Shown in pieces: positions 1 to 64,000 of a DNA stretch of 64,000 nucleotides. The notes under the pieces were generated by a model that was not told the DNA's origin, made no database searches, and worked only from the letters and a program-made list of their open reading frames with translations. This DNA comes from Psychromonas sp. SP041 (GTDB lineage: Bacteria > Pseudomonadota > Gammaproteobacteria > Enterobacterales > Psychromonadaceae). The position numbers and the translations under genes were made by a program. The stretch lies in the NCBI RefSeq assembly GCF_000470315.2, contig NZ_CBRF02000009.1:1-64000 (forward strand). The letters run 5' to 3'. Each line of letters opens with the position of its first letter. Position 1 is the stretch's first letter.

Positions 1-578
1 ATTTATTAATTGAAATGCCCGTATCCCCGCAAGCGAGAACTAAAAACCCAACATTACCAGAGACTTGGCAAGCAAGAATGATATGTTATCAAGATCCAAA
101 GGGTGATATTAAAGGTTTTATTACCTCATTAATCGATCCGACAGCTTATTCAATGGAAGGTTTATTGTCTGTGTACTGGGAGCGATGGGAAATAGAGCAG
201 AGTTTTGGGGAGCTTAAAAACAATCAGTTGAATGGGGAAATTACACTAAGAAGTCGTTTTCCCGAAGGAGTACGACAGGAGCTATGGGGGATATTATTGG
301 GTTATAACTTGATCCGACTTGAAATGGTTAATATTGCGCGAGAAGCGAAGGTTGAACCTACACGGATCAGTTTCACTGCTGCCATTTGTATTATAGATAC
401 ACAAATAAGAGCCTATGCACTATCAGGTAATGGGACCATTCCGAAAAAACTTCAACTTATGCGAGAAGATGTTAAACATTTTATTTTACCCAAAAAAAGA
501 AAACACCGAACGTTTTCACGTTCAGTGCTCTATATTCCATCTAGATATCCGTTAAGATATAAGCCTAAAATCTCTTAA
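1..578 (+). CDS. IS4-family transposase, C-terminal part
   Basis: DDE transposase for cut-and-paste movement of the element. The reading frame is open from base 1; the first in-frame ATG is at 15 but the frame continues leftward without a stop, so this is the C-terminal portion of a longer protein (E. coli IS4 transposase is about 440 residues; about 190 are visible). The IS4 signature Y-x2-R-x3-E-x6-K is present exactly as YWERWEIEQSFGELK, containing the third catalytic acid. The following RSRFPEGVRQELWG stretch is typical of the E. coli IS4 type. Whether the full copy is intact cannot be judged. Confidence 0.85.
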   Translation, partial: LLIEMPVSPQARTKNPTLPETWQARMICYQDPKGDIKGFITSLIDPTAYSMEGLLSVYWERWEIEQSFGELKNNQLNGEITLRSRFPEGVRQELWGILLGYNLIRLEMVNIAREAKVEPTRISFTAAICIIDTQIRAYALSGNGTIPKKLQLMREDVKHFILPKKRKHRTFSRSVLYIPSRYPLRYKPKIS

Positions 579-590
579 CCGAACGGCATT
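1..590 (+). mobile_element. Right end of an IS4-family insertion sequence, cut by the window edge
   Basis: The segment holds the 3' half of a transposase followed at 574-590 by CTTAACCGAACGGCATT. Read on the minus strand this gives AATGCCGTTCGGTTAAG, which resembles the terminal inverted repeat I remember for IS4 (beginning TAATGCCGATCAGTTAAG). That places the right end of the element at about 590. The left end lies outside the window, so the target duplication cannot be checked. A short hairpin (GCATT/AATGC) followed by a T run around 585-612 may terminate transposase transcription. Confidence 0.75.
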
Positions 591-757
591 GAGTTTAATG
601 CTGGGCTTTTTTATGTATTACCTTTTCTTTTTAACACTATTTCACTGCATATAACTTCCTTTTTTAAGCGCTATTACTTTTCATAAACGCACACTTTAAT
701 AAATGTTATTATTGTTATCAGTTATCTTTTTAATTAATCAAACTGAGAGTGAATAAC

Positions 758-1948
758 ATGACGAGTTTAATTTTAGGCAGTGCAACAGCAAACAGTGCAA
801 CTAAAGCATTATTATTAGGATCAGGCGAACTTGGCAAAGAAGTGGCTATTGAGTTACAGCGCTTCGGTATAGAAGTCATTGCAGCAGACAGTTATGAAAA
901 TGCCCCAGCTATGCAAGTAGCTCATCGTTCACATGTAGTAAGCATGCTGGATGAAGAGCGTTTAGCAGAGATCATTCGCCTTGAACAACCTGATTATATT
1001 ATTCCAGAAGTTGAAGCCATTGCCACAGATACCTTATTAGCCCTAGAACAAAAAGGCTTTAATGTTGTCCCTACTGCACGCGCTGCAAAATTAACGATGG
1101 ATAGAGAAGGTATTCGTCGTTTAGCAGCTGAAACGTTATCTGTAAAAACCTCCCCTTATATTTTTGCAGATACTAAAGAAGAATATTTACAAGCAGTAAA
1201 AAATATCGGCCAACCTTGCGTGATTAAACCCGTCATGAGTAGCTCAGGTAAAGGCCAGAGTATTGTGAAAAGTGATGCTGATTTAGACTACTCTTGGACC
1301 TATTCACAGGAAGGAGGACGCACAGGCGAAGGTCGTATCATTATTGAAGGTTTTGTACCTTTTGATTATGAAATAACGTTATTAACGGTTAGTGCTGTTG
1401 ACGGTATTCATTTTTGTGCTCCTATTGGCCATCGTCAAGAAGATGGCGACTATCGTGAATCATGGCAGCCACAAGTTATGTCAGAAAAAGCACTGCAACA
1501 AGCACAAGAAATAGCACGAAAGGTAGTGACTGATTTAGGTGGGTACGGCCTATTTGGTATGGAGTTCTTTGTAAAAGGTGATGACGTTTATTTCAGTGAA
1601 GTCTCACCTCGCCCACACGATACAGGATTGGTCACTCTCATATCTCAAGATCTTTCTGAATTTGCTTTGCATGTACGAGCTATTTTAGGTTTTCCTATCG
1701 GAGAAATTACACAATACGGCCCTTCCGCTTCTAGTGTAATTTTAGGAAATGGGGTTTCAAAGGATATTAAATTTGAAAATGTAGCCGACGCGTTAGGCAA
1801 AATATCAGGGTCACAGATTCGTTTATTTGCTAAACCTAATATTAATGGCGGACGACGATTAGGTGTGGCGATAGCACGTGGTAAAAATATTAAAGAGGCG
1901 ATTGAAAATGCCAAACAAGTGAGTCAAACCGTTAAAGTAGTTTATTAA
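758..1948 (+). CDS. purT: Formate-dependent phosphoribosylglycinamide formyltransferase 2 (PurT)
   Basis: Cytosolic purine-biosynthesis enzyme that uses ATP and formate to formylate glycinamide ribonucleotide, an alternative to folate-dependent PurN. The protein has the ATP-grasp layout: an N-terminal nucleotide-binding fold ([17 protein letters not shown]), a central ATP-grasp domain with [11 protein letters not shown], and the metal-binding end [12 protein letters not shown]. Length is about 396 residues against 392 for E. coli PurT, and similarity is end to end. I chose ATG 758 rather than GTG 749 because GAGAG at 745-749 is well placed as its ribosome binding site. The gene stands alone; the probable terminator is about 160 nt downstream at 2111-2142, after a solo repeat end. 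Confidence 0.96.
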
Positions 1949-1974
1949 ATAGCGCAGAAATATTTGAAATAGAA

Positions 1975-2011
1975 AATTAGTTTAATTTAAGGTAATTAGT
2001 TTAATTTAAGG
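1975..2011 (+). repeat. Tandem duplication, 18-bp unit
   Basis: AATTAGTTTAATTTAAGG occurs twice (1975-1992 and 1994-2011) separated by one T, just behind purT. It has no coding potential and looks like a recent slippage duplication in the 3' untranslated region. Confidence 0.85.
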
Positions 2012-2064
2012 AAATAGTTGAAAGACATAAATTCAACTAAATTAAACATCTTAATGACGAATAA

Positions 2065-2101
2065 TACCGATTACATTAAATATGTTATCTAAATTTTGCA
2101 C
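2065..2101 (+). repeat. Solo end of MITE-like repeat family 1 (copy A)
   Basis: This 37-bp stretch begins TACCGATTACATTAAATA and continues to TCTAAATTTTGCAC, matching one terminus of the larger repeats at 3603, 32998, 43332, 50603 and 51600. The rest of the element is absent; the purT terminator follows at once. It is either a fragment left by deletion or the site where an element once sat. Confidence 0.75.
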
Positions 2102-2110
2102 TTTTTATAA

Positions 2111-2142
2111 GGCAATACAGTCAATCTGTATTGCCTTTTTTT
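2111..2142 (+). terminator. Rho-independent terminator behind purT
   Basis: Perfect 10-bp stem GGCAATACAG / CTGTATTGCC with loop TCAAT, followed by seven T residues (2136-2142). It serves plus-strand transcription from purT. Confidence 0.9.
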
Positions 2143-2226
2143 ATTACTAACGATACTTAGAAACCCCATAAACGTCTATTAATTAGACATAAAACACAAA
2201 AAATGAGCTAATTATGTAATTTAAGC

Positions 2227-2269
2227 TTGATCAATAAACAAAATAACATTACTGTTGTTTTATACAGTG
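2227..2269 (+). promoter_or_regulatory. Promoter with LexA (SOS) box for the sulA-like gene
   Basis: TACTGTTGTTTTATACAGTG at 2250-2269 contains the exact LexA core CTGT-N8-ACAG (2252-2267). A possible -35 TTGATC (2227-2232) lies 17 bp before TACTGT (2250-2255), so bound LexA would cover the -10 region. The box ends 22 nt before the start codon of the sulA-like gene, the expected arrangement for SOS control. Confidence 0.88.
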
Positions 2270-2291
2270 TTTATTTATACAGGTGAATCAC

Positions 2292-2708
2292 ATGCTATCT
2301 ACATTATTGACAACAACACAAGCTAACCCATATTTATTACGCGATTATGACAATAGTGATGCAAAATCAAATGCATTAGTTAATGTGCATTACCAAGAAA
2401 ATAACTACCAAGCTTTGTTAGAACACATACAAACAGGACAAGATCACGGTTGGATTTTATTCCTAGCTCCTCCTGGTAAACCGAATACACAGTTTTTCCA
2501 AAAGGCAGGAATCGATAAAAGTCGTGTATTAATGATCGATTCAAGCAAGGTCGGAGATAACCTTTCACTATTATCGACATTACTAAAAAGCAGCAACTAT
2601 TGCACCGTAGTGACTTGGGTAAACGAACTATCAGAAACAACACGTTTAGCGATTGAAGCAGATGCTCAATCAACGAATACAAGCTGCTTTGTTTACTGTA
2701 AACAATAA
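2292..2708 (+). CDS. sulA: SOS cell-division inhibitor, SulA-like
   Basis: Probably the DNA-damage-induced inhibitor that binds FtsZ and blocks septation. The 138-residue protein has the SulA-type core: GWILFLAPPGKPNTQFF, then AGIDKSRVLMID and SLLSTLLKSSNYCTVVTWV, parallel to the LTP...SGLPLTKVMQIS...AL.TGNYSVVIGWL layout of E. coli SulA (169 residues). It ends soon after this core. A LexA box immediately upstream supports the call independently of weak sequence identity. Start ATG 2292 follows AGGTG at 2281-2285; a GTG three codons earlier lacks a ribosome binding site. SulA is normally removed by Lon protease through its C-terminus, which is short here. Confidence 0.85.
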   Translation: MLSTLLTTTQANPYLLRDYDNSDAKSNALVNVHYQENNYQALLEHIQTGQDHGWILFLAPPGKPNTQFFQKAGIDKSRVLMIDSSKVGDNLSLLSTLLKSSNYCTVVTWVNELSETTRLAIEADAQSTNTSCFVYCKQ

Positions 2709-3166
2709 AAACGTCTTTAATACATAGAAATTTATAAAGTAAAAAGTGTAGGCAACAACAATCGCTTAATGAAATAAGAACGGATTTTTTATTTCACAAA
2801 AAGTTAATGTAGGTGTGATGCAGGTATTGGTGTAGGTGTTAATAAAAATGCGTACTGAGCTTAATAGCCACAAAATACTCCACAGACCAATATGAATAAC
2901 TTGTGACAAAATTGATTAAAATCAGTGATCACTTAATCAAATTAACTATAATCGTATCAACTATTAAGAATGCTCTAACAACTTAATATTAATAACTTAA
3001 GGTTAATCTTTTATAGTTTAAGTAATAATAAAGTAGTTTGAGATTATTAAATGAATAGTAATAATGCTTAAGTGTTAAAATAAGCCGAGATAATAAATAC
3101 AATAATTTATCATTAATAAGTGTTTTTAATAAAGATCATTACTAATGGCACAACACAGGAAAGATT
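2709..3166. other. Intergenic region without recognisable gene
   Basis: An AT-rich 458-bp gap between the sulA-like gene and the small ORF at 3167. I see no ORF with a ribosome binding site, no strong hairpin and no member of the repeat families. Confidence 0.6.
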
Positions 3167-3370
3167 ATGTACCCGTACAGTGATAAAACAAAGAATTTAA
3201 TAAACTTGATTGGTAGTGGTGATGCAGCCTATGTACCTAAAGCAATTACCTGTGCAATTAAAACATTAGATGAAATAGCAAACGATACAAGCCTCCCTGA
3301 AACAACCAGAGAATCTGCAGCCTTTGCAGCCGCTAATTTAGTGTTAAGTGATTACAACGATAACGATTAA
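3167..3370 (+). CDS. Small conserved-looking hypothetical protein, 67 aa
   Basis: I do not recognise the family. The protein is acidic, predicted mostly helical, with no signal peptide or membrane segment; it looks like a small cytosolic helical protein (KAITCAIKTLDEIANDTSLPETTRESAAFAAANL). It is supported as a real gene by a strong ribosome binding site, AGGAAAG, seven bases before ATG 3167, and by codon use like its neighbours. It stands alone, with long AT-rich gaps on both sides and no visible terminator close behind. Function unknown. Confidence 0.6.
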   Translation: MYPYSDKTKNLINLIGSGDAAYVPKAITCAIKTLDEIANDTSLPETTRESAAFAAANLVLSDYNDND

Positions 3371-3602
3371 AGTGTATTCATGATTAATCATTAAAAGCAT
3401 CGACAATACAGCATCATATTTTGTGTAAATAGATCAACGATTCAACAAGAGCATCACTCCACTACTTATACGCATGACTTAGACGCATGAGATTAATTAT
3501 CCATAATAGGCATATTTCACTAGTTTTAGATTAATAGGTGCAACTGAAGGCATAAATTAGTAGATGATCATTGATAGGCCTTAATGAAAAAGTAGCGTAA
3601 TA

Positions 3603-3826
3603 AGACCAATTACATTAAATAAGTGTTCTAAATTTTGAGCTGAATAAATGACTTAGCTTAAGGCGTAAATGGAGGCCTTTCGAAGATTAACTTAGTTAAT
3701 CATCTGCCGGAGAATTAACTAAAAAATGTTAATTTTTGAATAGTTGTCTCCTTTACGGAACCTACAACGAAAAAATAAGTTATTTTGACAAGTAAAATAG
3801 ATCAGTTAATTAGTGTGATTGATAAA
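3603..3826 (+). repeat. MITE-like repeat family 1, copy B (long form)
   Basis: About 224 bp beginning ACCAATTACATTAAATAAG and ending AGTGTGATTGATAA. It matches the copies at 43332 and 50603 along its length, including the central inverted repeat (AAGATTAACTTAGTTAATC, 3684-3702). Ends are imperfect inverted repeats of about 30 bp. It has no coding capacity. This copy is more diverged than the others. Confidence 0.8.
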
Positions 3827-3899
3827 ACTAAAGCTATAAATGACTATTAATGGGTGATGTTAAAAAACCTATAAATAAAAGCATAGCTGTATTTATTAA

Positions 3900-4022
3900 A
3901 TGGCTAAAAAGCTAAAAAATAATAGCGAGCTATTAGCTTTTACAGCAGAAATAAAAAGCATTGATAAAAAATATAAACCTACCTATCGCACCCATCGTAT
4001 AACAAAAAAAAGTAAAAAATGA
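3900..4022 (+). CDS. Candidate small basic protein, 40 aa
   Basis: ATG 3900 to TGA 4020-4022 encodes 40 residues, very rich in lysine (starts MAKKLKNNSELLAFTAEI, ends THRITKKSKK). I do not recognise it. The composition resembles small ribosome- or nucleic-acid-associated proteins, but that is only an impression. Evidence for a gene is the intact frame and a strong hairpin terminator that begins seven bases after the stop. Against it, no clear ribosome binding site precedes the ATG. A second short frame (ATG 3850, 21 codons) overlaps it. Confidence 0.45.
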   Translation: MAKKLKNNSELLAFTAEIKSIDKKYKPTYRTHRITKKSKK

Positions 4023-4028
4023 AAAGTA

Positions 4029-4053
4029 AAAAAGGAGCCGAAGCTCCTTTTTA
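4029..4053. terminator. Bidirectional terminator between the 40-aa ORF and serS
   Basis: Stem GGAGC-CGAA-GCTCC flanked by A and T runs (AAAAAGGAGC ... GCTCCTTTTT), so it can act on both strands. On the plus strand it closes the small ORF ending at 4022; on the minus strand it lies about 130 nt beyond the serS stop. Confidence 0.85.
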
Positions 4054-4182
4054 TGTATTTGATTACTAGCTAGTGCTTACTTGTTAATAGTTAATAATTT
4101 GTCATCCATTAATAGCAAGTAAAGAATGATTATCTATTCTCTTATCGACGGTAGAGTAATCATAAAACACCGTATTCAAATA

Positions 4183-5864
<1,682 letters not shown>

Positions 5865-5921
5865 ATCGGTTCTCTTTTCTTTTACATTAAATACTCAATC
5901 ACGCACCTAATCTATTCAATG

Positions 5922-7250
5922 TTAATAACGTTTTTTATCACTTTGTTGGTCACAATTTTTTAAATAGCGAAGCTTTTCGGCAATTTTTGTTTCTAAACCT
6001 CGTTCAACAGGTTCGTAAAACGCAACACCTTGTAAAGCTTCCGGTAAATACACTTCACCTGCGGCATAAGCCCCCACTTCATCATGGGCGTAACGATAAC
6101 CTTCACCATAATGTAGCGATTTCATTAATTCTGTCGGTGCATTACGTAAATGGTGTGGAACCTCAAGATCAGGGTAGGCTTCAACAGCTTGTTTGGCTTT
6201 TGCAAATGCTTTATAAACAGCATTACTCTTAGCTGCGCAGGCGCAATAGACGGCAGCTTGCGCGATCGCTCTTTCGCCCTCTTTAGGCCCAATTCTAGTA
6301 AAGCAATCCCATGCAGACATGGCAACTTGCATTGCTCTCGGATCGGCATTACCGATATCTTCAGAAGCAATGGCTAATAAGCGTCGTGCTACATAAAGAG
6401 GATCGCAGCCTCCAGCTAACATCCGAGCATACCAATATAAGGCGGCATCGGGGTCTGAACCTCGTACTGATTTATGAAAGGCTGAAATTAAGTCATAAAA
6501 AAGATCGCCTTGTTTATCAAAGCTAACACCTTCTCGACCAGCTATTTCCATTAATAACGAAATATCGATTATTAATTTGCCCTGCTGTTGTTCACCCATA
6601 TCACTGAGTAACTCTAAATAATTAAGTGCTTTTCGTGCATCGCCTTGCACTAATTGAGCAAGTTTATCTAATACACCTTCAGTAAATTCAATATTGTGCG
6701 CTGCCAAGCCTTGTTCAGATTCACAGGCTTGTTTAATAACATCAACTATTTCATGTTCAGTGAGTTTTTTTAATAAATAAACACGCGCTCGTGATAGCAA
6801 AGCATTGTTTAATTCAAAAGAAGGGTTTTCAGTCGTCGCACCAATAAATAAAAAAGTGCCATCTTCAATATAAGGCAGAAAAGCATCTTGTTGGCTTTTA
6901 TTAAAACGATGGACTTCGTCAACAAATAATAAGGTACGACGTCCTGCAGCTTGATTTTGTTTAGCAATTTCAATAGCAGAACGAATCTCTTTAATACCAG
7001 AAGTGACGGCAGATAACCGTTCAACATGCGCATCACAGTATTCAGCAATTAATTCAGCTAATGTGGTTTTACCGGTGCCGGGAGGGCCCCATAGGATCAT
7101 TGAATGTGCAAATCCGGCTTCTAATGCCTTACGTAATGGCTTGTCTTTGGCTATCAGATGAGACTGACCAATATATTGGTCGAAGTTCTTTGGCCGCATT
7201 CTAGCGGCCAAAGGTTGAAACTGATTATCGACTGAAAATAAGTCCTGCAT
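5922..7250 (-). CDS. rarA: Replication-associated recombination protein A (RarA/MgsA)
   Basis: AAA+ ATPase of the clamp-loader/Werner-helicase-interacting family that acts at stalled replication forks. The 442-residue protein has Walker A GPPGTGKT (residues 55-62), Walker [11 protein letters not shown] (107-116), sensor segment [22 protein letters not shown], and the C-terminal tetramerisation region with [25 protein letters not shown]. Its ATG overlaps the lolA stop as TAATG, so translation is coupled to lolA. Confidence 0.96.
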
Positions 7251-7864
7251 TAGCGTTGATCATCTATCTCAATACCTTGTGGTATTTGAAACTCAAAGAA
7301 ATCATCGCTTAACTTAACGGTTTGATCGTTATTGCTAAGTTTAAAAGTACTTTTTTGACCTTGTGCTTCTTGCACAATAAACTCACTCACATTATCTTTA
7401 TTATCAAAAATAAAGGTAAAGGTATTGGTATTTAATTCATTTTTATTGTTTTTAACAACAAATTGATTGGCTTGTTTTTTTACATCAAAATTCATCCACT
7501 CAGAGGCATCTGCACCTGATAATAAGGCAAAAGGTGTACCTGCAATAGCATCAGAAAAATTCATGATAGTCACTTGTTCAATAAAAGGACTATATAACCA
7601 CATATCAACACCATTTGAGACAATTAATTCTTCGTCTGGCTTAGTCACTTGCCAATGGAAATTACCAGGGCGAGAGATGGTTAACGTACCCCAACTTTCT
7701 TGAATAATTTGTCCTTCAGGACTCATTACTTGTTGTGCAAAGTCCGCACTAATAGTAGTGAATTTAGATAACTTTTGTTGTAATAACTCGCTATCCGTTT
7801 GCGCTTGAGCGATTTGAAACATTGAAATAAAAACACAACATGTCGCAATAATAATTTTTTTCAT
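7250..7864 (-). CDS. lolA: Outer-membrane lipoprotein carrier protein LolA
   Basis: Periplasmic chaperone that takes lipoproteins from the LolCDE transporter to LolB at the outer membrane. It has a Sec signal peptide ([21 protein letters not shown], cleavage near residue 21-22) and the LolA fold signatures [40 protein letters not shown] and the C-terminal [12 protein letters not shown]. Length 204 residues matches E. coli LolA (203). It starts two bases after the ftsK stop and overlaps rarA by one base, so ftsK-lolA-rarA are probably co-transcribed. Confidence 0.96.
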
Positions 7865-7866
7865 TT

Positions 7867-10380
7867 TTAATCCTTAATAGGCGGTGGTGCAAGCACATCA
7901 CGGTTACTGTTTGCACCTGAAGGTGCGCTAATCACACCTTGCGCTTGTAATTGGTCAACTAAACGAGCTGAACGGTTGTAACCGATACGGAATCGTCGTT
8001 GAATACTTGAAATGGAAACTTTACGGGTTTCTGTAATAAAACTCACTACTTCATCAAACAATGGATCAATGTCCTCATCTCCTTCTGCTTGTTCGCCTGG
8101 TAATAACATATCTAGATCAGCATCACCGGCAAGAATCTCTTGAACATAATTTGGTTGGCCTCGTTTCTTCCAGTCAGCGACCACTTTATGTACTTCATGG
8201 TCATCAACAAAAGCCCCATGAACACGAGTTGGAACACCAACACCTGGCGGCATATACAACATATCACCATGGCCTAATAACGTTTCCGCACCTTGTTGTC
8301 CAAGAATAGTACGAGAATCAATCTTACTCGATACTTGGAAGGCAATACGTGTCGGAATATTCGCTTTAATCAAACCAGTAATAACATCAACCGACGGGCG
8401 CTGTGTTGCTAGAATCAAATGTATTCCTGCTGCACGGGCTTTTTGCGCAATTCGCGTAATTAACTCTTCACACTTTTTACCCACAATCATCATCATGTCT
8501 GCAAATTCATCAACCACCACAACTATCGTGGGTAGTTTTTCTAACTCAGGCGCACTTTCTGCCATGCTGTCACCGGGCTTCCATAATGGATCAACGATAG
8601 GCTCGCCAGCGGCTTTGGCTTTTTTAATTGCGGTATTGTATCCCGCTAAGTTACGGACACCGATTTCAGCCAATAGTTTATAACGACGCTCCATTTCACC
8701 AACACACCAACGCAACGCATTAGCGGCATCTTTCATGTCTGTTACCACTTCAGTTAATAGATGTGGAATACCTTCATACACATTTAACTCAAGCATTTTA
8801 GGGTCAATTAAGATCATACGTAAATCTTCAGGTGATGATTTATACAATAAACTGACTAGCATACAGTTAACACCAACAGATTTACCTGAACCGGTTGTAC
8901 CTGCCACTAAAAGATGTGGCATTTTAGCTAAATCAACAACAACAGGTTGTCCTGAAATGTCTGCACCTAACACCATTGTTAATGGTGATTTACTTTCATG
9001 GAATCTTTTGCAATCTAATACTTCTGAAATATAAACGATTTCACGATGGCGATTAGGTAGCTCTAAAGCGATAACTGATTTACCTGGTATTTGATCGACA
9101 ACACGTACACTCATTGCAGATAACGCGCGCGCTAAGTCTTTTTCCAGGCTACTAACTGTACTGACTTTCATTCCAGGTGCTAAATCTAATTCAAAACGCG
9201 TGATCACCGGACCCGGTAATACATTAACGACTTCCGCTTTTATTTTAAATTCAAGCAATTTAGATTCAACTAAACGAGCCGCTGTATCTAACTCTTTTTG
9301 TGAGATAGGGTTTTCTTTTTTGTCAGGCCTATCTAATAAATCAATATGGGGTAAAGGTGCAATATTTTGGTCGGCTACAAATCGTTCTACTGGACGAGCA
9401 TGTTCTGGTAAATGAGAGAAATCGACCTTCGCTAGCTTTTTTTCTACTTTAGGTTCAGCGCTTATAGGTTCAAACTCTTGATCAGAAACATCATCTGATT
9501 GCCAGTCGATATCATCAATATTTAGTTCTGGCTCGCCCTCATTTGGTTCATCAATAAAACTAGTTCCTAAGAAAGAATCACCTGAGTCATCACCCTGCTC
9601 TGACAAAAACATATCATCGACTTCATCTGTCGCTTTGTTCGCTAAATTATCGAGTTTTTTCTGTTCTTTCATTGCTTGTTTTTGTTGTTTTTTCTCTAAC
9701 TTTTCTTGCAACATTTGTTGTTTATCTAATAAGCGTTGTTGATCACTATCAGATCGTTCTTCTTTCATTTGCTTAAGATTATTAGGTAGGCTAGCTAACC
9801 ATGAAATCCCGTTAAGCGTATATTCGCCAAGACCATCGATTAAACGAATCCACGAAAACCCAAACAACAACGTTGTGCCTGAGATTAAAAAAGTAAGTAA
9901 TATAAGATTGACCGCCACTAAGCTAAAAAAACCTAACATGCTTTGTGCGAGAATATCGCCAATTAACCCACCAGAGGGATAGTAGAGATAATCGCTAACA
10001 TTCAGTGCTATTAAGGCGCTTAAGCTCAAGAAAGTAAAAATAAAACCAACAATACGCAAACTCAGATTTAAAAAATCAACCTCTAAAGTAAAGGTTGGTT
10101 TCCATAATATAGCCCAAGCAAATGAAACAATGATCACTGGAATAAGATAGGCTAGAAAACCAAACCCAAAAAATAATATATCTGCAATCCAAGCGCCTAC
10201 CCTGCCTCCTGAATTCTGAATTTCTGTCACCCATTGCTGTTGTGACCAACTTGGATCAACAGGTGAAAAAGTGAATAAGGATAAGGTAATAAATATGGCA
10301 ACAAAAGCGCTGACAATAATCCCAACTTCTAATAACTTTTGCACCCCTGATAGGTGATTTAATAATTTGCTATTTGACAA
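7867..10380 (-). CDS. ftsK: DNA translocase FtsK
   Basis: Septum-located motor that pumps chromosome ends apart and activates XerCD at dif, with an N-terminal role in divisome assembly. The 837 residues divide into a membrane domain with about four helices (roughly 19-40, 65-95, 108-128, 148-175), a glutamine/lysine-rich coiled stretch (about 205-245), an acidic linker to about 310, the RecA-like motor with Walker A GTTGSGKS (494-501) and Walker [15 protein letters not shown], and a C-terminal winged-helix gamma domain ([31 protein letters not shown]) that reads KOPS sites. The linker is much shorter than in E. coli FtsK (1329 residues). First gene of the cluster, behind the fadR terminator. 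Confidence 0.97.
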
Positions 10381-10396
10381 GAAAATAACCCTAAAA

Positions 10397-10418
10397 ATAA
10401 AAAATGCCTAATGGCATA
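10397..10418 (-). terminator. Terminator behind fadR
   Basis: ATGCC-ATTA-GGCAT hairpin read on the minus strand, followed by a T-rich run (A run 10398-10403 on the plus strand). It separates fadR from ftsK. Confidence 0.7.
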
Positions 10419-10439
10419 ATAAAAATAAATAAAACGATT

Positions 10440-11150
10440 TTAATCTAAAAAATTATCCGGTAATTGATCACGCAAACGTAGCCAAATTTTGCCACTTGCA
10501 AATGCAGAATCTCGTACGATTTGCATGATTTGTTGTCCATCACCTTCTTCAAATACTGTTTTAATATCAGCATAGAATGATAGTGCGATTAATTTTGCTT
10601 CCGTGTTGGAAAAATAAAACATACCTACTTTACGATATAAATCCTGTAAGCCATTTAAAATCAATACGTAAATCATATTATTCGATGAAACAGCAACATG
10701 ATGATAAAAACGATAATCAAATTCAGTAAAGACTTCACTGCTCGCATCAACGGCAGGAATATCTTTTAAGAATTCAATAACGCTTTTACTATTATGTTTT
10801 GCAGCCATTCGTAAAATGATCGTACTGATATTTGTTCTTACAGACATTAGTTGGTCAATAAAATCGCCACGACGTTCCTTATCTAAACGCGTTAATGTAC
10901 TTAAAACATTTAATCCTGACGTTTCCCAGAAATCATTAACTTTAGTTGCCTTACCGTGACGAATGGTTATCCACCCTTCTTTCGATAATCGTTGCAATAC
11001 TTCACGTAAAGTTGTGCGAGTGACACCTATTTTATCCGCTAACAGTCTTTCCGCAGGTAACTCGGAATGGATCGGTATCGTACCGTTCCAAATAGACTCA
11101 ATCAGGTATTGTTCTGCTACATCAGCAGGGCCTTTAACTTTCATTATCAT
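10440..11150 (-). CDS. fadR: Fatty acid metabolism regulator FadR
   Basis: GntR-family repressor/activator that represses fad degradation genes and activates fab genes, released by long-chain acyl-CoA. The 236-residue protein aligns with E. coli FadR from its first residue (VKGPADVAEQYLIESIW), with a winged helix-turn-helix (LLADKIGVTRTTLREVLQRLSKEGWITIRHGK) and the FadR-specific linker NDFWETSGLNVL, followed by the helical acyl-CoA-binding domain. It diverges from dsbB as in E. coli, where nhaB also intervenes; nhaB is absent here. An exact LexA-type palindrome lies 64 bp upstream of the start, which is not expected for fadR. Confidence 0.95.
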   Translation of the reverse strand: MIMKVKGPADVAEQYLIESIWNGTIPIHSELPAERLLADKIGVTRTTLREVLQRLSKEGWITIRHGKATKVNDFWETSGLNVLSTLTRLDKERRGDFIDQLMSVRTNISTIILRMAAKHNSKSVIEFLKDIPAVDASSEVFTEFDYRFYHHVAVSSNNMIYVLILNGLQDLYRKVGMFYFSNTEAKLIALSFYADIKTVFEEGDGQQIMQIVRDSAFASGKIWLRLRDQLPDNFLD

Positions 11151-11213
11151 GGTTATTCTGGTTTTCCAATATCATATCGCGACATCTTAACATATTCATT
11201 CAACTCAACGATG

Positions 11214-11232
11214 ACTGTTTAGAAAAACAGTA
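11214..11232. promoter_or_regulatory. LexA-type palindrome between fadR and dsbB
   Basis: ACTGTTTAGAAAAACAGTA holds CTGT-N8-ACAG exactly (11215-11230) with the conserved flanking A and TA of strong SOS boxes. It lies 64 bp upstream of fadR and 141 bp upstream of dsbB. It is as good a match as the box at 2252 in front of the sulA-like gene, but neither neighbour is a known SOS gene. Confidence 0.55.
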
Positions 11233-11372
11233 CCATTAAATGCTTAAATTAGGTGTAATTTTTAATGTGTCTTAAATTATTTAAATTTTCCTCAGTAATC
11301 CTCTGTTTATATTGAACTTTTAAGAGGTACAATAGAACTTATTAAGTTGAAATATTCTATTAGGAGAATCCA

Positions 11373-11891
11373 TTGATTTCAAATTTAAAAGCACTTTCAT
11401 TACAACGTTGGCCTTGGTTATTACTGGCAGCCAGTGCATTAACAATGGAATTATGTGCACTTTACTTCCAACATGTCATGAAACTTGAACCTTGTGTTAT
11501 GTGCGTTTATGAACGCCTTACTATGCTTGCTATCGTCGCTGCAGGTTTAATCGGAGCGAGCGCACCTCACAATCTACTTGTCCGTCTTATTGCTTTTGCT
11601 ACTTGGGGCGTAGGTTCAATTTGGGGATTGTTATTAGCCATGGAGCATACTGACTATCAAATGAATCCATCGCCTTTTGCCACTTGCGACTTTTATCCAA
11701 ACTTTCCAAGTTGGTTACCATTGCATGAACTATTTCCGTGGTTATTTAACCCAACAGGTTACTGTTCTGATATCGTTTGGACCTTTTTAGATTACTCAAT
11801 GCCACAATGGTTAATTGTTAGCTTTTCTATCTATGTTGTTATCTTTGTAGTGGTTACAATTACCGCATTATTACCTGCTAAAACTAAATAA
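11373..11891 (+). CDS. dsbB: Disulfide bond formation protein DsbB
   Basis: Inner-membrane quinone reductase that reoxidises periplasmic DsbA. Four membrane helices, with the first periplasmic pair Cys41-Val-Met-Cys44 (quinone-linked) and the second pair Cys105 and Cys131 in the second periplasmic loop (TCDFYPNFPSWLP ... GYC). Length 172 residues matches the family. Start is TTG 11373, chosen because TAGGAG lies seven bases upstream and the resulting N-terminus is family-like. It diverges from fadR. Confidence 0.95.
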   Translation: MISNLKALSLQRWPWLLLAASALTMELCALYFQHVMKLEPCVMCVYERLTMLAIVAAGLIGASAPHNLLVRLIAFATWGVGSIWGLLLAMEHTDYQMNPSPFATCDFYPNFPSWLPLHELFPWLFNPTGYCSDIVWTFLDYSMPQWLIVSFSIYVVIFVVVTITALLPAKTK

Positions 11892-11906
11892 GACGGTTAA
11901 CTAAAG

Positions 11907-11957
11907 CAAAAAACTGCACTTATTATACGTTCCTAGGAAACGTTAATTTAGTGCAGT
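11907..11957 (-). terminator. Terminator behind the 86-aa protein gene
   Basis: A long imperfect hairpin between ACTGCACT (11913-11920) and AGTGCAGT (11950-11957), extended inward by ACGTT/AACGT around loop CCTAGGA. The A run before it (11907-11913) gives a T tail only on the minus strand, so it mainly serves the gene ending at 11978 and may stall dsbB transcripts too. Confidence 0.8.
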
Positions 11958-11977
11958 CTGCGATAATAACTTAAACG

Positions 11978-12238
11978 TTATTTTAAAAGTGAATGGTCAG
12001 CAGGTAAATTTTTCATTATCCAAGTCACTAACTTGTGGCGAATATTAGCTGTATTTTCGTCGGCTTCATTTAGCGAGTTAATTAATTTATCTTGCACTAA
12101 TAAACGATAAATACATTCTTGTTTATCCTTTGCAGAAGTAGTGCTATCGATACCGACATACCCTCTTTTAATGGCATAAGCAGTACCCAATTTCGTTGCA
12201 TGCTGTAATAACTGAGATTCATTTTTAATTTTTTTCAT
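11978..12238 (-). CDS. Small hypothetical protein, DUF5062-like
   Basis: An 86-residue soluble protein, basic N-terminus (MKKIKNESQLLQHATKLG), then AYAIKRGYVGI and a helical stretch ECIYRLLVQDKLI ... KLVTWIMKNLPADHSLLK. From memory it resembles the DUF5062 family of small proteins in Vibrio and Shewanella, whose function is unknown. It is a single gene with its own terminator (11907-11957). The ribosome binding site is weak (AAGGGATAGAT before the ATG). Confidence 0.7.
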   Translation of the reverse strand: MKKIKNESQLLQHATKLGTAYAIKRGYVGIDSTTSAKDKQECIYRLLVQDKLINSLNEADENTANIRHKLVTWIMKNLPADHSLLK

Positions 12239-12389
12239 ATCTATCCCTTAATCGTTCTTATATTGCACTTATTAAAATTCATCATACACAAAACAAATGT
12301 TAGTTATGTGAATGACTTACAACATTTTCACTTCAAACAAGTAATACAAGACGAGTCGATTATATTACTTGTTTAATACTCGTTGATGC

Positions 12390-14417
<2,028 letters not shown>

Positions 14418-14433
14418 TTATTGGTTTTTACTA

Positions 14434-14458
14434 ATAAAAAAACCTCGTAAACGAGGCT
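14434..14458 (-). terminator. Terminator between zipA and ligA
   Basis: Hairpin CCTCG-TTTA-CGAGG on the minus strand followed by seven T residues (A run 14436-14442 on the plus strand). It would end or attenuate zipA transcription before ligA. Confidence 0.75.
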
Positions 14459-14495
14459 CTCTTAGGAAGTCAGTCCTGATATTAACTATCAGCAC

Positions 14496-15434
14496 TTATT
14501 TATATTTTTCTAAACGTTTACGATATTCGATAAATTGCTCTTGAGTAAACTGTTCACGTTTTTCGTTTAATACTTCACAATCAAACTCTTCAGCAACCTG
14601 CTCAACAGCTCTTAACATCATATCGAAGGATTTATTTACGCTAATTTTATGATTAGGAGCGGTAAAGAAAAATGAAATACCAGGTGAATTGAATTGCTCC
14701 ATATAATCAACATCAAAGGTACCTGGTGCCATCATATTAGCAATACTAAATAACACTTCGCCAGTACCGTTTGAATGCTCATGACGATGAAAAATATTCA
14801 TTGCGCCATAACGGAACCCTGATGTTAAAAAGAATTGTAATAACTCATGACCCCCTAAGCGTTTGCCTTCTCTTGCTGCCACATTGAATATAAATAATTC
14901 AACTTGATCATCATTATTCTCTGATGCTTTGTCTACCTTGCCTTCTGAGCTTGGTTTAGTGTCGATAGTATTTTTTTCAGTCTTTTCTAATGAGTGTTCA
15001 TTTTTAGATTTTTGTGTCTCTGTCGCTAACAGGTCATCTTCTGATAATGCGATCGCTTGATCAATGGAGGTGATGACATCATTTTCTTGAGCATGATTTA
15101 ATTTCACTTCCTCAGCTTTATCACTCTGTGCTTTTGAACCCAAGTTAAATTCAAAAGGTTCAAGTTCTTCCTTTTCATCTTCTATATGTGAAGAAAAAGA
15201 GACACTATCAAAATCTCGTGTTAATGATCGTTCATCATCAACCTCTTCAGACTCATCAACTTCCTCTTCTAGTTCAGCTTCTTCACGCTCTTGCTCTTCT
15301 AGCTCATCTAATTCAGCTTGTTGTTCAGCTTTTAATGCTAATTTGTTTTTTCTGTTTAATAAAAAACCGTGAATTGATACACCGGCAATAGCTAAAATGC
15401 CAATAACAATAAGAATAGATTGAAAATGCTGCAT
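14496..15434 (-). CDS. zipA: Cell division protein ZipA
   Basis: Membrane anchor that tethers FtsZ filaments to the inner membrane at the septum. One N-terminal membrane helix (about residues 6-25, outside-in), a very acidic linker full of Glu/Asp (about 35-170, e.g. ELDELEEQEREEAELEEE) and a C-terminal FtsZ-binding domain (VELFIFNVAAREGKRLGGHELLQFFLTSGFRYG ... GTFDVDYMEQF). In E. coli the linker is proline/glutamine-rich; here it is acidic and more charged. Divergent from cysZ, next to ligA, as in E. coli. Confidence 0.94.
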   Translation of the reverse strand: MQHFQSILIVIGILAIAGVSIHGFLLNRKNKLALKAEQQAELDELEEQEREEAELEEEVDESEEVDDERSLTRDFDSVSFSSHIEDEKEELEPFEFNLGSKAQSDKAEEVKLNHAQENDVITSIDQAIALSEDDLLATETQKSKNEHSLEKTEKNTIDTKPSSEGKVDKASENNDDQVELFIFNVAAREGKRLGGHELLQFFLTSGFRYGAMNIFHRHEHSNGTGEVLFSIANMMAPGTFDVDYMEQFNSPGISFFFTAPNHKISVNKSFDMMLRAVEQVAEEFDCEVLNEKREQFTQEQFIEYRKRLEKYK

Positions 15435-15641
15435 TATTGATTCTCTTGATTTATTTAAATAACTTGATTCATTTTAGATAATTTAATGACCCTAAATTAC
15501 CCTGTATCGCCCTGTACGTCTATCGTTTGCATCTAATTTTTTATAAAACGGCGACACTATTTATAAAAGAATCTATTTATTAGCTGATATTTACTGTCTA
15601 CAAGGTAATATTATCAGATATATCAATAAGAAGGCTTAATA

Positions 15642-16421
15642 ATGAACAGTACAAACATAATTAATCAACCCTTAAGTGGTTTAGGCTACTTACTAAAAGG
15701 TATTCAACTACTCCGTCATCCACAACTTAGAATATTTGTGTTAATTCCATTACTGATTAACGTACTTATCTTTGCCAGTGCATTTTGGTTTTTATTTTCC
15801 AGTATCACGGCATGGATTGAAACCTACATGCAAGAATTACCGACCTTCTTAAGCTGGTTGTCTTACATATTATGGCCAATCATTATTTTTACTATTCTAT
15901 TTTCCTTTTCATTTATATTTTCTACTATAGCTAATCTCATTGCTGCACCATTCAATGGTTTGTTAGCAGAAAAAACTGAGATCCTGTTAACCAATGCACA
16001 AATAAATGATGATGGTTGGCAAGATATATTTAAAGACCTTCCACGTATATTGAAAAGAGAATGCCAAAAATGGGTTTATTTTTTACCACGTATGCTGGGT
16101 TGCCTTATTTTATTTTTTATTCCTGTCATTGGACAAACCATTGCACCAATAGTTTGGTTTATTTTTGCGGGTTGGATGATGGCAATTCAATATGCAGATT
16201 ACCCATTTGATAATCATAAAGTGTCTTTTGTTACGATGAGAAAAACACTTGCTACTCGTTTTGGTAAGAATATCACCTTCGGTATGATTATCAGCTTTTG
16301 CACCACGATTCCGCTGGTCAACTTTATTATTATGCCAATTGCAGTCTGTGGCGCCACTGCTGCCTGGGTGGATATTTATAAGCAACAAGTATTAGATGAC
16401 CCGCTCAACCGTATTGATTAA
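15642..16421 (+). CDS. cysZ: Sulfate transporter CysZ
   Basis: Inner-membrane protein that imports sulfate for cysteine synthesis. The 259-residue protein has several hydrophobic segments (about 25-55, 70-105, 145-190, 210-235), the N-terminal SGLGYLLKGIQLLRHPQLRIFVLIPLLIN typical of CysZ, and the conserved FNGLLAEK loop after helix 2. It diverges from zipA, the E. coli arrangement. Ribosome binding site AAGAAGG precedes ATG 15642. Confidence 0.93.
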   Translation: MNSTNIINQPLSGLGYLLKGIQLLRHPQLRIFVLIPLLINVLIFASAFWFLFSSITAWIETYMQELPTFLSWLSYILWPIIIFTILFSFSFIFSTIANLIAAPFNGLLAEKTEILLTNAQINDDGWQDIFKDLPRILKRECQKWVYFLPRMLGCLILFFIPVIGQTIAPIVWFIFAGWMMAIQYADYPFDNHKVSFVTMRKTLATRFGKNITFGMIISFCTTIPLVNFIIMPIAVCGATAAWVDIYKQQVLDDPLNRID

Positions 16422-16581
16422 CTTAAGGCGACATAAACTCTATTTATCTAAACCTTAGAGTTAACTAAGTTGGTTGCAATGGGCTTTAGAGATAAGTTTA
16501 GTGATGTGTAAGGTCTAGTTTTGTAAACACACGAAAATTTTTTGATCTTTTTCACTTTGAATTCAATAAAAAATAGACAAT

Positions 16582-16623
16582 AAAAAAGCCTATCAGATAA
16601 TAATATCTCGATAGGCTTTTTTC
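16582..16623. terminator. Bidirectional terminator between cysZ and sodB
   Basis: AAAAAAGCCTATC (16582-16594) and GATAGGCTTTTTT (16610-16622) form a strong stem, with an inner AGATA/TATCT pairing. It serves both convergent genes. Confidence 0.9.
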
Positions 16624-16664
16624 ATAATGAATAAATTAACGAAAGTTAATTATTCATTATCAAA

Positions 16665-17249
16665 TTATGCAGCGAAGTTCTTAGCTACAAATTCCCAGTT
16701 AACTAATGCCCAAAAACCGTTTAGGTAGTTAGGACGAACGTTACGGTAATCGATGTAGTAAGCATGTTCCCATAAATCAACAGTAAGAAGAGGAGTAGTA
16801 CCTTCTTCTGTTAATGGTGTTCCTGCATTTGAAGTGTTTACGATTTCTAGTGAACCGTCTGCTTTTTTAACTAACCAAGTCCATGAAGAACCGAAGTTAT
16901 TCACTGCTTTATCATTTAATGCAGCTTGGAATTCAGCGAATGAACCAAATTTAGCATTAATTGCAGTAGCAAGTTCACCAGTTGGTTCGCCACCAGCATT
17001 TGGTGCTAAACAGTTCCAGTAAAAAGTGTGGTTCCAGATTTGTGCAGCATTGTTAAAAACGCCACCTTCAGAAGTTTTGATGATTTCTTCTAAAGATTTT
17101 TCAGCAAGATCAGTACCTTCAACTAAACCGTTTAGTTTAGCAACATATGTTGCATGGTGTTTACCATGATGAAATTCTAATGTTTCAGCTGAGATATGTG
17201 GTTCTAATGCGTCTTTTGCATAAGGTAATGCTGGTAATTCAAAAGCCAT
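16665..17249 (-). CDS. sodB: Iron superoxide dismutase SodB
   Basis: Cytosolic enzyme converting superoxide to oxygen and hydrogen peroxide. The 194-residue protein has all four metal ligands: His27 (EFHHGKHH), His74 (WNHTFYW), Asp158 and His162 ([13 protein letters not shown]). Gln70 in NNAAQIWNH and SSWTWLV mark the iron type. Start ATG 17249 has TAGGAG upstream. A run of eight C residues lies in the transcript about 24-31 nt before the start codon. Divergent from grxD. Confidence 0.97.
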
Positions 17250-17272
17250 TTTAAATTCTCCTAATAAAGGCT

Positions 17273-17280
17273 GGGGGGGG
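17273..17280 (-). repeat. Homopolymer run of eight G/C pairs in the sodB leader
   Basis: CTGGGGGGGGATC on the plus strand gives a C8 tract in the sodB 5' untranslated region, 24-31 nt before the ATG. Such tracts are rare in this AT-rich sequence and prone to slippage. Whether the length varies is unknown. Confidence 0.6.
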
Positions 17281-17407
17281 ATCTAACTTTATAGTGGTCA
17301 TTTATACTTACTTTATGAATAAAAAGCCACCACAAAGATTGATCTAGATCATTTTGTATCTATGATAGAATAATTGCAAATTCATAGATAGATTGCGCGT
17401 ATACAAC

Positions 17408-17416
17408 TGTTATAAT
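17408..17416 (+). promoter_or_regulatory. Extended -10 promoter of grxD
   Basis: TGTTATAAT (TG at 17408-17409, TATAAT 17411-17416) is a consensus extended -10 element; no good -35 is needed or seen. Transcription would begin near 17423, about 35 nt before the grxD ATG. Confidence 0.6.
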
Positions 17417-17457
17417 GCGCAATTAATTAATAACATTCTATCGTTAGAGGAAATATA

Positions 17458-17790
17458 ATGGAAACATTAGATAAAATTAAAGAACAATTAAGCGAAAACA
17501 CTATCTTGTTATACATGAAAGGTTCGCCAAAATTACCAAGCTGTGGTTTTTCATCACAAGCATCGCAAGCGTTAATGCAATGCGGACAACCTTTTGCTTA
17601 TGTTGATATCCTACAAAATCCAGATATCCGTGCAGAACTACCAAAGTATGCAAACTGGCCAACGTTCCCACAATTATGGGTAGACGGTGAGCTAGTCGGT
17701 GGATGTGACATTATTTTAGAGATGTCTCAACAAGGTGAATTACAACAGTTAATCACTGCTGCAGCAGAAAAAGCAGAAGCAGCTAAATAA
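17458..17790 (+). CDS. grxD: Monothiol glutaredoxin 4 (GrxD)
   Basis: Cytosolic CGFS-type glutaredoxin that carries Fe-S clusters, often with BolA partners. The active-site motif Cys29-Gly-Phe-Ser32 lies in KGSPKLPSCGFSSQA; the glutathione-binding WPTFPQLWVDGELVGGCDI follows. Length 110 residues is close to E. coli GrxD (115). Ribosome binding site AGAGGAAAT. The grxD-rnt and sodB neighbourhood is usual for gammaproteobacteria. Confidence 0.96.
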   Translation: METLDKIKEQLSENTILLYMKGSPKLPSCGFSSQASQALMQCGQPFAYVDILQNPDIRAELPKYANWPTFPQLWVDGELVGGCDIILEMSQQGELQQLITAAAEKAEAAK

Positions 17791-17807
17791 TAAAGCAGCC
17801 TTCTATC

Positions 17808-17847
17808 AAAAAAGCCCATATTAACATTGTTAATATGGGCTTTTTTT
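17808..17847. terminator. Bidirectional terminator behind grxD
   Basis: Perfect 12-bp stem GCCCATATTAAC / GTTAATATGGGC with a three-base loop, flanked by A6 and T7. It serves grxD on the plus strand and the lipoprotein gene at 17911 on the minus strand. Confidence 0.93.
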
Positions 17848-17910
17848 AAAACTATTTTTTATATCTACACTTTCTATATCTACAATATGGTGAAGTGAGA
17901 GGCGACTTAA

Positions 17911-18297
17911 TCAACTATCGTCATTACAACTTATATCAGAGTAAGCAATACCACTGTCATTATATGCACCAATGCGGTAACAATAAGTGTTATTAGACAA
18001 GACATTTGTATCGACATAGCTAATTTGATTTTCACCTACAGAAGTGAGTATAACAAAATCGCCTGAGCCGCCAAGGCTTCGCTCAATAAGAAACCCTTCT
18101 TCATTATCAGCTAGATCATCCCAACTAACCTCAAGAGATTCATATTCTTCTAATACATCGAAAATTTCAGTGCTTTCATTTGAAGAATCGTTGTAAGCCT
18201 TATTCGATTGCACTGAATCAGAGCTGCTATCCCCACATCCTATTAACGAAACAAAACACACAGACATAATGAGCTTATAGCACTTATTTTTTATCAT
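17911..18297 (-). CDS. Small lipoprotein with one fibronectin type III-like domain
   Basis: Has a lipoprotein signal peptide with lipobox LIGC (MIKNKCYKLIMSVCFVSLIGC; lipidated Cys21). A short Ser/Asn-rich spacer follows, then about 80 residues with the pattern of an FN3 strand set (LEVSWDDLADNEEGFLIERSLGG ... YVDTNVLSNNTYCYRIGAYNDSGIAYSD). Such domains mediate protein or carbohydrate contacts. No specific function can be given. It is a single gene; it diverges in composition from the housekeeping genes around it and may be a recent insertion between grxD and rnt, which are usually adjacent. Confidence 0.7.
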   Translation of the reverse strand: MIKNKCYKLIMSVCFVSLIGCGDSSSDSVQSNKAYNDSSNESTEIFDVLEEYESLEVSWDDLADNEEGFLIERSLGGSGDFVILTSVGENQISYVDTNVLSNNTYCYRIGAYNDSGIAYSDISCNDDS

Positions 18298-18552
18298 TTT
18301 CTACCAAGTCCTTTTTAACCGATTTAACCTATTTTCAACAAACAAAATAGTCAGTTAAAAAATTCAAACTTATAGATCACCTTAGTAGCAAAAAATTCAC
18401 TTTAAAACTCATCTATAAAACATTTTAAAATATAAATTTAATTTCGGAAAATATATCATTAAAACATGAACCTTGATAATAAAATAAAAAGTATTATTAT
18501 ATGAAAATACTGCTACTTTCGGTATTGTTTTTATTGTAGGTTACTGATTTAA

Positions 18553-19161
18553 TTACCAACCACCAAATGCCTTGTAACGATTCACCATGTAATAAAACAA
18601 CTCAGCAGTCACTTCTGTGTCATATAAAGCAGAATGCGCTTCTTTATTATCGTAATCTACGCCTGCTTTTTCACAGGCTTTAGCTAAAACGGTTTGCCCT
18701 AACGTTAAAGCTGCCATACTTGCAGTATCAAATGAAGCAAAAGGATGAAATGGAACACGCTTTAAATTACAACGCTCCGTCGCTTTATTAATGAAACCTT
18801 GATCGAACGATGCATTATGCGCCACTAATATGGCACGACTACAATCATTATTCTTTTGATATTTACGTACCTTTTTAAATATTTCAGTTAATGCTTCACG
18901 CTCATCAATTGCACCTCGTAGAGGGTTAAAAGGATCAATACCAGTAAAACTTAACGCTTTAGGGTCTAACTCTGCACCTTCAAAAGGCATGACATGAAAG
19001 TGAATTTTATCTACACTTTTTAAGTACCCTTGCTCATCCATCTCAGGAAATATAGCCGCAATTTCTAAAATAGCATGGACTTGAGGATCCAAACCTGAAG
19101 TTTCAATATCAATGATAACCGGGTAAAAACCTCGAAAACGATCTACTAATTTGTTATCCAT
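18553..19161 (-). CDS. rnt: Ribonuclease T
   Basis: DEDDh-family 3'-5' exonuclease that trims the 3' ends of tRNA and other stable RNAs. Catalytic residues are visible: Asp18 and Glu20 in [12 protein letters not shown], the Asp of [11 protein letters not shown], and His/Asp in [18 protein letters not shown]. Length 202 residues fits (E. coli 215). Lies divergent from motY, an arrangement found in vibrios. Confidence 0.95.
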
Positions 19162-19287
19162 TACATCTCACTGTTAAAATAAAGTTCGATTATTATGCCA
19201 GAAAGCATTAAAAACCTCATAATTTTACTAAAGATATTTATTCACTTGCCGATATAAACAACAGTGATTAAAAAATATCGAGCCATT

Positions 19288-20157
19288 ATGAAAAAAATAC
19301 TACCTTTAATATTCATAGTAACCACAATGCCAGCAACTTCTGCTAATAAGCAGTACCATGCAGGAATGGATAATTCTAATTGGTATTTAAGTAGTTCAAC
19401 GCCTATACAATGTACGCTTGAGCACCCTATCCCTCGATATGGTCAAGCTAATTTTATCGCTAAAGCCAGTAAAAAAATCAATTTAGATTTTAGATTGGAA
19501 AGTAAAAGAGCAATGCCAACAACTGAAGTGGTGCAATTAAAATCAGTCCCGCCAGCATGGCACCCTGGGTCAGCCCCTGAATTAATAGATACTATTACAT
19601 TTCATCAACAATTTGATGGGTACGTTACTAAGCAAAGTGCTTGGCGAATGCTCAATGAATTGGAAAGAGGACAAGTACCAACATTTTATTTTCACGATTG
19701 GTACAATAATAAGCAAATGGTTAGTGTTGGTTTATCATCAATCAACTTTAATAAAAGCTACGATGATTTCAACAACTGTATTTCTCAGTTATTACCTTAT
19801 AATTTTGATGATATCTCCTACAGTATTTTACGTTATAAAAAAGATGGATCTTTACTCACTCAATTTTCAAAAAAACGTTTAAAAATGATCGGTGATTACA
19901 TAAAGCATGATAAATCTATTAATGTTATTTTAGTGGCGGGTTATTCAGACGGTTATGGCGGTGTTAATACTAACCAAGTGTTATCTGAAAAAAGAGCAAA
20001 TTCCGTTAAAGAATATCTCTCTGAACTAGGGTTTAATAATGACAATATTAAAGTATCTGGTTTTGGTGAGAAGCACCATGTAGCAGACAATAGAAATATT
20101 CTAGGTAGGCAAGAAAATAGACGTGTTGTTATTTCAATAGAAAAAGAAGATATATAG
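19288..20157 (+). CDS. motY: Sodium-type flagellar motor protein MotY
   Basis: Periplasmic component of the T ring of the sodium-driven polar flagellar motor, required to hold the PomA/MotX stator in place. After a signal peptide (MKKILPLIFIVTTMPATSA), the N-terminal domain carries the MotY pattern YGQANFIAKASKKINLDFRLESKRAMP and PPAWHPGSAPELI; the C-terminal 120 residues form an OmpA-like peptidoglycan-binding domain (INVILVAGYSDGYGGVNTNQVLSEKRANSVKEYL ... GRQENRRVVISI). I chose ATG 19288 over GTG 19264, since it gives a clean signal peptide. It suggests a motile marine organism with sodium-driven flagella. Confidence 0.94.
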   Translation: MKKILPLIFIVTTMPATSANKQYHAGMDNSNWYLSSSTPIQCTLEHPIPRYGQANFIAKASKKINLDFRLESKRAMPTTEVVQLKSVPPAWHPGSAPELIDTITFHQQFDGYVTKQSAWRMLNELERGQVPTFYFHDWYNNKQMVSVGLSSINFNKSYDDFNNCISQLLPYNFDDISYSILRYKKDGSLLTQFSKKRLKMIGDYIKHDKSINVILVAGYSDGYGGVNTNQVLSEKRANSVKEYLSELGFNNDNIKVSGFGEKHHVADNRNILGRQENRRVVISIEKEDI

Positions 20158-20229
20158 TGTCCTTTATAATAAACAGCTTAATTATGAATAGCTGATTAAT
20201 AGTCGATATTTATCATGTAACATCGATGA

Positions 20230-21003
20230 TTATATTTTTTGTACGTGACTTGGAATATAAGTCATTTTTTCAATTGTTTTATCCAAACCTCTTAAGTCCA
20301 CTTCAGTAAAACCAAGTAAGCGTTGTTGTAATATTGATTTATTAGGGATGGTTTGATAACTACACATGATCACAATATTACTATAATCTTCAAACTCAAT
20401 GAGTGTGATATTCGGAAAGTATTTTTTAATCGTAAACAACATTTTTAAAAGCTGTTGATTGCTTTGTGCTTTTATATTTAAAGAAACCACACCTTTAGGA
20501 CTTGTTATTTTACTTAGTTGCTTATAAAAAAGCTCAGTAAACAAAAACTCAGGACTTTTTTCTCCTACAAACAAATCACATAAAATCACATCGTATTGAA
20601 TCGTAGTCTCTTCAACAAACTGTTCCGCTTGTTGGCAATAAACATTGATAGAGTTAGGTAAATAAAAATACCGTTTAGCCATATCAATAATAGGTTGTGA
20701 GGCATCGATAGCAGTGATCTTTATATTAGGTAAAGAAACTAATGCGCGTTCTATTGATGCACCGCCTAATCCTAAATTAAGAATATTAGTTGGGTTATTC
20801 TCTAATAATAAAAAAAGTAATAATGATTGAGAAACTGGCATCACCACTTGTTTTGGGGTGGCTTTAGACATTAACGACTGAATCGACTTTCCATTATATT
20901 CAAACCATCTATATTGCGCCGTTTCTTTTACTTCTAATATACAACCACCAAGATCTTGTTGATGTAATAAGGTCGTGTTAGCTAATAATTGTTCGATTTC
21001 CAT
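20230..21003 (-). CDS. Spermidine synthase-like methyltransferase-fold protein
   Basis: A SpeE-type Rossmann protein of about 257 residues. It shows the nucleotide-binding loop ILNLGLGGASIERAL, the acidic end of strand 2 (ITAIDASQPIIDMAKRYF) and YDVILCDLFVGEKSPEFLF, the DxF region found in SpeE-like proteins. Similarity is to the unassigned SpeE-like group rather than to true spermidine synthase, so the substrate is unknown. ATG 21003 is preferred over TTG 21006. It begins three bases after the stop of the rof gene, without its own ribosome binding site, so translation is probably coupled to rof. Confidence 0.75.
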   Translation of the reverse strand: MEIEQLLANTTLLHQQDLGGCILEVKETAQYRWFEYNGKSIQSLMSKATPKQVVMPVSQSLLLFLLLENNPTNILNLGLGGASIERALVSLPNIKITAIDASQPIIDMAKRYFYLPNSINVYCQQAEQFVEETTIQYDVILCDLFVGEKSPEFLFTELFYKQLSKITSPKGVVSLNIKAQSNQQLLKMLFTIKKYFPNITLIEFEDYSNIVIMCSYQTIPNKSILQQRLLGFTEVDLRGLDKTIEKMTYIPSHVQKI

Positions 21004-21006
21004 CAA

Positions 21007-21252
21007 TTAAACAAAAGAAACTTGCTGAATATGTGGGTTTTCAACATCCACACTGAGCAGCGTAATATCACTTAACACAATATAAACAGTTGTCCCTTTA
21101 TCATCCACTTTAATACACTCTTCACGTGCGCTATTACGCGCGGTATCTAAAGCAATCCCCTCGATGATCTGACCTGATTTTAAGGTTAACTTAAGAGGAT
21201 AATGGTACAAACATACGATTTCAATATAATCATATTGGTGGCAACTTATCAT
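21007..21252 (-). CDS. rof: Rho-binding antiterminator Rof (YaeO)
   Basis: Small cytosolic protein that binds Rho and inhibits Rho-dependent termination. The 81-residue protein follows the YaeO pattern: ISCHQYDYIEIVCLYHYPLKLTLKSGQIIEG, then a short Sm-like beta domain ending YIVLSDITLLSV. ATG 21252 is chosen because AAGGAA lies seven bases upstream; a frame starting seven codons earlier lacks one. It is followed directly by the SpeE-like gene. Confidence 0.85.
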   Translation of the reverse strand: MISCHQYDYIEIVCLYHYPLKLTLKSGQIIEGIALDTARNSAREECIKVDDKGTTVYIVLSDITLLSVDVENPHIQQVSFV

Positions 21253-21305
21253 CGTATTTCCTTTAATTTGCATCGTTCTTTAACTACATAATGAGAAATA
21301 TTATA

Positions 21306-21707
21306 TCAAAGTTCTTTATCTGAATTACCATAAGGATATTTAATATGACCATAGCGAATGACTAAAATCGCTAATACAATAATGAGTATTGACGCAGATA
21401 GTCCTAACATTCTCCACGTATCTAGATTTTTCATATCTAAAATCATATAACGAGCAAGTGCAACGACTGCGATATAAAGCGGCATTCTTACCGGTAATCG
21501 CCCCGACTTTAAATACAAACTAACCATTGCAAAAACTTCTAAATAAATAAACAGTAATAATAGATCAGCTAAAGTGACTTCCCAATTTTTAAATACAATC
21601 CACACTTCATTTGCCATTGCGACAACGGTTAATAAAGCAATAGTAAATAATGCAATATGCTCAACGAAAGACAACGCCTTATAACTCGCTTTTTTCACCT
21701 TCAACAT
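21306..21707 (-). CDS. psiE: PsiE-family membrane protein
   Basis: A 133-residue inner-membrane protein with four predicted helices (about 17-40, 45-68, 72-90, 105-125), matching the phosphate-starvation-inducible PsiE family in size and in the VEHIALFTIALLTVVAM and LYLKSGRLPVRMPLYIAVVALARYMILD segments. The biochemical role of PsiE is unknown. Start ATG 21707 has TAGGAG upstream; a longer frame (26 more codons) lacks a site. No Pho box is seen. Confidence 0.85.
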   Translation of the reverse strand: MLKVKKASYKALSFVEHIALFTIALLTVVAMANEVWIVFKNWEVTLADLLLLFIYLEVFAMVSLYLKSGRLPVRMPLYIAVVALARYMILDMKNLDTWRMLGLSASILIIVLAILVIRYGHIKYPYGNSDKEL

Positions 21708-22076
21708 AGTATTTCTCCTATACAAATATAACGTCCATATAAACAGCTGATTAATTAGCGATGTTCTTATTTTACTTTTAAGCACTGGTCCGGTTTTTTA
21801 ATAGTTTAATAATCTAATTAACGGGTGATGTTTAATTTTTTCTAAAAAATATTAAACAATTAGAGACCGAGATCACAATATCAAATTTCAACGTAATATC
21901 AATATGTTAATAGTGATGATGGGGTATTTTCTGTATAGGCTGACCTAATAACACTTTATTATATGATAAATGGTTATATGAGAAATAGTTATATAGAAAA
22001 TCGCAAGATACACAATTAAAATAACTGACTCACTAAAGCAACCAATCGTTTAAAGTTATATCTTATTGATAGCCTG

Positions 22077-22700
22077 TTAAACGAGACCTGAAATATTAAA
22101 CGCACCAATAATCCCTTCAATTATCATTTGAACGCCTATAACTGTTAAAATTAATCCCATTAAACGAGTAATAATGCTGAGCGTCCCTTCTCCTATTATC
22201 CCTAAAATTTTTGAGCTAAAAATAAAACATAAAAAGGTAATTAAGCACAAAAAAGCAAATACTGAGACGGTAATAATTAACCCCGTAGTTCCGCCTGAAG
22301 CTGAGTAATTCATTGCTGTTGCAATAGTGCCCGGCCCTGCTAAAAGAGGCACAGCTAAAGGTGAAACAGCAATATCAGAATCATCGTTATTTTCAGGAGA
22401 GTGTAATTTAGAACCGGACCCGTTCAGCATGTGATAGCCAATTAAAAAGACTAAAATACCACCAGCGATTCTTAATGCAGGAAGTGTAATGCCAAATAGA
22501 TGGAAAATCACTTTCCCAAGAATGGAGAAAAGTAAAATAATACCAAAGGTAATAATCAAGGCTCTTGCTGCAATACGTATTTTTTCAGCATGACTTTTAT
22601 GCCCAACTAACCCAACAAAGGCAGCGGTATTAGCGATAGGATTCATAATAGCGAAAAACCCCATGAAAACAGTTATCAACTGCGTGTACAAATCGTCCAT
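22077..22700 (-). CDS. MarC-family integral membrane protein
   Basis: A 207-residue protein with six predicted membrane helices and the family signatures FMGFFAIMNPIANTAAFVGL near the N-terminus and SPLAVPLLAGPGTIATAMN in the middle. MarC proteins were once linked to multiple antibiotic resistance but their role is unsettled; transport of small solutes is likely. It is a single gene between long AT-rich gaps. Confidence 0.9.
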   Translation of the reverse strand: MDDLYTQLITVFMGFFAIMNPIANTAAFVGLVGHKSHAEKIRIAARALIITFGIILLFSILGKVIFHLFGITLPALRIAGGILVFLIGYHMLNGSGSKLHSPENNDDSDIAVSPLAVPLLAGPGTIATAMNYSASGGTTGLIITVSVFAFLCLITFLCFIFSSKILGIIGEGTLSIITRLMGLILTVIGVQMIIEGIIGAFNISGLV

Positions 22701-23024
22701 ATAAGCCCTTTATTTATAAACAGTTAGTTGGAAATAGTTTATTTGTTATCGCACTTGATGACTAGGCGATACAAAATTTAAATCAACACAGTATTGAGCC
22801 CTGTTGTATTAACATTAAACAAATAATACTTAGCCTCTTCTAATCACTTTATATGATTATTCTATATAACTATTAAATACCATTCGAATAGTCGATGACG
22901 TCATATAGCAATTGCAATTAGCAACTTTGCATAACGACATAATGTCACTTATTAACATTAGTGACTCATTAATATTATCTATTTGTGTAGTTAATTAAGG
23001 CGCTATGTAGCTACTTTAGGATGG
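22701..23024. other. Intergenic region without recognisable gene
   Basis: AT-rich 324-bp gap between marC and marR. No ORF with a ribosome binding site, no clear terminator and no family 1 or 2 repeat. Confidence 0.6.
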
Positions 23025-23450
23025 CTACTTTAGGTTTTCACTCATCATTGCGGCTACACTTGAGAAATCTTTAATCTGTTGAGGTGTTAAATTTTTGCAC
23101 ATTAACGTATTAACTTGCTTTTCAGCCTCTAATAATTTACTAAAGAGAACATCTCCCTGAGCCGTAAAAGACAAAATAAAACTACGTTTATCTTCTTCAC
23201 TCGCACACTTATCAATTAAATTAAGTGTAATAAGCTCTTTAATTAAACGAGCAATTTGTGCTTTATCCCGCTGGGTTTGAGTAACAATATCATTGGCAGA
23301 GCAACGTTGAGTTGTAGCAATGATATGCAAACAACGCACATGCATGGCATTCAAACCAAGTTCATTTGCATTAATAGCTTTACGTATCGTGACGCGATAG
23401 CTTTGCATCAGTGTCAATAATGTATTAACAACAGGTTTAACAGTATTCAT
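23025..23450 (-). CDS. MarR-family transcriptional regulator
   Basis: Winged helix-turn-helix repressor of 141 residues: N-terminal helix, recognition helix region (RCSANDIVTQTQRDKAQIARLIKELITLNLI) and wing (DKCASEEDKRSFILSFTAQG), typical of MarR. ATG 23450 follows AAGGCGAGAG; a TTG ten codons earlier would start inside an operator-like palindrome. It diverges from the siderophore-interacting protein gene, with two palindromes between them, so it probably controls itself and that gene. The inducer is unknown. Confidence 0.88.
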   Translation of the reverse strand: MNTVKPVVNTLLTLMQSYRVTIRKAINANELGLNAMHVRCLHIIATTQRCSANDIVTQTQRDKAQIARLIKELITLNLIDKCASEEDKRSFILSFTAQGDVLFSKLLEAEKQVNTLMCKNLTPQQIKDFSSVAAMMSENLK

Positions 23451-23467
23451 CTCTCGCCTTAAAGTAG

Positions 23468-23508
23468 TTGACAATGTCAATCAATTCGATATAGTTGATT
23501 TTATCAAC
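23468..23508. promoter_or_regulatory. Two operator-like palindromes between marR and the SIP gene
   Basis: TTGACA-A-TGTCAA at 23468-23480 and GTTGAT-TTT-ATCAAC at 23494-23508 are both perfect in their six-base arms and share the TTGA...TCAA form. Their centres are 27 bp apart in the 130-bp divergent gap. MarR proteins usually bind such pairs. The first lies just upstream of the marR start, fitting autorepression. Confidence 0.6.
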
Positions 23509-23580
23509 CATATCGCGTTAGTGCAAACATTACTGCAATAACACCTAATAACAATTTAAATGAAGACTAAGTAGGCCAAT

Positions 23581-24342
23581 ATGAGCAGACAAATTCGACA
23601 AGCAACTGTGTTAGCGTCACAGCAAATAACACCACACTTACAACGTATTGTTATTGGGTCAGAAGCATTTAAAGAATTGACTGATGTTTCGAAGCACAAC
23701 TACATAGGTAATTATGTCAAAGTGTTACTACCGAAAGAAGGACAATCTAATCTTAATGTCGACCCCAAAACAGCAATCATGCGCTCATATACCATCAGAG
23801 ATGTTGAGCCTAAAACAGGGGCGCTTACATTGGATTTTGTGATTAATATGCATCAAGGGCCCGCTACAAAATGGGCGCAAACAACCGAAATAGGGAATAG
23901 CTTAGCTATCGCAGGACCAGGCCCTAAGAAAATGGATGATTTTAGTCAATCACATTACATATTATTAGGTGACTTAACCTCAGTTAATGCGATTAAAGGT
24001 TACTTACAACAACTTCCTAGTACAGCTAAAATCGATGCCTTTATCCATGTCCCTTCTAAACAAGATATTATTGATTTAGAGACAACACGACCAGTGAACT
24101 GGGTTATCACTAATACGCCAAATCAAGCAATGGAGAAGGCATTAAGCAACCTAAGCATAACAGCATCATTGCCGACTATTTTTATGGCATTAGAAGCAGG
24201 ATTAGTCAGCCAACTTAAAAAAATGTTTGACCAACAGTACGCAATATCTCGCACTAACATTGTGGCATCAGGCTATTGGAAAAAAGGCCTTAACTCAGAG
24301 CGCTATAAAGAACAACGTCAGCAACAAGCGAATCAAGATTAA
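23581..24342 (+). CDS. Siderophore-interacting protein (flavin-type ferric reductase)
   Basis: Cytosolic FAD-dependent NAD(P)H oxidoreductase related to ViuB/YqjH that reduces ferric siderophores to release iron. The 253-residue protein has the FAD-binding motif MRSYTIRDV (RxYT), the HQGPATKWA loop, the central GDLTSVNAI site and the C-terminal ASGYWKKGLNSERYKEQ signature of SIP proteins. It diverges from the marR gene, whose product is the likely regulator; in E. coli the homologue yqjH is likewise beside its regulator yqjI. No Fur box is evident. Confidence 0.9.
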   Translation: MSRQIRQATVLASQQITPHLQRIVIGSEAFKELTDVSKHNYIGNYVKVLLPKEGQSNLNVDPKTAIMRSYTIRDVEPKTGALTLDFVINMHQGPATKWAQTTEIGNSLAIAGPGPKKMDDFSQSHYILLGDLTSVNAIKGYLQQLPSTAKIDAFIHVPSKQDIIDLETTRPVNWVITNTPNQAMEKALSNLSITASLPTIFMALEAGLVSQLKKMFDQQYAISRTNIVASGYWKKGLNSERYKEQRQQQANQD

Positions 24343-24600
24343 ACTTAACTTAAAAGATCGTTTCTACTTGAATTGTCCTCTACGCCCCCCATCTCTAATT
24401 ATATGCAGTCGCGATTGCTTAGATATATTATGAAACTAAATAATCGCTATAAGCACAGTATGTATAAACATACCGAGTCTAAGAACATTTCACTGACAAA
24501 AACTCATTGTTTACTTTGAATGGATAACAAAAATATAAAGTAAATAATGGTAATAAAAATGTATTTCAATTCAACATACATTTTACTGAGAGGTACTATT

Positions 24601-25614
24601 TTGTTATCAAACATTCCTTTTTCATTATTAGATCTTGCGCCTATGATAAAAGGGGCAAGCGTATCTGACACACTCACAAAAACAGTTCAATATGCGCAAA
24701 AAGCAGATCAACTTGGCTTTAACCGCTTTTGGCTAGCTGAACATCACAATATGCCAGGCATTATATGTTCAGCAACATCGATATTAGTAGGCCATATCGC
24801 AGGAAAGACTGAACGTATTCGCGTAGGTTCAGGCGGCATCATGTTACCAAACCATTCTACATTGGTCGTCGCAGAGCAATTTGGAACACTTGAAAGTTTA
24901 TATCCAGGCAGGATCGATTTAGGACTTGGAAGAGCGCCAGGTAGTGACTCAATAACAAGCCAAGCTTTAAACAGTGATATGCGACGAGCTGAGAACTTTC
25001 CAAATGAAGTCAGTGAGCTACAAAAATTCTTAGGTCCATATAACAGTAACAGCCGAATTAGGGCCATTCCAGGTGAAGAGACCAATGTGCCTATTTGGTT
25101 ATTAGGTTCAAGTTTATTCAGTGCACAATTAGCGGCGGAAAAAGGCTTACCTTATGTGTTTGCTGGACATTTTGCACCGCGTTTTTTACATGATGCAGTG
25201 GCTTTATATAAACAAAACTTCAAACCATCGAGTACGCTCAGTCAACCTTACTTTATGCTCGCATTGCCTCTCGTTGCTGCAGAAACAGATCAAGAAGCAC
25301 AATATCTATCAACAACATCAAAACAACGTGTACTAGCACTCATACGCGGCAAAGCGTTATGGCTAACACCTCCTGTTGAAACAATGGATGGATTATGGAC
25401 AGCACAAGAGAAACAACAAGTAGATAGCTTTTTAAGTTTAAGCGTCACTGGAGGCCCTGCCAGTATAAAACATAAATTAGAAATGATAGCGCAACAGCTC
25501 AACGTCGATGAATTTATATTTACTAATGATTTATACGATACAGAAAAGCGCAAGAGAGCACTTGAGATCTTAATGCAAGCAAAGCAATTAATACCAAAAG
25601 AATTAATAAGGTGA
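24601..25614 (+). CDS. Luciferase-like monooxygenase, YhbW-type
   Basis: Flavin-dependent oxidoreductase of the bacterial luciferase fold (MsnO8/YhbW group). The 337 residues contain FSLLDLAPM, FWLAEHHNMPGI, GSGGIMLPNHSTLVVAEQFGTLESLYPGRIDLGLGRAPGSD and VPIWLLGSSLFSAQLAAEKGLPYVFAGHFAPR, closely parallel to E. coli YhbW (335 residues). Its substrate is unknown. Start TTG 24601 is proposed since GAGAGG lies at 24588-24593 and it gives a family-length N-terminus; ATG codons at 24547 and 24559 lack a site and add an unrelated leader. Confidence 0.88.
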   Translation: MLSNIPFSLLDLAPMIKGASVSDTLTKTVQYAQKADQLGFNRFWLAEHHNMPGIICSATSILVGHIAGKTERIRVGSGGIMLPNHSTLVVAEQFGTLESLYPGRIDLGLGRAPGSDSITSQALNSDMRRAENFPNEVSELQKFLGPYNSNSRIRAIPGEETNVPIWLLGSSLFSAQLAAEKGLPYVFAGHFAPRFLHDAVALYKQNFKPSSTLSQPYFMLALPLVAAETDQEAQYLSTTSKQRVLALIRGKALWLTPPVETMDGLWTAQEKQQVDSFLSLSVTGGPASIKHKLEMIAQQLNVDEFIFTNDLYDTEKRKRALEILMQAKQLIPKELIR

Positions 25615-25804
25615 TCATTCTTGCTGGTTAAAATCACCCCTAACTGCGTTGTGAGTTTTGAAGTGAGAACAACTATCTCCTACAACTCACGCCTTATTAG
25701 TGCTAATTTTTCCTGCGCAATCTCTGATCACTTATTTAATTCCATTGGTATAAGTAGAAATGATTAAACGATGAAAATCATCGGATTATACCCATTGATC
25801 AGCG

Positions 25805-25828
25805 ATAGCCACCAAATAAGGTGGCTAT
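25805..25828. terminator. Stem-loop between the LLM and LysE-family genes
   Basis: Perfect 9-bp stem ATAGCCACC / GGTGGCTAT with loop AAATAA, 20 bp behind the LysE-family stop and 190 bp behind the LLM gene. There is no clear T run on either side, so its strength as a terminator is uncertain. A second inverted pair (TTGGTATAA ... TTATACCCA, 25744-25793) lies just before it. Confidence 0.55.
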
Positions 25829-25848
25829 ATTCAATATGGTTTAGCAAA

Positions 25849-26478
25849 TTAACGATTACTTGTTAACGCTATTTTAGCACTCAAGCCGACTAAAATAGTA
25901 CCAGAGACCCCTTCTAATATTCTTGAGTATTTTTGCGCTTTAGGACTACTAAACAAAATACTACCTAAACTCGCATAAAATAGATTACAGCATGTCGCTA
26001 ATGCACTAAATAACAAACCTAAAGTAAGTAGCTCCGTCGTCGCGTTAGTCGCTGAAGGGTCAATAAATTGAGGAAGAAACGCTAAAAAGAACATCGCCAC
26101 TTTAGGATTTAATACGCTAATAATAACGCCCTGTTTAAAAATGTTTTTAGGTGGCTCATTAGATGTTTCAGCGGTTAATTTAGAATCGTTACGGTAACAA
26201 CTCAATAATGAACTGATCCCTAAGTACAATAGATAAAGTGCACCTAAATACTTAATCACAGTAAACAAAAATGCAGAACTTAAAATTAATGCAGAAAGGC
26301 CTAACACAGCGGCAATAGTGTGAATTAAATAACCCACGCCCAACCCTAATGAAGCCTCAATACCAGACTTCATTTTATTTTTCATTGTCGTTGTTACGAT
26401 GTAAATAACATCTGGACCAGGGATTAAATTGATAGAAAGCGCTGAAATAACAAAAAGTAGTAAGGTGTTCAGTTCCAT
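25849..26478 (-). CDS. LysE/RhtB-family amino acid exporter
   Basis: Inner-membrane exporter of the LysE superfamily with about six helices in 209 residues. The N-terminal signature INLIPGPDVIYIVTTTMKNKMKSGIEASLGLGVGYLIHT and the middle QGVIISVLNPKVAMFFLAFLPQFIDP are diagnostic. The substrate, an amino acid or derivative, cannot be told. ATG 26478 is chosen; GGAG lies ten bases upstream and the alternative TTG is too close to it. Confidence 0.9.
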   Translation of the reverse strand: MELNTLLLFVISALSINLIPGPDVIYIVTTTMKNKMKSGIEASLGLGVGYLIHTIAAVLGLSALILSSAFLFTVIKYLGALYLLYLGISSLLSCYRNDSKLTAETSNEPPKNIFKQGVIISVLNPKVAMFFLAFLPQFIDPSATNATTELLTLGLLFSALATCCNLFYASLGSILFSSPKAQKYSRILEGVSGTILVGLSAKIALTSNR

Positions 26479-26532
26479 GATAATCAAGCTCCATATATAA
26501 ATTAAAACTTATCATTGCTAATCAGAAACAGA

Positions 26533-27195
26533 TTACTGATTAGCCTTTATATTGTAAATTGAATAGGATAAAGCTAATAATAAACAAATACTTGCAGGAA
26601 TATACAAGGCTTGAAATTTCAACAAATTAAAAAAATAAGCGCCGAATAGTCCACCAGAAATAAACCCCAAAATAATCAACAGAAATAATGTTAGTTTTCG
26701 TCGATCAAAGGGCTCCCCTCTTAATTTAGACCCCAACATAATCCCGATATCAGTAAATATTCCCGTTACATGTGTTGTTCTTACAACAGCCCCACTGTAA
26801 GTTGTCGCCAGTGCATTTTGCAGCCCACAAGCTGCTGAAGCTAAATAATGTCCATTAACAGAATCTTTGGATAGAAAATAAATAGCCCCAAACAAAAGCA
26901 GTGCTTCGAGAGAAAGAAGACCACTGTAATTACGCCCTAACTTTAATGATCCACCATTTAAAAAATACCCAGAAATGACAGAGCCACCCAAAAAGCTAAG
27001 TAGGATAAAGACTAAGTGTAAAGTATCAGAAAGACTTGTGTTGATAAGACCTGTACCCAGTAAAGTTGCAGTACCAGACAGGTGTGAAACGGATTGATGT
27101 TGAAAACCTAATAAGCCAACAGAGTTAACGAGACCCGCAACAAAAGAAAGCACAAACGAACCATATTCAACCCAACGAGGTAATTTTGAAATCAC
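26533..27195 (-). CDS. YoaK-family (DUF1275) membrane protein
   Basis: A 220-residue protein with six predicted helices of the DUF1275/YoaK family, as shown by FVAGLVNSVGLLGFQHQSVSHLSGTATLLG at the N-terminus and CGLQNALATTYSGAVVRTTHVTGIFTDIGIMLG in the centre. The function is unknown. It ends 55 bp before the LysE-family gene on the same strand and may share its transcript. Confidence 0.9.
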   Translation of the reverse strand: MISKLPRWVEYGSFVLSFVAGLVNSVGLLGFQHQSVSHLSGTATLLGTGLINTSLSDTLHLVFILLSFLGGSVISGYFLNGGSLKLGRNYSGLLSLEALLLFGAIYFLSKDSVNGHYLASAACGLQNALATTYSGAVVRTTHVTGIFTDIGIMLGSKLRGEPFDRRKLTLFLLIILGFISGGLFGAYFFNLLKFQALYIPASICLLLALSYSIYNIKANQ

Positions 27196-27227
27196 GTGAG
27201 TCCCTTTGGCTGGTTGTGCTTAATAAA

Positions 27228-27269
27228 CGAAAAATAATAAGGTATATAGCACGCCTATATTATTTTTCG
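27228..27269. terminator. Inverted repeat/terminator behind dps
   Basis: CGAAAAATAATA (27228-27239) pairs perfectly with TATTATTTTTCG (27258-27269). It lies 45 bp beyond the dps stop. The A/T-rich arms give a T-rich tail on either strand. Confidence 0.7.
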
Positions 27270-27313
27270 TTGTAGCTAATTGTAAATGTAGTTAACTAAA
27301 TACAGTTGCTAAT

Positions 27314-27787
27314 TTATGCAGTTTTAGTCGCTCTTAACATCCAAGCTGTTTTTTCATGTATACGCATACGGTCAGATACTAAAGAAGCAGTAGATTCATC
27401 GTCAGCTTCTTGCGCAACTTTCAATACTTGACGTGACGTTTTAATAACCTGTTCATGTCCTTTAGTCAATAATTCGACCATTTCAGATGAACTTGGCACA
27501 CCGTCGACTTCTTTAATTGAGCTCAATTTTGCAAATTCTTTGTAAGTTCCTGGAGCTGGAACATCAAGCGTTCTAATACGTTCAGCAATATCATCAACCG
27601 CTGTAGCCAGTTCCGTGTAATGCTCTTCAAACATTAAATGTAATTCACGAAACTGCATACCTGTGACATTCCAATGGAAATTATGCGTTTGTAAATATAA
27701 CGTGTAAGAATCAGCTAATAGTCGTTTTAAACCATCTGATATTTCCGCTCTATTTTCTTTACTTATACCAATATCTATATCAGCCAT
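27314..27787 (-). CDS. dps: Dps, DNA-binding ferritin-like protein
   Basis: Dodecameric mini-ferritin that oxidises and stores iron with peroxide and protects DNA in starvation. The 157 residues have the ferroxidase ligands in [41 protein letters not shown] and a four-helix ferritin fold to the end. The N-terminus is short and has only two lysines or arginines, so DNA binding may be weak. A 387-bp AT-rich gap precedes it; I see no OxyR or Fur site by eye. Confidence 0.94.
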
Positions 27788-28174
27788 TTCATTTCCTCAT
27801 GTTTTATAATTGTAATCACTAATTATTAGGCAATAAAAAATACCACATTAATTGTGTAAGAATACATCTGCCTAAAGGCGAATTAACAATATTAGAGTAC
27901 TTGATTCACACTTATTCATCAACCATTGTGACACCAAAATAATGTCTATTTTTCAAACTATTTTGTATGCAAATCAAAACTATCAATTAGAAAAGACTTA
28001 ACAATATTATGTTACCTTGCATGGCACAAATAACATCAATAGATGAGCCTATTAACCATTTATTAATCGGTAAATTTTTTATTCTGACATTCATTTTATA
28101 TTCTATACAGCAATGTTAAATTAACTGTTAGAATCGCTTTTCTTTCAGTAGATTCAAATAAAAAGGCCATAATA
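27788..28174. other. Divergent intergenic region, dps and 28175 gene
   Basis: 387 bp of AT-rich DNA carrying the promoters of dps and of the plus-strand gene at 28175. No ORF, hairpin or repeat-family member was recognised. Confidence 0.55.
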
Positions 28175-28825
28175 ATGGATGCTTTAATTTCCAAGCAGAT
28201 TGATGATAGCGCACTAAGATCTCACCCTTGGACAACCATGGTATCAAATGATAGTAATGCTTATATCGATTTCAAAAAACAGCCTAAATTAATACGCAGT
28301 ACATTAGAGGATCTTATTCCTTTTAAAAAATGGAATTTTGTAGAACAGTTTTATTCATTAATTGAGTGGGTAAACAGCCCTACCTCAACCCTGGAAAGTA
28401 ATGATTGTGTATTTAATGCAGCAGAGAAAAATACAGATCAACAATATCCTTACGCTAAAAAATGCAGTGCTCGATTAATGATTTTATTTCGAGATATACC
28501 AGAAAACTGCCAAGAAAAGAGTGTTCATTGGCTTATCAATAAAATATTGACTTCGGTTTCAACCATGAAACCTAATTTTAAAGCGGGTGCGATTGCTTTA
28601 TCACATTCTCAAACCTGTTATTTAGCATTGGGAGATCAACCAGATACTGGTGGAATGGGGTTTCAAGTAACACTAACGTTTTTAGCTTATGGTAAAAATG
28701 AAAGTAAATGTTATGAAAATATGGACATAGTAGTAAAGGTGGCGCAAAGCTGTTTACATAGCGTAAATAAAGATATTCAACATGGCGAGTTAGATGCACT
28801 ATATAAATACAATGAAGCAATCTAG
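28175..28825 (+). CDS. Hypothetical protein, 216 aa
   Basis: I do not recognise this family with confidence. No signal peptide or membrane helix is seen, so it is probably cytosolic. Recognisable stretches are LRSHPWTTMVSNDSNAYID near the start, SNDCVFNAAEKN, a region that looks like a core strand (CSARLMILFRDIPENC) and YLALGDQPDTGGMGFQVTLTFLAYG. It vaguely recalls the YqcI/YcgG family, but I cannot support that. The start ATG 28175 lacks a strong ribosome binding site (AAAAAGG lies ten bases upstream). It converges with the EAL gene ending at 28892. Confidence 0.65.
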   Translation: MDALISKQIDDSALRSHPWTTMVSNDSNAYIDFKKQPKLIRSTLEDLIPFKKWNFVEQFYSLIEWVNSPTSTLESNDCVFNAAEKNTDQQYPYAKKCSARLMILFRDIPENCQEKSVHWLINKILTSVSTMKPNFKAGAIALSHSQTCYLALGDQPDTGGMGFQVTLTFLAYGKNESKCYENMDIVVKVAQSCLHSVNKDIQHGELDALYKYNEAI

Positions 28826-28891
28826 AGTCTATAAATTAAAGCACTTGTTAAACGCTGCGAAATTAAAAAACTAGAAAAAGTGTTCAAATGA

Positions 28892-30544
28892 TTAACAAGT
28901 GGTGTAACTGTCCTGCATTACAGCTGTAATATCGTCACGAGATAAGGCTTTAGAAAAGTAATACCCTTGTGCATAATCACAACCAAGTTCAATTAACGCA
29001 TCTAACTGTTGTTGTGTTTCAACACCTTCAGCTAATACAGTTAAATTTAAAATCTTACCTAGACCTATAATATGTCCAACAAAATTTCTATCAAGTTTAG
29101 TCTGACAAACTTTGTCAACTAAACTACGATCTAGTTTTAATTTATCTAATGATAAATGAAAAGTACGCACTAAACTCAATGAAGAATAGCCAGTACCAAA
29201 GTCATCTATTGCAATATGCATTCCTAATTCTTTCACCTGTAACATATTATCAGTAAGCATTTTAATATTATTAATTGAACTCGTTTCAGTGACTTCTAAC
29301 TCAATAAAATGAGTAGGACAACTTGTCTTTTTTAAAATATATTTAATGCGGTCAATGAAAGTCGTCATTTCCATTGTTTTAAATGATATGTTGATAGCAA
29401 CACGTGGTACATGAATCTGTTGATGCTGCCATGCAATGACTTGAGTACATACTTTTTCAAACACCCACAAATCAAACTCGAAATGCAGTCCTATATCCTC
29501 AGTGATCTCAACAAAAATATTAGGAGGAATACAGCCTAAAGTCTCATCATTCCAACGAGACAAAGCTTCAAGGCCAATTAATTCCCTCGTCTTCATATCG
29601 AATTGAGGCTGATAATGAACTTCAATTTGGTCCTTTACAATCGCTTCAGGTAAAGCTTCAATAATTAGCTTTCGTGTGAGTAACTCCGCCGCAGGTTCCG
29701 ACGAGGCAATAAAAAACTTATTAATACTGTATTTTTTAGATTTTTCTTTTTCTGTTTCCGCTGCGATTTCCATTGCATGATAACAATCATAATCGTAACC
29801 AGGAGAAGTAACACCAATACTAAAAGATTTGGTTATTTGCAGTTCATTAGAGATCGTAATGGGTTTAGCAAGTGCCAAACATAAGTTTTGACAAATCAGT
29901 TCAATCCGGTTGTATAATATATTTTGAGGGAGACTTTCATAATCTTCTATTAGAATCGCATATTTTGCATTTGAAAAACGTATTACAAAACCAAAGCCTT
30001 TAACCATACCCTGTAAGCGTTTCCCTAATAAGACTAAGTACTGATCGCCTATACCATAATCATAGCGGTAATTAATCGTTGAAAAATTATCCGCTTCCAA
30101 AATGATTAATATCATATTTTTTAAAGTGAGTTTTTCATTACTCAGTAAATAATTAATACGAGAAGATAATGCCCAGCCATTGGGTAATTTAGAAATAGGA
30201 TCGAGTGATTTGTTTTCTGACACAGAAAAATATAGCTTAAACGTTTCATTTTCTTCATGTACGCAATTTAACTTAACACTCACTGCATAATGTAAATTGT
30301 TAAACATTTTAGCTGAAGTAAAAACACCGTCAGAGGTATTCATTGCCATTTCAAATAAATCATCTAAATTTAAAAAAGAAGATTCATCACATAACACTAA
30401 TTTATCCGCTAATGGGACATGCTTAATTTGAGATTCAGAAAAACCTAACATTTCTGTAAAACTAGCATTACAATCTTTAACGGTACGAATGTTACCATTA
30501 TATATTGTCAATGAAGCTAGTAATGTTTTTGTTTTATCTGTCAT
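28892..30544 (-). CDS. PAS-GGDEF(degenerate)-EAL protein, probable c-di-GMP phosphodiesterase
   Basis: Cytosolic 550-residue signalling protein. Residues 1-110 look like a PAS sensor; 115-285 a GGDEF domain whose signature is destroyed (IRFSNAKYAIL in place of RxGGDEF, about 188-198), so no cyclase activity is expected; 295-545 an EAL domain with catalytic motifs intact: GLEALSRW (Glu326), AINIS, LEVTET, IDDFGTGYSSLS, LKLDRSLV and LAEGVET. The EAL domain should hydrolyse c-di-GMP, with the GGDEF remnant perhaps binding GTP as a regulator. It lies 273 bp behind the BLUF gene, separate from the BLUF/EAL pair. Confidence 0.9.
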   Translation of the reverse strand: MTDKTKTLLASLTIYNGNIRTVKDCNASFTEMLGFSESQIKHVPLADKLVLCDESSFLNLDDLFEMAMNTSDGVFTSAKMFNNLHYAVSVKLNCVHEENETFKLYFSVSENKSLDPISKLPNGWALSSRINYLLSNEKLTLKNMILIILEADNFSTINYRYDYGIGDQYLVLLGKRLQGMVKGFGFVIRFSNAKYAILIEDYESLPQNILYNRIELICQNLCLALAKPITISNELQITKSFSIGVTSPGYDYDCYHAMEIAAETEKEKSKKYSINKFFIASSEPAAELLTRKLIIEALPEAIVKDQIEVHYQPQFDMKTRELIGLEALSRWNDETLGCIPPNIFVEITEDIGLHFEFDLWVFEKVCTQVIAWQHQQIHVPRVAINISFKTMEMTTFIDRIKYILKKTSCPTHFIELEVTETSSINNIKMLTDNMLQVKELGMHIAIDDFGTGYSSLSLVRTFHLSLDKLKLDRSLVDKVCQTKLDRNFVGHIIGLGKILNLTVLAEGVETQQQLDALIELGCDYAQGYYFSKALSRDDITAVMQDSYTTC

Positions 30545-30817
30545 AAGACCTCTAACAAATTATAAAATATTTATACATTATTAGCATAGCATATAATCAA
30601 TTTTACACCTCAAAAGGTGTACCAATTATAGAGTATAAATACAGTGTTAAAGGGGTTTATACTTTTTGATGGGAAAATAAGAAGTATAGTTAATATTAAT
30701 TTTAAATATAGTTACAATTAAGACTTATAGTAATAACTATTAATTGTGAGGACTCATTATTTTAGCTTATCTTTTATTGATGACCTCTTTTTTATTTTCC
30801 TGTTCTAATTAATTTTC

Positions 30818-31309
30818 TTAATTATTGATTTTTAACTCTTTATTTTTAATCATTACGACTTCGCTAGCTTGCTTTTTTCTCACTAACACTTCTAAGACAT
30901 TAACAATGTTTTTCCCTGCTTTTTGAAGTGACGTTTGATCTTTAATATCTTTTAATCCCGTTATATCAAACCTCATTGACTCTTCAATACCAGCAAATGC
31001 CATTGACCATTCAGAAAAATTTCTTTCATTAGTTTTTTCAAAATTTAAAACTGTTATTTCTGCATGACGACTATCTTGCTGGATAGTTTCAAAAATAGAT
31101 TCAAGGTTATCCTCTTCACCTTCAATAACTTGGCAAAAATAACCACCCGAATATAATAAAGCGCCTGTTATGCCGAGTTTTACATTATTGTTAGAAGCTG
31201 ATGTTAATATTGATTCAATTTGTGATTGTAATATTTGCTTGTCTCCTTCTATCATGTTTTTACTGATATAGGATAATTGATATAAATTCTGCATTGGTAT
31301 TTCACTCAT
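30818..31309 (-). CDS. Short BLUF-domain blue-light photoreceptor
   Basis: FAD-binding blue-light sensor of 163 residues: BLUF domain at about 7-105 and a short two-helix C-terminal cap. All residues of the photocycle are present by alignment to AppA: Tyr14 (LSYIS), Asn42 (NNVKLGITGALLYS), Gln60 (YFCQVIEG), Trp101 and Met103 (EWSMAF). It has no attached output domain, so it must act on a partner. Its ATG directly abuts the TGA of the upstream EAL gene, so the two are co-translated. The precedent is PapB of Rhodopseudomonas palustris, a short BLUF protein that controls the EAL protein PapA. The start could also be ATG 31294. Confidence 0.93.
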   Translation of the reverse strand: MSEIPMQNLYQLSYISKNMIEGDKQILQSQIESILTSASNNNVKLGITGALLYSGGYFCQVIEGEEDNLESIFETIQQDSRHAEITVLNFEKTNERNFSEWSMAFAGIEESMRFDITGLKDIKDQTSLQKAGKNIVNVLEVLVRKKQASEVVMIKNKELKINN

Positions 31310-32674
31310 TCAGTTTACAGGTTGATTCAAATAATTGAACATCTCAGATTCAAGCATTGGTTTAGCAAAATAGAATCCCTGTATTAAATCTGCCCCAAGG
31401 TTTGTCACGATTGCTAGTTGCTCTTTTGTTTCAACCCCTTCGGTAATAACACTTAACCCTAATGCGTCAGCTAAACCATAAACACCACGTGCAATCATTA
31501 AAGCTTGTTGAGATTTAATAGGATCTTGAGAGTCCAGTTGAAAGACAAAAGAACGATCTACTTTAAGCATATTAAGTGGAAGAGTCGTTAATTTTACAAT
31601 CGAAGAATATCCCGTGCCAAAGTCATCAATTGCAATTTGACAACCTAGCGCTCTTATTTTTTGTAGAGTACTTGCCATACTATGCATAAACTCAGAAGAC
31701 TCGGTTATTTCAATTCGAATTAATGTAGGTGATATACCTGATTCTGTAATAGCTTCTTCAATTGAGCTCATTAATAGTTCAGGGTCTAAAAATTGCAATG
31801 GACTTACATTAATATTCACCATCACATCATCTATTTCTGATAATTTATGCAAATTAACTATATCTAAACAAGCTTTACGTAATACCCATGCCCCTAATAC
31901 ATCCATTACCCCAATCTCTTCTGCTACGTGAATAAATTCATTGGGTGTCACAGCTCCCCTTAAAGGATGATTCCAACGTAGTAAAGCTTCAAACCCAGTG
32001 ACTTTATTTTGTTTTTTTGAAAAAATAGGTTGGTAAACGAGATAAAATTCATCACTGTTTATGGCGTTATATAATTCATGTGAATTTGTCGTTAATGAAC
32101 AACGTAAATCATTGGCTACTTGATGAGATTTCTTCGCTTTATCCAACATAAAGGGTTCAAACACAGACACTTTTAATCCATTATTATTGGCATAATGTAA
32201 AGCAGCCTCAGCGGCATGCATTGTATCGAGAAATGCTTGATCTTTTACTTGGGCTGAAGCTATCCCCATACGAATACTCAGTACAATGACATTACCACTA
32301 ATAGCAAAAGGACGTTGAGCGAAGTCTGTTAAACGGCTGACTTCTTCGAGTAGATTAACATCGTCATTAAACACCAAACAAAAATGATCTCCATGGGTTC
32401 TGTAAAGACATAAAGCATTGCAAAAAACAGAAGATAATCGTTTTGCAACTTTGCTTAAGATCTTGTCTGCTAACGTATTACCGACACTATCACTTATTTG
32501 ACCAAATCTAGATATTTCAAGCACGATGACATGCACTTTGGGCACATTATTTTTTAACAAAATACTTTCAGCTAACAGACAACCCGATGTTCTATTGGGC
32601 AAGTTAGTTAATGTATCTATTTGGTGATCTTGAATATCATTTTCAATGTGACTTTGAATATTGTCTACCTCCAT
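31310..32674 (-). CDS. GGDEF(degenerate)-EAL c-di-GMP phosphodiesterase, partner of BLUF
   Basis: A 454-residue cytosolic protein: GGDEF-like domain at about 15-175 with HGDHF (94-98) in place of GGDEF, so probably not a cyclase; EAL domain at about 195-450 with full catalytic set (FEALLRW with Glu229, NINVSP, IEITESS with Glu322, IDDFGTGYSS, KVDRSFV, TEGVET). It should hydrolyse c-di-GMP. The stop codon is followed without a gap by the BLUF gene, which strongly suggests that the BLUF protein governs this enzyme. ATG 32674 has AAGG seven bases upstream. Confidence 0.92.
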   Translation of the reverse strand: MEVDNIQSHIENDIQDHQIDTLTNLPNRTSGCLLAESILLKNNVPKVHVIVLEISRFGQISDSVGNTLADKILSKVAKRLSSVFCNALCLYRTHGDHFCLVFNDDVNLLEEVSRLTDFAQRPFAISGNVIVLSIRMGIASAQVKDQAFLDTMHAAEAALHYANNNGLKVSVFEPFMLDKAKKSHQVANDLRCSLTTNSHELYNAINSDEFYLVYQPIFSKKQNKVTGFEALLRWNHPLRGAVTPNEFIHVAEEIGVMDVLGAWVLRKACLDIVNLHKLSEIDDVMVNINVSPLQFLDPELLMSSIEEAITESGISPTLIRIEITESSEFMHSMASTLQKIRALGCQIAIDDFGTGYSSIVKLTTLPLNMLKVDRSFVFQLDSQDPIKSQQALMIARGVYGLADALGLSVITEGVETKEQLAIVTNLGADLIQGFYFAKPMLESEMFNYLNQPVN

Positions 32675-32997
32675 AACAAAACCTTAAAATATGTATTTAA
32701 ATGAATGGTAGTGAAAGCAGAAACAACTGTTTTTACTATAAATTTATAGAGAGGTTAAATAATGAGGTAGTTATCATTACTTTTCAATATAAAAAAATCA
32801 AAAATTAATAGTCAACGGCATTTCATTGGTAATTTATAGCTTTGGTGGTTGGAGGATAGTTTAAATGTGATCCGACATTGAGACCATTCGAGTCGTATTT
32901 AGATTTTTAAATACTCTTTAAACAAGTGCTATTTATTATTTTCAATTTGAAATCGACGCATAAAGCCAGCTAATGTATTTGCTTCTTCTACGCTTAT

Positions 32998-33143
32998 ATC
33001 GATTACATTAAATATGTTATCTAAATTTCACGCTGGACAAACAGTTCAATTCAAGACGTAAAAGGTTGTTTCCTTTGTAAAATTTACAACGAGGAAGTGG
33101 AATTTTTTAACAAATAAAATAGATAAGCTATTGATTGTTATTG
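32998..33143 (+). repeat. MITE-like repeat family 1, copy C (short form)
   Basis: About 146 bp from ATCGATTACATTAAATATG to TTGATTGTTATTGACAT, matching the ends of copies D, E and F but without the central 60-bp block. It is inserted into the serC pseudogene: coding resemblance to SerC resumes on both sides. Confidence 0.85.
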
Positions 33144-33444
33144 ACATTACACCATCGTAAAGACTCGTACAAAGGCAATCACTAACACCAAAAGATGTGA
33201 ATTTTCGTAGACCAAGCATGCCTTTATGCTAGCTCTCAATAAGAACTTATGCGTCAGTTCTTTATCTTCACCATTGATATTAAATGTCACATTTATTCTG
33301 CTTCTTAATGCTTTATTATCAACAGGTATACCATAAAAGCCATTTGAATTATCAATCAAATCATATATACCCGTTACCGTTCCAAGTGCTTTGTTCGGTC
33401 GTGAATTTGGAGCCCAAATCAAGGCGCAAGATGATGGCAATACC

Positions 33445-33630
33445 TAGTCCTTATCGAAGGTTTACGCAAAGTTGGTTTTCAAGCTAACGACTCAGAGAGT
33501 AAGCGGTGAAGTAAACACCTCGTTGTTAGAAAGTGTCGATTTAACCCGCTTGCTCTTCCTCTTTCTGCCTAGCACCTGTTCACTCGACCGCTCGCTGGAT
33601 TTTACACCTTGAAGGGTAACGAGTATAGAT
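33445..33630 (-). repeat. Dispersed repeat family 2, copy 1
   Basis: On the minus strand it reads from ATCTATACTCGTTACC to ACCTTCGATAAGGACTA and matches 43565-43754 over about 185 bp with scattered changes; for example TTTAAATCGACA and TGTTTACTTCACCG are shared. It occupies the place of the missing central part of serC. No long ORF is present; its origin is unknown to me. Confidence 0.75.
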
Positions 33631-33955
33631 CATCAGACTTAGCAATCGTTCACAAGACCCCTCCCCCTTTCAGACCAAGTGCCATTAACAATATAAATTG
33701 CAACATTCGTTTGTTCATGACATAGATTCAAAGGCAATGTTGCAGATTGTCCATGCCCACCACCATGAGTAAATAACATTTCGTAGTCGTCAGGTATTTC
33801 CATTACCTTCCTAACCGCCAGAATGGCATGCTCAATAATATTTAAAAACTCACGCGCTCGATGTAAATCTGTATTCATTTTATGTCATCTTACATAATCA
33901 ATTGGCGCTAACCCTCCACAGAAAAAGCTAATTTTTAATTAACCCAGTATGCAAC

Positions 33956-34084
33956 CTATTTTACTGCCAGCTTAGAACCGACCTTCGCTTTTATTGATAC
34001 CAACTTAATTTCAAATTTATCGAAATACATATCATCGTATTTATCTATTTCACCATGCGATCTATTGATAATGTTACGCTCCAT
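33956..34084 (-). CDS. Doubtful small ORF, 42 aa
   Basis: Begins MERNIINRSHGEIDKYDDM and ends KVGSKLAVK. It lies just upstream of the serC remnant on the same strand. There is no good ribosome binding site and no recognised family; it may be a fragment of another broken gene or chance. Confidence 0.2.
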   Translation of the reverse strand: MERNIINRSHGEIDKYDDMYFDKFEIKLVSIKAKVGSKLAVK

Positions 34085-34278
34085 GACATTTCACATCTAA
34101 TGCACAAGCCTGGTGCAAGAACACCTCCAAATAGGTGCTTTATTTTACTTTTATCAATTTCATTTCAAATACTTAACCCTACTATCCCTTTAAATTCAGT
34201 ATTTCCCTCTCTGTAATATTTTTGGCACATTTTATGTGTATTAATAACTTCGGATTAATCTACCTATAAGGAAATACC

Positions 34279-35046
34279 ATGAAATTAAAAACAACTACGT
34301 TAATCATCGCTTCTCTATGGAGCTCTTTTAGTTTAGGCGCTAACTGTGTCTATGACTGCCCAACAGGATTATCAGGTCAAGAAATAGAGCGTTCAATCTA
34401 TACATTAAGCAATAATGCAACGACCAAGTTTGCAGATTGGGTTGCGTATAATGTGACGAGTGAAACTATTGATGGCCCAACAAGATCTCGATACTGGAAA
34501 GCAGATCCTGATCTTGACTCAGATGACACATTAGAGCCCGATGATTACACTGATGCTAATGCGATACTCACTACAGATAGAGGGCATCAAGTTCCCTTAG
34601 CTTCATTCAGTAATACCGATGATTGGGCAATGCTAAACTATTTATCAAATATCACACCTCAGTCATCAACACTAAACCAAGGGCCTTGGGTCGATTTGGA
34701 AAGTGCAGTAAGAACGATGGTTTCAGATGGGCAAGATGTTTATGTGGTGAGCGGACCATTGTATGAATCTACTTTTGGAACATTACCAGGCGCTGATGAA
34801 ACACATACTATTCCTAGTGGTTATTTTAAAGTCGTTATTACCGATGTGAATGGTTGGGTGGAAGCCTCAGCATTTATTATGGAACAAAGCGCAGCTCGTG
34901 CTGATGAGTTTTGTTCAACCGAGGTGACAATTGATGAAGTTGAAGAGCTAACTGGTTTAGATATCATGCCTTCTTTAGCTTCTTATAAAGAAGGCTCCGT
35001 TGAAGGTCAGATAGGTGGATTAACAGCAAGTTTGGGTTGTAGTTAA
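34279..35046 (+). CDS. Secreted DNA/RNA non-specific endonuclease
   Basis: Exported nuclease of the beta-beta-alpha-Me (NUC1/NucA) family that degrades DNA and RNA outside the cytoplasm. After a signal peptide (MKLKTTTLIIASLWSSFSLGA), the 255-residue precursor shows the catalytic motif TTDRGHQVPLASF (DRGH at 100-103, His103 as base), the magnesium-ligand region LSNITPQSSTLNQGPW (Asn133) and DVYVVSGPLYE. Cysteines at 23, 27 and near the C-terminus probably form disulfides. Ribosome binding site AAGGAAA. It may supply nucleotides or phosphate from environmental DNA. It stands alone after the serC remnant. Confidence 0.93.
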   Translation: MKLKTTTLIIASLWSSFSLGANCVYDCPTGLSGQEIERSIYTLSNNATTKFADWVAYNVTSETIDGPTRSRYWKADPDLDSDDTLEPDDYTDANAILTTDRGHQVPLASFSNTDDWAMLNYLSNITPQSSTLNQGPWVDLESAVRTMVSDGQDVYVVSGPLYESTFGTLPGADETHTIPSGYFKVVITDVNGWVEASAFIMEQSAARADEFCSTEVTIDEVEELTGLDIMPSLASYKEGSVEGQIGGLTASLGCS

Positions 35047-35078
35047 TATAAGTAATATTAATCATATTTATAGTGTCA

Positions 35079-35117
35079 ATCTAGACTAGCTTCTCAGTTA
35101 CTGAAGCCAGTCTAGAT
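35079..35117. terminator. Convergent stem-loop behind the nuclease gene
   Basis: ATCTAGACTAGCTTC (35079-35093) pairs with GAAGCCAGTCTAGAT (35103-35117) with one mismatch. There is no strong T run. It lies between the nuclease gene (ends 35046) and the lipoprotein gene (ends 35201 on the minus strand). Confidence 0.6.
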
Positions 35118-35200
35118 ATTGAAGCTCAAGAAAGTAAAGTGACTTTTTACCTTGATACTACTTTCATTCTAATAGGCACTTATAATTTGGTAATGTTTAA

Positions 35201-35731
35201 TTAACCTTCGCTTTGGTAAAGACTCTCCGCTGATTGCATTTTAGCTTTACCTGATGTGATCAGTTTCTGACCTTTCTCAATATTAGCTTCGCCTTCAACA
35301 ATGTTGGCTTTTCCGCGTTTAATGAGTTTATTACCTTCAATCAGGTTATCTTCACCATCTTCCCATTCGTTAGCAATTACCTTTAGTTTAGCAACTCGCT
35401 TCAATGCAAGATCTGCTGACTCAACGCCAACAACGGTTTGAGACAGAGTCTGATAAGCTAACTTATTTTTTTGGATTTTAAGATTACCAGAGGCAACTAA
35501 TTTCTCACCTTTACTTAAGTAACCGCGACCTTTTTCTGCTAGTTTTTGACCGCTTACCAGTGTTTTTTCACCTTTAGTCAACGATTTTTGTCCATCTTCC
35601 CATTGTTCCGCTATTTTAACGCGAGACTCACCTTCCATTTGCATACGTTCACCAAATGTAGGAGGTGTCGTAGTACAACCAGCAATACTTAATAAAGTCG
35701 TTAATAAAATAATACGCATCGATAAGTTCAT
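35201..35731 (-). CDS. Lipoprotein with short helical tandem repeats
   Basis: Precursor of 176 residues with lipobox SIAGC (lipidated Cys near residue 18). The mature part is built of loosely repeated units of the form KGEKLVxSGxxKLxxKG (EKTLVSGQKLAEKGRGYLSKGEK; GNKLIKRGKANIVEG; KGQKLITSGKAKM), highly charged and without cysteine. The family is unknown to me. ATG 35731 is preferred since GGA lies upstream at good distance and the signal peptide is typical; the frame could start four codons earlier. Confidence 0.75.
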   Translation of the reverse strand: MNLSMRIILLTTLLSIAGCTTTPPTFGERMQMEGESRVKIAEQWEDGQKSLTKGEKTLVSGQKLAEKGRGYLSKGEKLVASGNLKIQKNKLAYQTLSQTVVGVESADLALKRVAKLKVIANEWEDGEDNLIEGNKLIKRGKANIVEGEANIEKGQKLITSGKAKMQSAESLYQSEG

Positions 35732-35979
35732 AAAATAATCCATATGTGAATTTAATAATTTTTGGATTCTACTTCTAAAACTTAATCTTTTACTAGCTTT
35801 TTATTCATATATTGTGCGTTTTTCAATCATAAACAAGATATCTTATTGAATAAAAATAGATTATTTTATTTTTAAATTTCAAAAAAAGATGAGAAATATA
35901 CTAAAAAAACAGAAAAATGACTGGCTAAAATCAATATAGCCAATCATTTAATAGCGTTTTTTCATAAACGAGGATTAAA

Positions 35980-37260
35980 TTACTTAAATAATGAAGGTAA
36001 AAATAGTGTTATCCAAGGAATATACGTAATCAATAAGACAATAATCACATTAGCTAGAATAAACGGCAATATTGCTCGGCTAATTTTTTCCATCGATTCA
36101 CCTGATATAATTGATGACGCAAACAAACAGCAACCTACGGGGGGTGTTGCTAGACCTGTAATTAAATTAACACACATGAAAATACCCGCATGTAATGGGT
36201 CAATACCTAACATGTCAAACACTGGTAGTAATACAGGTGTCACTATCATCAAGGCAGGAATCGAATCCATAAACATGCCCAGAAAAAATAATAAAACGTT
36301 GATAAGTAATAAAATTAACCAAGTTGATTCAATATTTTCTACTAAATACTCTGCAAAGATCATTGGCAACTGTTCATTTGATAATGCCCATCCAAAAATA
36401 CCCGCTGCAGCAATGATAATCGACACGCTACCTGTTTCAACAGTTGACTCTCTAATGGCTCCCATTAACCTCTTCCAAGTTAAAGAACGATAGACAAAAA
36501 TAGCAATAAAAATAGAATAAAATACTGCAATAACAGCCGCTTCTGTCGGGCTCACAACCCCCATTAAAATACCACCAAGAATAATCACAGGCAGTAACAT
36601 TGCGTAAAAAGCACCACCAACAATATCGAAACCTTGTTTGCGTGTTATTTTTTCTTCTCTTCTTGGTAAGTCATTTTTACGGCCGTATAACCAAACAACG
36701 GCAATTTGAGCAAATCCGACCATGACTCCAGGAATAGCACCCGCTAAAAACATATCTTTAATAGAAACTTGAGCAATTGATCCATACAGAATAAACATCA
36801 AGCTAGGCGGAATAATTGGCCCCATCGTTGAAGATGCAGCGGTGACAGCCGCACTAAAACTTTTTTTATAACCCGCTTTAGTCATCGCCGGGATCATTAC
36901 TGAACCAACCGCGGTTGTATCAGAAATAGCAGTGCCGGTAATACCACCAAAAAACATACTCACGACAATATTCACATAAGCAAGATTGCCCTTAACACGC
37001 CCTACTATTAAATCAGCTAAACGGATAATACGATCACTAATACCCGATTCAGCCATGACTTTGCCAGCTAAAATAAAGAATGGAATGGCTAAGAGTACAA
37101 ATGAATCAAAAGAACGAAATAATCGAACCACCATAATACTGAGAGGAATATCAGCTCCAATGAAGTAAACAAGTGTTGACGCAAGCAATGCAAAAGGAAT
37201 AGGTATTCTAATTGCCATCAACAAAATAAAACAAAGGATCATTAAAAAAATAAAAGTCAT
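35980..37260 (-). CDS. TRAP transporter large permease subunit (DctM-type)
   Basis: Inner-membrane ion-coupled permease of 426 residues with about 12 helices. Signatures include the N-terminal LLAIPFFILAGKVMAESGISDRIIRLADLIVGRVKGNLAYVNIVVSMFFGGITGTAISDTTAVGSVMIPAM and the central PPSLMFILYGSIAQVSIKDMFLAG. Its ATG overlaps the small permease stop by four bases (ATGA). It is the last gene of the eutA-eutBC-TRAP row, so the likely cargo is ethanolamine or a related amine, but that rests on context only. Confidence 0.93.
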   Translation of the reverse strand: MTFIFLMILCFILLMAIRIPIPFALLASTLVYFIGADIPLSIMVVRLFRSFDSFVLLAIPFFILAGKVMAESGISDRIIRLADLIVGRVKGNLAYVNIVVSMFFGGITGTAISDTTAVGSVMIPAMTKAGYKKSFSAAVTAASSTMGPIIPPSLMFILYGSIAQVSIKDMFLAGAIPGVMVGFAQIAVVWLYGRKNDLPRREEKITRKQGFDIVGGAFYAMLLPVIILGGILMGVVSPTEAAVIAVFYSIFIAIFVYRSLTWKRLMGAIRESTVETGSVSIIIAAAGIFGWALSNEQLPMIFAEYLVENIESTWLILLLINVLLFFLGMFMDSIPALMIVTPVLLPVFDMLGIDPLHAGIFMCVNLITGLATPPVGCCLFASSIISGESMEKISRAILPFILANVIIVLLITYIPWITLFLPSLFK

Positions 37261-37769
37261 GAAGCACTCCGTTTGCTAAAAATTGAAATCATTTTTGTTA
37301 ATAAATAAAGAAAAATCAAAAAAGCAAATATTGGAACAGATAGATAAATGCTACCAATAGGAAGCCAAGGGATAATGGGTGGATGCACAGGCCACATAGT
37401 GGCAACATGTTGACTACCAACCACGATAAAAATAATGCAAAGTAACATCATAATAATGCAGTGAAAAAAATCGAAAATCTTTTTAGTCTTAGGCCCGACT
37501 CTGTCATATAGAATATCAATTCGAGCATGGCTCTGTTGTGTATAGGCAATAGCACTACCTACTAATGCAATAATGATGTAAATGTATCTTGATATAGTAT
37601 TAGACCAAGCAATCGGCGAATCGAAGCTATATCGTAAGAAAATGTTAACCCCGAGTAATAAAATCAAAGCACACATTAATACCAGCAATGTTACGCCACA
37701 TATGCTACTTATTTTGTTCATTACACTTTCGACTTTATTCTCTAGCACAGCTTTTTTTGTATCAGGCAT
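37257..37769 (-). CDS. TRAP transporter small permease subunit (DctQ-type)
   Basis: A 170-residue membrane protein with four helices and the DctQ pattern (FLRYSFDSPIAWSNTISRYIYIIIALVGSAIAYTQQSHARIDILYDRVGP). It pairs with the large subunit to form the transporter. ATG 37769 is preferred because GAGG lies eight bases upstream; a GTG three codons earlier is too close. It begins 89 bp after the binding-protein gene. Confidence 0.9.
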   Translation of the reverse strand: MPDTKKAVLENKVESVMNKISSICGVTLLVLMCALILLLGVNIFLRYSFDSPIAWSNTISRYIYIIIALVGSAIAYTQQSHARIDILYDRVGPKTKKIFDFFHCIIMMLLCIIFIVVGSQHVATMWPVHPPIIPWLPIGSIYLSVPIFAFLIFLYLLTKMISIFSKRSAS

Positions 37770-37858
37770 ACCACTCACCTCATTATTCTTTGTTTGCTGT
37801 TAATTGATAGATCAACCTCTTTAGTCAAAAAGGTTGATCTTATTGAAGTGATTAATGA

Positions 37859-38890
37859 TTATTTAAATGCCTTAGGGAGACGGGCATTAGGATCAAGGTA
37901 TTGAATTTCTTCATACCACGTTTTCCATTGAGGTTCTTTAGCAAACCATTTTGTATACACTGACTGCGATGCTTCTTTAAATTCATCAGTATTTGGATAA
38001 GTAATCGTTTGATCTTTATCTTCTTTTACTTTTTCGATAAATTTAGCTTCGCGGGCATACTGCCAAGCGTCTGTTAACTCTATTGCTTCATCAGCAATAT
38101 CAGTCACAATCACTTTTTGTTCTGCAGTTAATTTGTCCCAAACTTTTGGAGACATAAATAATATTTTTTGCGTCCACATTTGATTCAATATTGCATAACT
38201 ATCAACAACTTCACTCATTTTGAAAATATCGTTGCAATACACACCTAAATCATCAGCTTCTACCATGCCTGTTTGTAATGAAGTATAAAGTTCACCCCAG
38301 TCTGTTGGTGTCACCGTAAAGCCAAATGCTTCATAGATATCAATAAACAAAGGATTTTGCATCGCTCGTAACTTCACACCCTTAGCATCAGCTAAACTAT
38401 TAATAGGCTTTTTACTGGCAATCGCAAAACCATTACAATCAGAATAGACGCCCAATGCTTTCATACCTGTTGCTTTACTGGCACCAGCAAGGATCTCTTT
38501 AACCACACTAGAACTTCTTGCTACTTTATAATGTTCCAAACTTTTAAATAAATAAGGAAGTTGAAGAAATTGAATGTCCTCGTAATAACCTGCTATATGA
38601 CCCGCACTCGTCGCCGCTAAGGAAACCGTTCCAGCTTTAGCAAATTCTAAGGCTTCTTCTTCTGATCCCGTTAACGTGCCAGGGTAAATAGATACTTTTA
38701 AATCACCATTAGTTCTTTCTTCTAATAATGTTTTAAAGGTTTCTGCCAGTAATTGGTCAGCATCATAAACATTATTTTGATGGGCAAATTTAAGCCTCAT
38801 TGAATCAGCTTGCACGACAGGTGCTAACAGCAACATCACACAAGTGGTCGCAAGTGTGACTTGTTTAATTACTTTCTTTCTCAATATCAT
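37859..38890 (-). CDS. TRAP transporter substrate-binding protein (DctP-type)
   Basis: Periplasmic receptor of 343 residues with signal peptide (cleavage near VVQADSM). DctP-family features are visible: LKFAHQNN at the mature start, LEFAKAGTVSLAATSAGHIAGYYEDIQFLQLPYLF and KGVKLRAMQNPLFIDIYEAFGFTVTPTDWGELYTSLQTGMVEADD. The conserved Arg in KLRAMQNP usually binds a carboxylate, which is a caution against ethanolamine itself being the ligand. It lies 81 bp after the fused lyase gene. Confidence 0.92.
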   Translation of the reverse strand: MILRKKVIKQVTLATTCVMLLLAPVVQADSMRLKFAHQNNVYDADQLLAETFKTLLEERTNGDLKVSIYPGTLTGSEEEALEFAKAGTVSLAATSAGHIAGYYEDIQFLQLPYLFKSLEHYKVARSSSVVKEILAGASKATGMKALGVYSDCNGFAIASKKPINSLADAKGVKLRAMQNPLFIDIYEAFGFTVTPTDWGELYTSLQTGMVEADDLGVYCNDIFKMSEVVDSYAILNQMWTQKILFMSPKVWDKLTAEQKVIVTDIADEAIELTDAWQYAREAKFIEKVKEDKDQTITYPNTDEFKEASQSVYTKWFAKEPQWKTWYEEIQYLDPNARLPKAFK

Positions 38891-38971
38891 TATTTATATC
38901 CTTATTTAATGTATGTAGATGTGTGTTGAATATTGATTAAAATATTTTTAGCATTACTTTGTTAAATTGGG

Positions 38972-41167
38972 TTATACATTTTTTTGAGCTTTCAATAGAT
39001 CTTCTAATCGATTACCTGCTGCTTGATTTTCAAGAATTTCCATTACTTTTTCTGCAACAACACTGCCTCCTTCGATAGGCGGTAAACCTCCTTGATAAAT
39101 GTTGGTAATTAATGTGTATTCATAACGAATTTTTTCATGTTCACTGTAAGTTGCTGCAGCCTTTTTTGCCTGTTCGTCTTTCAGTTTTAATACCAAATAA
39201 GCTGACATACTTTTTGAAGAAAGTGCATCGCCACCTGGTCTCTCTCCTGCCAATAAAATAGCAATATTACAATCCAATACATCAGCAATACATTCCGCTA
39301 ATTTAACCCGACCAAAGTGTGCAACGATAGGCTCCCCTAGTGAGTAATTACGGCTTTTTAACCCATCCATTAATACTGGTATCATATCCGGAACATTATG
39401 ATGTATGGCTTCAGCTGATAACCCATCTGTAATGATAATTTGTACATCATTACCTTCAGCAGAAAGGCTGTCTAAATCAACTTTTGAAAGTTTGGAGCCT
39501 ACTTCAGGATTTTTTAAATGTTCAGCATGGTCGATAGCCGTAGTAACAAACTCTCTAAATTTAAAGCCAGTGAACAGTTCTGGTTTTAAATGTGAATGCA
39601 CCGCTTCACGCCCTACCGATTGGTTAATTCGAATCACTTCTTGTACTTTATGTGCAGGACGTGGACCTGCATTTTCAAATCCAGGTGCATTTGGGGTCGC
39701 TTCATGTAGACGTTGAAACTCTAAATCACTCTTGATAAACAACCTTGGGTTTCCCCAGTTTGGACCGCGCTCAACGTTACCATCGGTATGTTGAATATAA
39801 ATACCTTTTTGAACTGCCCATTGTAAAAACTCAGGCGCAGGATTACGGTGATATATTTCCCTTAAGGTTTGATCGTCGTGCCCTGAATTCACAAAGTGAG
39901 CAAGCATACGATCGGTACCTAAATAGATATCCATAAAGAAGTTTGCCCCTGCCGCTGTAGCCAATTGCACAGCCATTTGCTGACCTTCTAAATGTGAGTT
40001 TGAATGTAAGGTATAACTTGGGCTGATGCCCATCGGTAAGCCTAAGAGTTTCCCCATGAAGTGGTCTTGAAGTGTCGATACCATTAATTCAAAGTCATTA
40101 AGATGTGTTTCTGGACCAATGAAACCTGTTGCGTTATTGACCATAAAAGGATCATAACGTCGGCATAGTCCGTAACATAATGCTTCGCAAGTCGCCATAT
40201 CCATACCGTTATGTTTACGGTAAGTCATTTCACTGCCTTGACCTGTTTCAAAGTACATAAATTGATCCGCTATATCTTTTAGCGGACCTTCATTTTTCAT
40301 GGTTTCCACAGCTTGATCTAAAAACTCTACCGTTACGTCGAACTCTCCGGTTAATGTTTCATCTGTACCTGCAAAGCTTTGGAATAAGATTTCAACCGGT
40401 GCTCCCTGTTTTAAGGCAGTAAGTTGACTTTTAATATGCCCAAGTACACAAATTTGAGTGGGAGCGCCTGTTTCGCGACGCAACTTATCTATATGCCAAA
40501 GCATAGCGGCTATATTATCGACTGACCCATCAGATGGGTTAACACCAATTAAACAGTCGCCCATTCCCATGGCTAAATCGTTATAAACCATCATCGAAAT
40601 AGCATCTAAATTATCTTTAGGATGATTAGGTTGAAGACGAAATGACAGTGTTTTAGGCGTACCAATCAAGGTTCTTGCTTTAGTTGGCCGAAATATTTTA
40701 CCGGGTAAATAAACTAATTCATGTACATCCATTAACTTGGTTAAAGCGGATGCCATGACAGGTGTTAATGCTAAACCAATCGCAGCCACTCGCGTTCCAT
40801 TACTGGCGAGCAAATGATCTTTAAGATCGCCCATAGTCATATGGGCAATACTTTGAAACAGTTCAAGATCTATCTCATAACCAGCACGCATGACAGAGTC
40901 AACACTGCCATCATCAGCAGTTAACGGATTATCATAAAGGTACTGCAATGTTAAAGAAGCTAGAATTGCTCTTGCCGCTTCTCTATCCATTGCATTTTTG
41001 GGTGCAAGGTCAGTTGTCCTATCCCCCGCTTTACTAATATCAGCGGCTCCTAATAGTTTTTTAAGCCCTTCAAAGTAAAAAATTTCATTCAATATTTTGA
41101 AAGAATAAACTTCATCAGGCCCTGGAACGGGAACATGAATATCTTTAAGTGGGATAATCTTTTTCAT
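38972..41167 (-). CDS. Ethanolamine ammonia-lyase, fused EutB-EutC
   Basis: Adenosylcobalamin-dependent lyase converting ethanolamine to acetaldehyde and ammonia. In E. coli and Salmonella the large (EutB, 453 aa) and small (EutC, 295 aa) subunits are separate; here both are in one 731-residue chain. The EutB part (about 30-480) keeps the substrate-binding residues: Arg177 and Gln179 (FRLQPN), Asn210 (GVNPSDG), Glu307 (YFETGQGSE) and Asp368 (QDHFMGKL). The EutC part (about 500-725) has QIIITDGLSAEAI, HFGRVKLAE, LLAGERPGGDALSS and ITNIYQGGLPPIEGG. No frameshift is needed. It lies 17 bp after eutA. Confidence 0.92.
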   Translation of the reverse strand: MKKIIPLKDIHVPVPGPDEVYSFKILNEIFYFEGLKKLLGAADISKAGDRTTDLAPKNAMDREAARAILASLTLQYLYDNPLTADDGSVDSVMRAGYEIDLELFQSIAHMTMGDLKDHLLASNGTRVAAIGLALTPVMASALTKLMDVHELVYLPGKIFRPTKARTLIGTPKTLSFRLQPNHPKDNLDAISMMVYNDLAMGMGDCLIGVNPSDGSVDNIAAMLWHIDKLRRETGAPTQICVLGHIKSQLTALKQGAPVEILFQSFAGTDETLTGEFDVTVEFLDQAVETMKNEGPLKDIADQFMYFETGQGSEMTYRKHNGMDMATCEALCYGLCRRYDPFMVNNATGFIGPETHLNDFELMVSTLQDHFMGKLLGLPMGISPSYTLHSNSHLEGQQMAVQLATAAGANFFMDIYLGTDRMLAHFVNSGHDDQTLREIYHRNPAPEFLQWAVQKGIYIQHTDGNVERGPNWGNPRLFIKSDLEFQRLHEATPNAPGFENAGPRPAHKVQEVIRINQSVGREAVHSHLKPELFTGFKFREFVTTAIDHAEHLKNPEVGSKLSKVDLDSLSAEGNDVQIIITDGLSAEAIHHNVPDMIPVLMDGLKSRNYSLGEPIVAHFGRVKLAECIADVLDCNIAILLAGERPGGDALSSKSMSAYLVLKLKDEQAKKAAATYSEHEKIRYEYTLITNIYQGGLPPIEGGSVVAEKVMEILENQAAGNRLEDLLKAQKNV

Positions 41168-41184
41168 TAAATAAACCTTAAATT

Positions 41185-42624
41185 CTAATAAATACCATAA
41201 AAAGAAACGGGTACAACGCCGCGATACGGACTTCCAATATTTACAAACTGTGCATTACGATCTGGTATTTCATCTATGATCATTAATTTAGCGGATGATT
41301 TTCCCCAGTCCGTTGCATAGTTACCTAATGCTTTCCCAAAATTTCCGGGTACCAATATCACTAACGGTAAATCAATAGTGAGTGTCGCTAATGCTTGATT
41401 TATTCGATCACCAAGCGTTTTAATTTGTTGCAAAGAAGCAGGTAAAGCTCCCCCTTCTGAATCAGTTACTGGTAGCATTTGAATACAAGCTTTACCACTA
41501 CGCTGTGCAACAACAGAAATAGAATTAAGAAGATCAGATAAGTCACAAGACATACTGAGTCGAGCAACAATAGGGACATCATTTAAAGGCAGTGCCGAGG
41601 TGTCTGGTAAAAATAAAGTTGCACCTGAAATTTCAGTATTATGAAGCGTCAACCCGTACACAGTTGCTCTACCCATATTTTCTGGGCGAATTGTTGTTAT
41701 TTGTTTAGAAAAGAAAGGATCGGAGATAATTCTTTTAGCTAGGTCGATACCTAAATCACCATAAAAGGTGGTACTAGGTATCGGTTCGTTTTCAGTGATT
41801 TTATAAATAAGTTCGCCTACACCACCGGAAAATGTAATCAGAGGTGAATCAACGTTTGGAGGCAGTATAAAAGAAGTTTGGCAAAGACGCTGGCCAATAT
41901 CGCTTTCAAAAAATGCTAGGCTTCCCCGAGCGATGGCTTTTAGTGCTTCAATGTAAAGGTCGAGGATTTTATTGAGGGTGCCAGCACAAAGAGTATCGCC
42001 AATTTCATTAGTTACCCCGATATGGTTTAACATTGAATAACCGTATTCAGAGATATTAATTAAGCGGTAAGTCCCTGGTTCAAACTGAAAATGCCTAGCG
42101 CCAATATAAAAACATCCCGTTGTTTTGACTTGTCCATTTTGACCTGCTGCGGGATTAGTTGTGCCGCCACCAATATCGAGATTAACGAGTGTTTCGTTCT
42201 TAAAGTGTCGAGATAATAATGCAGCACACCCCATGAAGGCTAACCATGACTCAAGGTTTGGATCATCAACCGTTGCAATAACAGCTTGTCCGATACGCTC
42301 TTTAATTAAAGCGGCAATATGCACTGAGTTTTGTTGTAAAGCAGCTAAACCAGTAATGATCACTCCGCCAGAAAAAATGTTATCGCCTTTTTCTAACCAA
42401 GTATCTAATAGTTCAGCGATAGCGGATGCGTCAATTTCAGCACCTTTAAAAGGCGTAAATTCAACATTAGAGCGATAGACAATTTCTGGTGCAGAGAATG
42501 CCATTCGACCTGTCGCAGAGTTCATTCCAACGCCTGCCACCGCGATCATCGCACTGCTAGTGGTTGAACCGAAATCCATCCCTATCATTTTTACTTGTTC
42601 TTTTATGTTTTGACTATTTTCCAT
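41185..42624 (-). CDS. eutA: Ethanolamine ammonia-lyase reactivase EutA
   Basis: Actin/Hsp70-fold ATPase that exchanges damaged cobalamin out of ethanolamine ammonia-lyase. The protein (479 residues with this start) has the phosphate-1 loop GMDFGSTTSSAM, the phosphate-2 region NLDIGGGTTNPAA, ITFSGGVGELIYK and the C-terminal PGNFGKALGNY ... IDEIPDRNAQFVNIGSPYRGVVPVSFYG, parallel to E. coli EutA. The start is uncertain: ATG 42624, 42636 or one further in all lack a perfect site. It is the first gene of the operon, with a 22-bp palindrome 253 bp upstream. Confidence 0.9.
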   Translation of the reverse strand: MENSQNIKEQVKMIGMDFGSTTSSAMIAVAGVGMNSATGRMAFSAPEIVYRSNVEFTPFKGAEIDASAIAELLDTWLEKGDNIFSGGVIITGLAALQQNSVHIAALIKERIGQAVIATVDDPNLESWLAFMGCAALLSRHFKNETLVNLDIGGGTTNPAAGQNGQVKTTGCFYIGARHFQFEPGTYRLINISEYGYSMLNHIGVTNEIGDTLCAGTLNKILDLYIEALKAIARGSLAFFESDIGQRLCQTSFILPPNVDSPLITFSGGVGELIYKITENEPIPSTTFYGDLGIDLAKRIISDPFFSKQITTIRPENMGRATVYGLTLHNTEISGATLFLPDTSALPLNDVPIVARLSMSCDLSDLLNSISVVAQRSGKACIQMLPVTDSEGGALPASLQQIKTLGDRINQALATLTIDLPLVILVPGNFGKALGNYATDWGKSSAKLMIIDEIPDRNAQFVNIGSPYRGVVPVSFYGIY

Positions 42625-43331
42625 ATGCCTATACATCACCTTGAACAACTTGAGTGCAACTGCAATCAAAAGATATGTTCAAAACAAGAGCATTATTTAT
42701 ACCAAGTGTTTGATCTATGCTAAATTTTTGTTCTCTATTCTATTTAAAATAAATGTATTGGGTTGTTGATAACAACGCATTTATTTTAAAAAATAACCAA
42801 TAAAAAACACTTTTAATACCATTTCTTTTAAACATTAAAAAAGCGCTCCCCTTTAGAAGAAATAAGCTTCTATTAATAATTAAGTGGTCACTTAATTAAA
42901 ATGAATAACAGCTTTTTATCATGATAATTTTTATTTGATTTTTCGATAAAAATTTAAGTTTCATGAATTTTAAATTTAATGGTATTTAAGGTGTTTTTTA
43001 ATTTAAATTGGAGTTTATTCTAGATTGGTACTGCTTACTTATTAAACAAATCCGAAAAAAGCACCATGTCAGCGCATTAATAATATTCGATTTCGCACTA
43101 TTTAGGATCGCATTTAAACATTAGTGATTACATGTGGTTTATTACGTACATGTGAGAAGTATAATAAAAAGTTTAAATCGCATGTTATCCGGAACAGTAA
43201 AGGCTAGGTCTATGTTTATTGTTCTATCAAACAGAAATGCTATCTGATTTTGACTATCTTCTGGGAGGGCGTTTATCGCTATAGTATTCAGAGCACTGAT
43301 AAAAAAGGTCAATTTATCCATACAAGTAATT
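42625..43331. other. Long leader region before eutA
   Basis: About 700 bp without a gene. It holds the palindrome at 42877-42898 and repeated TACATGTG words at 43130-43153. I looked for a B12 riboswitch (B12 box GCCACTG) and saw none. Confidence 0.6.
42877..42898. promoter_or_regulatory. Operator-like palindrome upstream of eutA
   Basis: TAATTAAGTG (42877-42886), GT, CACTTAATTA (42889-42898): arms of ten bases are perfectly complementary. The centre AGTGGTCACT resembles operators of GntR-type regulators. No regulator gene is adjacent. It lies 253 bp from the proposed eutA start. Confidence 0.55.
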
Positions 43332-43545
43332 AATACCGATTATATTATCTAAATTTTGCACGGGAAAACTATTCAATTCAAGGCGTAAATTGAGCCTTTC
43401 GAAGATTAACTTCGTTAATCGTCTATCGGAGAATTAACCAAAAGAGGTTAATGCTTTAATGACTGTTCCCTTTACGAAATTTACAACGAGGAAATGGGCT
43501 GTTTTAACAAGTAAAATAGATAAGCTATTTATTGTGATTGGTATA
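43332..43545 (+). repeat. MITE-like repeat family 1, copy D (long form)
   Basis: About 214 bp from ATACCGATTATATTATCTA to ATTGTGATTGGTATA. It contains the central palindrome AAGATTAACTTCGTTAATC (43400-43418). It is nearly the reverse complement of copy E at 50603-50824. The left end has lost about eight bases relative to other copies. Confidence 0.9.
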
Positions 43546-43564
43546 ATATTTTCTGATAACTCGT

Positions 43565-43754
43565 ATCTATACTCTTTACCATTCAAAGTGCGAAATCCAG
43601 CAAACGGTGAAGTGAACAAGTCCTAGGCAGAAAGAATAAGCTATAACGGTTTAAATCGACATTTTCTAACAACGAAAGTGTTTACTTCACCGATTGTCCT
43701 GTGGGTCGTTAGCTTGAAAAGCAACTCTGCGCTGCAACCTTCGATAAGAACTAA
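43565..43754 (+). repeat. Dispersed repeat family 2, copy 2
   Basis: Matches 33445-33630 in opposite orientation. It contains an internal inverted repeat CGGTGAAGTGAAC (43605-43617) and GTTTACTTCACCG (43680-43692) with one mismatch, able to form a large hairpin. It lies 20 bp behind MITE copy D. Confidence 0.75.
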
Positions 43755-43785
43755 CCAGAGTTATAAAGCCTGAGAAATGTGGAAT

Positions 43786-44028
43786 TTATAATGAGGTTGG
43801 AAATCGGCTTATTTTACAATACGCCTTTTTTTTCTGTAAGGCTTTTAACTTACTTCTTAACTTATGACCTTTCTTGTCTGTATATATAACACGCATATTC
43901 TTTTTAGCTGTCGTAATTTTCGCATCAATTTTTAAACATAAGCTTTTAGATACTTTGGTATTTTGTTTGGCCATGATATTGCTTGATATAATAAGCACAC
44001 AGGTAAATAAAATGATTTTATTAAACAT
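43786..44028 (-). CDS. Small secreted basic protein, 80 aa
   Basis: Signal peptide MFNKIILFTCVLIISSNIMA, mature part of about 60 residues rich in lysine with two cysteines (SLCLKIDAKITTAKKNMRVIYTDKKGHKL ... KKAYCKISRFP), which could form one disulfide. Small periplasmic proteins with the same layout occur in marine gammaproteobacteria, but I know no function. Ribosome binding site AGGAAA is well spaced before ATG 44028. It lies between repeats and the DUF6515-like gene. Confidence 0.65.
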   Translation of the reverse strand: MFNKIILFTCVLIISSNIMAKQNTKVSKSLCLKIDAKITTAKKNMRVIYTDKKGHKLRSKLKALQKKKAYCKISRFPTSL

Positions 44029-44280
44029 AGTATTTCCTACTTTTAATCAAATAAATGTAAGACGAGAGGATCTATTAAACGTAAATCACAATTTAACAAT
44101 ACGCAAATTTAGCGAAGAATCATCAATAAATACATATTAAAACTCATTATCTTAGAATAGTAATAACGAATTAACATTATCACTTTTACAATACAAAACC
44201 TTTCCTCTTCAATAAAAAATTTCCGCTAAAAAATAGGTTTAAATGACCAGTGAATAAGCAACTAACAACGCATTTATGAT

Positions 44281-44321
44281 TTAATCTAACGAGTATTAAA
44301 ATGTTAATCTCGTTAGATTAA
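44281..44321. terminator. Hairpin behind the DUF6515-like gene
   Basis: Perfect 13-bp stem TTAATCTAACGAG / CTCGTTAGATTAA around a 15-base loop. It has no T run, so it may be a terminator, an mRNA-stabilising hairpin or an operator. It lies 64 bp beyond the gene ending at 44385. Confidence 0.5.
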
Positions 44322-44384
44322 TTGTTGGCATAAAGACTACAATTCAGAAATGAAGTACAGCATTTACTATTTAAAAATAAAGAC

Positions 44385-45296
44385 TTAATCTAGCTTCACT
44401 GCTAAATAATCAACATCATTATCCGATGATTGAGGAAGAAAATAGATATTTTGATATTTAAAGTATTGTTCCCCGTTAACAACAACTAATTCAGCGCCTT
44501 CAGGTAATACTGAGTAACGTTGCCCAAGCTCAAAATAATCACTTTGTTGTTGCTCATATTGTGTTTCGTCAGTTACTGACAATGTAGTTGTATCATTAAA
44601 TGGCGCTTCTACCACTTGGTAATAAGCACCAGCAGTAATATAGTAAATACCTTGGAAGAAGTAATAATGATGTCCATTAACAAACAGATTTTCAAAGCCA
44701 TGTGGTAAATAACGGATTTTCAGCCCTACCGGAGGGTGTACGACGGTATATCCATTATTTAAATAACGATAATATAACCCACTACTAAAAATAAAAGAAA
44801 GGCCTCCAAAACTAAGACGACGACCATTTCTTGGTAGTTTATGACTCCTTAAGCCTATTTTATAAATGGCACGTTTACGAAAACTTTTACTGCGTTTAGT
44901 TTTTAAGTTTTTCGCCGCTATTAACCTTTTAGCCTTCTGTTTGTTACGCACCGCTTTATTTGGTGGTAATACTGACGTTTTTATTGTCGAGCGGTTTTTC
45001 TGAACAGCACGAGTATGAATGTTCCTATTAACATAAGTCTTTGAATTTTTATGCCTAATTGCATTTTTCTTATCCAACCTATTTTCTTTATGGCGAGCCG
45101 CACGGTTTTTAGGTAATACAGTGCTACTACCATAAAGAAGACGTTTACGTGTTATTTTGTCTGTTTTAGACTCAATTTTTTTGTGTACAAAGGATCTTTT
45201 TTGATGCTTTTTATTGTCTCTACTTTCAGCTGAACTAATACTTGGAAATACCATGATTAGACTTATGACAATAGGTAATAAGAATGCTAATTTCAT
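44385..45296 (-). CDS. Secreted DUF6515-like protein with basic N-terminal half
   Basis: Precursor of 303 residues with signal peptide (MKLAFLLPIVISLIMVFPSISSA). Residues about 25-160 are extremely rich in Lys/Arg/Asn with a loose repeat TVLPKNRAARHK ... SVLPPNKAVRNK. The C-terminal half repeats a Tyr-rich module, VGLKIRYLPHGFENLFVNGHHYYFFQGIYYI and GQRYSVLPEGAELVVVNGEQYFKYQNIYFLP, as in DUF6515. It is probably a cell-envelope protein of unknown role. ATG 45296 has AAGGA upstream; the longer frame lacks a site. Confidence 0.75.
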   Translation of the reverse strand: MKLAFLLPIVISLIMVFPSISSAESRDNKKHQKRSFVHKKIESKTDKITRKRLLYGSSTVLPKNRAARHKENRLDKKNAIRHKNSKTYVNRNIHTRAVQKNRSTIKTSVLPPNKAVRNKQKAKRLIAAKNLKTKRSKSFRKRAIYKIGLRSHKLPRNGRRLSFGGLSFIFSSGLYYRYLNNGYTVVHPPVGLKIRYLPHGFENLFVNGHHYYFFQGIYYITAGAYYQVVEAPFNDTTTLSVTDETQYEQQQSDYFELGQRYSVLPEGAELVVVNGEQYFKYQNIYFLPQSSDNDVDYLAVKLD

Positions 45297-45746
45297 TAGA
45301 GATCCTTTTAAAAAAGTAAATTTACAATCCATATTCATATAAATTGATACATTAAATAGTTGCTTACTAAATGATTAAGACCATGTTGAGTCCCTTTTTT
45401 AATTCAAATTTTATAAAACTATAAATGGTAAGTTGATTGTTCCATTGAATATAATGTTATGACAACAACAAGCAGTCTTTAGTTGCACACTTCCTTTCAT
45501 CGCTTATTTAAACGTAATATCATTATGTTACAAGATACAAAACGAAAATTGATATCTTACTATCCTTCATATTTCGCCATGTAAAAAAATAAAATTTGTT
45601 AATAAAAAATGATAGATAAAAAAATAAATTTGAATTGCATTACGATGATCAGTGCTAAATACCTAGATATTTTTTGATCTCGAATAAATAATAAAAAGCT
45701 CAACAAGTTATTCTAAAGTTTGATAGAGTAATTAAAGTGTTAAAAG
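45297..45746. other. Divergent intergenic region
   Basis: 450 bp of AT-rich DNA between the DUF6515-like gene and the iterons before the ABC transporter. I see no gene, terminator or family repeat. Confidence 0.55.
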
Positions 45747-45806
45747 GATTAACATCTGCTTATAAAAATTAACAAATACTTATAAGAATTAACATCGACT
45801 TGTAAA
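45747..45806 (+). repeat. Three 20-bp direct repeats upstream of the ABC transporter
   Basis: Units GATTAACATCTGCTTATAAA, AATTAACAAATACTTATAAG and AATTAACATCGACTTGTAAA follow each other without gaps. They end 100 bp before the binding-protein ATG. The period of about two helical turns would put bound proteins on one face of the DNA. Confidence 0.75.
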
Positions 45807-45906
45807 TAGGGATATCTAATTTAAATACAAGATACAAAAGTGCGGCACATTATGTTCTAGCCACCCTATGCACAAGTAAATTGTAAATAAAAATCAAGGA
45901 GAAAGT

Positions 45907-46734
45907 ATGAAGTTAGTAAAGAAAATATCATTAGTTGTTGCTTCCATTTCAGTACTCGGTGCATTTTCAAGCGCAAGTGCAGATCAATTAGATGATGTAA
46001 TCAGCCGTGGCACATTAAACTGTGGCGTCGTGCTTGATTTCCCACCAATGGGTTACACAGACAAAGATAACAAACCTGCCGGTTTTGATGTTGATTACTG
46101 TAACGATTTAGCCACTGTTTTAGGCGTAAAATCAAATGTTATCAACCTAACTTGGGGCGACCGAATCCCTTCATTAATTTCAGCTAAAACCGATGTAGTT
46201 ATTGGTTCGACGTCAGACTCATTAGCACGCGCTAAATCTGTTGGCTTTACTTACCCATACTTTGTTTTTAAGTTTCAAGTAATTTCTAAGAAAGGTGTGA
46301 AAATGACATCTTTTGCTGATCTTAAGGATGTAAAAGTAGGTGCAGCACTAGGTACAACCTATGAAACAGAATACTTCAACTATGCAGATGCACAAGGTTG
46401 GGGAAGAGATAATTATACCGCATTTAAATCAGAAAATGATGCATTCCTAGGACTATACCAAGGTAAAGTTGATGCGCTTATTTCTACTAACACTAATATC
46501 GCAACTAAACTAACTTCTGGTCAATTTGATGATTTTGTTGCAGGTCCTTATGTGCCAAATTACGATGATGTAGTAGGAATTATTGCTAAACGAAGTGAAC
46601 AAGCTTGGATTAAATACTTAAATCTTTTCTTAGTTCACCAAGTACGTGACGGTCGTTTAAACGAATTACATGTTAAGCATTTTGGTACGCCAGTTTCTGC
46701 TGATATGGTTAAAGCATTAAGAGAAAATAAGTAA
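45907..46734 (+). CDS. Polar amino acid ABC transporter, periplasmic binding protein
   Basis: Family-3 solute-binding protein of 275 residues with signal peptide (MKLVKKISLVVASISVLGAFSSASA). The mature protein shows GTLNCGVVLDFPPMGYTDKDNKPAGFDVDYCNDLA and the VVIGSTSDSLARAKSVGFTYPYF hinge typical of HisJ/GlnH-like proteins. The ligand cannot be assigned. Ribosome binding site CAAGGAGAAAGT is strong. First gene of a four-gene operon, separated by a stem-loop from the permeases, as is usual where the binding protein is made in excess. Confidence 0.93.
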   Translation: MKLVKKISLVVASISVLGAFSSASADQLDDVISRGTLNCGVVLDFPPMGYTDKDNKPAGFDVDYCNDLATVLGVKSNVINLTWGDRIPSLISAKTDVVIGSTSDSLARAKSVGFTYPYFVFKFQVISKKGVKMTSFADLKDVKVGAALGTTYETEYFNYADAQGWGRDNYTAFKSENDAFLGLYQGKVDALISTNTNIATKLTSGQFDDFVAGPYVPNYDDVVGIIAKRSEQAWIKYLNLFLVHQVRDGRLNELHVKHFGTPVSADMVKALRENK

Positions 46735-46766
46735 TTATTTTTGATTGTGTTAACTAAAAGTAAGTC

Positions 46767-46789
46767 ATCCTCCAGTTCTGCTGGAGGAT
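46767..46789 (+). terminator. Intra-operon stem-loop behind the binding-protein gene
   Basis: Perfect 9-bp stem ATCCTCCAG / CTGGAGGAT with loop TTCTG and no T run. It probably protects the 3' end of the binding-protein message or partly terminates transcription before the permease genes. Confidence 0.65.
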
Positions 46790-47133
46790 ATCAATTTAGA
46801 CATCCCAGGGTTAACCGACTACCCCATCTGTTATAAACCATCTGAAAATAAAAATAGAATCATACTCAAACATTATGCTTATTGTTATTGTTGAGTTATC
46901 AAAATCATTTAAGTTAGTCGTTCAGGTTCGTTGAGTTAGTTTAATAAAGTCAGTTAATAAGATCGTTTAATAAAGGGAAATAATTTATATCGCATTGTAT
47001 TAGTCATTAAAAAATACGTCATAGAAAGTTAATGATGCCCGATAATCACAATTATCAAAGACAATCATACAACAACATCAAATTTAATAGGTATGACTCA
47101 AAGCCAAATGGAAATGCTTTTAAAAGAGGATAT
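46790..47133. other. Gap inside the ABC operon
   Basis: 344 bp between the stem-loop and the first permease. The frame of the permease runs upstream to 47032 but that part lacks a ribosome binding site and membrane character. No other gene or repeat is seen. Confidence 0.5.
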
Positions 47134-47805
47134 ATGGATAATTATGAATTTCACTGGAATGTAGTATTCGATGCATTCCCACAACTATTAACAGGGGCAT
47201 TTACTACCGTTCATGTCTCTGTTTTATCAATGCTAGTAGGTATCATCATTGCCGTATTATTAGCATTGGGAAAAATGTCAGAAACCAAAGTTTTTTATCA
47301 TATTGCTAATATTTGGATAGAAATCGCAAGGAATACCCCTGCTCTTTTTCTTATCTACATGGCCTATTTTGGTTTAGGGGCTTATGGCATACATCTTAGC
47401 CCGTACGTCTCGGTTTTTTCTGCTTTAGTCTTTATAAATGCAGGTTACTTAGCAGAAACATTCAGGGGTGGTTTTCAGTCCATTCCTAAAACCCAATATA
47501 GCGCTGCAAAATCCTTAGGTATGAATAATATTAAAGTCTACCGCTACATCATTTTGCCACAAATGTTCCGTAGAATTTATCATCCAATGACCAATCAATT
47601 TGTTTGGTCAATACTAATGAGCTCACTTGGGATACTAGTTGGAATGAATGAATTATCTGGTGAAACACAACGATTGCAATCAACTTCATTCAGAACATTA
47701 GAGTTCTTTATGGTGGCCGCTGTTATGTATTATGTGATCACTAAATTGGTATTATTAGCCGCTGATTTGATTGCCAAAAAAGTATTTAAAGGGGAGATAT
47801 CATAA
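47134..47805 (+). CDS. Amino acid ABC transporter permease 1
   Basis: HisM/GlnP-type inner-membrane permease, 223 residues, about five helices. It has the EAA loop AAKSLGMNNIKVYRYIILPQMFRR, which contacts the ATPase, and the typical EIARNTPALFLIYMAYFGLG. ATG 47134 is chosen as AAAGAGGA lies just upstream; an upstream ATG at 47032 would add 34 hydrophilic residues with no site. Its stop overlaps the next ATG as TAATG. Confidence 0.92.
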   Translation: MDNYEFHWNVVFDAFPQLLTGAFTTVHVSVLSMLVGIIIAVLLALGKMSETKVFYHIANIWIEIARNTPALFLIYMAYFGLGAYGIHLSPYVSVFSALVFINAGYLAETFRGGFQSIPKTQYSAAKSLGMNNIKVYRYIILPQMFRRIYHPMTNQFVWSILMSSLGILVGMNELSGETQRLQSTSFRTLEFFMVAAVMYYVITKLVLLAADLIAKKVFKGEIS

Positions 47806-48455
47806 TGAACTTATTTACTCCTTTATCGTGGAATGACGCAGGGTTTATTTTAACGGGTATTTTAAACACTGTTTATATTTCAGTTATAGCTATTGTAGTT
47901 GGTAGTTTATTAGGGCTTTTAATTGGGTTTATTAGAGCAGAATCCAATAAAACAGTTAATGTTTTTTTAGGTGCTGTTTTAGATGTTCTTCGCTCTGTGC
48001 CTCTCATCATTCAGCTTATATTGTTTAGCACCTTTATCGGTGTGATGGGTTTCCCATTACCTCCTTTTGTGACAGGTTCAATTATATTATCGCTTTATAC
48101 AATGGCATTCATGAGTGAAGTGTTCAGAAGTGGATTTAATAGTGTTCCAGTCTCTATGGTAAAAGCATCTAGGTCACTAGGCATGAATTACTTACAGACA
48201 GTGAGATACATAAGAATACCAATTGGCATGAGAGCCGTTTTTCCATCTTGGATTGGTGTTGCCTTAAGTGTTATTAAAGACTCTGCATTAGTCTCTGTGA
48301 TTGGTTATATGGAATTACTAAGAACAGCAGAACAATTGATATCAAGAACGCAACAACCCCTTATGATTTTAATAGGTGTTGGGTTGTTTTACTTTATGAT
48401 TTCTTACCCGTTGTCGCGTTACGGTAAATATATAGAAAGGAAAATGGAAATATGA
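47805..48455 (+). CDS. Amino acid ABC transporter permease 2
   Basis: Second permease of the same type, 216 residues with about five helices: GILNTVYISVIAIVVGSLLGLLIGFIRAES, DVLRSVPLIIQLILF and the EAA loop ASRSLGMNYLQTVRYIRIPIGMRA. It starts within the stop of permease 1 and overlaps the ATPase gene by four bases, so all three are translationally coupled. Confidence 0.92.
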   Translation: MNLFTPLSWNDAGFILTGILNTVYISVIAIVVGSLLGLLIGFIRAESNKTVNVFLGAVLDVLRSVPLIIQLILFSTFIGVMGFPLPPFVTGSIILSLYTMAFMSEVFRSGFNSVPVSMVKASRSLGMNYLQTVRYIRIPIGMRAVFPSWIGVALSVIKDSALVSVIGYMELLRTAEQLISRTQQPLMILIGVGLFYFMISYPLSRYGKYIERKMEI

Positions 48456-49174
48456 TTGAAATAAAAGGTGTTCATAAATCTTTTGGTGATTTAGAAGTAT
48501 TAAAAGGGATTGATTTAACGGTAAACCGCGGTGAAGTAGTGAGTATTATCGGTGCAAGTGGCAGTGGAAAATCGACCCTTTTATATTGTATTAATGCCAT
48601 TGAAAGTATCAATAAAGGTAACATTATTGTTGATGGTATCGATGTACATGATAAAAAAACAGATATCAATGCATTGAGACAAAACCTCGGTATGGTATTC
48701 CAACAATGGAACTCTTTTCCACATTTAACCGTACTAGAAAATGCGGCTTTAGCTCCTCAAGTTGTAAAAGGGTTTAGTAAAGAAAAAGCTGAAGAAATAG
48801 CGACAAAAGAGCTTAAACACGTTGGACTTGGTGACAAATTACACGAATATCCAACTAAAATGTCTGGTGGACAACAACAACGTTTGGCGATTGCAAGAGC
48901 ATTAGCAATGGAACCGCCCTACATGTTGTTTGATGAAGTAACGTCAGCACTCGATCCTGAGCTTGTTGGCGAAGTATTAGATACGTTAAGACTATTACGT
49001 GATGATGGTATGACAATGATTTGTGTTACCCATGAAATAGCCTTTGCAAAAGAAGTCTCAGACAAAGTTGCTTTTTTCCATGAAGGCTTAATTGAGGAGA
49101 TAGGCACACCTCAAGAAGTGTTGGATAACCCTCAAAAAGAGAGAACTCAACAGTTTTTGAGTAAAGTTCTTTAG
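48452..49174 (+). CDS. Amino acid ABC transporter ATP-binding protein
   Basis: Cytosolic ATPase of 240 residues driving the importer. Walker A GASGSGKST (about 34-42), Q-loop VFQQWNSFPH, signature MSGGQQQRLAIARALA and Walker B MLFDEVTSALDPELV, followed by the H-loop VTHEIAFAKEV. The polar amino acid class (GlnQ/HisP) is clear from these; the substrate is not. Confidence 0.95.
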   Translation: MIEIKGVHKSFGDLEVLKGIDLTVNRGEVVSIIGASGSGKSTLLYCINAIESINKGNIIVDGIDVHDKKTDINALRQNLGMVFQQWNSFPHLTVLENAALAPQVVKGFSKEKAEEIATKELKHVGLGDKLHEYPTKMSGGQQQRLAIARALAMEPPYMLFDEVTSALDPELVGEVLDTLRLLRDDGMTMICVTHEIAFAKEVSDKVAFFHEGLIEEIGTPQEVLDNPQKERTQQFLSKVL

Positions 49175-49274
49175 TAAAAATTATTTAATGAAAGTTATTT
49201 AATAAAAGTTCTGAGGACAAAACTTAATTGCTTAAGCGATTTAGGGAATCAATAATAGTCGTAGCATTAAATTT

Positions 49275-49308
49275 AAAAAAGAAGAACGTGAAAACGTCCT
49301 TCTTTTTT
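49275..49308 (+). terminator. Terminator of the ABC transporter operon
   Basis: AAAAAAGAAGAACGT and ACGTCCTTCTTTTTT form a stem with one mismatch around loop GAAA, with T6 at 49303-49308. It lies 100 bp behind the ATPase gene. Confidence 0.8.
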
Positions 49309-49600
49309 AAACCAATAAACGTATCTTTTACTTCATAAAGCAGTGATTAAATGACTTAAAGCGAAGCAAATAAACTAAATATGACAACAGTAAAATTAAC
49401 ACACTTTCATTCTTTTTTAAGATACTAGCAAGCAGTAACCTAAATCCTCCCTTTAAATGAAATAACCTTGAAATAAACGCTTTAAAGCCTCAGACTTACT
49501 TCCTTTATTTTTTATAGTTATTCAGCTTAAGCATGCTGCATGGCTAATAATGACGTTAAATAGATTAAAAATAATTACTAAAAATTAAAATAGGAAATGA
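49309..49600. other. Intergenic region before xdhC
   Basis: About 290 bp of AT-rich DNA with no gene or repeat recognised; it presumably holds the promoter of xdhC. Confidence 0.5.
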
Positions 49601-50602
49601 ATGTCACATCATATTGAAGATTTACTTTCACAGTGGAATAAATTCCCTAATGATAAATGGGTACTAGCCGTTATCACTCGCATTCAGGGCTCTTCGTATC
49701 GTAAAACCGGCGCAATGATGTTATTTCACTCCTTAGGTAAAAGTATCGGACTTGTCAGTGGTGGATGTTTAGAAGGTGATTTACTGCGGCATGCACAACG
49801 AGCTATTCAACAAGATCAAGCCATTAATATCACCTATGACGCCAGTGATGAATCAGATGCTAGCTACCAATTGGGTTGTGGCGGTATTATCGATCTATTA
49901 TTAATTCCCGTGACGGCTGAAAATAACTACCTGCATTTGCAGGCGTTAATGGAGAAAGTAACGTCAACCAATTGTGAATATCATTTACCCTTAGTTAAAA
50001 CAGGTACACCAGCTGCCTCTATCTCTGCAAATGTAATACCAATAAATAATAAAACTGATTATAACTTTAGTAAGAGTACTTACAGTACCGCTAAAGATGA
50101 TTCAGATACCACTATACTTCAGATCCCTTGCCGAACGCGTTTTCATCTGGCTATTTTTGGGGGAGGTTTAGATGCGCAACCTTTAGCAAAGATGGCCATA
50201 CAATTAGGCTGGAAAGTAACAGTATTTGATGAACGATCTAGTTATGCGCATCAGCATCATTTCCCAGATACCCATATCATTAAACAACCCATTTCTACAT
50301 TAGAAACAAAACACTTGTTAGATATTGATGGCGTCGTGGTAATGCAGCATAATTTAAGTTTAGATGCATTAGCAGTAAAACTGATTAGTCAAAGTAACCA
50401 AGCTTATATTGCATTGCTTGGGCCACTTCACCGTCGTGACCAGGTTTTTAGTAAAGCCAATATTACCTTGGATGACTTTAAAGGTTTCTTTTCAGCCCCT
50501 GCTGGATTCAATATAGGTGGTGAACTACCTGAGTCTATTGCATTAAGTATATTAGCTGAGTGCCATGCGGTTTTTCATAAGCGAACTGATTTAATCAACT
50601 AA
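49601..50602 (+). CDS. XdhC-family molybdenum hydroxylase maturation factor
   Basis: Cytosolic protein that binds molybdenum cofactor, has it sulfurated and inserts it into xanthine-oxidase-family enzymes. The 333 residues have the N-terminal XdhC domain (LAVITRIQGSSYRKTGAMMLF, GLVSGGCLEGDLLRHA, YQLGCGGIIDLLLIP) and the C-terminal NAD-binding-like domain (RFHLAIFGGGLDAQPLAKMAIQLGWKVTVFDERSSYA, ending GGELPESIALSILAE). It is followed by MITE copy E and then the mocA-like gene. The likely client is the molybdenum hydroxylase at 51848-54615. Confidence 0.9.
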   Translation: MSHHIEDLLSQWNKFPNDKWVLAVITRIQGSSYRKTGAMMLFHSLGKSIGLVSGGCLEGDLLRHAQRAIQQDQAINITYDASDESDASYQLGCGGIIDLLLIPVTAENNYLHLQALMEKVTSTNCEYHLPLVKTGTPAASISANVIPINNKTDYNFSKSTYSTAKDDSDTTILQIPCRTRFHLAIFGGGLDAQPLAKMAIQLGWKVTVFDERSSYAHQHHFPDTHIIKQPISTLETKHLLDIDGVVVMQHNLSLDALAVKLISQSNQAYIALLGPLHRRDQVFSKANITLDDFKGFFSAPAGFNIGGELPESIALSILAECHAVFHKRTDLIN

Positions 50603-50824
50603 TACCAATCACAACAAATAACTTATCTATTTTATTTGTTGAAACAGCCCAGTTCCTTGTTGTAAATGTCGTAAAGGGAACAGCCATTAAAGAATTAACC
50701 TCTTTTGATTAATTCTCCGATAGACGATTAACGAAGTTAATCTTCGAAAGGCTCAATTTACGCCTTGAATTGAACTGTTTTTCCAGCATAAGATTTAGAT
50801 AACATATTTAATATAATCGGCATA
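50603..50824 (-). repeat. MITE-like repeat family 1, copy E (long form)
   Basis: 222 bp from TACCAATCACAACAAATAA to TTAATATAATCGGCATA, the reverse orientation of copy D. It contains the central palindrome GATTAACGAAGTTAATC (50726-50742). It fills almost the whole gap between xdhC and the mocA-like gene. Confidence 0.9.
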
Positions 50825-50851
50825 ACAAGATGGATACTCTTCACTTTTTCA

Positions 50852-51583
50852 ATGGCGAGTATCTATAATAAGATAATATGGAGCCTTGTGAATAAAAATC
50901 CTATTGAGACGAGAAAAGAAGAGCTTCGGTCTAATGCTATCGAACAAAAAACATTAACGTTAGTATTATTAGCGGCAGGCAAAAGTAGTCGATTTAACGG
51001 CATTAAATTAGCACAACTAGTGACAGACTTAAATGCCGATAATGTATTAATTGATCAACCTTTATTACTACATAGTTTAGATAAATTAAACTATGTAGCA
51101 GACTACTTAACGTCACGTAATATAATAAGTAATGTTGTTGTCATATTAGGGACTCACCACAATGTATTACGTCAATTACTGCCAACATCCACCGTCTCTA
51201 TCATCAATGAAAACAGTGACGCTGGTTTATCGACATCAGTTAAAATAGGTGTTGAAGCTGCCCTTTCTGCTAATGGCTTATTATTAGCACTTGCTGACCA
51301 TATTGGTGTGACTTACCAAGACTATATAAAGCTGGTTGATCTTTGGGTGACACAACAAAGCAATGTGTGTGCATCATACCAAAGCCAGTTAGGCGTTCCT
51401 GCTATCTTCAACAGTGAACAATTTGAGGCTCTAACACACCTTAAAGGCGACCAAGGAGCCAAACCAGTTCTACAACAATTAGCTGAGACGAATCAATTAA
51501 CTTGTTTAGACTTACCTAATGCAATAAACGATATAGACACACTAGATGACCTTCTAAAATGGCAACAAAAGTTAGAAAATTAA
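50852..51583 (+). CDS. MocA-like molybdenum cofactor nucleotidyltransferase
   Basis: Probable CTP:molybdopterin cytidylyltransferase that makes the MCD form of the cofactor for xanthine-oxidase-family enzymes. Residues about 32-52 show the nucleotide-binding LTLVLLAAGKSSRFNGIKL; NENSDAGLSTSVKIGVEA, LLLALADHIGV and GDQGAKPVLQQL follow in the MobA/MocA order. The usual metal-binding DQP/DMP motif reads ADHIG here. The start may be ATG 50852 or GTG 50888, the latter having GGAG upstream. Flanked by repeats on both sides. Confidence 0.85.
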   Translation: MASIYNKIIWSLVNKNPIETRKEELRSNAIEQKTLTLVLLAAGKSSRFNGIKLAQLVTDLNADNVLIDQPLLLHSLDKLNYVADYLTSRNIISNVVVILGTHHNVLRQLLPTSTVSIINENSDAGLSTSVKIGVEAALSANGLLLALADHIGVTYQDYIKLVDLWVTQQSNVCASYQSQLGVPAIFNSEQFEALTHLKGDQGAKPVLQQLAETNQLTCLDLPNAINDIDTLDDLLKWQQKLEN

Positions 51584-51599
51584 TGGTCGTCAATAATAA

Positions 51600-51761
51600 T
51601 ACCAATCACAATAAATAGCTTATCTATTTTACTTGTTAAAACAGCCCACTTCCTCGTTATAAATTTCGTAAAGGGAACAGCCATTTACATCAATTTACGC
51701 CTTGAATTGAACTGTTTTTCCAGCGCAAAATTTAGATAACATATTTAATGTAATCGGTATA
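51600..51761 (-). repeat. MITE-like repeat family 1, copy F (short form)
   Basis: 162 bp from TACCAATCACAATAAATAGC to TTAATGTAATCGGTATA. It matches copy E at both ends but lacks the central block of about 60 bp with the palindrome. Together with copy E it brackets the mocA-like gene. Confidence 0.9.
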
Positions 51762-51796
51762 AAGATAAAACGTAGAACGAGTCAAAAATAAAAGAC

Positions 51797-51825
51797 AAAA
51801 AAGCCCGAATAAATCGGGCTTTTTT
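51797..51825. terminator. Convergent bidirectional terminator
   Basis: AAAAAAGCCCGA, loop ATAAA, TCGGGCTTTTTT at 51797-51825. It serves the mocA-like gene on the plus strand and the iorB-like gene (ends 51848) on the minus strand. Confidence 0.93.
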
Positions 51826-51847
51826 ATGCGGAAACTTATGAGATTAA

Positions 51848-54151
51848 CTAGGCTTTATCTAAAGCACTTTTTAATTCACTTGGCTTCATTGGGATTTTAC
51901 GTAAACGTACCCCCACCGCTTGGTAAATTGCATTAGCAATAGCAGGTGCAACTGCCGTCACAGCAGGCTCACCTAATCCAGATGGCGGCATTTTACTTGC
52001 AATAAACTCAATTTTCACTTCAGGTGTTTGACCTAAACGCAAAGGTGTATAAGTATCAAAGTTAGTATCTTTATACTGCCCATCGCGTAGCTCTGTACCT
52101 TCATACAATGCCATTGATAATCCCCATAATGCAGCACCTTGACATTGTGCTTCAGCACCATTTGGATCAACGATAATACCAGCATCGATCACCACAACCA
52201 GTTTCTTCACATCCACAAGGCCGTTACTTTTATTGACTTGAACTTGCACTGCACAAGATACCCAAGTTGGCATATCACGCTCTTGACCAAAGGTAGAAGC
52301 GATACCAAGTCCGGTATTTTCAGGTTGCTCAGAACCCCAACCAATCATTTCTGCAGCTTTTTTCAAAACCACTGCTTGACGTGCTGCCCCCCCCTCTGCA
52401 ACCGGTGTAGTACCGGCATTACGACCTTCAGCAATGAGCATATCAAGACGGAATTGCACTGGATCTTTGCCTGCATGATGCGCGGCTTCATCCATAAAGC
52501 TTTCAACAGCCCACCCTGTCCAACCAGGTCCTACTGAACGTAACCAACCCGGTCTAAAAGTGGCCATAGCAAGGTCATTAGAAATAGCACGTACTTTTTG
52601 TGCGCCAACGCTATACCAATGATCTGCACCTGCAATAGCAAATGGGTCATAAGGTTCATCATTAACACCTTTAGGCATAAAACCAGGTGCTAATACTTGT
52701 GTTGGCCAACCTGCCGTTGCATGGTGTTCCATTGCGGTCACTGACTTCTTATCATCAAAAGCCATTTTTAACTGTTGAACTGAAGCTGAACGCGCACTAT
52801 CGAATAACATATCTTGTGGACGCATTAACACCATTTTAACCGGCTTACCGCCTAATGCTTTAGACGTTAACGCAGCAGGAATAGTATAATCACCATTTAA
52901 CCGACGACCAAATCCACCGCCTAGCATATAAGTACGAATCACAATATTAGCCACATCTTCACCCAATGCGGTTGCGAGTACAGGTAACGTAAGTGATTGC
53001 CATTGACAACCAGAATGTACTTCCCACACGCCATCTGGATTTTTAAATACCAAGGCATTCACAGGTTCCATCTGAGCATGTAATACCGTACTAGTAATAT
53101 ATTCATGAGAAATCGAGCTACTCGCCCCTTCAAATACAGGTTCAGTTTTAGTATTACCCGTATCTAAAATACTACCTTTGCTTGAGTCGCTTAATAGTTT
53201 TTTACCATGATCTATAATATTAGCTTCAGATACATTAGCCGTTTCACCAGCATCCCACGTTACTTTAACCAGTTTTGATGCTTTTTGTGCTGCAATAAAG
53301 CTACTCGCAATCACCATTAGCCAACCAGGTACACTACCACTTGCATCATCTAGTACGATGGTTTTTTGATAACCTTTGACTGCTTTTGCAGCTGAGTCAT
53401 CAAATGTTGCAACTTTAGAACCATAGCGAGTTGGTGGTAGAATAGGGTTCGCATATACCATGCCATCAACTTTAGCGTCGATACCGTATATCGTTTTACC
53501 ATTCGTTTTATTAGCGACATCAAGCGACGTCACTTGTTGGCCAACCAACTTAAGATCTTCATTTGCTTTCAGTGGCAGCGTTTTTAGTTCTTCTTCTGTA
53601 AATTGACGTGTTAACCCTAAGCTTACTAATTCGCCGTAAGATAACTCACCTTTACTTGAGATGATTTTACCGTTTTTCGCTTCACACTCTTTGGCTGTAA
53701 TGCCCCATTTTTTAGCCGCCGCTTCAATTAGCGCAGTACGACCTGCGGCACCTGCTTGACGATAGACAGGCCAACTTTGTGAAATAGACCAACTACCACC
53801 AGTGACCATGTAACCCCAACGAGGATCACTATCAACATGGATAATTTCAACATCATCCCAATCCGCTTCTAACTCATCAGCAAGAATACGTGCGATAGCT
53901 GTACCAACATGCTGACCCATTTCTGAGCGCATAATATTCACTTTAATCTTGCCGGCAGTATCAATTGAATACCACAATGACGGCTCATAAAGTTCACCTT
54001 CACTAGGCAGTACTTTACCGTCTGGACTTGCAGGGTCCATTGCCGCCATTAAATGACGTGGAAAACCAAAACTGATACCAACTGCAGTCATACCAATTAA
54101 AAAACCACGACGGGTTATACCCGGTGAATTACGTTTAGGTAATCGACTCAT
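51848..54151 (-). CDS. Molybdenum hydroxylase large subunit, IorB/NicB-type
   Basis: Xanthine-oxidase-family catalytic subunit (767 residues) related to isoquinoline 1-oxidoreductase beta chain and aldehyde dehydrogenases. A twin-arginine signal ([19 protein letters not shown]) indicates export in folded form. Family motifs: [46 protein letters not shown]-like turn [29 protein letters not shown] and the C-terminal cofactor region [22 protein letters not shown] with the catalytic Glu. It overlaps the iron-sulfur subunit by four bases. The substrate, an aldehyde or N-heterocycle, is not determined by sequence. Confidence 0.92.
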
Positions 54152-54615
54152 AATTGCTCTCCTTCAATGGCATTTGCTGCTTCATGAATGGCACTACGGA
54201 TACGCACGTAAGTCATACAACGGCATAAATTACCGCCCATTACTGCATCAATATCTTTATCCGATGGTTTAGGAATGTCTTTCAACAATGCAGCCGCTTG
54301 CATAATTTGTCCTGACTGACAGTAACCACATTGTGGTACCTGTAAGTTTTTCCAAGAAATTTGCAAAGGATGATCGTCTTTTTCAGATAACCCTTCAATC
54401 GTCGTAATCTCAGCACCTTCAACTGATGATACCGGCGTAATACATGAACGTGTAGCACGCCCACCTACATGTACAGTACAAGCACCACAAGTACCAATAC
54501 CACAACCAAATTTAGTCCCCGTCATGTCTAATTCATCACGAATAACCCACAGTAAAGGAGTATCACTTTCTACATCGGCAGTCATCGACTCGCCGTTTAA
54601 AATAAATTTTGCCAT
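54148..54615 (-). CDS. Molybdenum hydroxylase [2Fe-2S] subunit, IorA-type
   Basis: A 155-residue electron-transfer subunit. The plant-type cluster motif is [15 protein letters not shown] with the last cysteine in ATRSC; the second cluster uses CGYCQSG and [13 protein letters not shown] 54615 is chosen over GTG 54621 because GGAG lies eight bases upstream. It has no signal of its own and probably travels with the Tat-exported large subunit. Coupled by overlap to the large subunit and 18 bp after the cytochrome gene. Confidence 0.94.
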
Positions 54616-54633
54616 TGTCACTTCTCCTGTGAA

Positions 54634-55935
54634 TTATTGCTCGAATCGAGGTTGGTTACGGATTTCAATTACTTTTTGTTGTAATTCAGGCCAAGCACTT
54701 TTACCTGCCGCTTGGCGTAAATACGCGGCGATGGCAGAGATATCTTGATCACTAAGCGCATCACGGAATCCAGGCATAACCACACCACTTATACCTTGGT
54801 CATTACGTACACCGTCCAGTATAACGTTAACCAAGTTAGTCGGTTGATCAAGGTGAGTTGCAGAACCCAACGTCAGTAATGGACGTCCTTTTACTAACTC
54901 ATCACTACTGTAATGACATGCTTGGCAAGCCGTTGCATATAAACGAGCACCTTCGTCAATACGAAGATCAGTTTGTATATGTTGCGCAGCAATTGCCGTT
55001 TGCAAATTACTATTTGCAGCAGGATCATCACTTTCTTTTGCGCCTGAATGATCTGCAAAATAGTAACTAATTGCTTCGACATCACTCTTAGGTAACGCAG
55101 ATAAACCTTTATGCATAACAGGCGCCATAGGACCGGCTGCACTGCCATGGTATGGAGAGTTACCTGTTGTTAAATATTCATAAAAGTCTTGTGCTCGCCA
55201 AGGAATTGGAGAGGTACTCGTCGATGTTAATGATGGTGCAATCCAACCATCAATTGCAGCTCCTTGATACATTTGGTCGTATTTTTCACCACCTAATACA
55301 TTACGCGGAGTATGACAAGCACCACAATGGGCAACACCTTCAGCTAAATAAGCACCACGATTCCATTGCTCAGATTTACTATCATTAATTTCGAAGTTCT
55401 GTGTATCCGCGAATAATAATTTCCAGCCCGCTTGTAACCAACGAATATTAAGAGGGAATGGAATACCATTTTCTTTTTTAACTTGGTTAACAGCAGGAAT
55501 TGACGTCATGATATAAGCGTATATAGCACCAATATCATCGTCACTCATTTTATTAAAATGCTCAAAAGGAAATGCAGGTAATAAATGATGTCCATCTCGA
55601 CTTACACCAGTGCGCATAGCACGATTAAAAGCAGCTTCAGACCAGCCACCAATGCCCGTTTCAACGTCTGGCGTAATATTACTTGAATAGATAGTGCCAA
55701 ATTCAGTGTGCATTTCATAGTTACCTGCATAAGCCTCTCCACCTGGAGTGGTATGACAAGTACTGCAATAACCTGCAGCAGCAAGGATTTTACCTTGTTC
55801 GATAACTTGTGGGGGGTAGTCTGCGTTAACTGGAGGTGCAATGGGATCAATTGAGGAATTCCAAGCATAAAAACTGAATAAACCAAGTCCAACAATAACT
55901 GCGCCAGATACGCCATAAACAATACGTTTTAGCAT
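54634..55935 (-). CDS. Three-heme membrane-bound cytochrome c
   Basis: Periplasmic electron acceptor of 433 residues with an N-terminal membrane anchor or signal (KRIVYGVSGAVIVGLGLFSFYAW). Three CxxCH heme sites are seen: CSTCH (57-61), CGACH (204-208) and CQACH (337-341), with distal Met candidates as in the alcohol/gluconate dehydrogenase cytochrome subunits. It is the first gene of the cytochrome-IorA-IorB operon and probably hands electrons to the quinone pool or an oxidase. ATG 55935 has AAGGCT upstream. A G7 run and a hairpin GGGAAT/ATTCCC lie just before it at 55963-55992. Confidence 0.93.
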   Translation of the reverse strand: MLKRIVYGVSGAVIVGLGLFSFYAWNSSIDPIAPPVNADYPPQVIEQGKILAAAGYCSTCHTTPGGEAYAGNYEMHTEFGTIYSSNITPDVETGIGGWSEAAFNRAMRTGVSRDGHHLLPAFPFEHFNKMSDDDIGAIYAYIMTSIPAVNQVKKENGIPFPLNIRWLQAGWKLLFADTQNFEINDSKSEQWNRGAYLAEGVAHCGACHTPRNVLGGEKYDQMYQGAAIDGWIAPSLTSTSTSPIPWRAQDFYEYLTTGNSPYHGSAAGPMAPVMHKGLSALPKSDVEAISYYFADHSGAKESDDPAANSNLQTAIAAQHIQTDLRIDEGARLYATACQACHYSSDELVKGRPLLTLGSATHLDQPTNLVNVILDGVRNDQGISGVVMPGFRDALSDQDISAIAAYLRQAAGKSAWPELQQKVIEIRNQPRFEQ

Positions 55936-56429
55936 ATTAAATAGCCTTATTTTAAAAATTTCGGGGGGGTGGGAATTGCTGTCCAACATTCCCTGTTTGG
56001 CTTTTCAGTATAGGTAATATTCATGAAAAATGATGAATCATAAGATGAAAAAATAAAACCTATAAGCCTACTCAATTTTAATGTTAATAAAATGTGAAAG
56101 CAACCTTAGTCAATCATCTGTGGTCGAACAAGTAACATGATTTTTTATAACGTACTTAAAATGAACAATTTTAGTTAATCATTTAAGCAATCTACACTTA
56201 AGCATTATTTTACCGAAAGCTTCATTAAATATATCTTGTGATCCACCATTTATCCCCCCTTAAAAATAGACTTTCAATACTTGAGATAAAGCGCTACAAA
56301 AAAAATCAAAATATAATCTAATAAAAAGCAGTTTCAATCACATAAATTGATTGATATTAGTTTTAATTAAACATTATATGTAAATTGAATACTACACTGG
56401 AGGTATTAAATAGAATTTACGGTGGCCCT
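55936..56429. other. Divergent intergenic region, cytochrome and diguanylate cyclase genes
   Basis: 494 bp. It holds a G7-T-G3 run (55963-55973) and a hairpin GGGAAT...ATTCCC (55971-55993) near the cytochrome start. The rest is AT-rich and shows no gene or family repeat. Confidence 0.55.
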
Positions 56430-57392
56430 ATGATCAAACCTGATATTCCAAAAAATGAAGCAGAACGATTACATGCATTAAGAACATTAAAAATTCTTGA
56501 TACTTCACACGAAGAGCGTTTCGATCGTGTGACACGAATGGCTAAACGCATGTTTAACGTCTCTGTTTCACTAGTTAGCTTAGTTGACGAAGATCGCCAA
56601 TGGTTTAAGTCAAAACAAGGTGTTGATGTTTCCGAAACACCTCGCGATATATCATTTTGTGGACATGCTATTAATCAAGAAGGATTATTCATCATTCCTG
56701 ATGCCTCTAAAGATGAACGATTCTTTGACAACCCTCTTGTCGTTGACGAACCAAAAATTCGCTTCTATGCAGGTTATCCATTGAAACTGAGACATGGAAT
56801 TAATATAGGGACATTGTGTCTTATCGATCCTAAACCTAAAGGCTTAAATGAAGAAGACCAACAATTACTTCAAGACTTAGGCGCGATGATCGAACAAGAG
56901 ATTCAGTCTGTGCAACTAGCGACGCTAGATGAGCTAACGTTAATATCGAATAGACGCGGTTTTTTAAATTTGGTCGGTCATAGTTTAAAAATGTGTCGAC
57001 GTAATAAAATGCCAATTACCTTTATCTTATTCGACCTAGACAAATTTAAACTTATCAATGACACCCATGGCCACCACGAAGGCGACTTTGTACTAAGTAC
57101 GTTTGCACAAGCAATGCTCAGTTCATTCCGTGATTGTGATGTCGTAGGGCGGATTGGAGGCGATGAATTTGTTGCGATGCTCAGCAACGCTCATGAAGAA
57201 AATTCAGAAATAGTATTAGAGCGCTTTTCTAATGCCATTGAAAAGATAAATGAAACATTAGATAAGCCTTATAAGATCGAATACAGTGCCGGTGTAACAT
57301 ATTTCGATTATGATACTGATAAATCAATTGAAGATATGATCCAAGATGCAGATAAAGCAATGTACGAACAGAAAAAACGCATTGCTCGGTAA
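56430..57392 (+). CDS. GAF-GGDEF diguanylate cyclase
   Basis: Cytosolic enzyme of 320 residues making c-di-GMP from GTP. A GAF sensor (about 15-155; LDTSHEERFDRVTRMAKRMFNVSVSLVSLVDEDRQWFKSKQG, GTLCLIDPKPKG) precedes a GGDEF domain with the exact signature RIGGDEF (GG at 243-244) and the inhibitory site RDCD five residues before it, so product feedback is likely. ATG 56430 follows GGTGG; the frame is open upstream to a TTG at 56385. It complements the EAL phosphodiesterases at 28.9-32.7 kb. Confidence 0.92.
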   Translation: MIKPDIPKNEAERLHALRTLKILDTSHEERFDRVTRMAKRMFNVSVSLVSLVDEDRQWFKSKQGVDVSETPRDISFCGHAINQEGLFIIPDASKDERFFDNPLVVDEPKIRFYAGYPLKLRHGINIGTLCLIDPKPKGLNEEDQQLLQDLGAMIEQEIQSVQLATLDELTLISNRRGFLNLVGHSLKMCRRNKMPITFILFDLDKFKLINDTHGHHEGDFVLSTFAQAMLSSFRDCDVVGRIGGDEFVAMLSNAHEENSEIVLERFSNAIEKINETLDKPYKIEYSAGVTYFDYDTDKSIEDMIQDADKAMYEQKKRIAR

Positions 57393-57441
57393 ATTTTCAT
57401 AAATTCGGTAAGTTTTCATAAGTTCAGTTAATTTTCATGAG
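57389..57441 (+). repeat. Short tandem array, 19-bp unit, about three copies
   Basis: GGTAAATTTTCATAAATTC, GGTAAGTTTTCATAAGTTC and AGTTAATTTTCATGAGTGC follow each other at the end of the cyclase gene. The first copy overlaps the stop codon. Confidence 0.75.
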
Positions 57442-57464
57442 TGCTGTCATGCAATAAACTCAAA

Positions 57465-57618
57465 GTCATCAATAAGTATCAACAAATATAGGCCAAAAGA
57501 TAAACGCGTATTAAAGAAGCTAAATCAGCAAGGTCAATCTACAGAGTTAATCATTCAATTTTATAGCAACAATGGCCTTGTTCATTTTTTAAAAGACTTC
57601 GCATACGTCACTTCCTAA
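57465..57618 (+). pseudogene. Possible gene remnant without a start codon
   Basis: A frame ending at TAA 57616-57618 reads NKYRPKDKRVLKKLNQQG, then ELIIQFYSNNGLVHFLKDF, which looks protein-like, but no ATG/GTG/TTG with a ribosome binding site begins it. It may be the tail of a lost gene. I do not recognise the family. Confidence 0.3.
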
Positions 57619-57813
57619 AGTGCACAACTCAATCATCATTACCCTTCTAAAAACCATTTAGCTTAAAATTGATTCACTTTTTTATATAAAGAACTGAGTA
57701 ATTAATGCAAAATGAAAGACTTAACCGTATTGTTCTAATCGTGCTTAACATTATATATAACCTAGCAACAGCAACTTACGCCCTTTTATAATCATTAATA
57801 AATGAGATATTTC

Positions 57814-58764
57814 ATGTTTTTTGAATCATTACAGTTTTCGTTTTCCATTGTAGGACCGATTTGCCTATTACTTTTTTTAGGGTGGTTTTTAAGAAAAACG
57901 AATACGATTAATGATGCTTTTATTGAAGTAGGTTCGAAGTTGGTATTTAAAGTGACCCTGCCGGCTTTACTTTTTCTAGGCATTGTTAAAATGGATCATC
58001 AAGCAATCATAGACTTTGACCTGATCGCTTATGGCTTAATCGCCAACTTCCTATTCTTTATGTTATGTATCTTAGTCACTAAATATTGGATAAAAGACAA
58101 ACACCATCATGGTGTCGTTATTCAAGGTGCATTTCGAAGTAATACCGCTATTATTGGTTTGGCGTATATGGCGAATGTTTATGGTGAAGCGAGTCTAGGA
58201 CTAGCCGCCGTATATGTTGCTGCACATACCGTACTTTATAATATTTTATCAGTGATTATATTATCGCCTAAGAAAGAAGGCTTTAATCCAAAAATGCTGA
58301 TCGGCTTAATGAAATCTATTCTTAAAAACCCACTGATTATCAGTATTATTTTAGGATTAATCTTCTTTGTATTAACGATTCCTGTGCCTGATATCGTCAT
58401 TAATACAGGTCAATACTTTTCTGATATGACATTGCCTGTTGCCCTGTTGTGCACTGGCGGAAGTTTGAGTATTAAATCTTTGAAAGATAATAGCCTTAAT
58501 TGCCGTTTTTCTACTATATTAAAAATTGTTATCGGGCCAATATTCATCACTGGTGGCGCATACTTTTTAGGTTATACCGGTGAAACTCTTGGGTTAGTTT
58601 TCTTCATGTCTGCCGCACCAACAGCAGCAGCAAGTTATGTGATGGCAAGAGCAATGGGCCACAGTGCAGAACTCGCAGCAAATATAATTGCCATGACAAC
58701 AATTGGTTCATTAGTGACTTGTAGCCTTGGAGTGTCATTATTATATTGGCTACAGTTGATGTAA
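57814..58764 (+). CDS. AEC-family transporter (auxin efflux carrier type)
   Basis: Inner-membrane transporter of 316 residues with about ten helices in two inverted halves. AEC features: FLGWFLRKTNTINDAFIEVGSKLVFKVTLPALLFLGI at the start, GAFRSNTAIIGLAYMANVYGE and the C-terminal half GLVFFMSAAPTAAASYVMARAMGHSAELAANIIAMTTI. Bacterial members export or import malonate, malate and similar acids; the substrate here is unknown. ATG 57814 has GAGAT seven bases upstream; an ATG four codons earlier is possible. Confidence 0.92.
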   Translation: MFFESLQFSFSIVGPICLLLFLGWFLRKTNTINDAFIEVGSKLVFKVTLPALLFLGIVKMDHQAIIDFDLIAYGLIANFLFFMLCILVTKYWIKDKHHHGVVIQGAFRSNTAIIGLAYMANVYGEASLGLAAVYVAAHTVLYNILSVIILSPKKEGFNPKMLIGLMKSILKNPLIISIILGLIFFVLTIPVPDIVINTGQYFSDMTLPVALLCTGGSLSIKSLKDNSLNCRFSTILKIVIGPIFITGGAYFLGYTGETLGLVFFMSAAPTAAASYVMARAMGHSAELAANIIAMTTIGSLVTCSLGVSLLYWLQLM

Positions 58765-59045
58765 TAAAAGCTTATAAAAAAGACAGTCTTCCATCATTAG
58801 AACATTGGATAAGCTTATCTTTTAAAATTAAATAAGAGCTTAAATAAATTGGGTAGGTCATATCTGCCCTTTTAGCCACAGAAATCCCCTTACTTTTTCC
58901 TATCTTACTTTTCCTATTTTACTTAAGGCAATGCTATTTAATACAACGTCGCTTAATGTAACGTAGCTTAATACATCCTTGCTCAAATCATTTAACACAC
59001 GCATAGAAACTAAAATTTAGTGTAATTACATAAATAAAATACAAT
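58765..59045. other. Intergenic region behind the AEC gene
   Basis: About 280 bp AT-rich, no gene. It has degenerate short repeats of ACGTCGCTTAATG / ACGTAGCTTAATAC at 58945-58978. No terminator for the AEC gene was recognised. Confidence 0.5.
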
Positions 59046-59073
59046 AAAAAACCGCTCTGATGCGAGCGGTTTT
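59046..59073 (-). terminator. Terminator of the pot operon
   Basis: Stem CCGCTC/GAGCGG (59052-59057 and 59064-59069) with A and T flanks; on the minus strand it is followed by a T run. It lies about 55 bp behind potD. Confidence 0.88.
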
Positions 59074-59126
59074 AAATAGAGTTTAAAGCTATTTATTTCA
59101 ATAGCAGCAAAGCATTTAAACCATCA

Positions 59127-60158
59127 TTATGATTTAGCTTGCTTTAGCATTTGCCAGTACTTTTCATAAATAGCATTCACTTCACCTAAATCTCTATGAA
59201 AAGAACCTTTTTCAATCACTTCTGCAGGAGGAACAACCATTGGATTGTTGCGCATCTCTTCACTTAATAATGGAATAGTTGCTCGATTAGGTGTTGAATT
59301 CCCTACCCCTTCTAAAATGATTTTTCCAATATCAGCACGTAAAACATAATCGATAAACTTATGAGCATTTTCAACGTTTTCCGCACCTTTTGGAATCACA
59401 AAACTATCCACCCAAAGCGTAACACCTTCACTTGGGTACACATATTCAACGGTACCTAACTCAAGTTGTGCCATATAGGTTTCGCCATTCCACATAACGC
59501 CCATTGGTACATTGCCTTGAATAAGTGGCCCCTTTGGTGAGTCAGACAAGAACAATTTAACATTAGGTAATAATTCAACTAATGCTTCATAAGCTTGACG
59601 AATTTCGTCTTCGTTAGTTGTGTTATTCTCAAAGCCTTTTGCTTTTAATGCCATTAAAAAGATATCTCGAACATCATCTAATAACAGGATTTGATCTTTA
59701 AACTCTGGTTTCCAAAGATCCTTCCACGACGTAATTGATGATGCATCCATCTCATCCGTATTAACGGCAACCGCAGTACTACCCCAAAGATACGGAATAC
59801 TATATTTATTATCAGGATCGTAAGCCTGATTCAGTAAGGTCGGCTCTAAGTTTTTAAAGTTCTTTAACTTAGATTTATCGATAGGCTGTATCAAATCCGC
59901 ACGTTTCATTCGTTCAATAAAAAACGTAGTCGGTACCGCTAAATCGTAGCCTTTACCATTAACTAATTGTAATTTAGCAAACATCGTTTCATTACTATCA
60001 AAGGTAGCAACTTCAACTTTAATACCCGTTTCCTTGGTAAACGAGCGTAATACAGAATCAGGGATATAATCAGCCCAGTTATAGAGCACAACCTTTTCTT
60101 GTGCCATTGATGAAAAACTGATCAGCATTGTTGCTGTTAGGGTTAACCATTTCTTCAT
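59127..60158 (-). CDS. potD: Spermidine/putrescine-binding protein PotD
   Basis: Periplasmic polyamine receptor of the PotABCD importer, 343 residues with signal peptide (MKKWLTLTATMLISFSSMA). PotD-family features: VVLYNWADYIPDSVLRSFTKETGIKVEV, GYDLAVPTTFFIERM, SIPYLWGSTAVAVN and the acidic and aromatic binding residues in ILLLDDVRDIF and GVMWNGETYMA. Ribosome binding site AAGGAAG. It abuts potC (shared base at 60158). Confidence 0.95.
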   Translation of the reverse strand: MKKWLTLTATMLISFSSMAQEKVVLYNWADYIPDSVLRSFTKETGIKVEVATFDSNETMFAKLQLVNGKGYDLAVPTTFFIERMKRADLIQPIDKSKLKNFKNLEPTLLNQAYDPDNKYSIPYLWGSTAVAVNTDEMDASSITSWKDLWKPEFKDQILLLDDVRDIFLMALKAKGFENNTTNEDEIRQAYEALVELLPNVKLFLSDSPKGPLIQGNVPMGVMWNGETYMAQLELGTVEYVYPSEGVTLWVDSFVIPKGAENVENAHKFIDYVLRADIGKIILEGVGNSTPNRATIPLLSEEMRNNPMVVPPAEVIEKGSFHRDLGEVNAIYEKYWQMLKQAKS

Positions 60159-60931
60159 TACAAACTTCCTTTTTTACGTAGTAGTAGTTGTGATATTACA
60201 ATTAACATTACCGAGCCCACAAAGAGCAAGGTAGAGATAGCATTAACCTCTGGTGACACACCAACACGTACCATGGAATAGACTTTTAAAGGTAATATTT
60301 CATAGCCAGGTCCCGTCACAAAGGAACTTACAATTACATCATCTATTGATAAGGTAAAACTTAACAACCAGCCAGAAGCAATAGCCGGCAAGATCATCGG
60401 AAAAATGATTTTACTAAACACATTCCATTCATTAGCGCCCAAATCACGTGCAGCTTCAGTCACGGACATATCCATGCCTTTTAAACGTGAAAACACACTG
60501 ATAATCACAAAAGGCAAACAAAAAGTAATATGCGCAATTAATAACGACATATAACCAAGCTCAATACCTAAAGTGATAAATAAAATGAGCAACGCAATAG
60601 CCATCACAATATCAGGCGTTAGCATACTCACGAACACCAATGATGAGACTGCACCTTTACCATAAAAACGGTAACGCTGTAATGCGACTGCCGCTAAAGT
60701 ACCAATCACCGTAGCCGCTGTTGCGCTAGTAAGACCCACTTGTAATGTATGCCAACCGGCCTCCATTAAAGAATCATTCTCAAATAGTTTTTCATACCAT
60801 TTAAAGGTAAAGCCGTCCCATTTATAACCATAACGAGAAGCATTAAAAGAGTTCGTCACTAAGATTAAAATCGGTGTATATACATATAAAAGCACTAAAC
60901 CGATAAAACCTAATTTAAAAATTCGAGTCAT
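60158..60931 (-). CDS. potC: Polyamine ABC transporter permease PotC
   Basis: Inner-membrane permease of 257 residues with six helices and the EAA loop AARDLGANEWNVFSKIIFPMILPA. The N-terminus [30 protein letters not shown] and the following SRYGYKWDGFTFKWYEKLF match PotC. ATG 60931 is chosen for the GGAGG site upstream; it overlaps the 3' end of potB by 17 bp. Confidence 0.94.
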   Translation of the reverse strand: MTRIFKLGFIGLVLLYVYTPILILVTNSFNASRYGYKWDGFTFKWYEKLFENDSLMEAGWHTLQVGLTSATAATVIGTLAAVALQRYRFYGKGAVSSLVFVSMLTPDIVMAIALLILFITLGIELGYMSLLIAHITFCLPFVIISVFSRLKGMDMSVTEAARDLGANEWNVFSKIIFPMILPAIASGWLLSFTLSIDDVIVSSFVTGPGYEILPLKVYSMVRVGVSPEVNAISTLLFVGSVMLIVISQLLLRKKGSL

Positions 60932-61787
60932 TAATGCCTCCAGCGCGATTCGACATTTTAGTCGCACGGTAATAAAGCCAAAGCATAAATGACAACAATG
61001 CGATCATTAATATGCTCAGTGCAGCGCCGAATGGCCAGTCACGAGTTTGAATAAACTGATTCTTAATAACATTCCCCAACAATGCATGCTTAGAGCCGCC
61101 TAATAAATCAGCTACAAAAAACATCCCCATCGCAGGTAAAATAACCATCAAACAACCGGCAATAATACCAGGCAGTGTTAGCGGCAAAGTAATGCGTAAT
61201 AAGCGTTCAGTGGCATTCGCCCCCAAATCTTTTGCCGCATCTAATAATTTAAAATCCAACTTTTCCATAGAGGAATAAATAGGCAAAATCATAAAAGGCA
61301 GCAAGATATAACTCAGTCCAAAAATCACAGCAAACTGGCTGTATAATAAATCTAACGGTTTATCAATTAAGCCAATAAATTCTAGCCCTTGGTTAATTAA
61401 CCCTTTTTTACCCAACAAAAATTGGATCGCATAAATACGGACCAGTGAATTGGTCCAAAAAGGCACAATCAACAGGAACAAAATAATACTACGCCAGCGT
61501 TGTGGTAAGCCCATTAGGCAGATTGAAAAAGGGTAAGCAATACTCAAACAAATAGCAGCCGTCATCATTGCCATGAAAACAGAGTCCCACAACAATGAAA
61601 TAAAGCTCGGATCAAGTACACTCTTCCAGCCTTCTAAACTAAATTGATACTGGATTAAAAAATCAGCATCACGCGTTAAAAAGCTCGTAACTAAAACCAT
61701 TAAGCTCGGCACTAAAACGAACAGTGCTAGCCAGCTTGTTGCTAGGCCAATCGCCCAAAAACGAAACTGATTAAATTGTTTGTTCAT
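60915..61787 (-). CDS. potB: Polyamine ABC transporter permease PotB
   Basis: Permease of 290 residues with six helices: [38 protein letters not shown] (typical PotB), EAA loop [24 protein letters not shown] and [19 protein letters not shown]. It overlaps potA by 17 bp and potC by 17 bp, consistent with tight operon coupling. Confidence 0.95.
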
Positions 61788-62877
61788 ATGGCAATACCAC
61801 TTCCCAACCAGTTATCCATTGTAATGCGACCTTTTGTCCTAAACGGTAATCAAAATCAGGGTCGTCTTCGTCAAAAAACTCACTCGCAATCACGTTTGTC
61901 CCCGTTGATAAACGAATATAAGAATCTAACGTTTTACCTTTATAGTTACACTCATGAATGTGCCCTTCTATATGTACTGTATTTTCAGCTAACTCAGGCT
62001 TAGTTAAACGCACATCTTCAGGACGCAGTAATACATGTACTTTGTCATCAACAGCAAAAGGATAATCAGTTTGTACTACCCAATCAGCGCCTTCTGCGGT
62101 CACTTCAACATGCTTATCATCAATTCGACGCACAACATGGCCATCAAATTGGTTGATTTCACCAATAAAACGCGCCACAAAAAGGTTCACGGGCGTTTCA
62201 TAAATCTCACGCGGCGTACCAATTTGCTGCACTTTACCTTTATTAAGTACCACGATACGGTCTGACATCGACAACGCTTCTTCTTGGTCATGCGTTACGT
62301 ACACAAACGTAATGTTAAGTTGGCGCTGTAATCGTTTTAACTCAACTTGCATCTCTTGGCGCAATTTATAATCAAGCGCACTTAAAGATTCATCCAACAA
62401 TAATAAACGAGGGCGATTAACCACTGCACGCGCAATAGCAACACGTTGTTGCTGTCCGCCAGACAATTGATGTGGTTTACGTTGTGCAAAGCTCTCTAAA
62501 CGCACCATTCGAAGTGCTTCAAGTACGCGTTCATTGATCTCTTCTTTTGCTACTTTATGCATTTTCAAGCCAAAAGCGATGTTGTCATAAACACTCATGT
62601 GAGGAAATAACGCATAACTTTGGAATACAGTATTCACTGGGCGATGTTCAGCCTTAAGGATAGATATATCTTTATCGTCCAGCAGCACTTGTCCTTGGTC
62701 TTGTTGTTCAAAACCGGCAATAATACGTAATACAGTGGTTTTACCGCAGCCTGAAGGGCCTAATAAAGTAAGAAATTCACCGTCGTAAATAGTAAGGTCT
62801 AAAGCGTCTAATACCGTATTATCGGCAAACGTTTTACTGACCCCATATAGTTGTAAAAGAGGTTGGCACTCAGTCAC
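61771..62877 (-). CDS. potA: Polyamine ABC transporter ATPase PotA
   Basis: ATPase of 368 residues energising polyamine import. Walker [10 protein letters not shown] (about 38-46), [14 protein letters not shown], Walker [14 protein letters not shown]-loop VTHDQEEAL, and a C-terminal regulatory domain with [10 protein letters not shown] and [14 protein letters not shown] typical of PotA. GTG 62877 is proposed, as GGAA lies eight bases before it; a TTG two codons upstream is too near that site. Confidence 0.95.
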
Positions 62878-63417
62878 ATTCAATATTCCAAAAGTCGAGC
62901 CATAATGGCAGTTAAAATAAGCTTAAACTTGATAGGGTTTAAGAAAGTATAAAAAACAATAGATAGGATAAAGTGAAAACGCGATAGAGCCACTAAATTT
63001 AGGTGTTAGGTGAGTAATATCTTGTGTTTTTATGGGTGTAAAAACGGCCAAAATATTTCAAAAAATTAACCCCTTCTATTTTTTGCAGATTGTACATAGA
63101 AATTCTCTAAGCACAACGAAATAATTAAGCGATATCCAAGTTATTTATTAGCTTTTATTGGCGACTAAACATCAAAAAAATAAAGGAGTATTAAAGAGTG
63201 GCATCAAGGTTATTTTGATGTTCAAAATGAACGGCTTTTAGCGCTTTATTTGATAATAATAAAACTTATATTAAGACAGTTTAAAAGTAGGTTACGTTTT
63301 AAAATATAGTCTTTATTACGCGGTCTAAATAGACTGTTATTAGATTGGTTAAAGAGAAGCACTTTAATCATCACCACTCATTTAAAATCACTCATTCCTT
63401 TGATCAGCTTGAGGTAT
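62878..63417. other. Intergenic region upstream of potA
   Basis: 540 bp AT-rich. It should hold the pot promoter. I see no gene, no family repeat and no clear hairpin terminator for the gene ending at 63418. Confidence 0.55.
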
Positions 63418-64000
63418 TTACAGGGCTATTTTACGTGCACTTCTTTCTAAAGTGAGATTAATACGAATAAACATCCCCTGAATCGCTTCTACTTGAGCAG
63501 AGTCGCCGACTTCAGAAATAAGCTCTTGCGATAATAAGTCGGAGGTTTGTTTGAAATCGTCATTACACTTGCCTGTGCTAGCTAATAGGAAGGCATCAGC
63601 CAATTTATGTTGCCATTGTTTTAAATGCTTTAAGTTTTTACCCGCTAAATTTTCGCAGATTGACTGTACCCGAACCGTGGCATGACCTAAATTAAGTCCG
63701 GTTAAAGCAAGGTCGGTAATAGCACGAGAATGAGAACCTTGATCGTGATTAATCAATCTTAATAATCTATCTGACATTCGACGGTTGTACCAAATTGCAG
63801 GCGCTTTCTGGTGCTCAATGTCTATCAAATCTTTATGGGTCGCTTTAAAAACTCGGCTTACTAATAGCTGAATACTAGGCCCTGTAAACAAATGAAAAAT
63901 CCAAAACAAAATACTCACTCCGGCAAAAATAGCCATTGCCGCACTTAAGGTGTAATCAATTGAAAATGCCAAACTCATATCGGTACTGGGTCTCACTAAA
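63418..64000 (-). CDS. Membrane protein, FUSC-family-like C-terminal part, cut by window edge
   Basis: The frame is open to the last base, so this is the C-terminal part of a longer protein (about 194 residues seen). One hydrophobic segment (about AAMAIFAGVSILFWIFHLF) is followed by a soluble helical region (IWYNRRMSDRLLRLINHDQGSHSRAITDLALTGLNLGHATVRVQSI). This layout resembles the end of fusaric-acid-resistance/AaeB-like exporters, but the resemblance is moderate. A GTG at 63996 could be mistaken for a start. Confidence 0.5.
   Translation of the reverse strand, partial: LVRPSTDMSLAFSIDYTLSAAMAIFAGVSILFWIFHLFTGPSIQLLVSRVFKATHKDLIDIEHQKAPAIWYNRRMSDRLLRLINHDQGSHSRAITDLALTGLNLGHATVRVQSICENLAGKNLKHLKQWQHKLADAFLLASTGKCNDDFKQTSDLLSQELISEVGDSAQVEAIQGMFIRINLTLERSARKIAL

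Follow-up and report, generated by a model that had tools for sequence, protein, structure and literature searches.

A single-chain EutB-EutC lyase with Ser-Pro in place of Asp362, encoded beside a TRAP importer in Psychromonas sp. SP041

The closest described relatives of the lyase examined here are the EutB-EutC enzymes of E. coli (3abo) and Listeria (2qez), with which both domains align and with which it shares the residues equivalent to R160, Q162, N193, E287 and F329 and an EutA partner. It differs from them in being one chain, in carrying Ser-Pro for Asp362 and His for Tyr404, in lying beside a TRAP importer, and in coexisting with a second, canonical pair. Choline trimethylamine-lyase CutC would yield a comparable product if the substrate of the window-type enzyme were choline, but is a glycyl radical enzyme of another family and requires CutD. 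Pelobacter carbinolicus, likened here by its published description, has fused subunits (EutBC1 and EutBC2) with adjoining periplasmic binding-protein genes, differs in that the same description gives no eutA for its genome, and has two copies that the authors consider may be distinct ethanolamine and choline lyases (PMC3543383). Since ethanolamine use without a shell is also published (PMC9426561), neither that trait nor a fusion of the subunits is new, as these sources describe them, and the picture of eut loci as encoding separate subunits and shells, on which the first-pass annotation relied, is outdated. The choline-demethylation genes of E. limosum (MthB-MthK-MthC-MthA, as described in PMC12155760) resemble, compared by kind, genes beside some unfused lyases considered below, and have no counterparts in the window, the whole 64,000-nucleotide stretch analyzed. 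The open-licence literature searched shows neither a B12-dependent choline lyase nor an Asp362-variant lyase.

Layout of the locus and integrity of the fused chain

On the minus strand, eutA, encoding the reactivating chaperone (41185–42624; PF06277, 222 bits), lies upstream of a fused eutBC gene, and dctP, dctQ, and dctM lie downstream; the genes are plausibly co-transcribed. The eutA frame has a possible opening at 42669 and an ATG at 42624. The proposed 731-residue single chain was confirmed as an ORF without internal stop (38972–41167), comprising by Pfam an EutB domain (PF06751, residues 30–457, 408.8 bits) and an EutC domain (PF05985, residues 483–721, 144.3 bits) joined by a linker of residues 458 to 482 (39722–39796). 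Under the NCBI curated models both parts fall below cut-off (EutB 390 versus 554 bits, EutC 124 versus 230 bits). The EutB part is about 34% identical to E. coli EutB, and the best PDB fold match of the fused protein, queried with a moderate predicted model, was 3abo_A (E 1.2e-29). The receptor DctP (37859–38890; PF03480, 189.8 bits), the small permease DctQ (37257–37778; PF04290, 89.5 bits), and the large permease DctM (35980–37260; PF06808, 403 bits), all over their Pfam cut-offs, as is EutA, together make up a complete TRAP transporter. Intergenic gaps earlier given as 17, 81, and 89 bp were borne out for the first two; the third measures 80 bp if dctQ starts at its GTG and 89 bp if it starts at an ATG at 37769, and the expected 4-bp overlap of dctQ and dctM is present in the ORF coordinates. 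Between positions 33000 and 45500, no Rfam family, including the cobalamin riboswitch, matched at gathering scores, and a promoter scan, with fewer sites than in shuffles, was uninformative.

Assembly error as the source of the fusion was ruled out by 17 further loci of this kind in independent assemblies, including a complete Desulfosediminicola chromosome and a complete Methylocystis plasmid. The single chain is whole in 16 of them and cut by a contig end in the other (L037). The 18 fused loci examined leave out a second fused-type Polyangium copy and a partial match in genome G404. Another Polyangium frame, considered as an EutA-EutB-EutC triple fusion, contains only EutB and EutC by Pfam, with eutA located just upstream by tblastn (L031). 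No viral relatives were found. Among 385 genomes of the class of Aquabacter, a fused match occurred solely in the already known centre genome. No close relative of the fused group appeared among 385 genomes of the phylum of Desulfoluna, where other, distant fused lyases that keep Asp362 were detected (L224–L236). As the first-pass annotation had claimed for the locus, a microcompartment appears to be absent: the BMC shell domain PF00936 had no match at E 0.001 in a search of the whole genome, while the control genomes of E. coli and Synechococcus gave matches. The same genome carries, elsewhere, canonical separate eutB and eutC genes that had been missed. Canonical and variant lyases stand within one locus in four cases (L027, L051, L056, and L087).

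Substitution of Asp362 and relationship to unfused lyases

We take the substrate contacts of E. coli EutB to be R160, Q162, N193, E287, and D362, with Asp362 binding the substrate amine; positions 160, 162, 193, 287, 329, and 362 of the reference were checked by index. All five contacts had been reported as present in the window protein. Four of the five were indeed kept, as was F329, but the residue put forward as the fifth, Asp368, pairs with E. coli Asp348 in the PDB alignment. There, E. coli Asp362 pairs with Ser382 (codon at 40022–40024, minus strand), which is followed by Pro383 (MGISPSYTLH in the window versus MGCDCCYTNH in E. coli), and further alignments with E. coli EutB gave the same pairing. 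Asp362 is replaced in all 18 fused loci, by Ala in 13 and by Ser in 5, while R160, Q162, N193, and E287 are invariant. The window protein thus has the features by which we define an Ala/Ser-Pro group, namely a Pro363 preceded by Ala or Ser in the place of Asp362. The first scan also yielded nine unfused EutBs with Ala362-Pro363, and Met322 and Ser/Thr327 are common to the fused and unfused groups, with conservation of at least 90% in either. Judged by sequence, the group newly described here comprises all 18 fused loci and a set of unfused EutBs, the latter mostly from Bacillota and the former mainly from Pseudomonadota. One origin of the fused Ala/Ser-Pro and unfused Ala-Pro EutBs had support of 99/98 in a tree without the distant Desulfobacterota fusions. 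With these added the link was no longer resolved: holding the Ala/Ser rows together was not rejected (p-AU 0.575), and an unconstrained search placed the two fused groups together (57/95), where long branches meet.

Importer-linked subgroup and choline-type neighbors

This TRAP set accompanies the lyase in all five Ser-Pro loci, from three lineages, and in none of the 11 Ala-Pro fused loci for which 4 kb or more of downstream sequence was available. Two other members of the genus share the gene order of this locus, as do an uncultured Vibrio and Desulfosediminicola, and the Ser-Pro subgroup shows further changes in the lyase (Y404 to H, V326 to A, T407 to N). DctP R175 and D213-D214 are conserved in two aligned orthologs (77% and 69% identical), in line with an earlier caution about a carboxylate-type Arg. 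TRAP receptors with this Arg usually take anions, and choline is a cation. The receptor reads D-L-G where the five solved relatives shown read E-N-N, the nearest solved relatives being distant. Plasmid-borne DctP relatives reached about 32% identity or less among the 25 matches listed of 1042, all 1042 being under 60%, and at E 1e-60 or better none but its own was found in 369 genomes of the class. A sulfonate substrate, suggested by a phosphosulfolactate synthase about 9 kb from the Methylocystis locus, was rejected, as no such family is common to the clustered fused loci.

Several unfused Ala-Pro lyases lie in choline-type contexts. MttB-family genes were present in 7 of 13 Ala-Pro regions versus 0 of 15 others (p 0.0014) in one Bacillota sample, two genome draws having been counted as one because they were essentially identical; without the two genomes from which the idea arose the counts were 5/11 and 0/13 (p 0.011), and with first-scan loci added, 7/21 and 0/30 (p 0.001). 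Two of these MttB genes, at 640 and 647 bits, score above the pyrrolysine trimethylamine methyltransferase cut-off of 525, and one of the two adjoins pylB, pylC, and pylD. Choline-kinase-family, APH-type kinase, and EamA genes, kinds also present in the E. limosum cluster, occur near some unfused Ala-Pro lyases. Sporomusa malonica, a choline user according to PMC12155760, has an unfused Ala-Pro EutBC. The Desulfoluna genome encodes an Ala-Pro eutBC and eutA at a distance of about 11 kb from cutC and cutD; these last two exceed their NCBIfam cut-offs, EutA there being below its own. Counting against a choline-type role, an MttB gene is nearer the canonical copy in one locus (L172), and a control region also carries a corrinoid gene and a choline-kinase-like gene (L193). 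MTTB was missing in six of the nine genomes of the first Ala-Pro set, whose eight other loci had no MttB gene in the available stretch, six of them having none of the query genes. Eleven choline-context queries (CutC, CutD, two MttB types, PylB, PylC, PylD, PylSc, a corrinoid protein, and two kinases) matched in 0 of the 18 fused loci, over their whole available stretches, with little flank in two, so that only residues and the tree connect the fused lyases with the unfused ones. The best CutC match in the Psychromonas genome scored 83.7 bits versus the TIGR04394 cut-off of 1050. Selenocysteine, considered on account of in-frame TGA flags in some regions, was rejected: the EutB match there lies within a single stop-free frame, and the TGA was therefore taken to be outside it.

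Candidate substrates and competing readings

The first-pass annotation proposed a shell-free ethanolamine pathway with dedicated TRAP uptake. The fused EutBC with EutA, the co-inheritance of the TRAP genes, and the lack of shell genes are upheld, whereas ethanolamine as the substrate is not supported, given that Asp362 is gone, a canonical lyase is already encoded in the genome, and the receptor retains the TRAP Arg. As the part that grips nitrogen has changed and the lyase has its own importer, its substrate is probably a compound related to ethanolamine, which may bear methyl groups, as derivatives of choline do. We tentatively favor, at somewhat less than an even chance, a cluster that imports an amino alcohol other than plain ethanolamine and cleaves it by radical chemistry, the compound being most likely N-alkylated and above all N-methylated (choline, dimethyl- or methylethanolamine). 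The TRAP importer would bring the substrate in; the AdoCbl-dependent single-chain lyase would abstract a hydrogen atom at the carbinol carbon, after which it would move or expel the nitrogen group to leave an amine plus a carbonyl compound; and EutA would exchange damaged cobalamin. Loss of Asp362 may leave room for, or reflect no need of, a primary ammonium, Ser-Pro and His404 being a possible refinement in the TRAP-linked subgroup. A further proposal, which we regard as possible though on balance doubtful, is that Ala/Ser-Pro EutBC enzymes are a B12-dependent counterpart of choline lyase, converting N-methylated ethanolamines to acetaldehyde and a methylated amine, with the TRAP-fed Ser-Pro branch specialized on amino alcohols that are carboxylated or N-substituted. 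Such a B12 enzyme, if real, might work in air and would mean that soil and sea have a further, hidden supply of methylamines; some "ethanolamine ammonia-lyase" annotations would then be wrong, and the Asp362 signature makes the idea directly testable.

Rather unlikely, though to be taken seriously, is an ordinary ethanolamine ammonia-lyase whose subunits are merely fused, serving as a second copy for other conditions, with the TRAP importer for another compound or for ethanolamine. The four retained contacts, an eutA immediately preceding the fused gene in 14 of the 17 other loci, and the want of choline-type genes beside the fused loci are consistent with it, as is the Pseudomonas LD120 copy, located between EutH-EutA and canonical eutBC; a fused copy that adjoins EutH and canonical eutBC (L027) suits ethanolamine. 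Against this stand the uniform loss of Asp362, the scores under the curated cut-offs, the coexistence with an ordinary separate eutB-eutC in 12 of 17 fused-lyase genomes, and the location of certain unfused lyases with these residues in choline contexts. The exclusive association of this TRAP set with Ser-Pro loci, together with the three subgroup substitutions, R175, and the D-L-G motif, could instead point to a separate substrate for this subgroup, a zwitterionic hydroxy-amine with a carboxylate taken up by TRAP, such as N-hydroxyethyl-glycine, or carnitine, from which acetoacetate and trimethylamine would be formed. We consider this improbable, the named compounds being chemical guesses and the receptor having distant nearest solved relatives and no other relative at E 1e-60 or better in the 369 genomes of the class. 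An inactive, regulatory, or artefactual protein might be suspected from the divergent sequence and the lost active-site residue, and is very improbable, since the remaining contacts are invariant, eutA is largely kept, and the chain is intact across independent assemblies.

Single-chain EutB-EutC and its gene cluster

The 731-residue EutB-EutC chain is encoded at 38972–41167 on the minus strand, next to eutA (41185–42624, minus strand) and in a cluster with dctP, dctQ and dctM (reaching 35980, minus strand). The first-pass annotation had proposed a one-chain lyase operating without a microcompartment, and both parts held up. The single chain is real, because 17 other loci of the fused kind were found, complete replicons among them. 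The BMC shell domain is absent from the organism's own genome. The chain is whole in 16 of the 17 other loci (L037 is cut by a contig end), two of the 17 belong to the same genus, and eutA lies directly upstream of the fused gene in 14. In a scan of genome contigs, the fused kind made up 13 of the best 80 of 594 relatives, at 55–87% identity, and the next best relative among those 80 stood at 34%. The fused kind is rare, being present in 3/24 genomes of the window's own family, 2/369 drawn from its class (own genome included) and 1/385 from the class of Aquabacter, the one being the centre genome itself. Elsewhere in the window (30818–32674, minus strand), a BLUF blue-light sensor ORF adjoins a GGDEF-EAL protein, a pair that is likely a light-controlled cyclic-di-GMP switch.

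A canonical, separate eutB-eutC is also encoded in the genome (737.5 bits vs 410.7 for the fused one), and the window protein scores below the NCBI cut-offs for EutB and EutC. Canonical EutB was present in 12 of 17 genomes carrying the fused kind, a count that excludes one plasmid record also searched; four of the five genomes without it are metagenome assemblies. Pseudomonas LD120 has the order aldehyde dehydrogenase, EutH, EutA, fused lyase, canonical EutB and EutC. Polyangium (L031, genome G398) holds two EutB matches with the score and frame length of the fused kind, and in a Rhodocyclaceae assembly the end of the fused gene overlaps a gene at 11769–12890 of L030 whose product, of unknown type, carries a B12-binding domain.

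The AlphaFold model of the fused lyase was of moderate quality (pLDDT 74, pTM 0.56, 12 rows). Its best structure matches were large chains of ethanolamine ammonia-lyase (3abo_A, E 1.2e-29), followed by small chains and then diol dehydratases; the model cannot settle the substrate.

Position 362 and the wider residue class

Asp362 of E. coli EutB reportedly contacts the substrate amine. The E. coli segment holding it, MGCDCCYTNH, pairs with MGISPSYTLH of the window protein, which therefore has Ser382 at this place, as also seen in alignments with the indexed E. coli EutB. Asp368, previously named as a substrate contact, instead corresponds to E. coli Asp348 and loses that role. Across 18 fused loci, a count leaving out two further fused-type matches, position 362 is Ala in 13 and Ser in five, with Pro next in all, and R160, Q162, N193, E287 and F329 are invariant.

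Asp362 is kept in 88 of 98 other aligned EutBs and is Ala in 10, namely the partial fused gene L037 and nine unfused proteins from Bacillota, an actinomycete and Desulfoluna. Met322 and Ser/Thr327 are common to the fused and unfused groups. In a tree built without the signature columns, all 26 Ala/Ser rows fell on one side of a branch (99/98; 200/200 bootstrap trees). The phylum of Desulfoluna also has a distant family of fusions (L224–L236) that keeps Asp362 in 13/13, and a second tree added 11 of these 13. With them two long branches meet, and the free tree joins both fused groups at 57/95; a constraint grouping the Ala/Ser rows was not rejected (p-AU 0.575) and had slightly higher likelihood. 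The distant proteins, with open frames of 705–962 aa and ~33% to E. coli, show Ala327 and a CST(L/Y)H motif alongside the kept Asp362, and are perhaps of the Pelobacter type. Other variants include an EutB with Ala at 362 without the following Pro (L187, motif GIKMGCAT), a second Ala-Pro EutB in Desulfoluna (L212), which shares a contig with the first at a distance of ~54 kb, and, in Geosporobacter (L051, 9983–13631), tandem canonical and Ala-Pro EutBs followed by a single EutC.

Choline-type context of unfused members

In Desulfosporosinus (L053), Ala-Pro EutBC and EutA (the latter assigned by clustering with a separately identified EutA gene) precede a PocR-type regulator, a corrinoid protein, a kinase, an MttB-family methyltransferase, a second corrinoid protein and a methyltetrahydrofolate methyltransferase. 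PylSc, a corrinoid protein and a kinase are encoded at the Sporomusa malonica locus (L054); the relative of this kinase in L178 belongs to the choline-kinase family. In one draw of 199 Bacillota genomes (regions of 8.8–20 kb), MttB-family genes occurred in 7/13 Ala-Pro regions (a 14th copy being L054) vs 0/15 other EutB regions (Fisher p 0.0014). These 15, of 19, left out three inside Ala-Pro regions and one at a contig edge; by motif 14 have Asp and one Ala without Pro. Without the two centre genomes the counts were 5/11 vs 0/13 (p 0.011), and p was 0.024 on also removing L172, where the canonical copy stands nearer than the Ala-Pro copy to the MttB gene. First-scan loci gave 0/8 Ala-Pro (L053 already counted) and 0/15 Asp, and pooling both samples gave 7/21 vs 0/30 (p 0.001); all these p values are rough because the genomes are not independent. 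Two MttB genes, translated with TAG as pyrrolysine, exceed the trimethylamine methyltransferase cut-off (640 and 647 vs 525), and one adjoins pylB, pylC and pylD. Unfused Ala-Pro regions also carry choline-kinase-family, APH-type kinase and EamA genes, kinds reported for the E. limosum choline-demethylation cluster (PMC12155760). In Desulfoluna, cutC and cutD, which both score above their cut-offs, lie ~11 kb from Ala-Pro eutBC and eutA.

Several results count against a choline link: MTTB is wholly absent from 6/9 genomes of the first Ala-Pro set, just 4 of the 30 genomes searched had a CutC above its cut-off, and querying the 18 fused loci with 11 choline-context genes gave no match. Comparison region L193 carries a corrinoid gene and a choline-kinase-like gene.

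The TRAP-linked subgroup and candidate substrates

Ser362, Ser364 and His404 mark the window's genus, an uncultured Vibrio and Desulfosediminicola. A TRAP set was present in 5/5 Ser-Pro loci vs 0/11 of the fused Ala-Pro loci whose sequence extends at least 4 kb downstream, two others being left out (p 0.0002; by lineages 0.003). The importer looks dedicated to the fused lyase, because no close relative of its receptor was found elsewhere in plasmid records or 369 class genomes (E 1e-60). Receptor R175, which we take to be the carboxylate-binding Arg of TRAP receptors, is kept in 3/3 sequences aligned; where the five solved relatives listed read E-N-N, the window-type receptor has D-L-G.

The window protein matches the lyase fold, keeps four contacts, is accompanied by EutA and an importer, and has lost a fifth contact. 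Catalysis would proceed by AdoCbl radical elimination, as in ethanolamine ammonia-lyase, with a substrate nitrogen that would no longer require Asp362. An N-methylated ethanolamine is the candidate substrate class with the best context support, by analogy with unfused relatives, whose context this is; a zwitterionic hydroxy-amine is a credible competing candidate in the TRAP-linked subgroup.

A fused EutBC was described in Pelobacter carbinolicus in 2012 (PMC3543383), and its duplication led the authors to suggest that the lyases for ethanolamine and for choline may be two separate enzymes; ethanolamine use without a shell is likewise known (PMC9426561). The residue class with its partial choline context, the TRAP-linked subgroup and further Asp-keeping fusions (L038, L052, L064, L208–L210 and L224–L236) are new here; searches of open-licence papers turned up no description of them.
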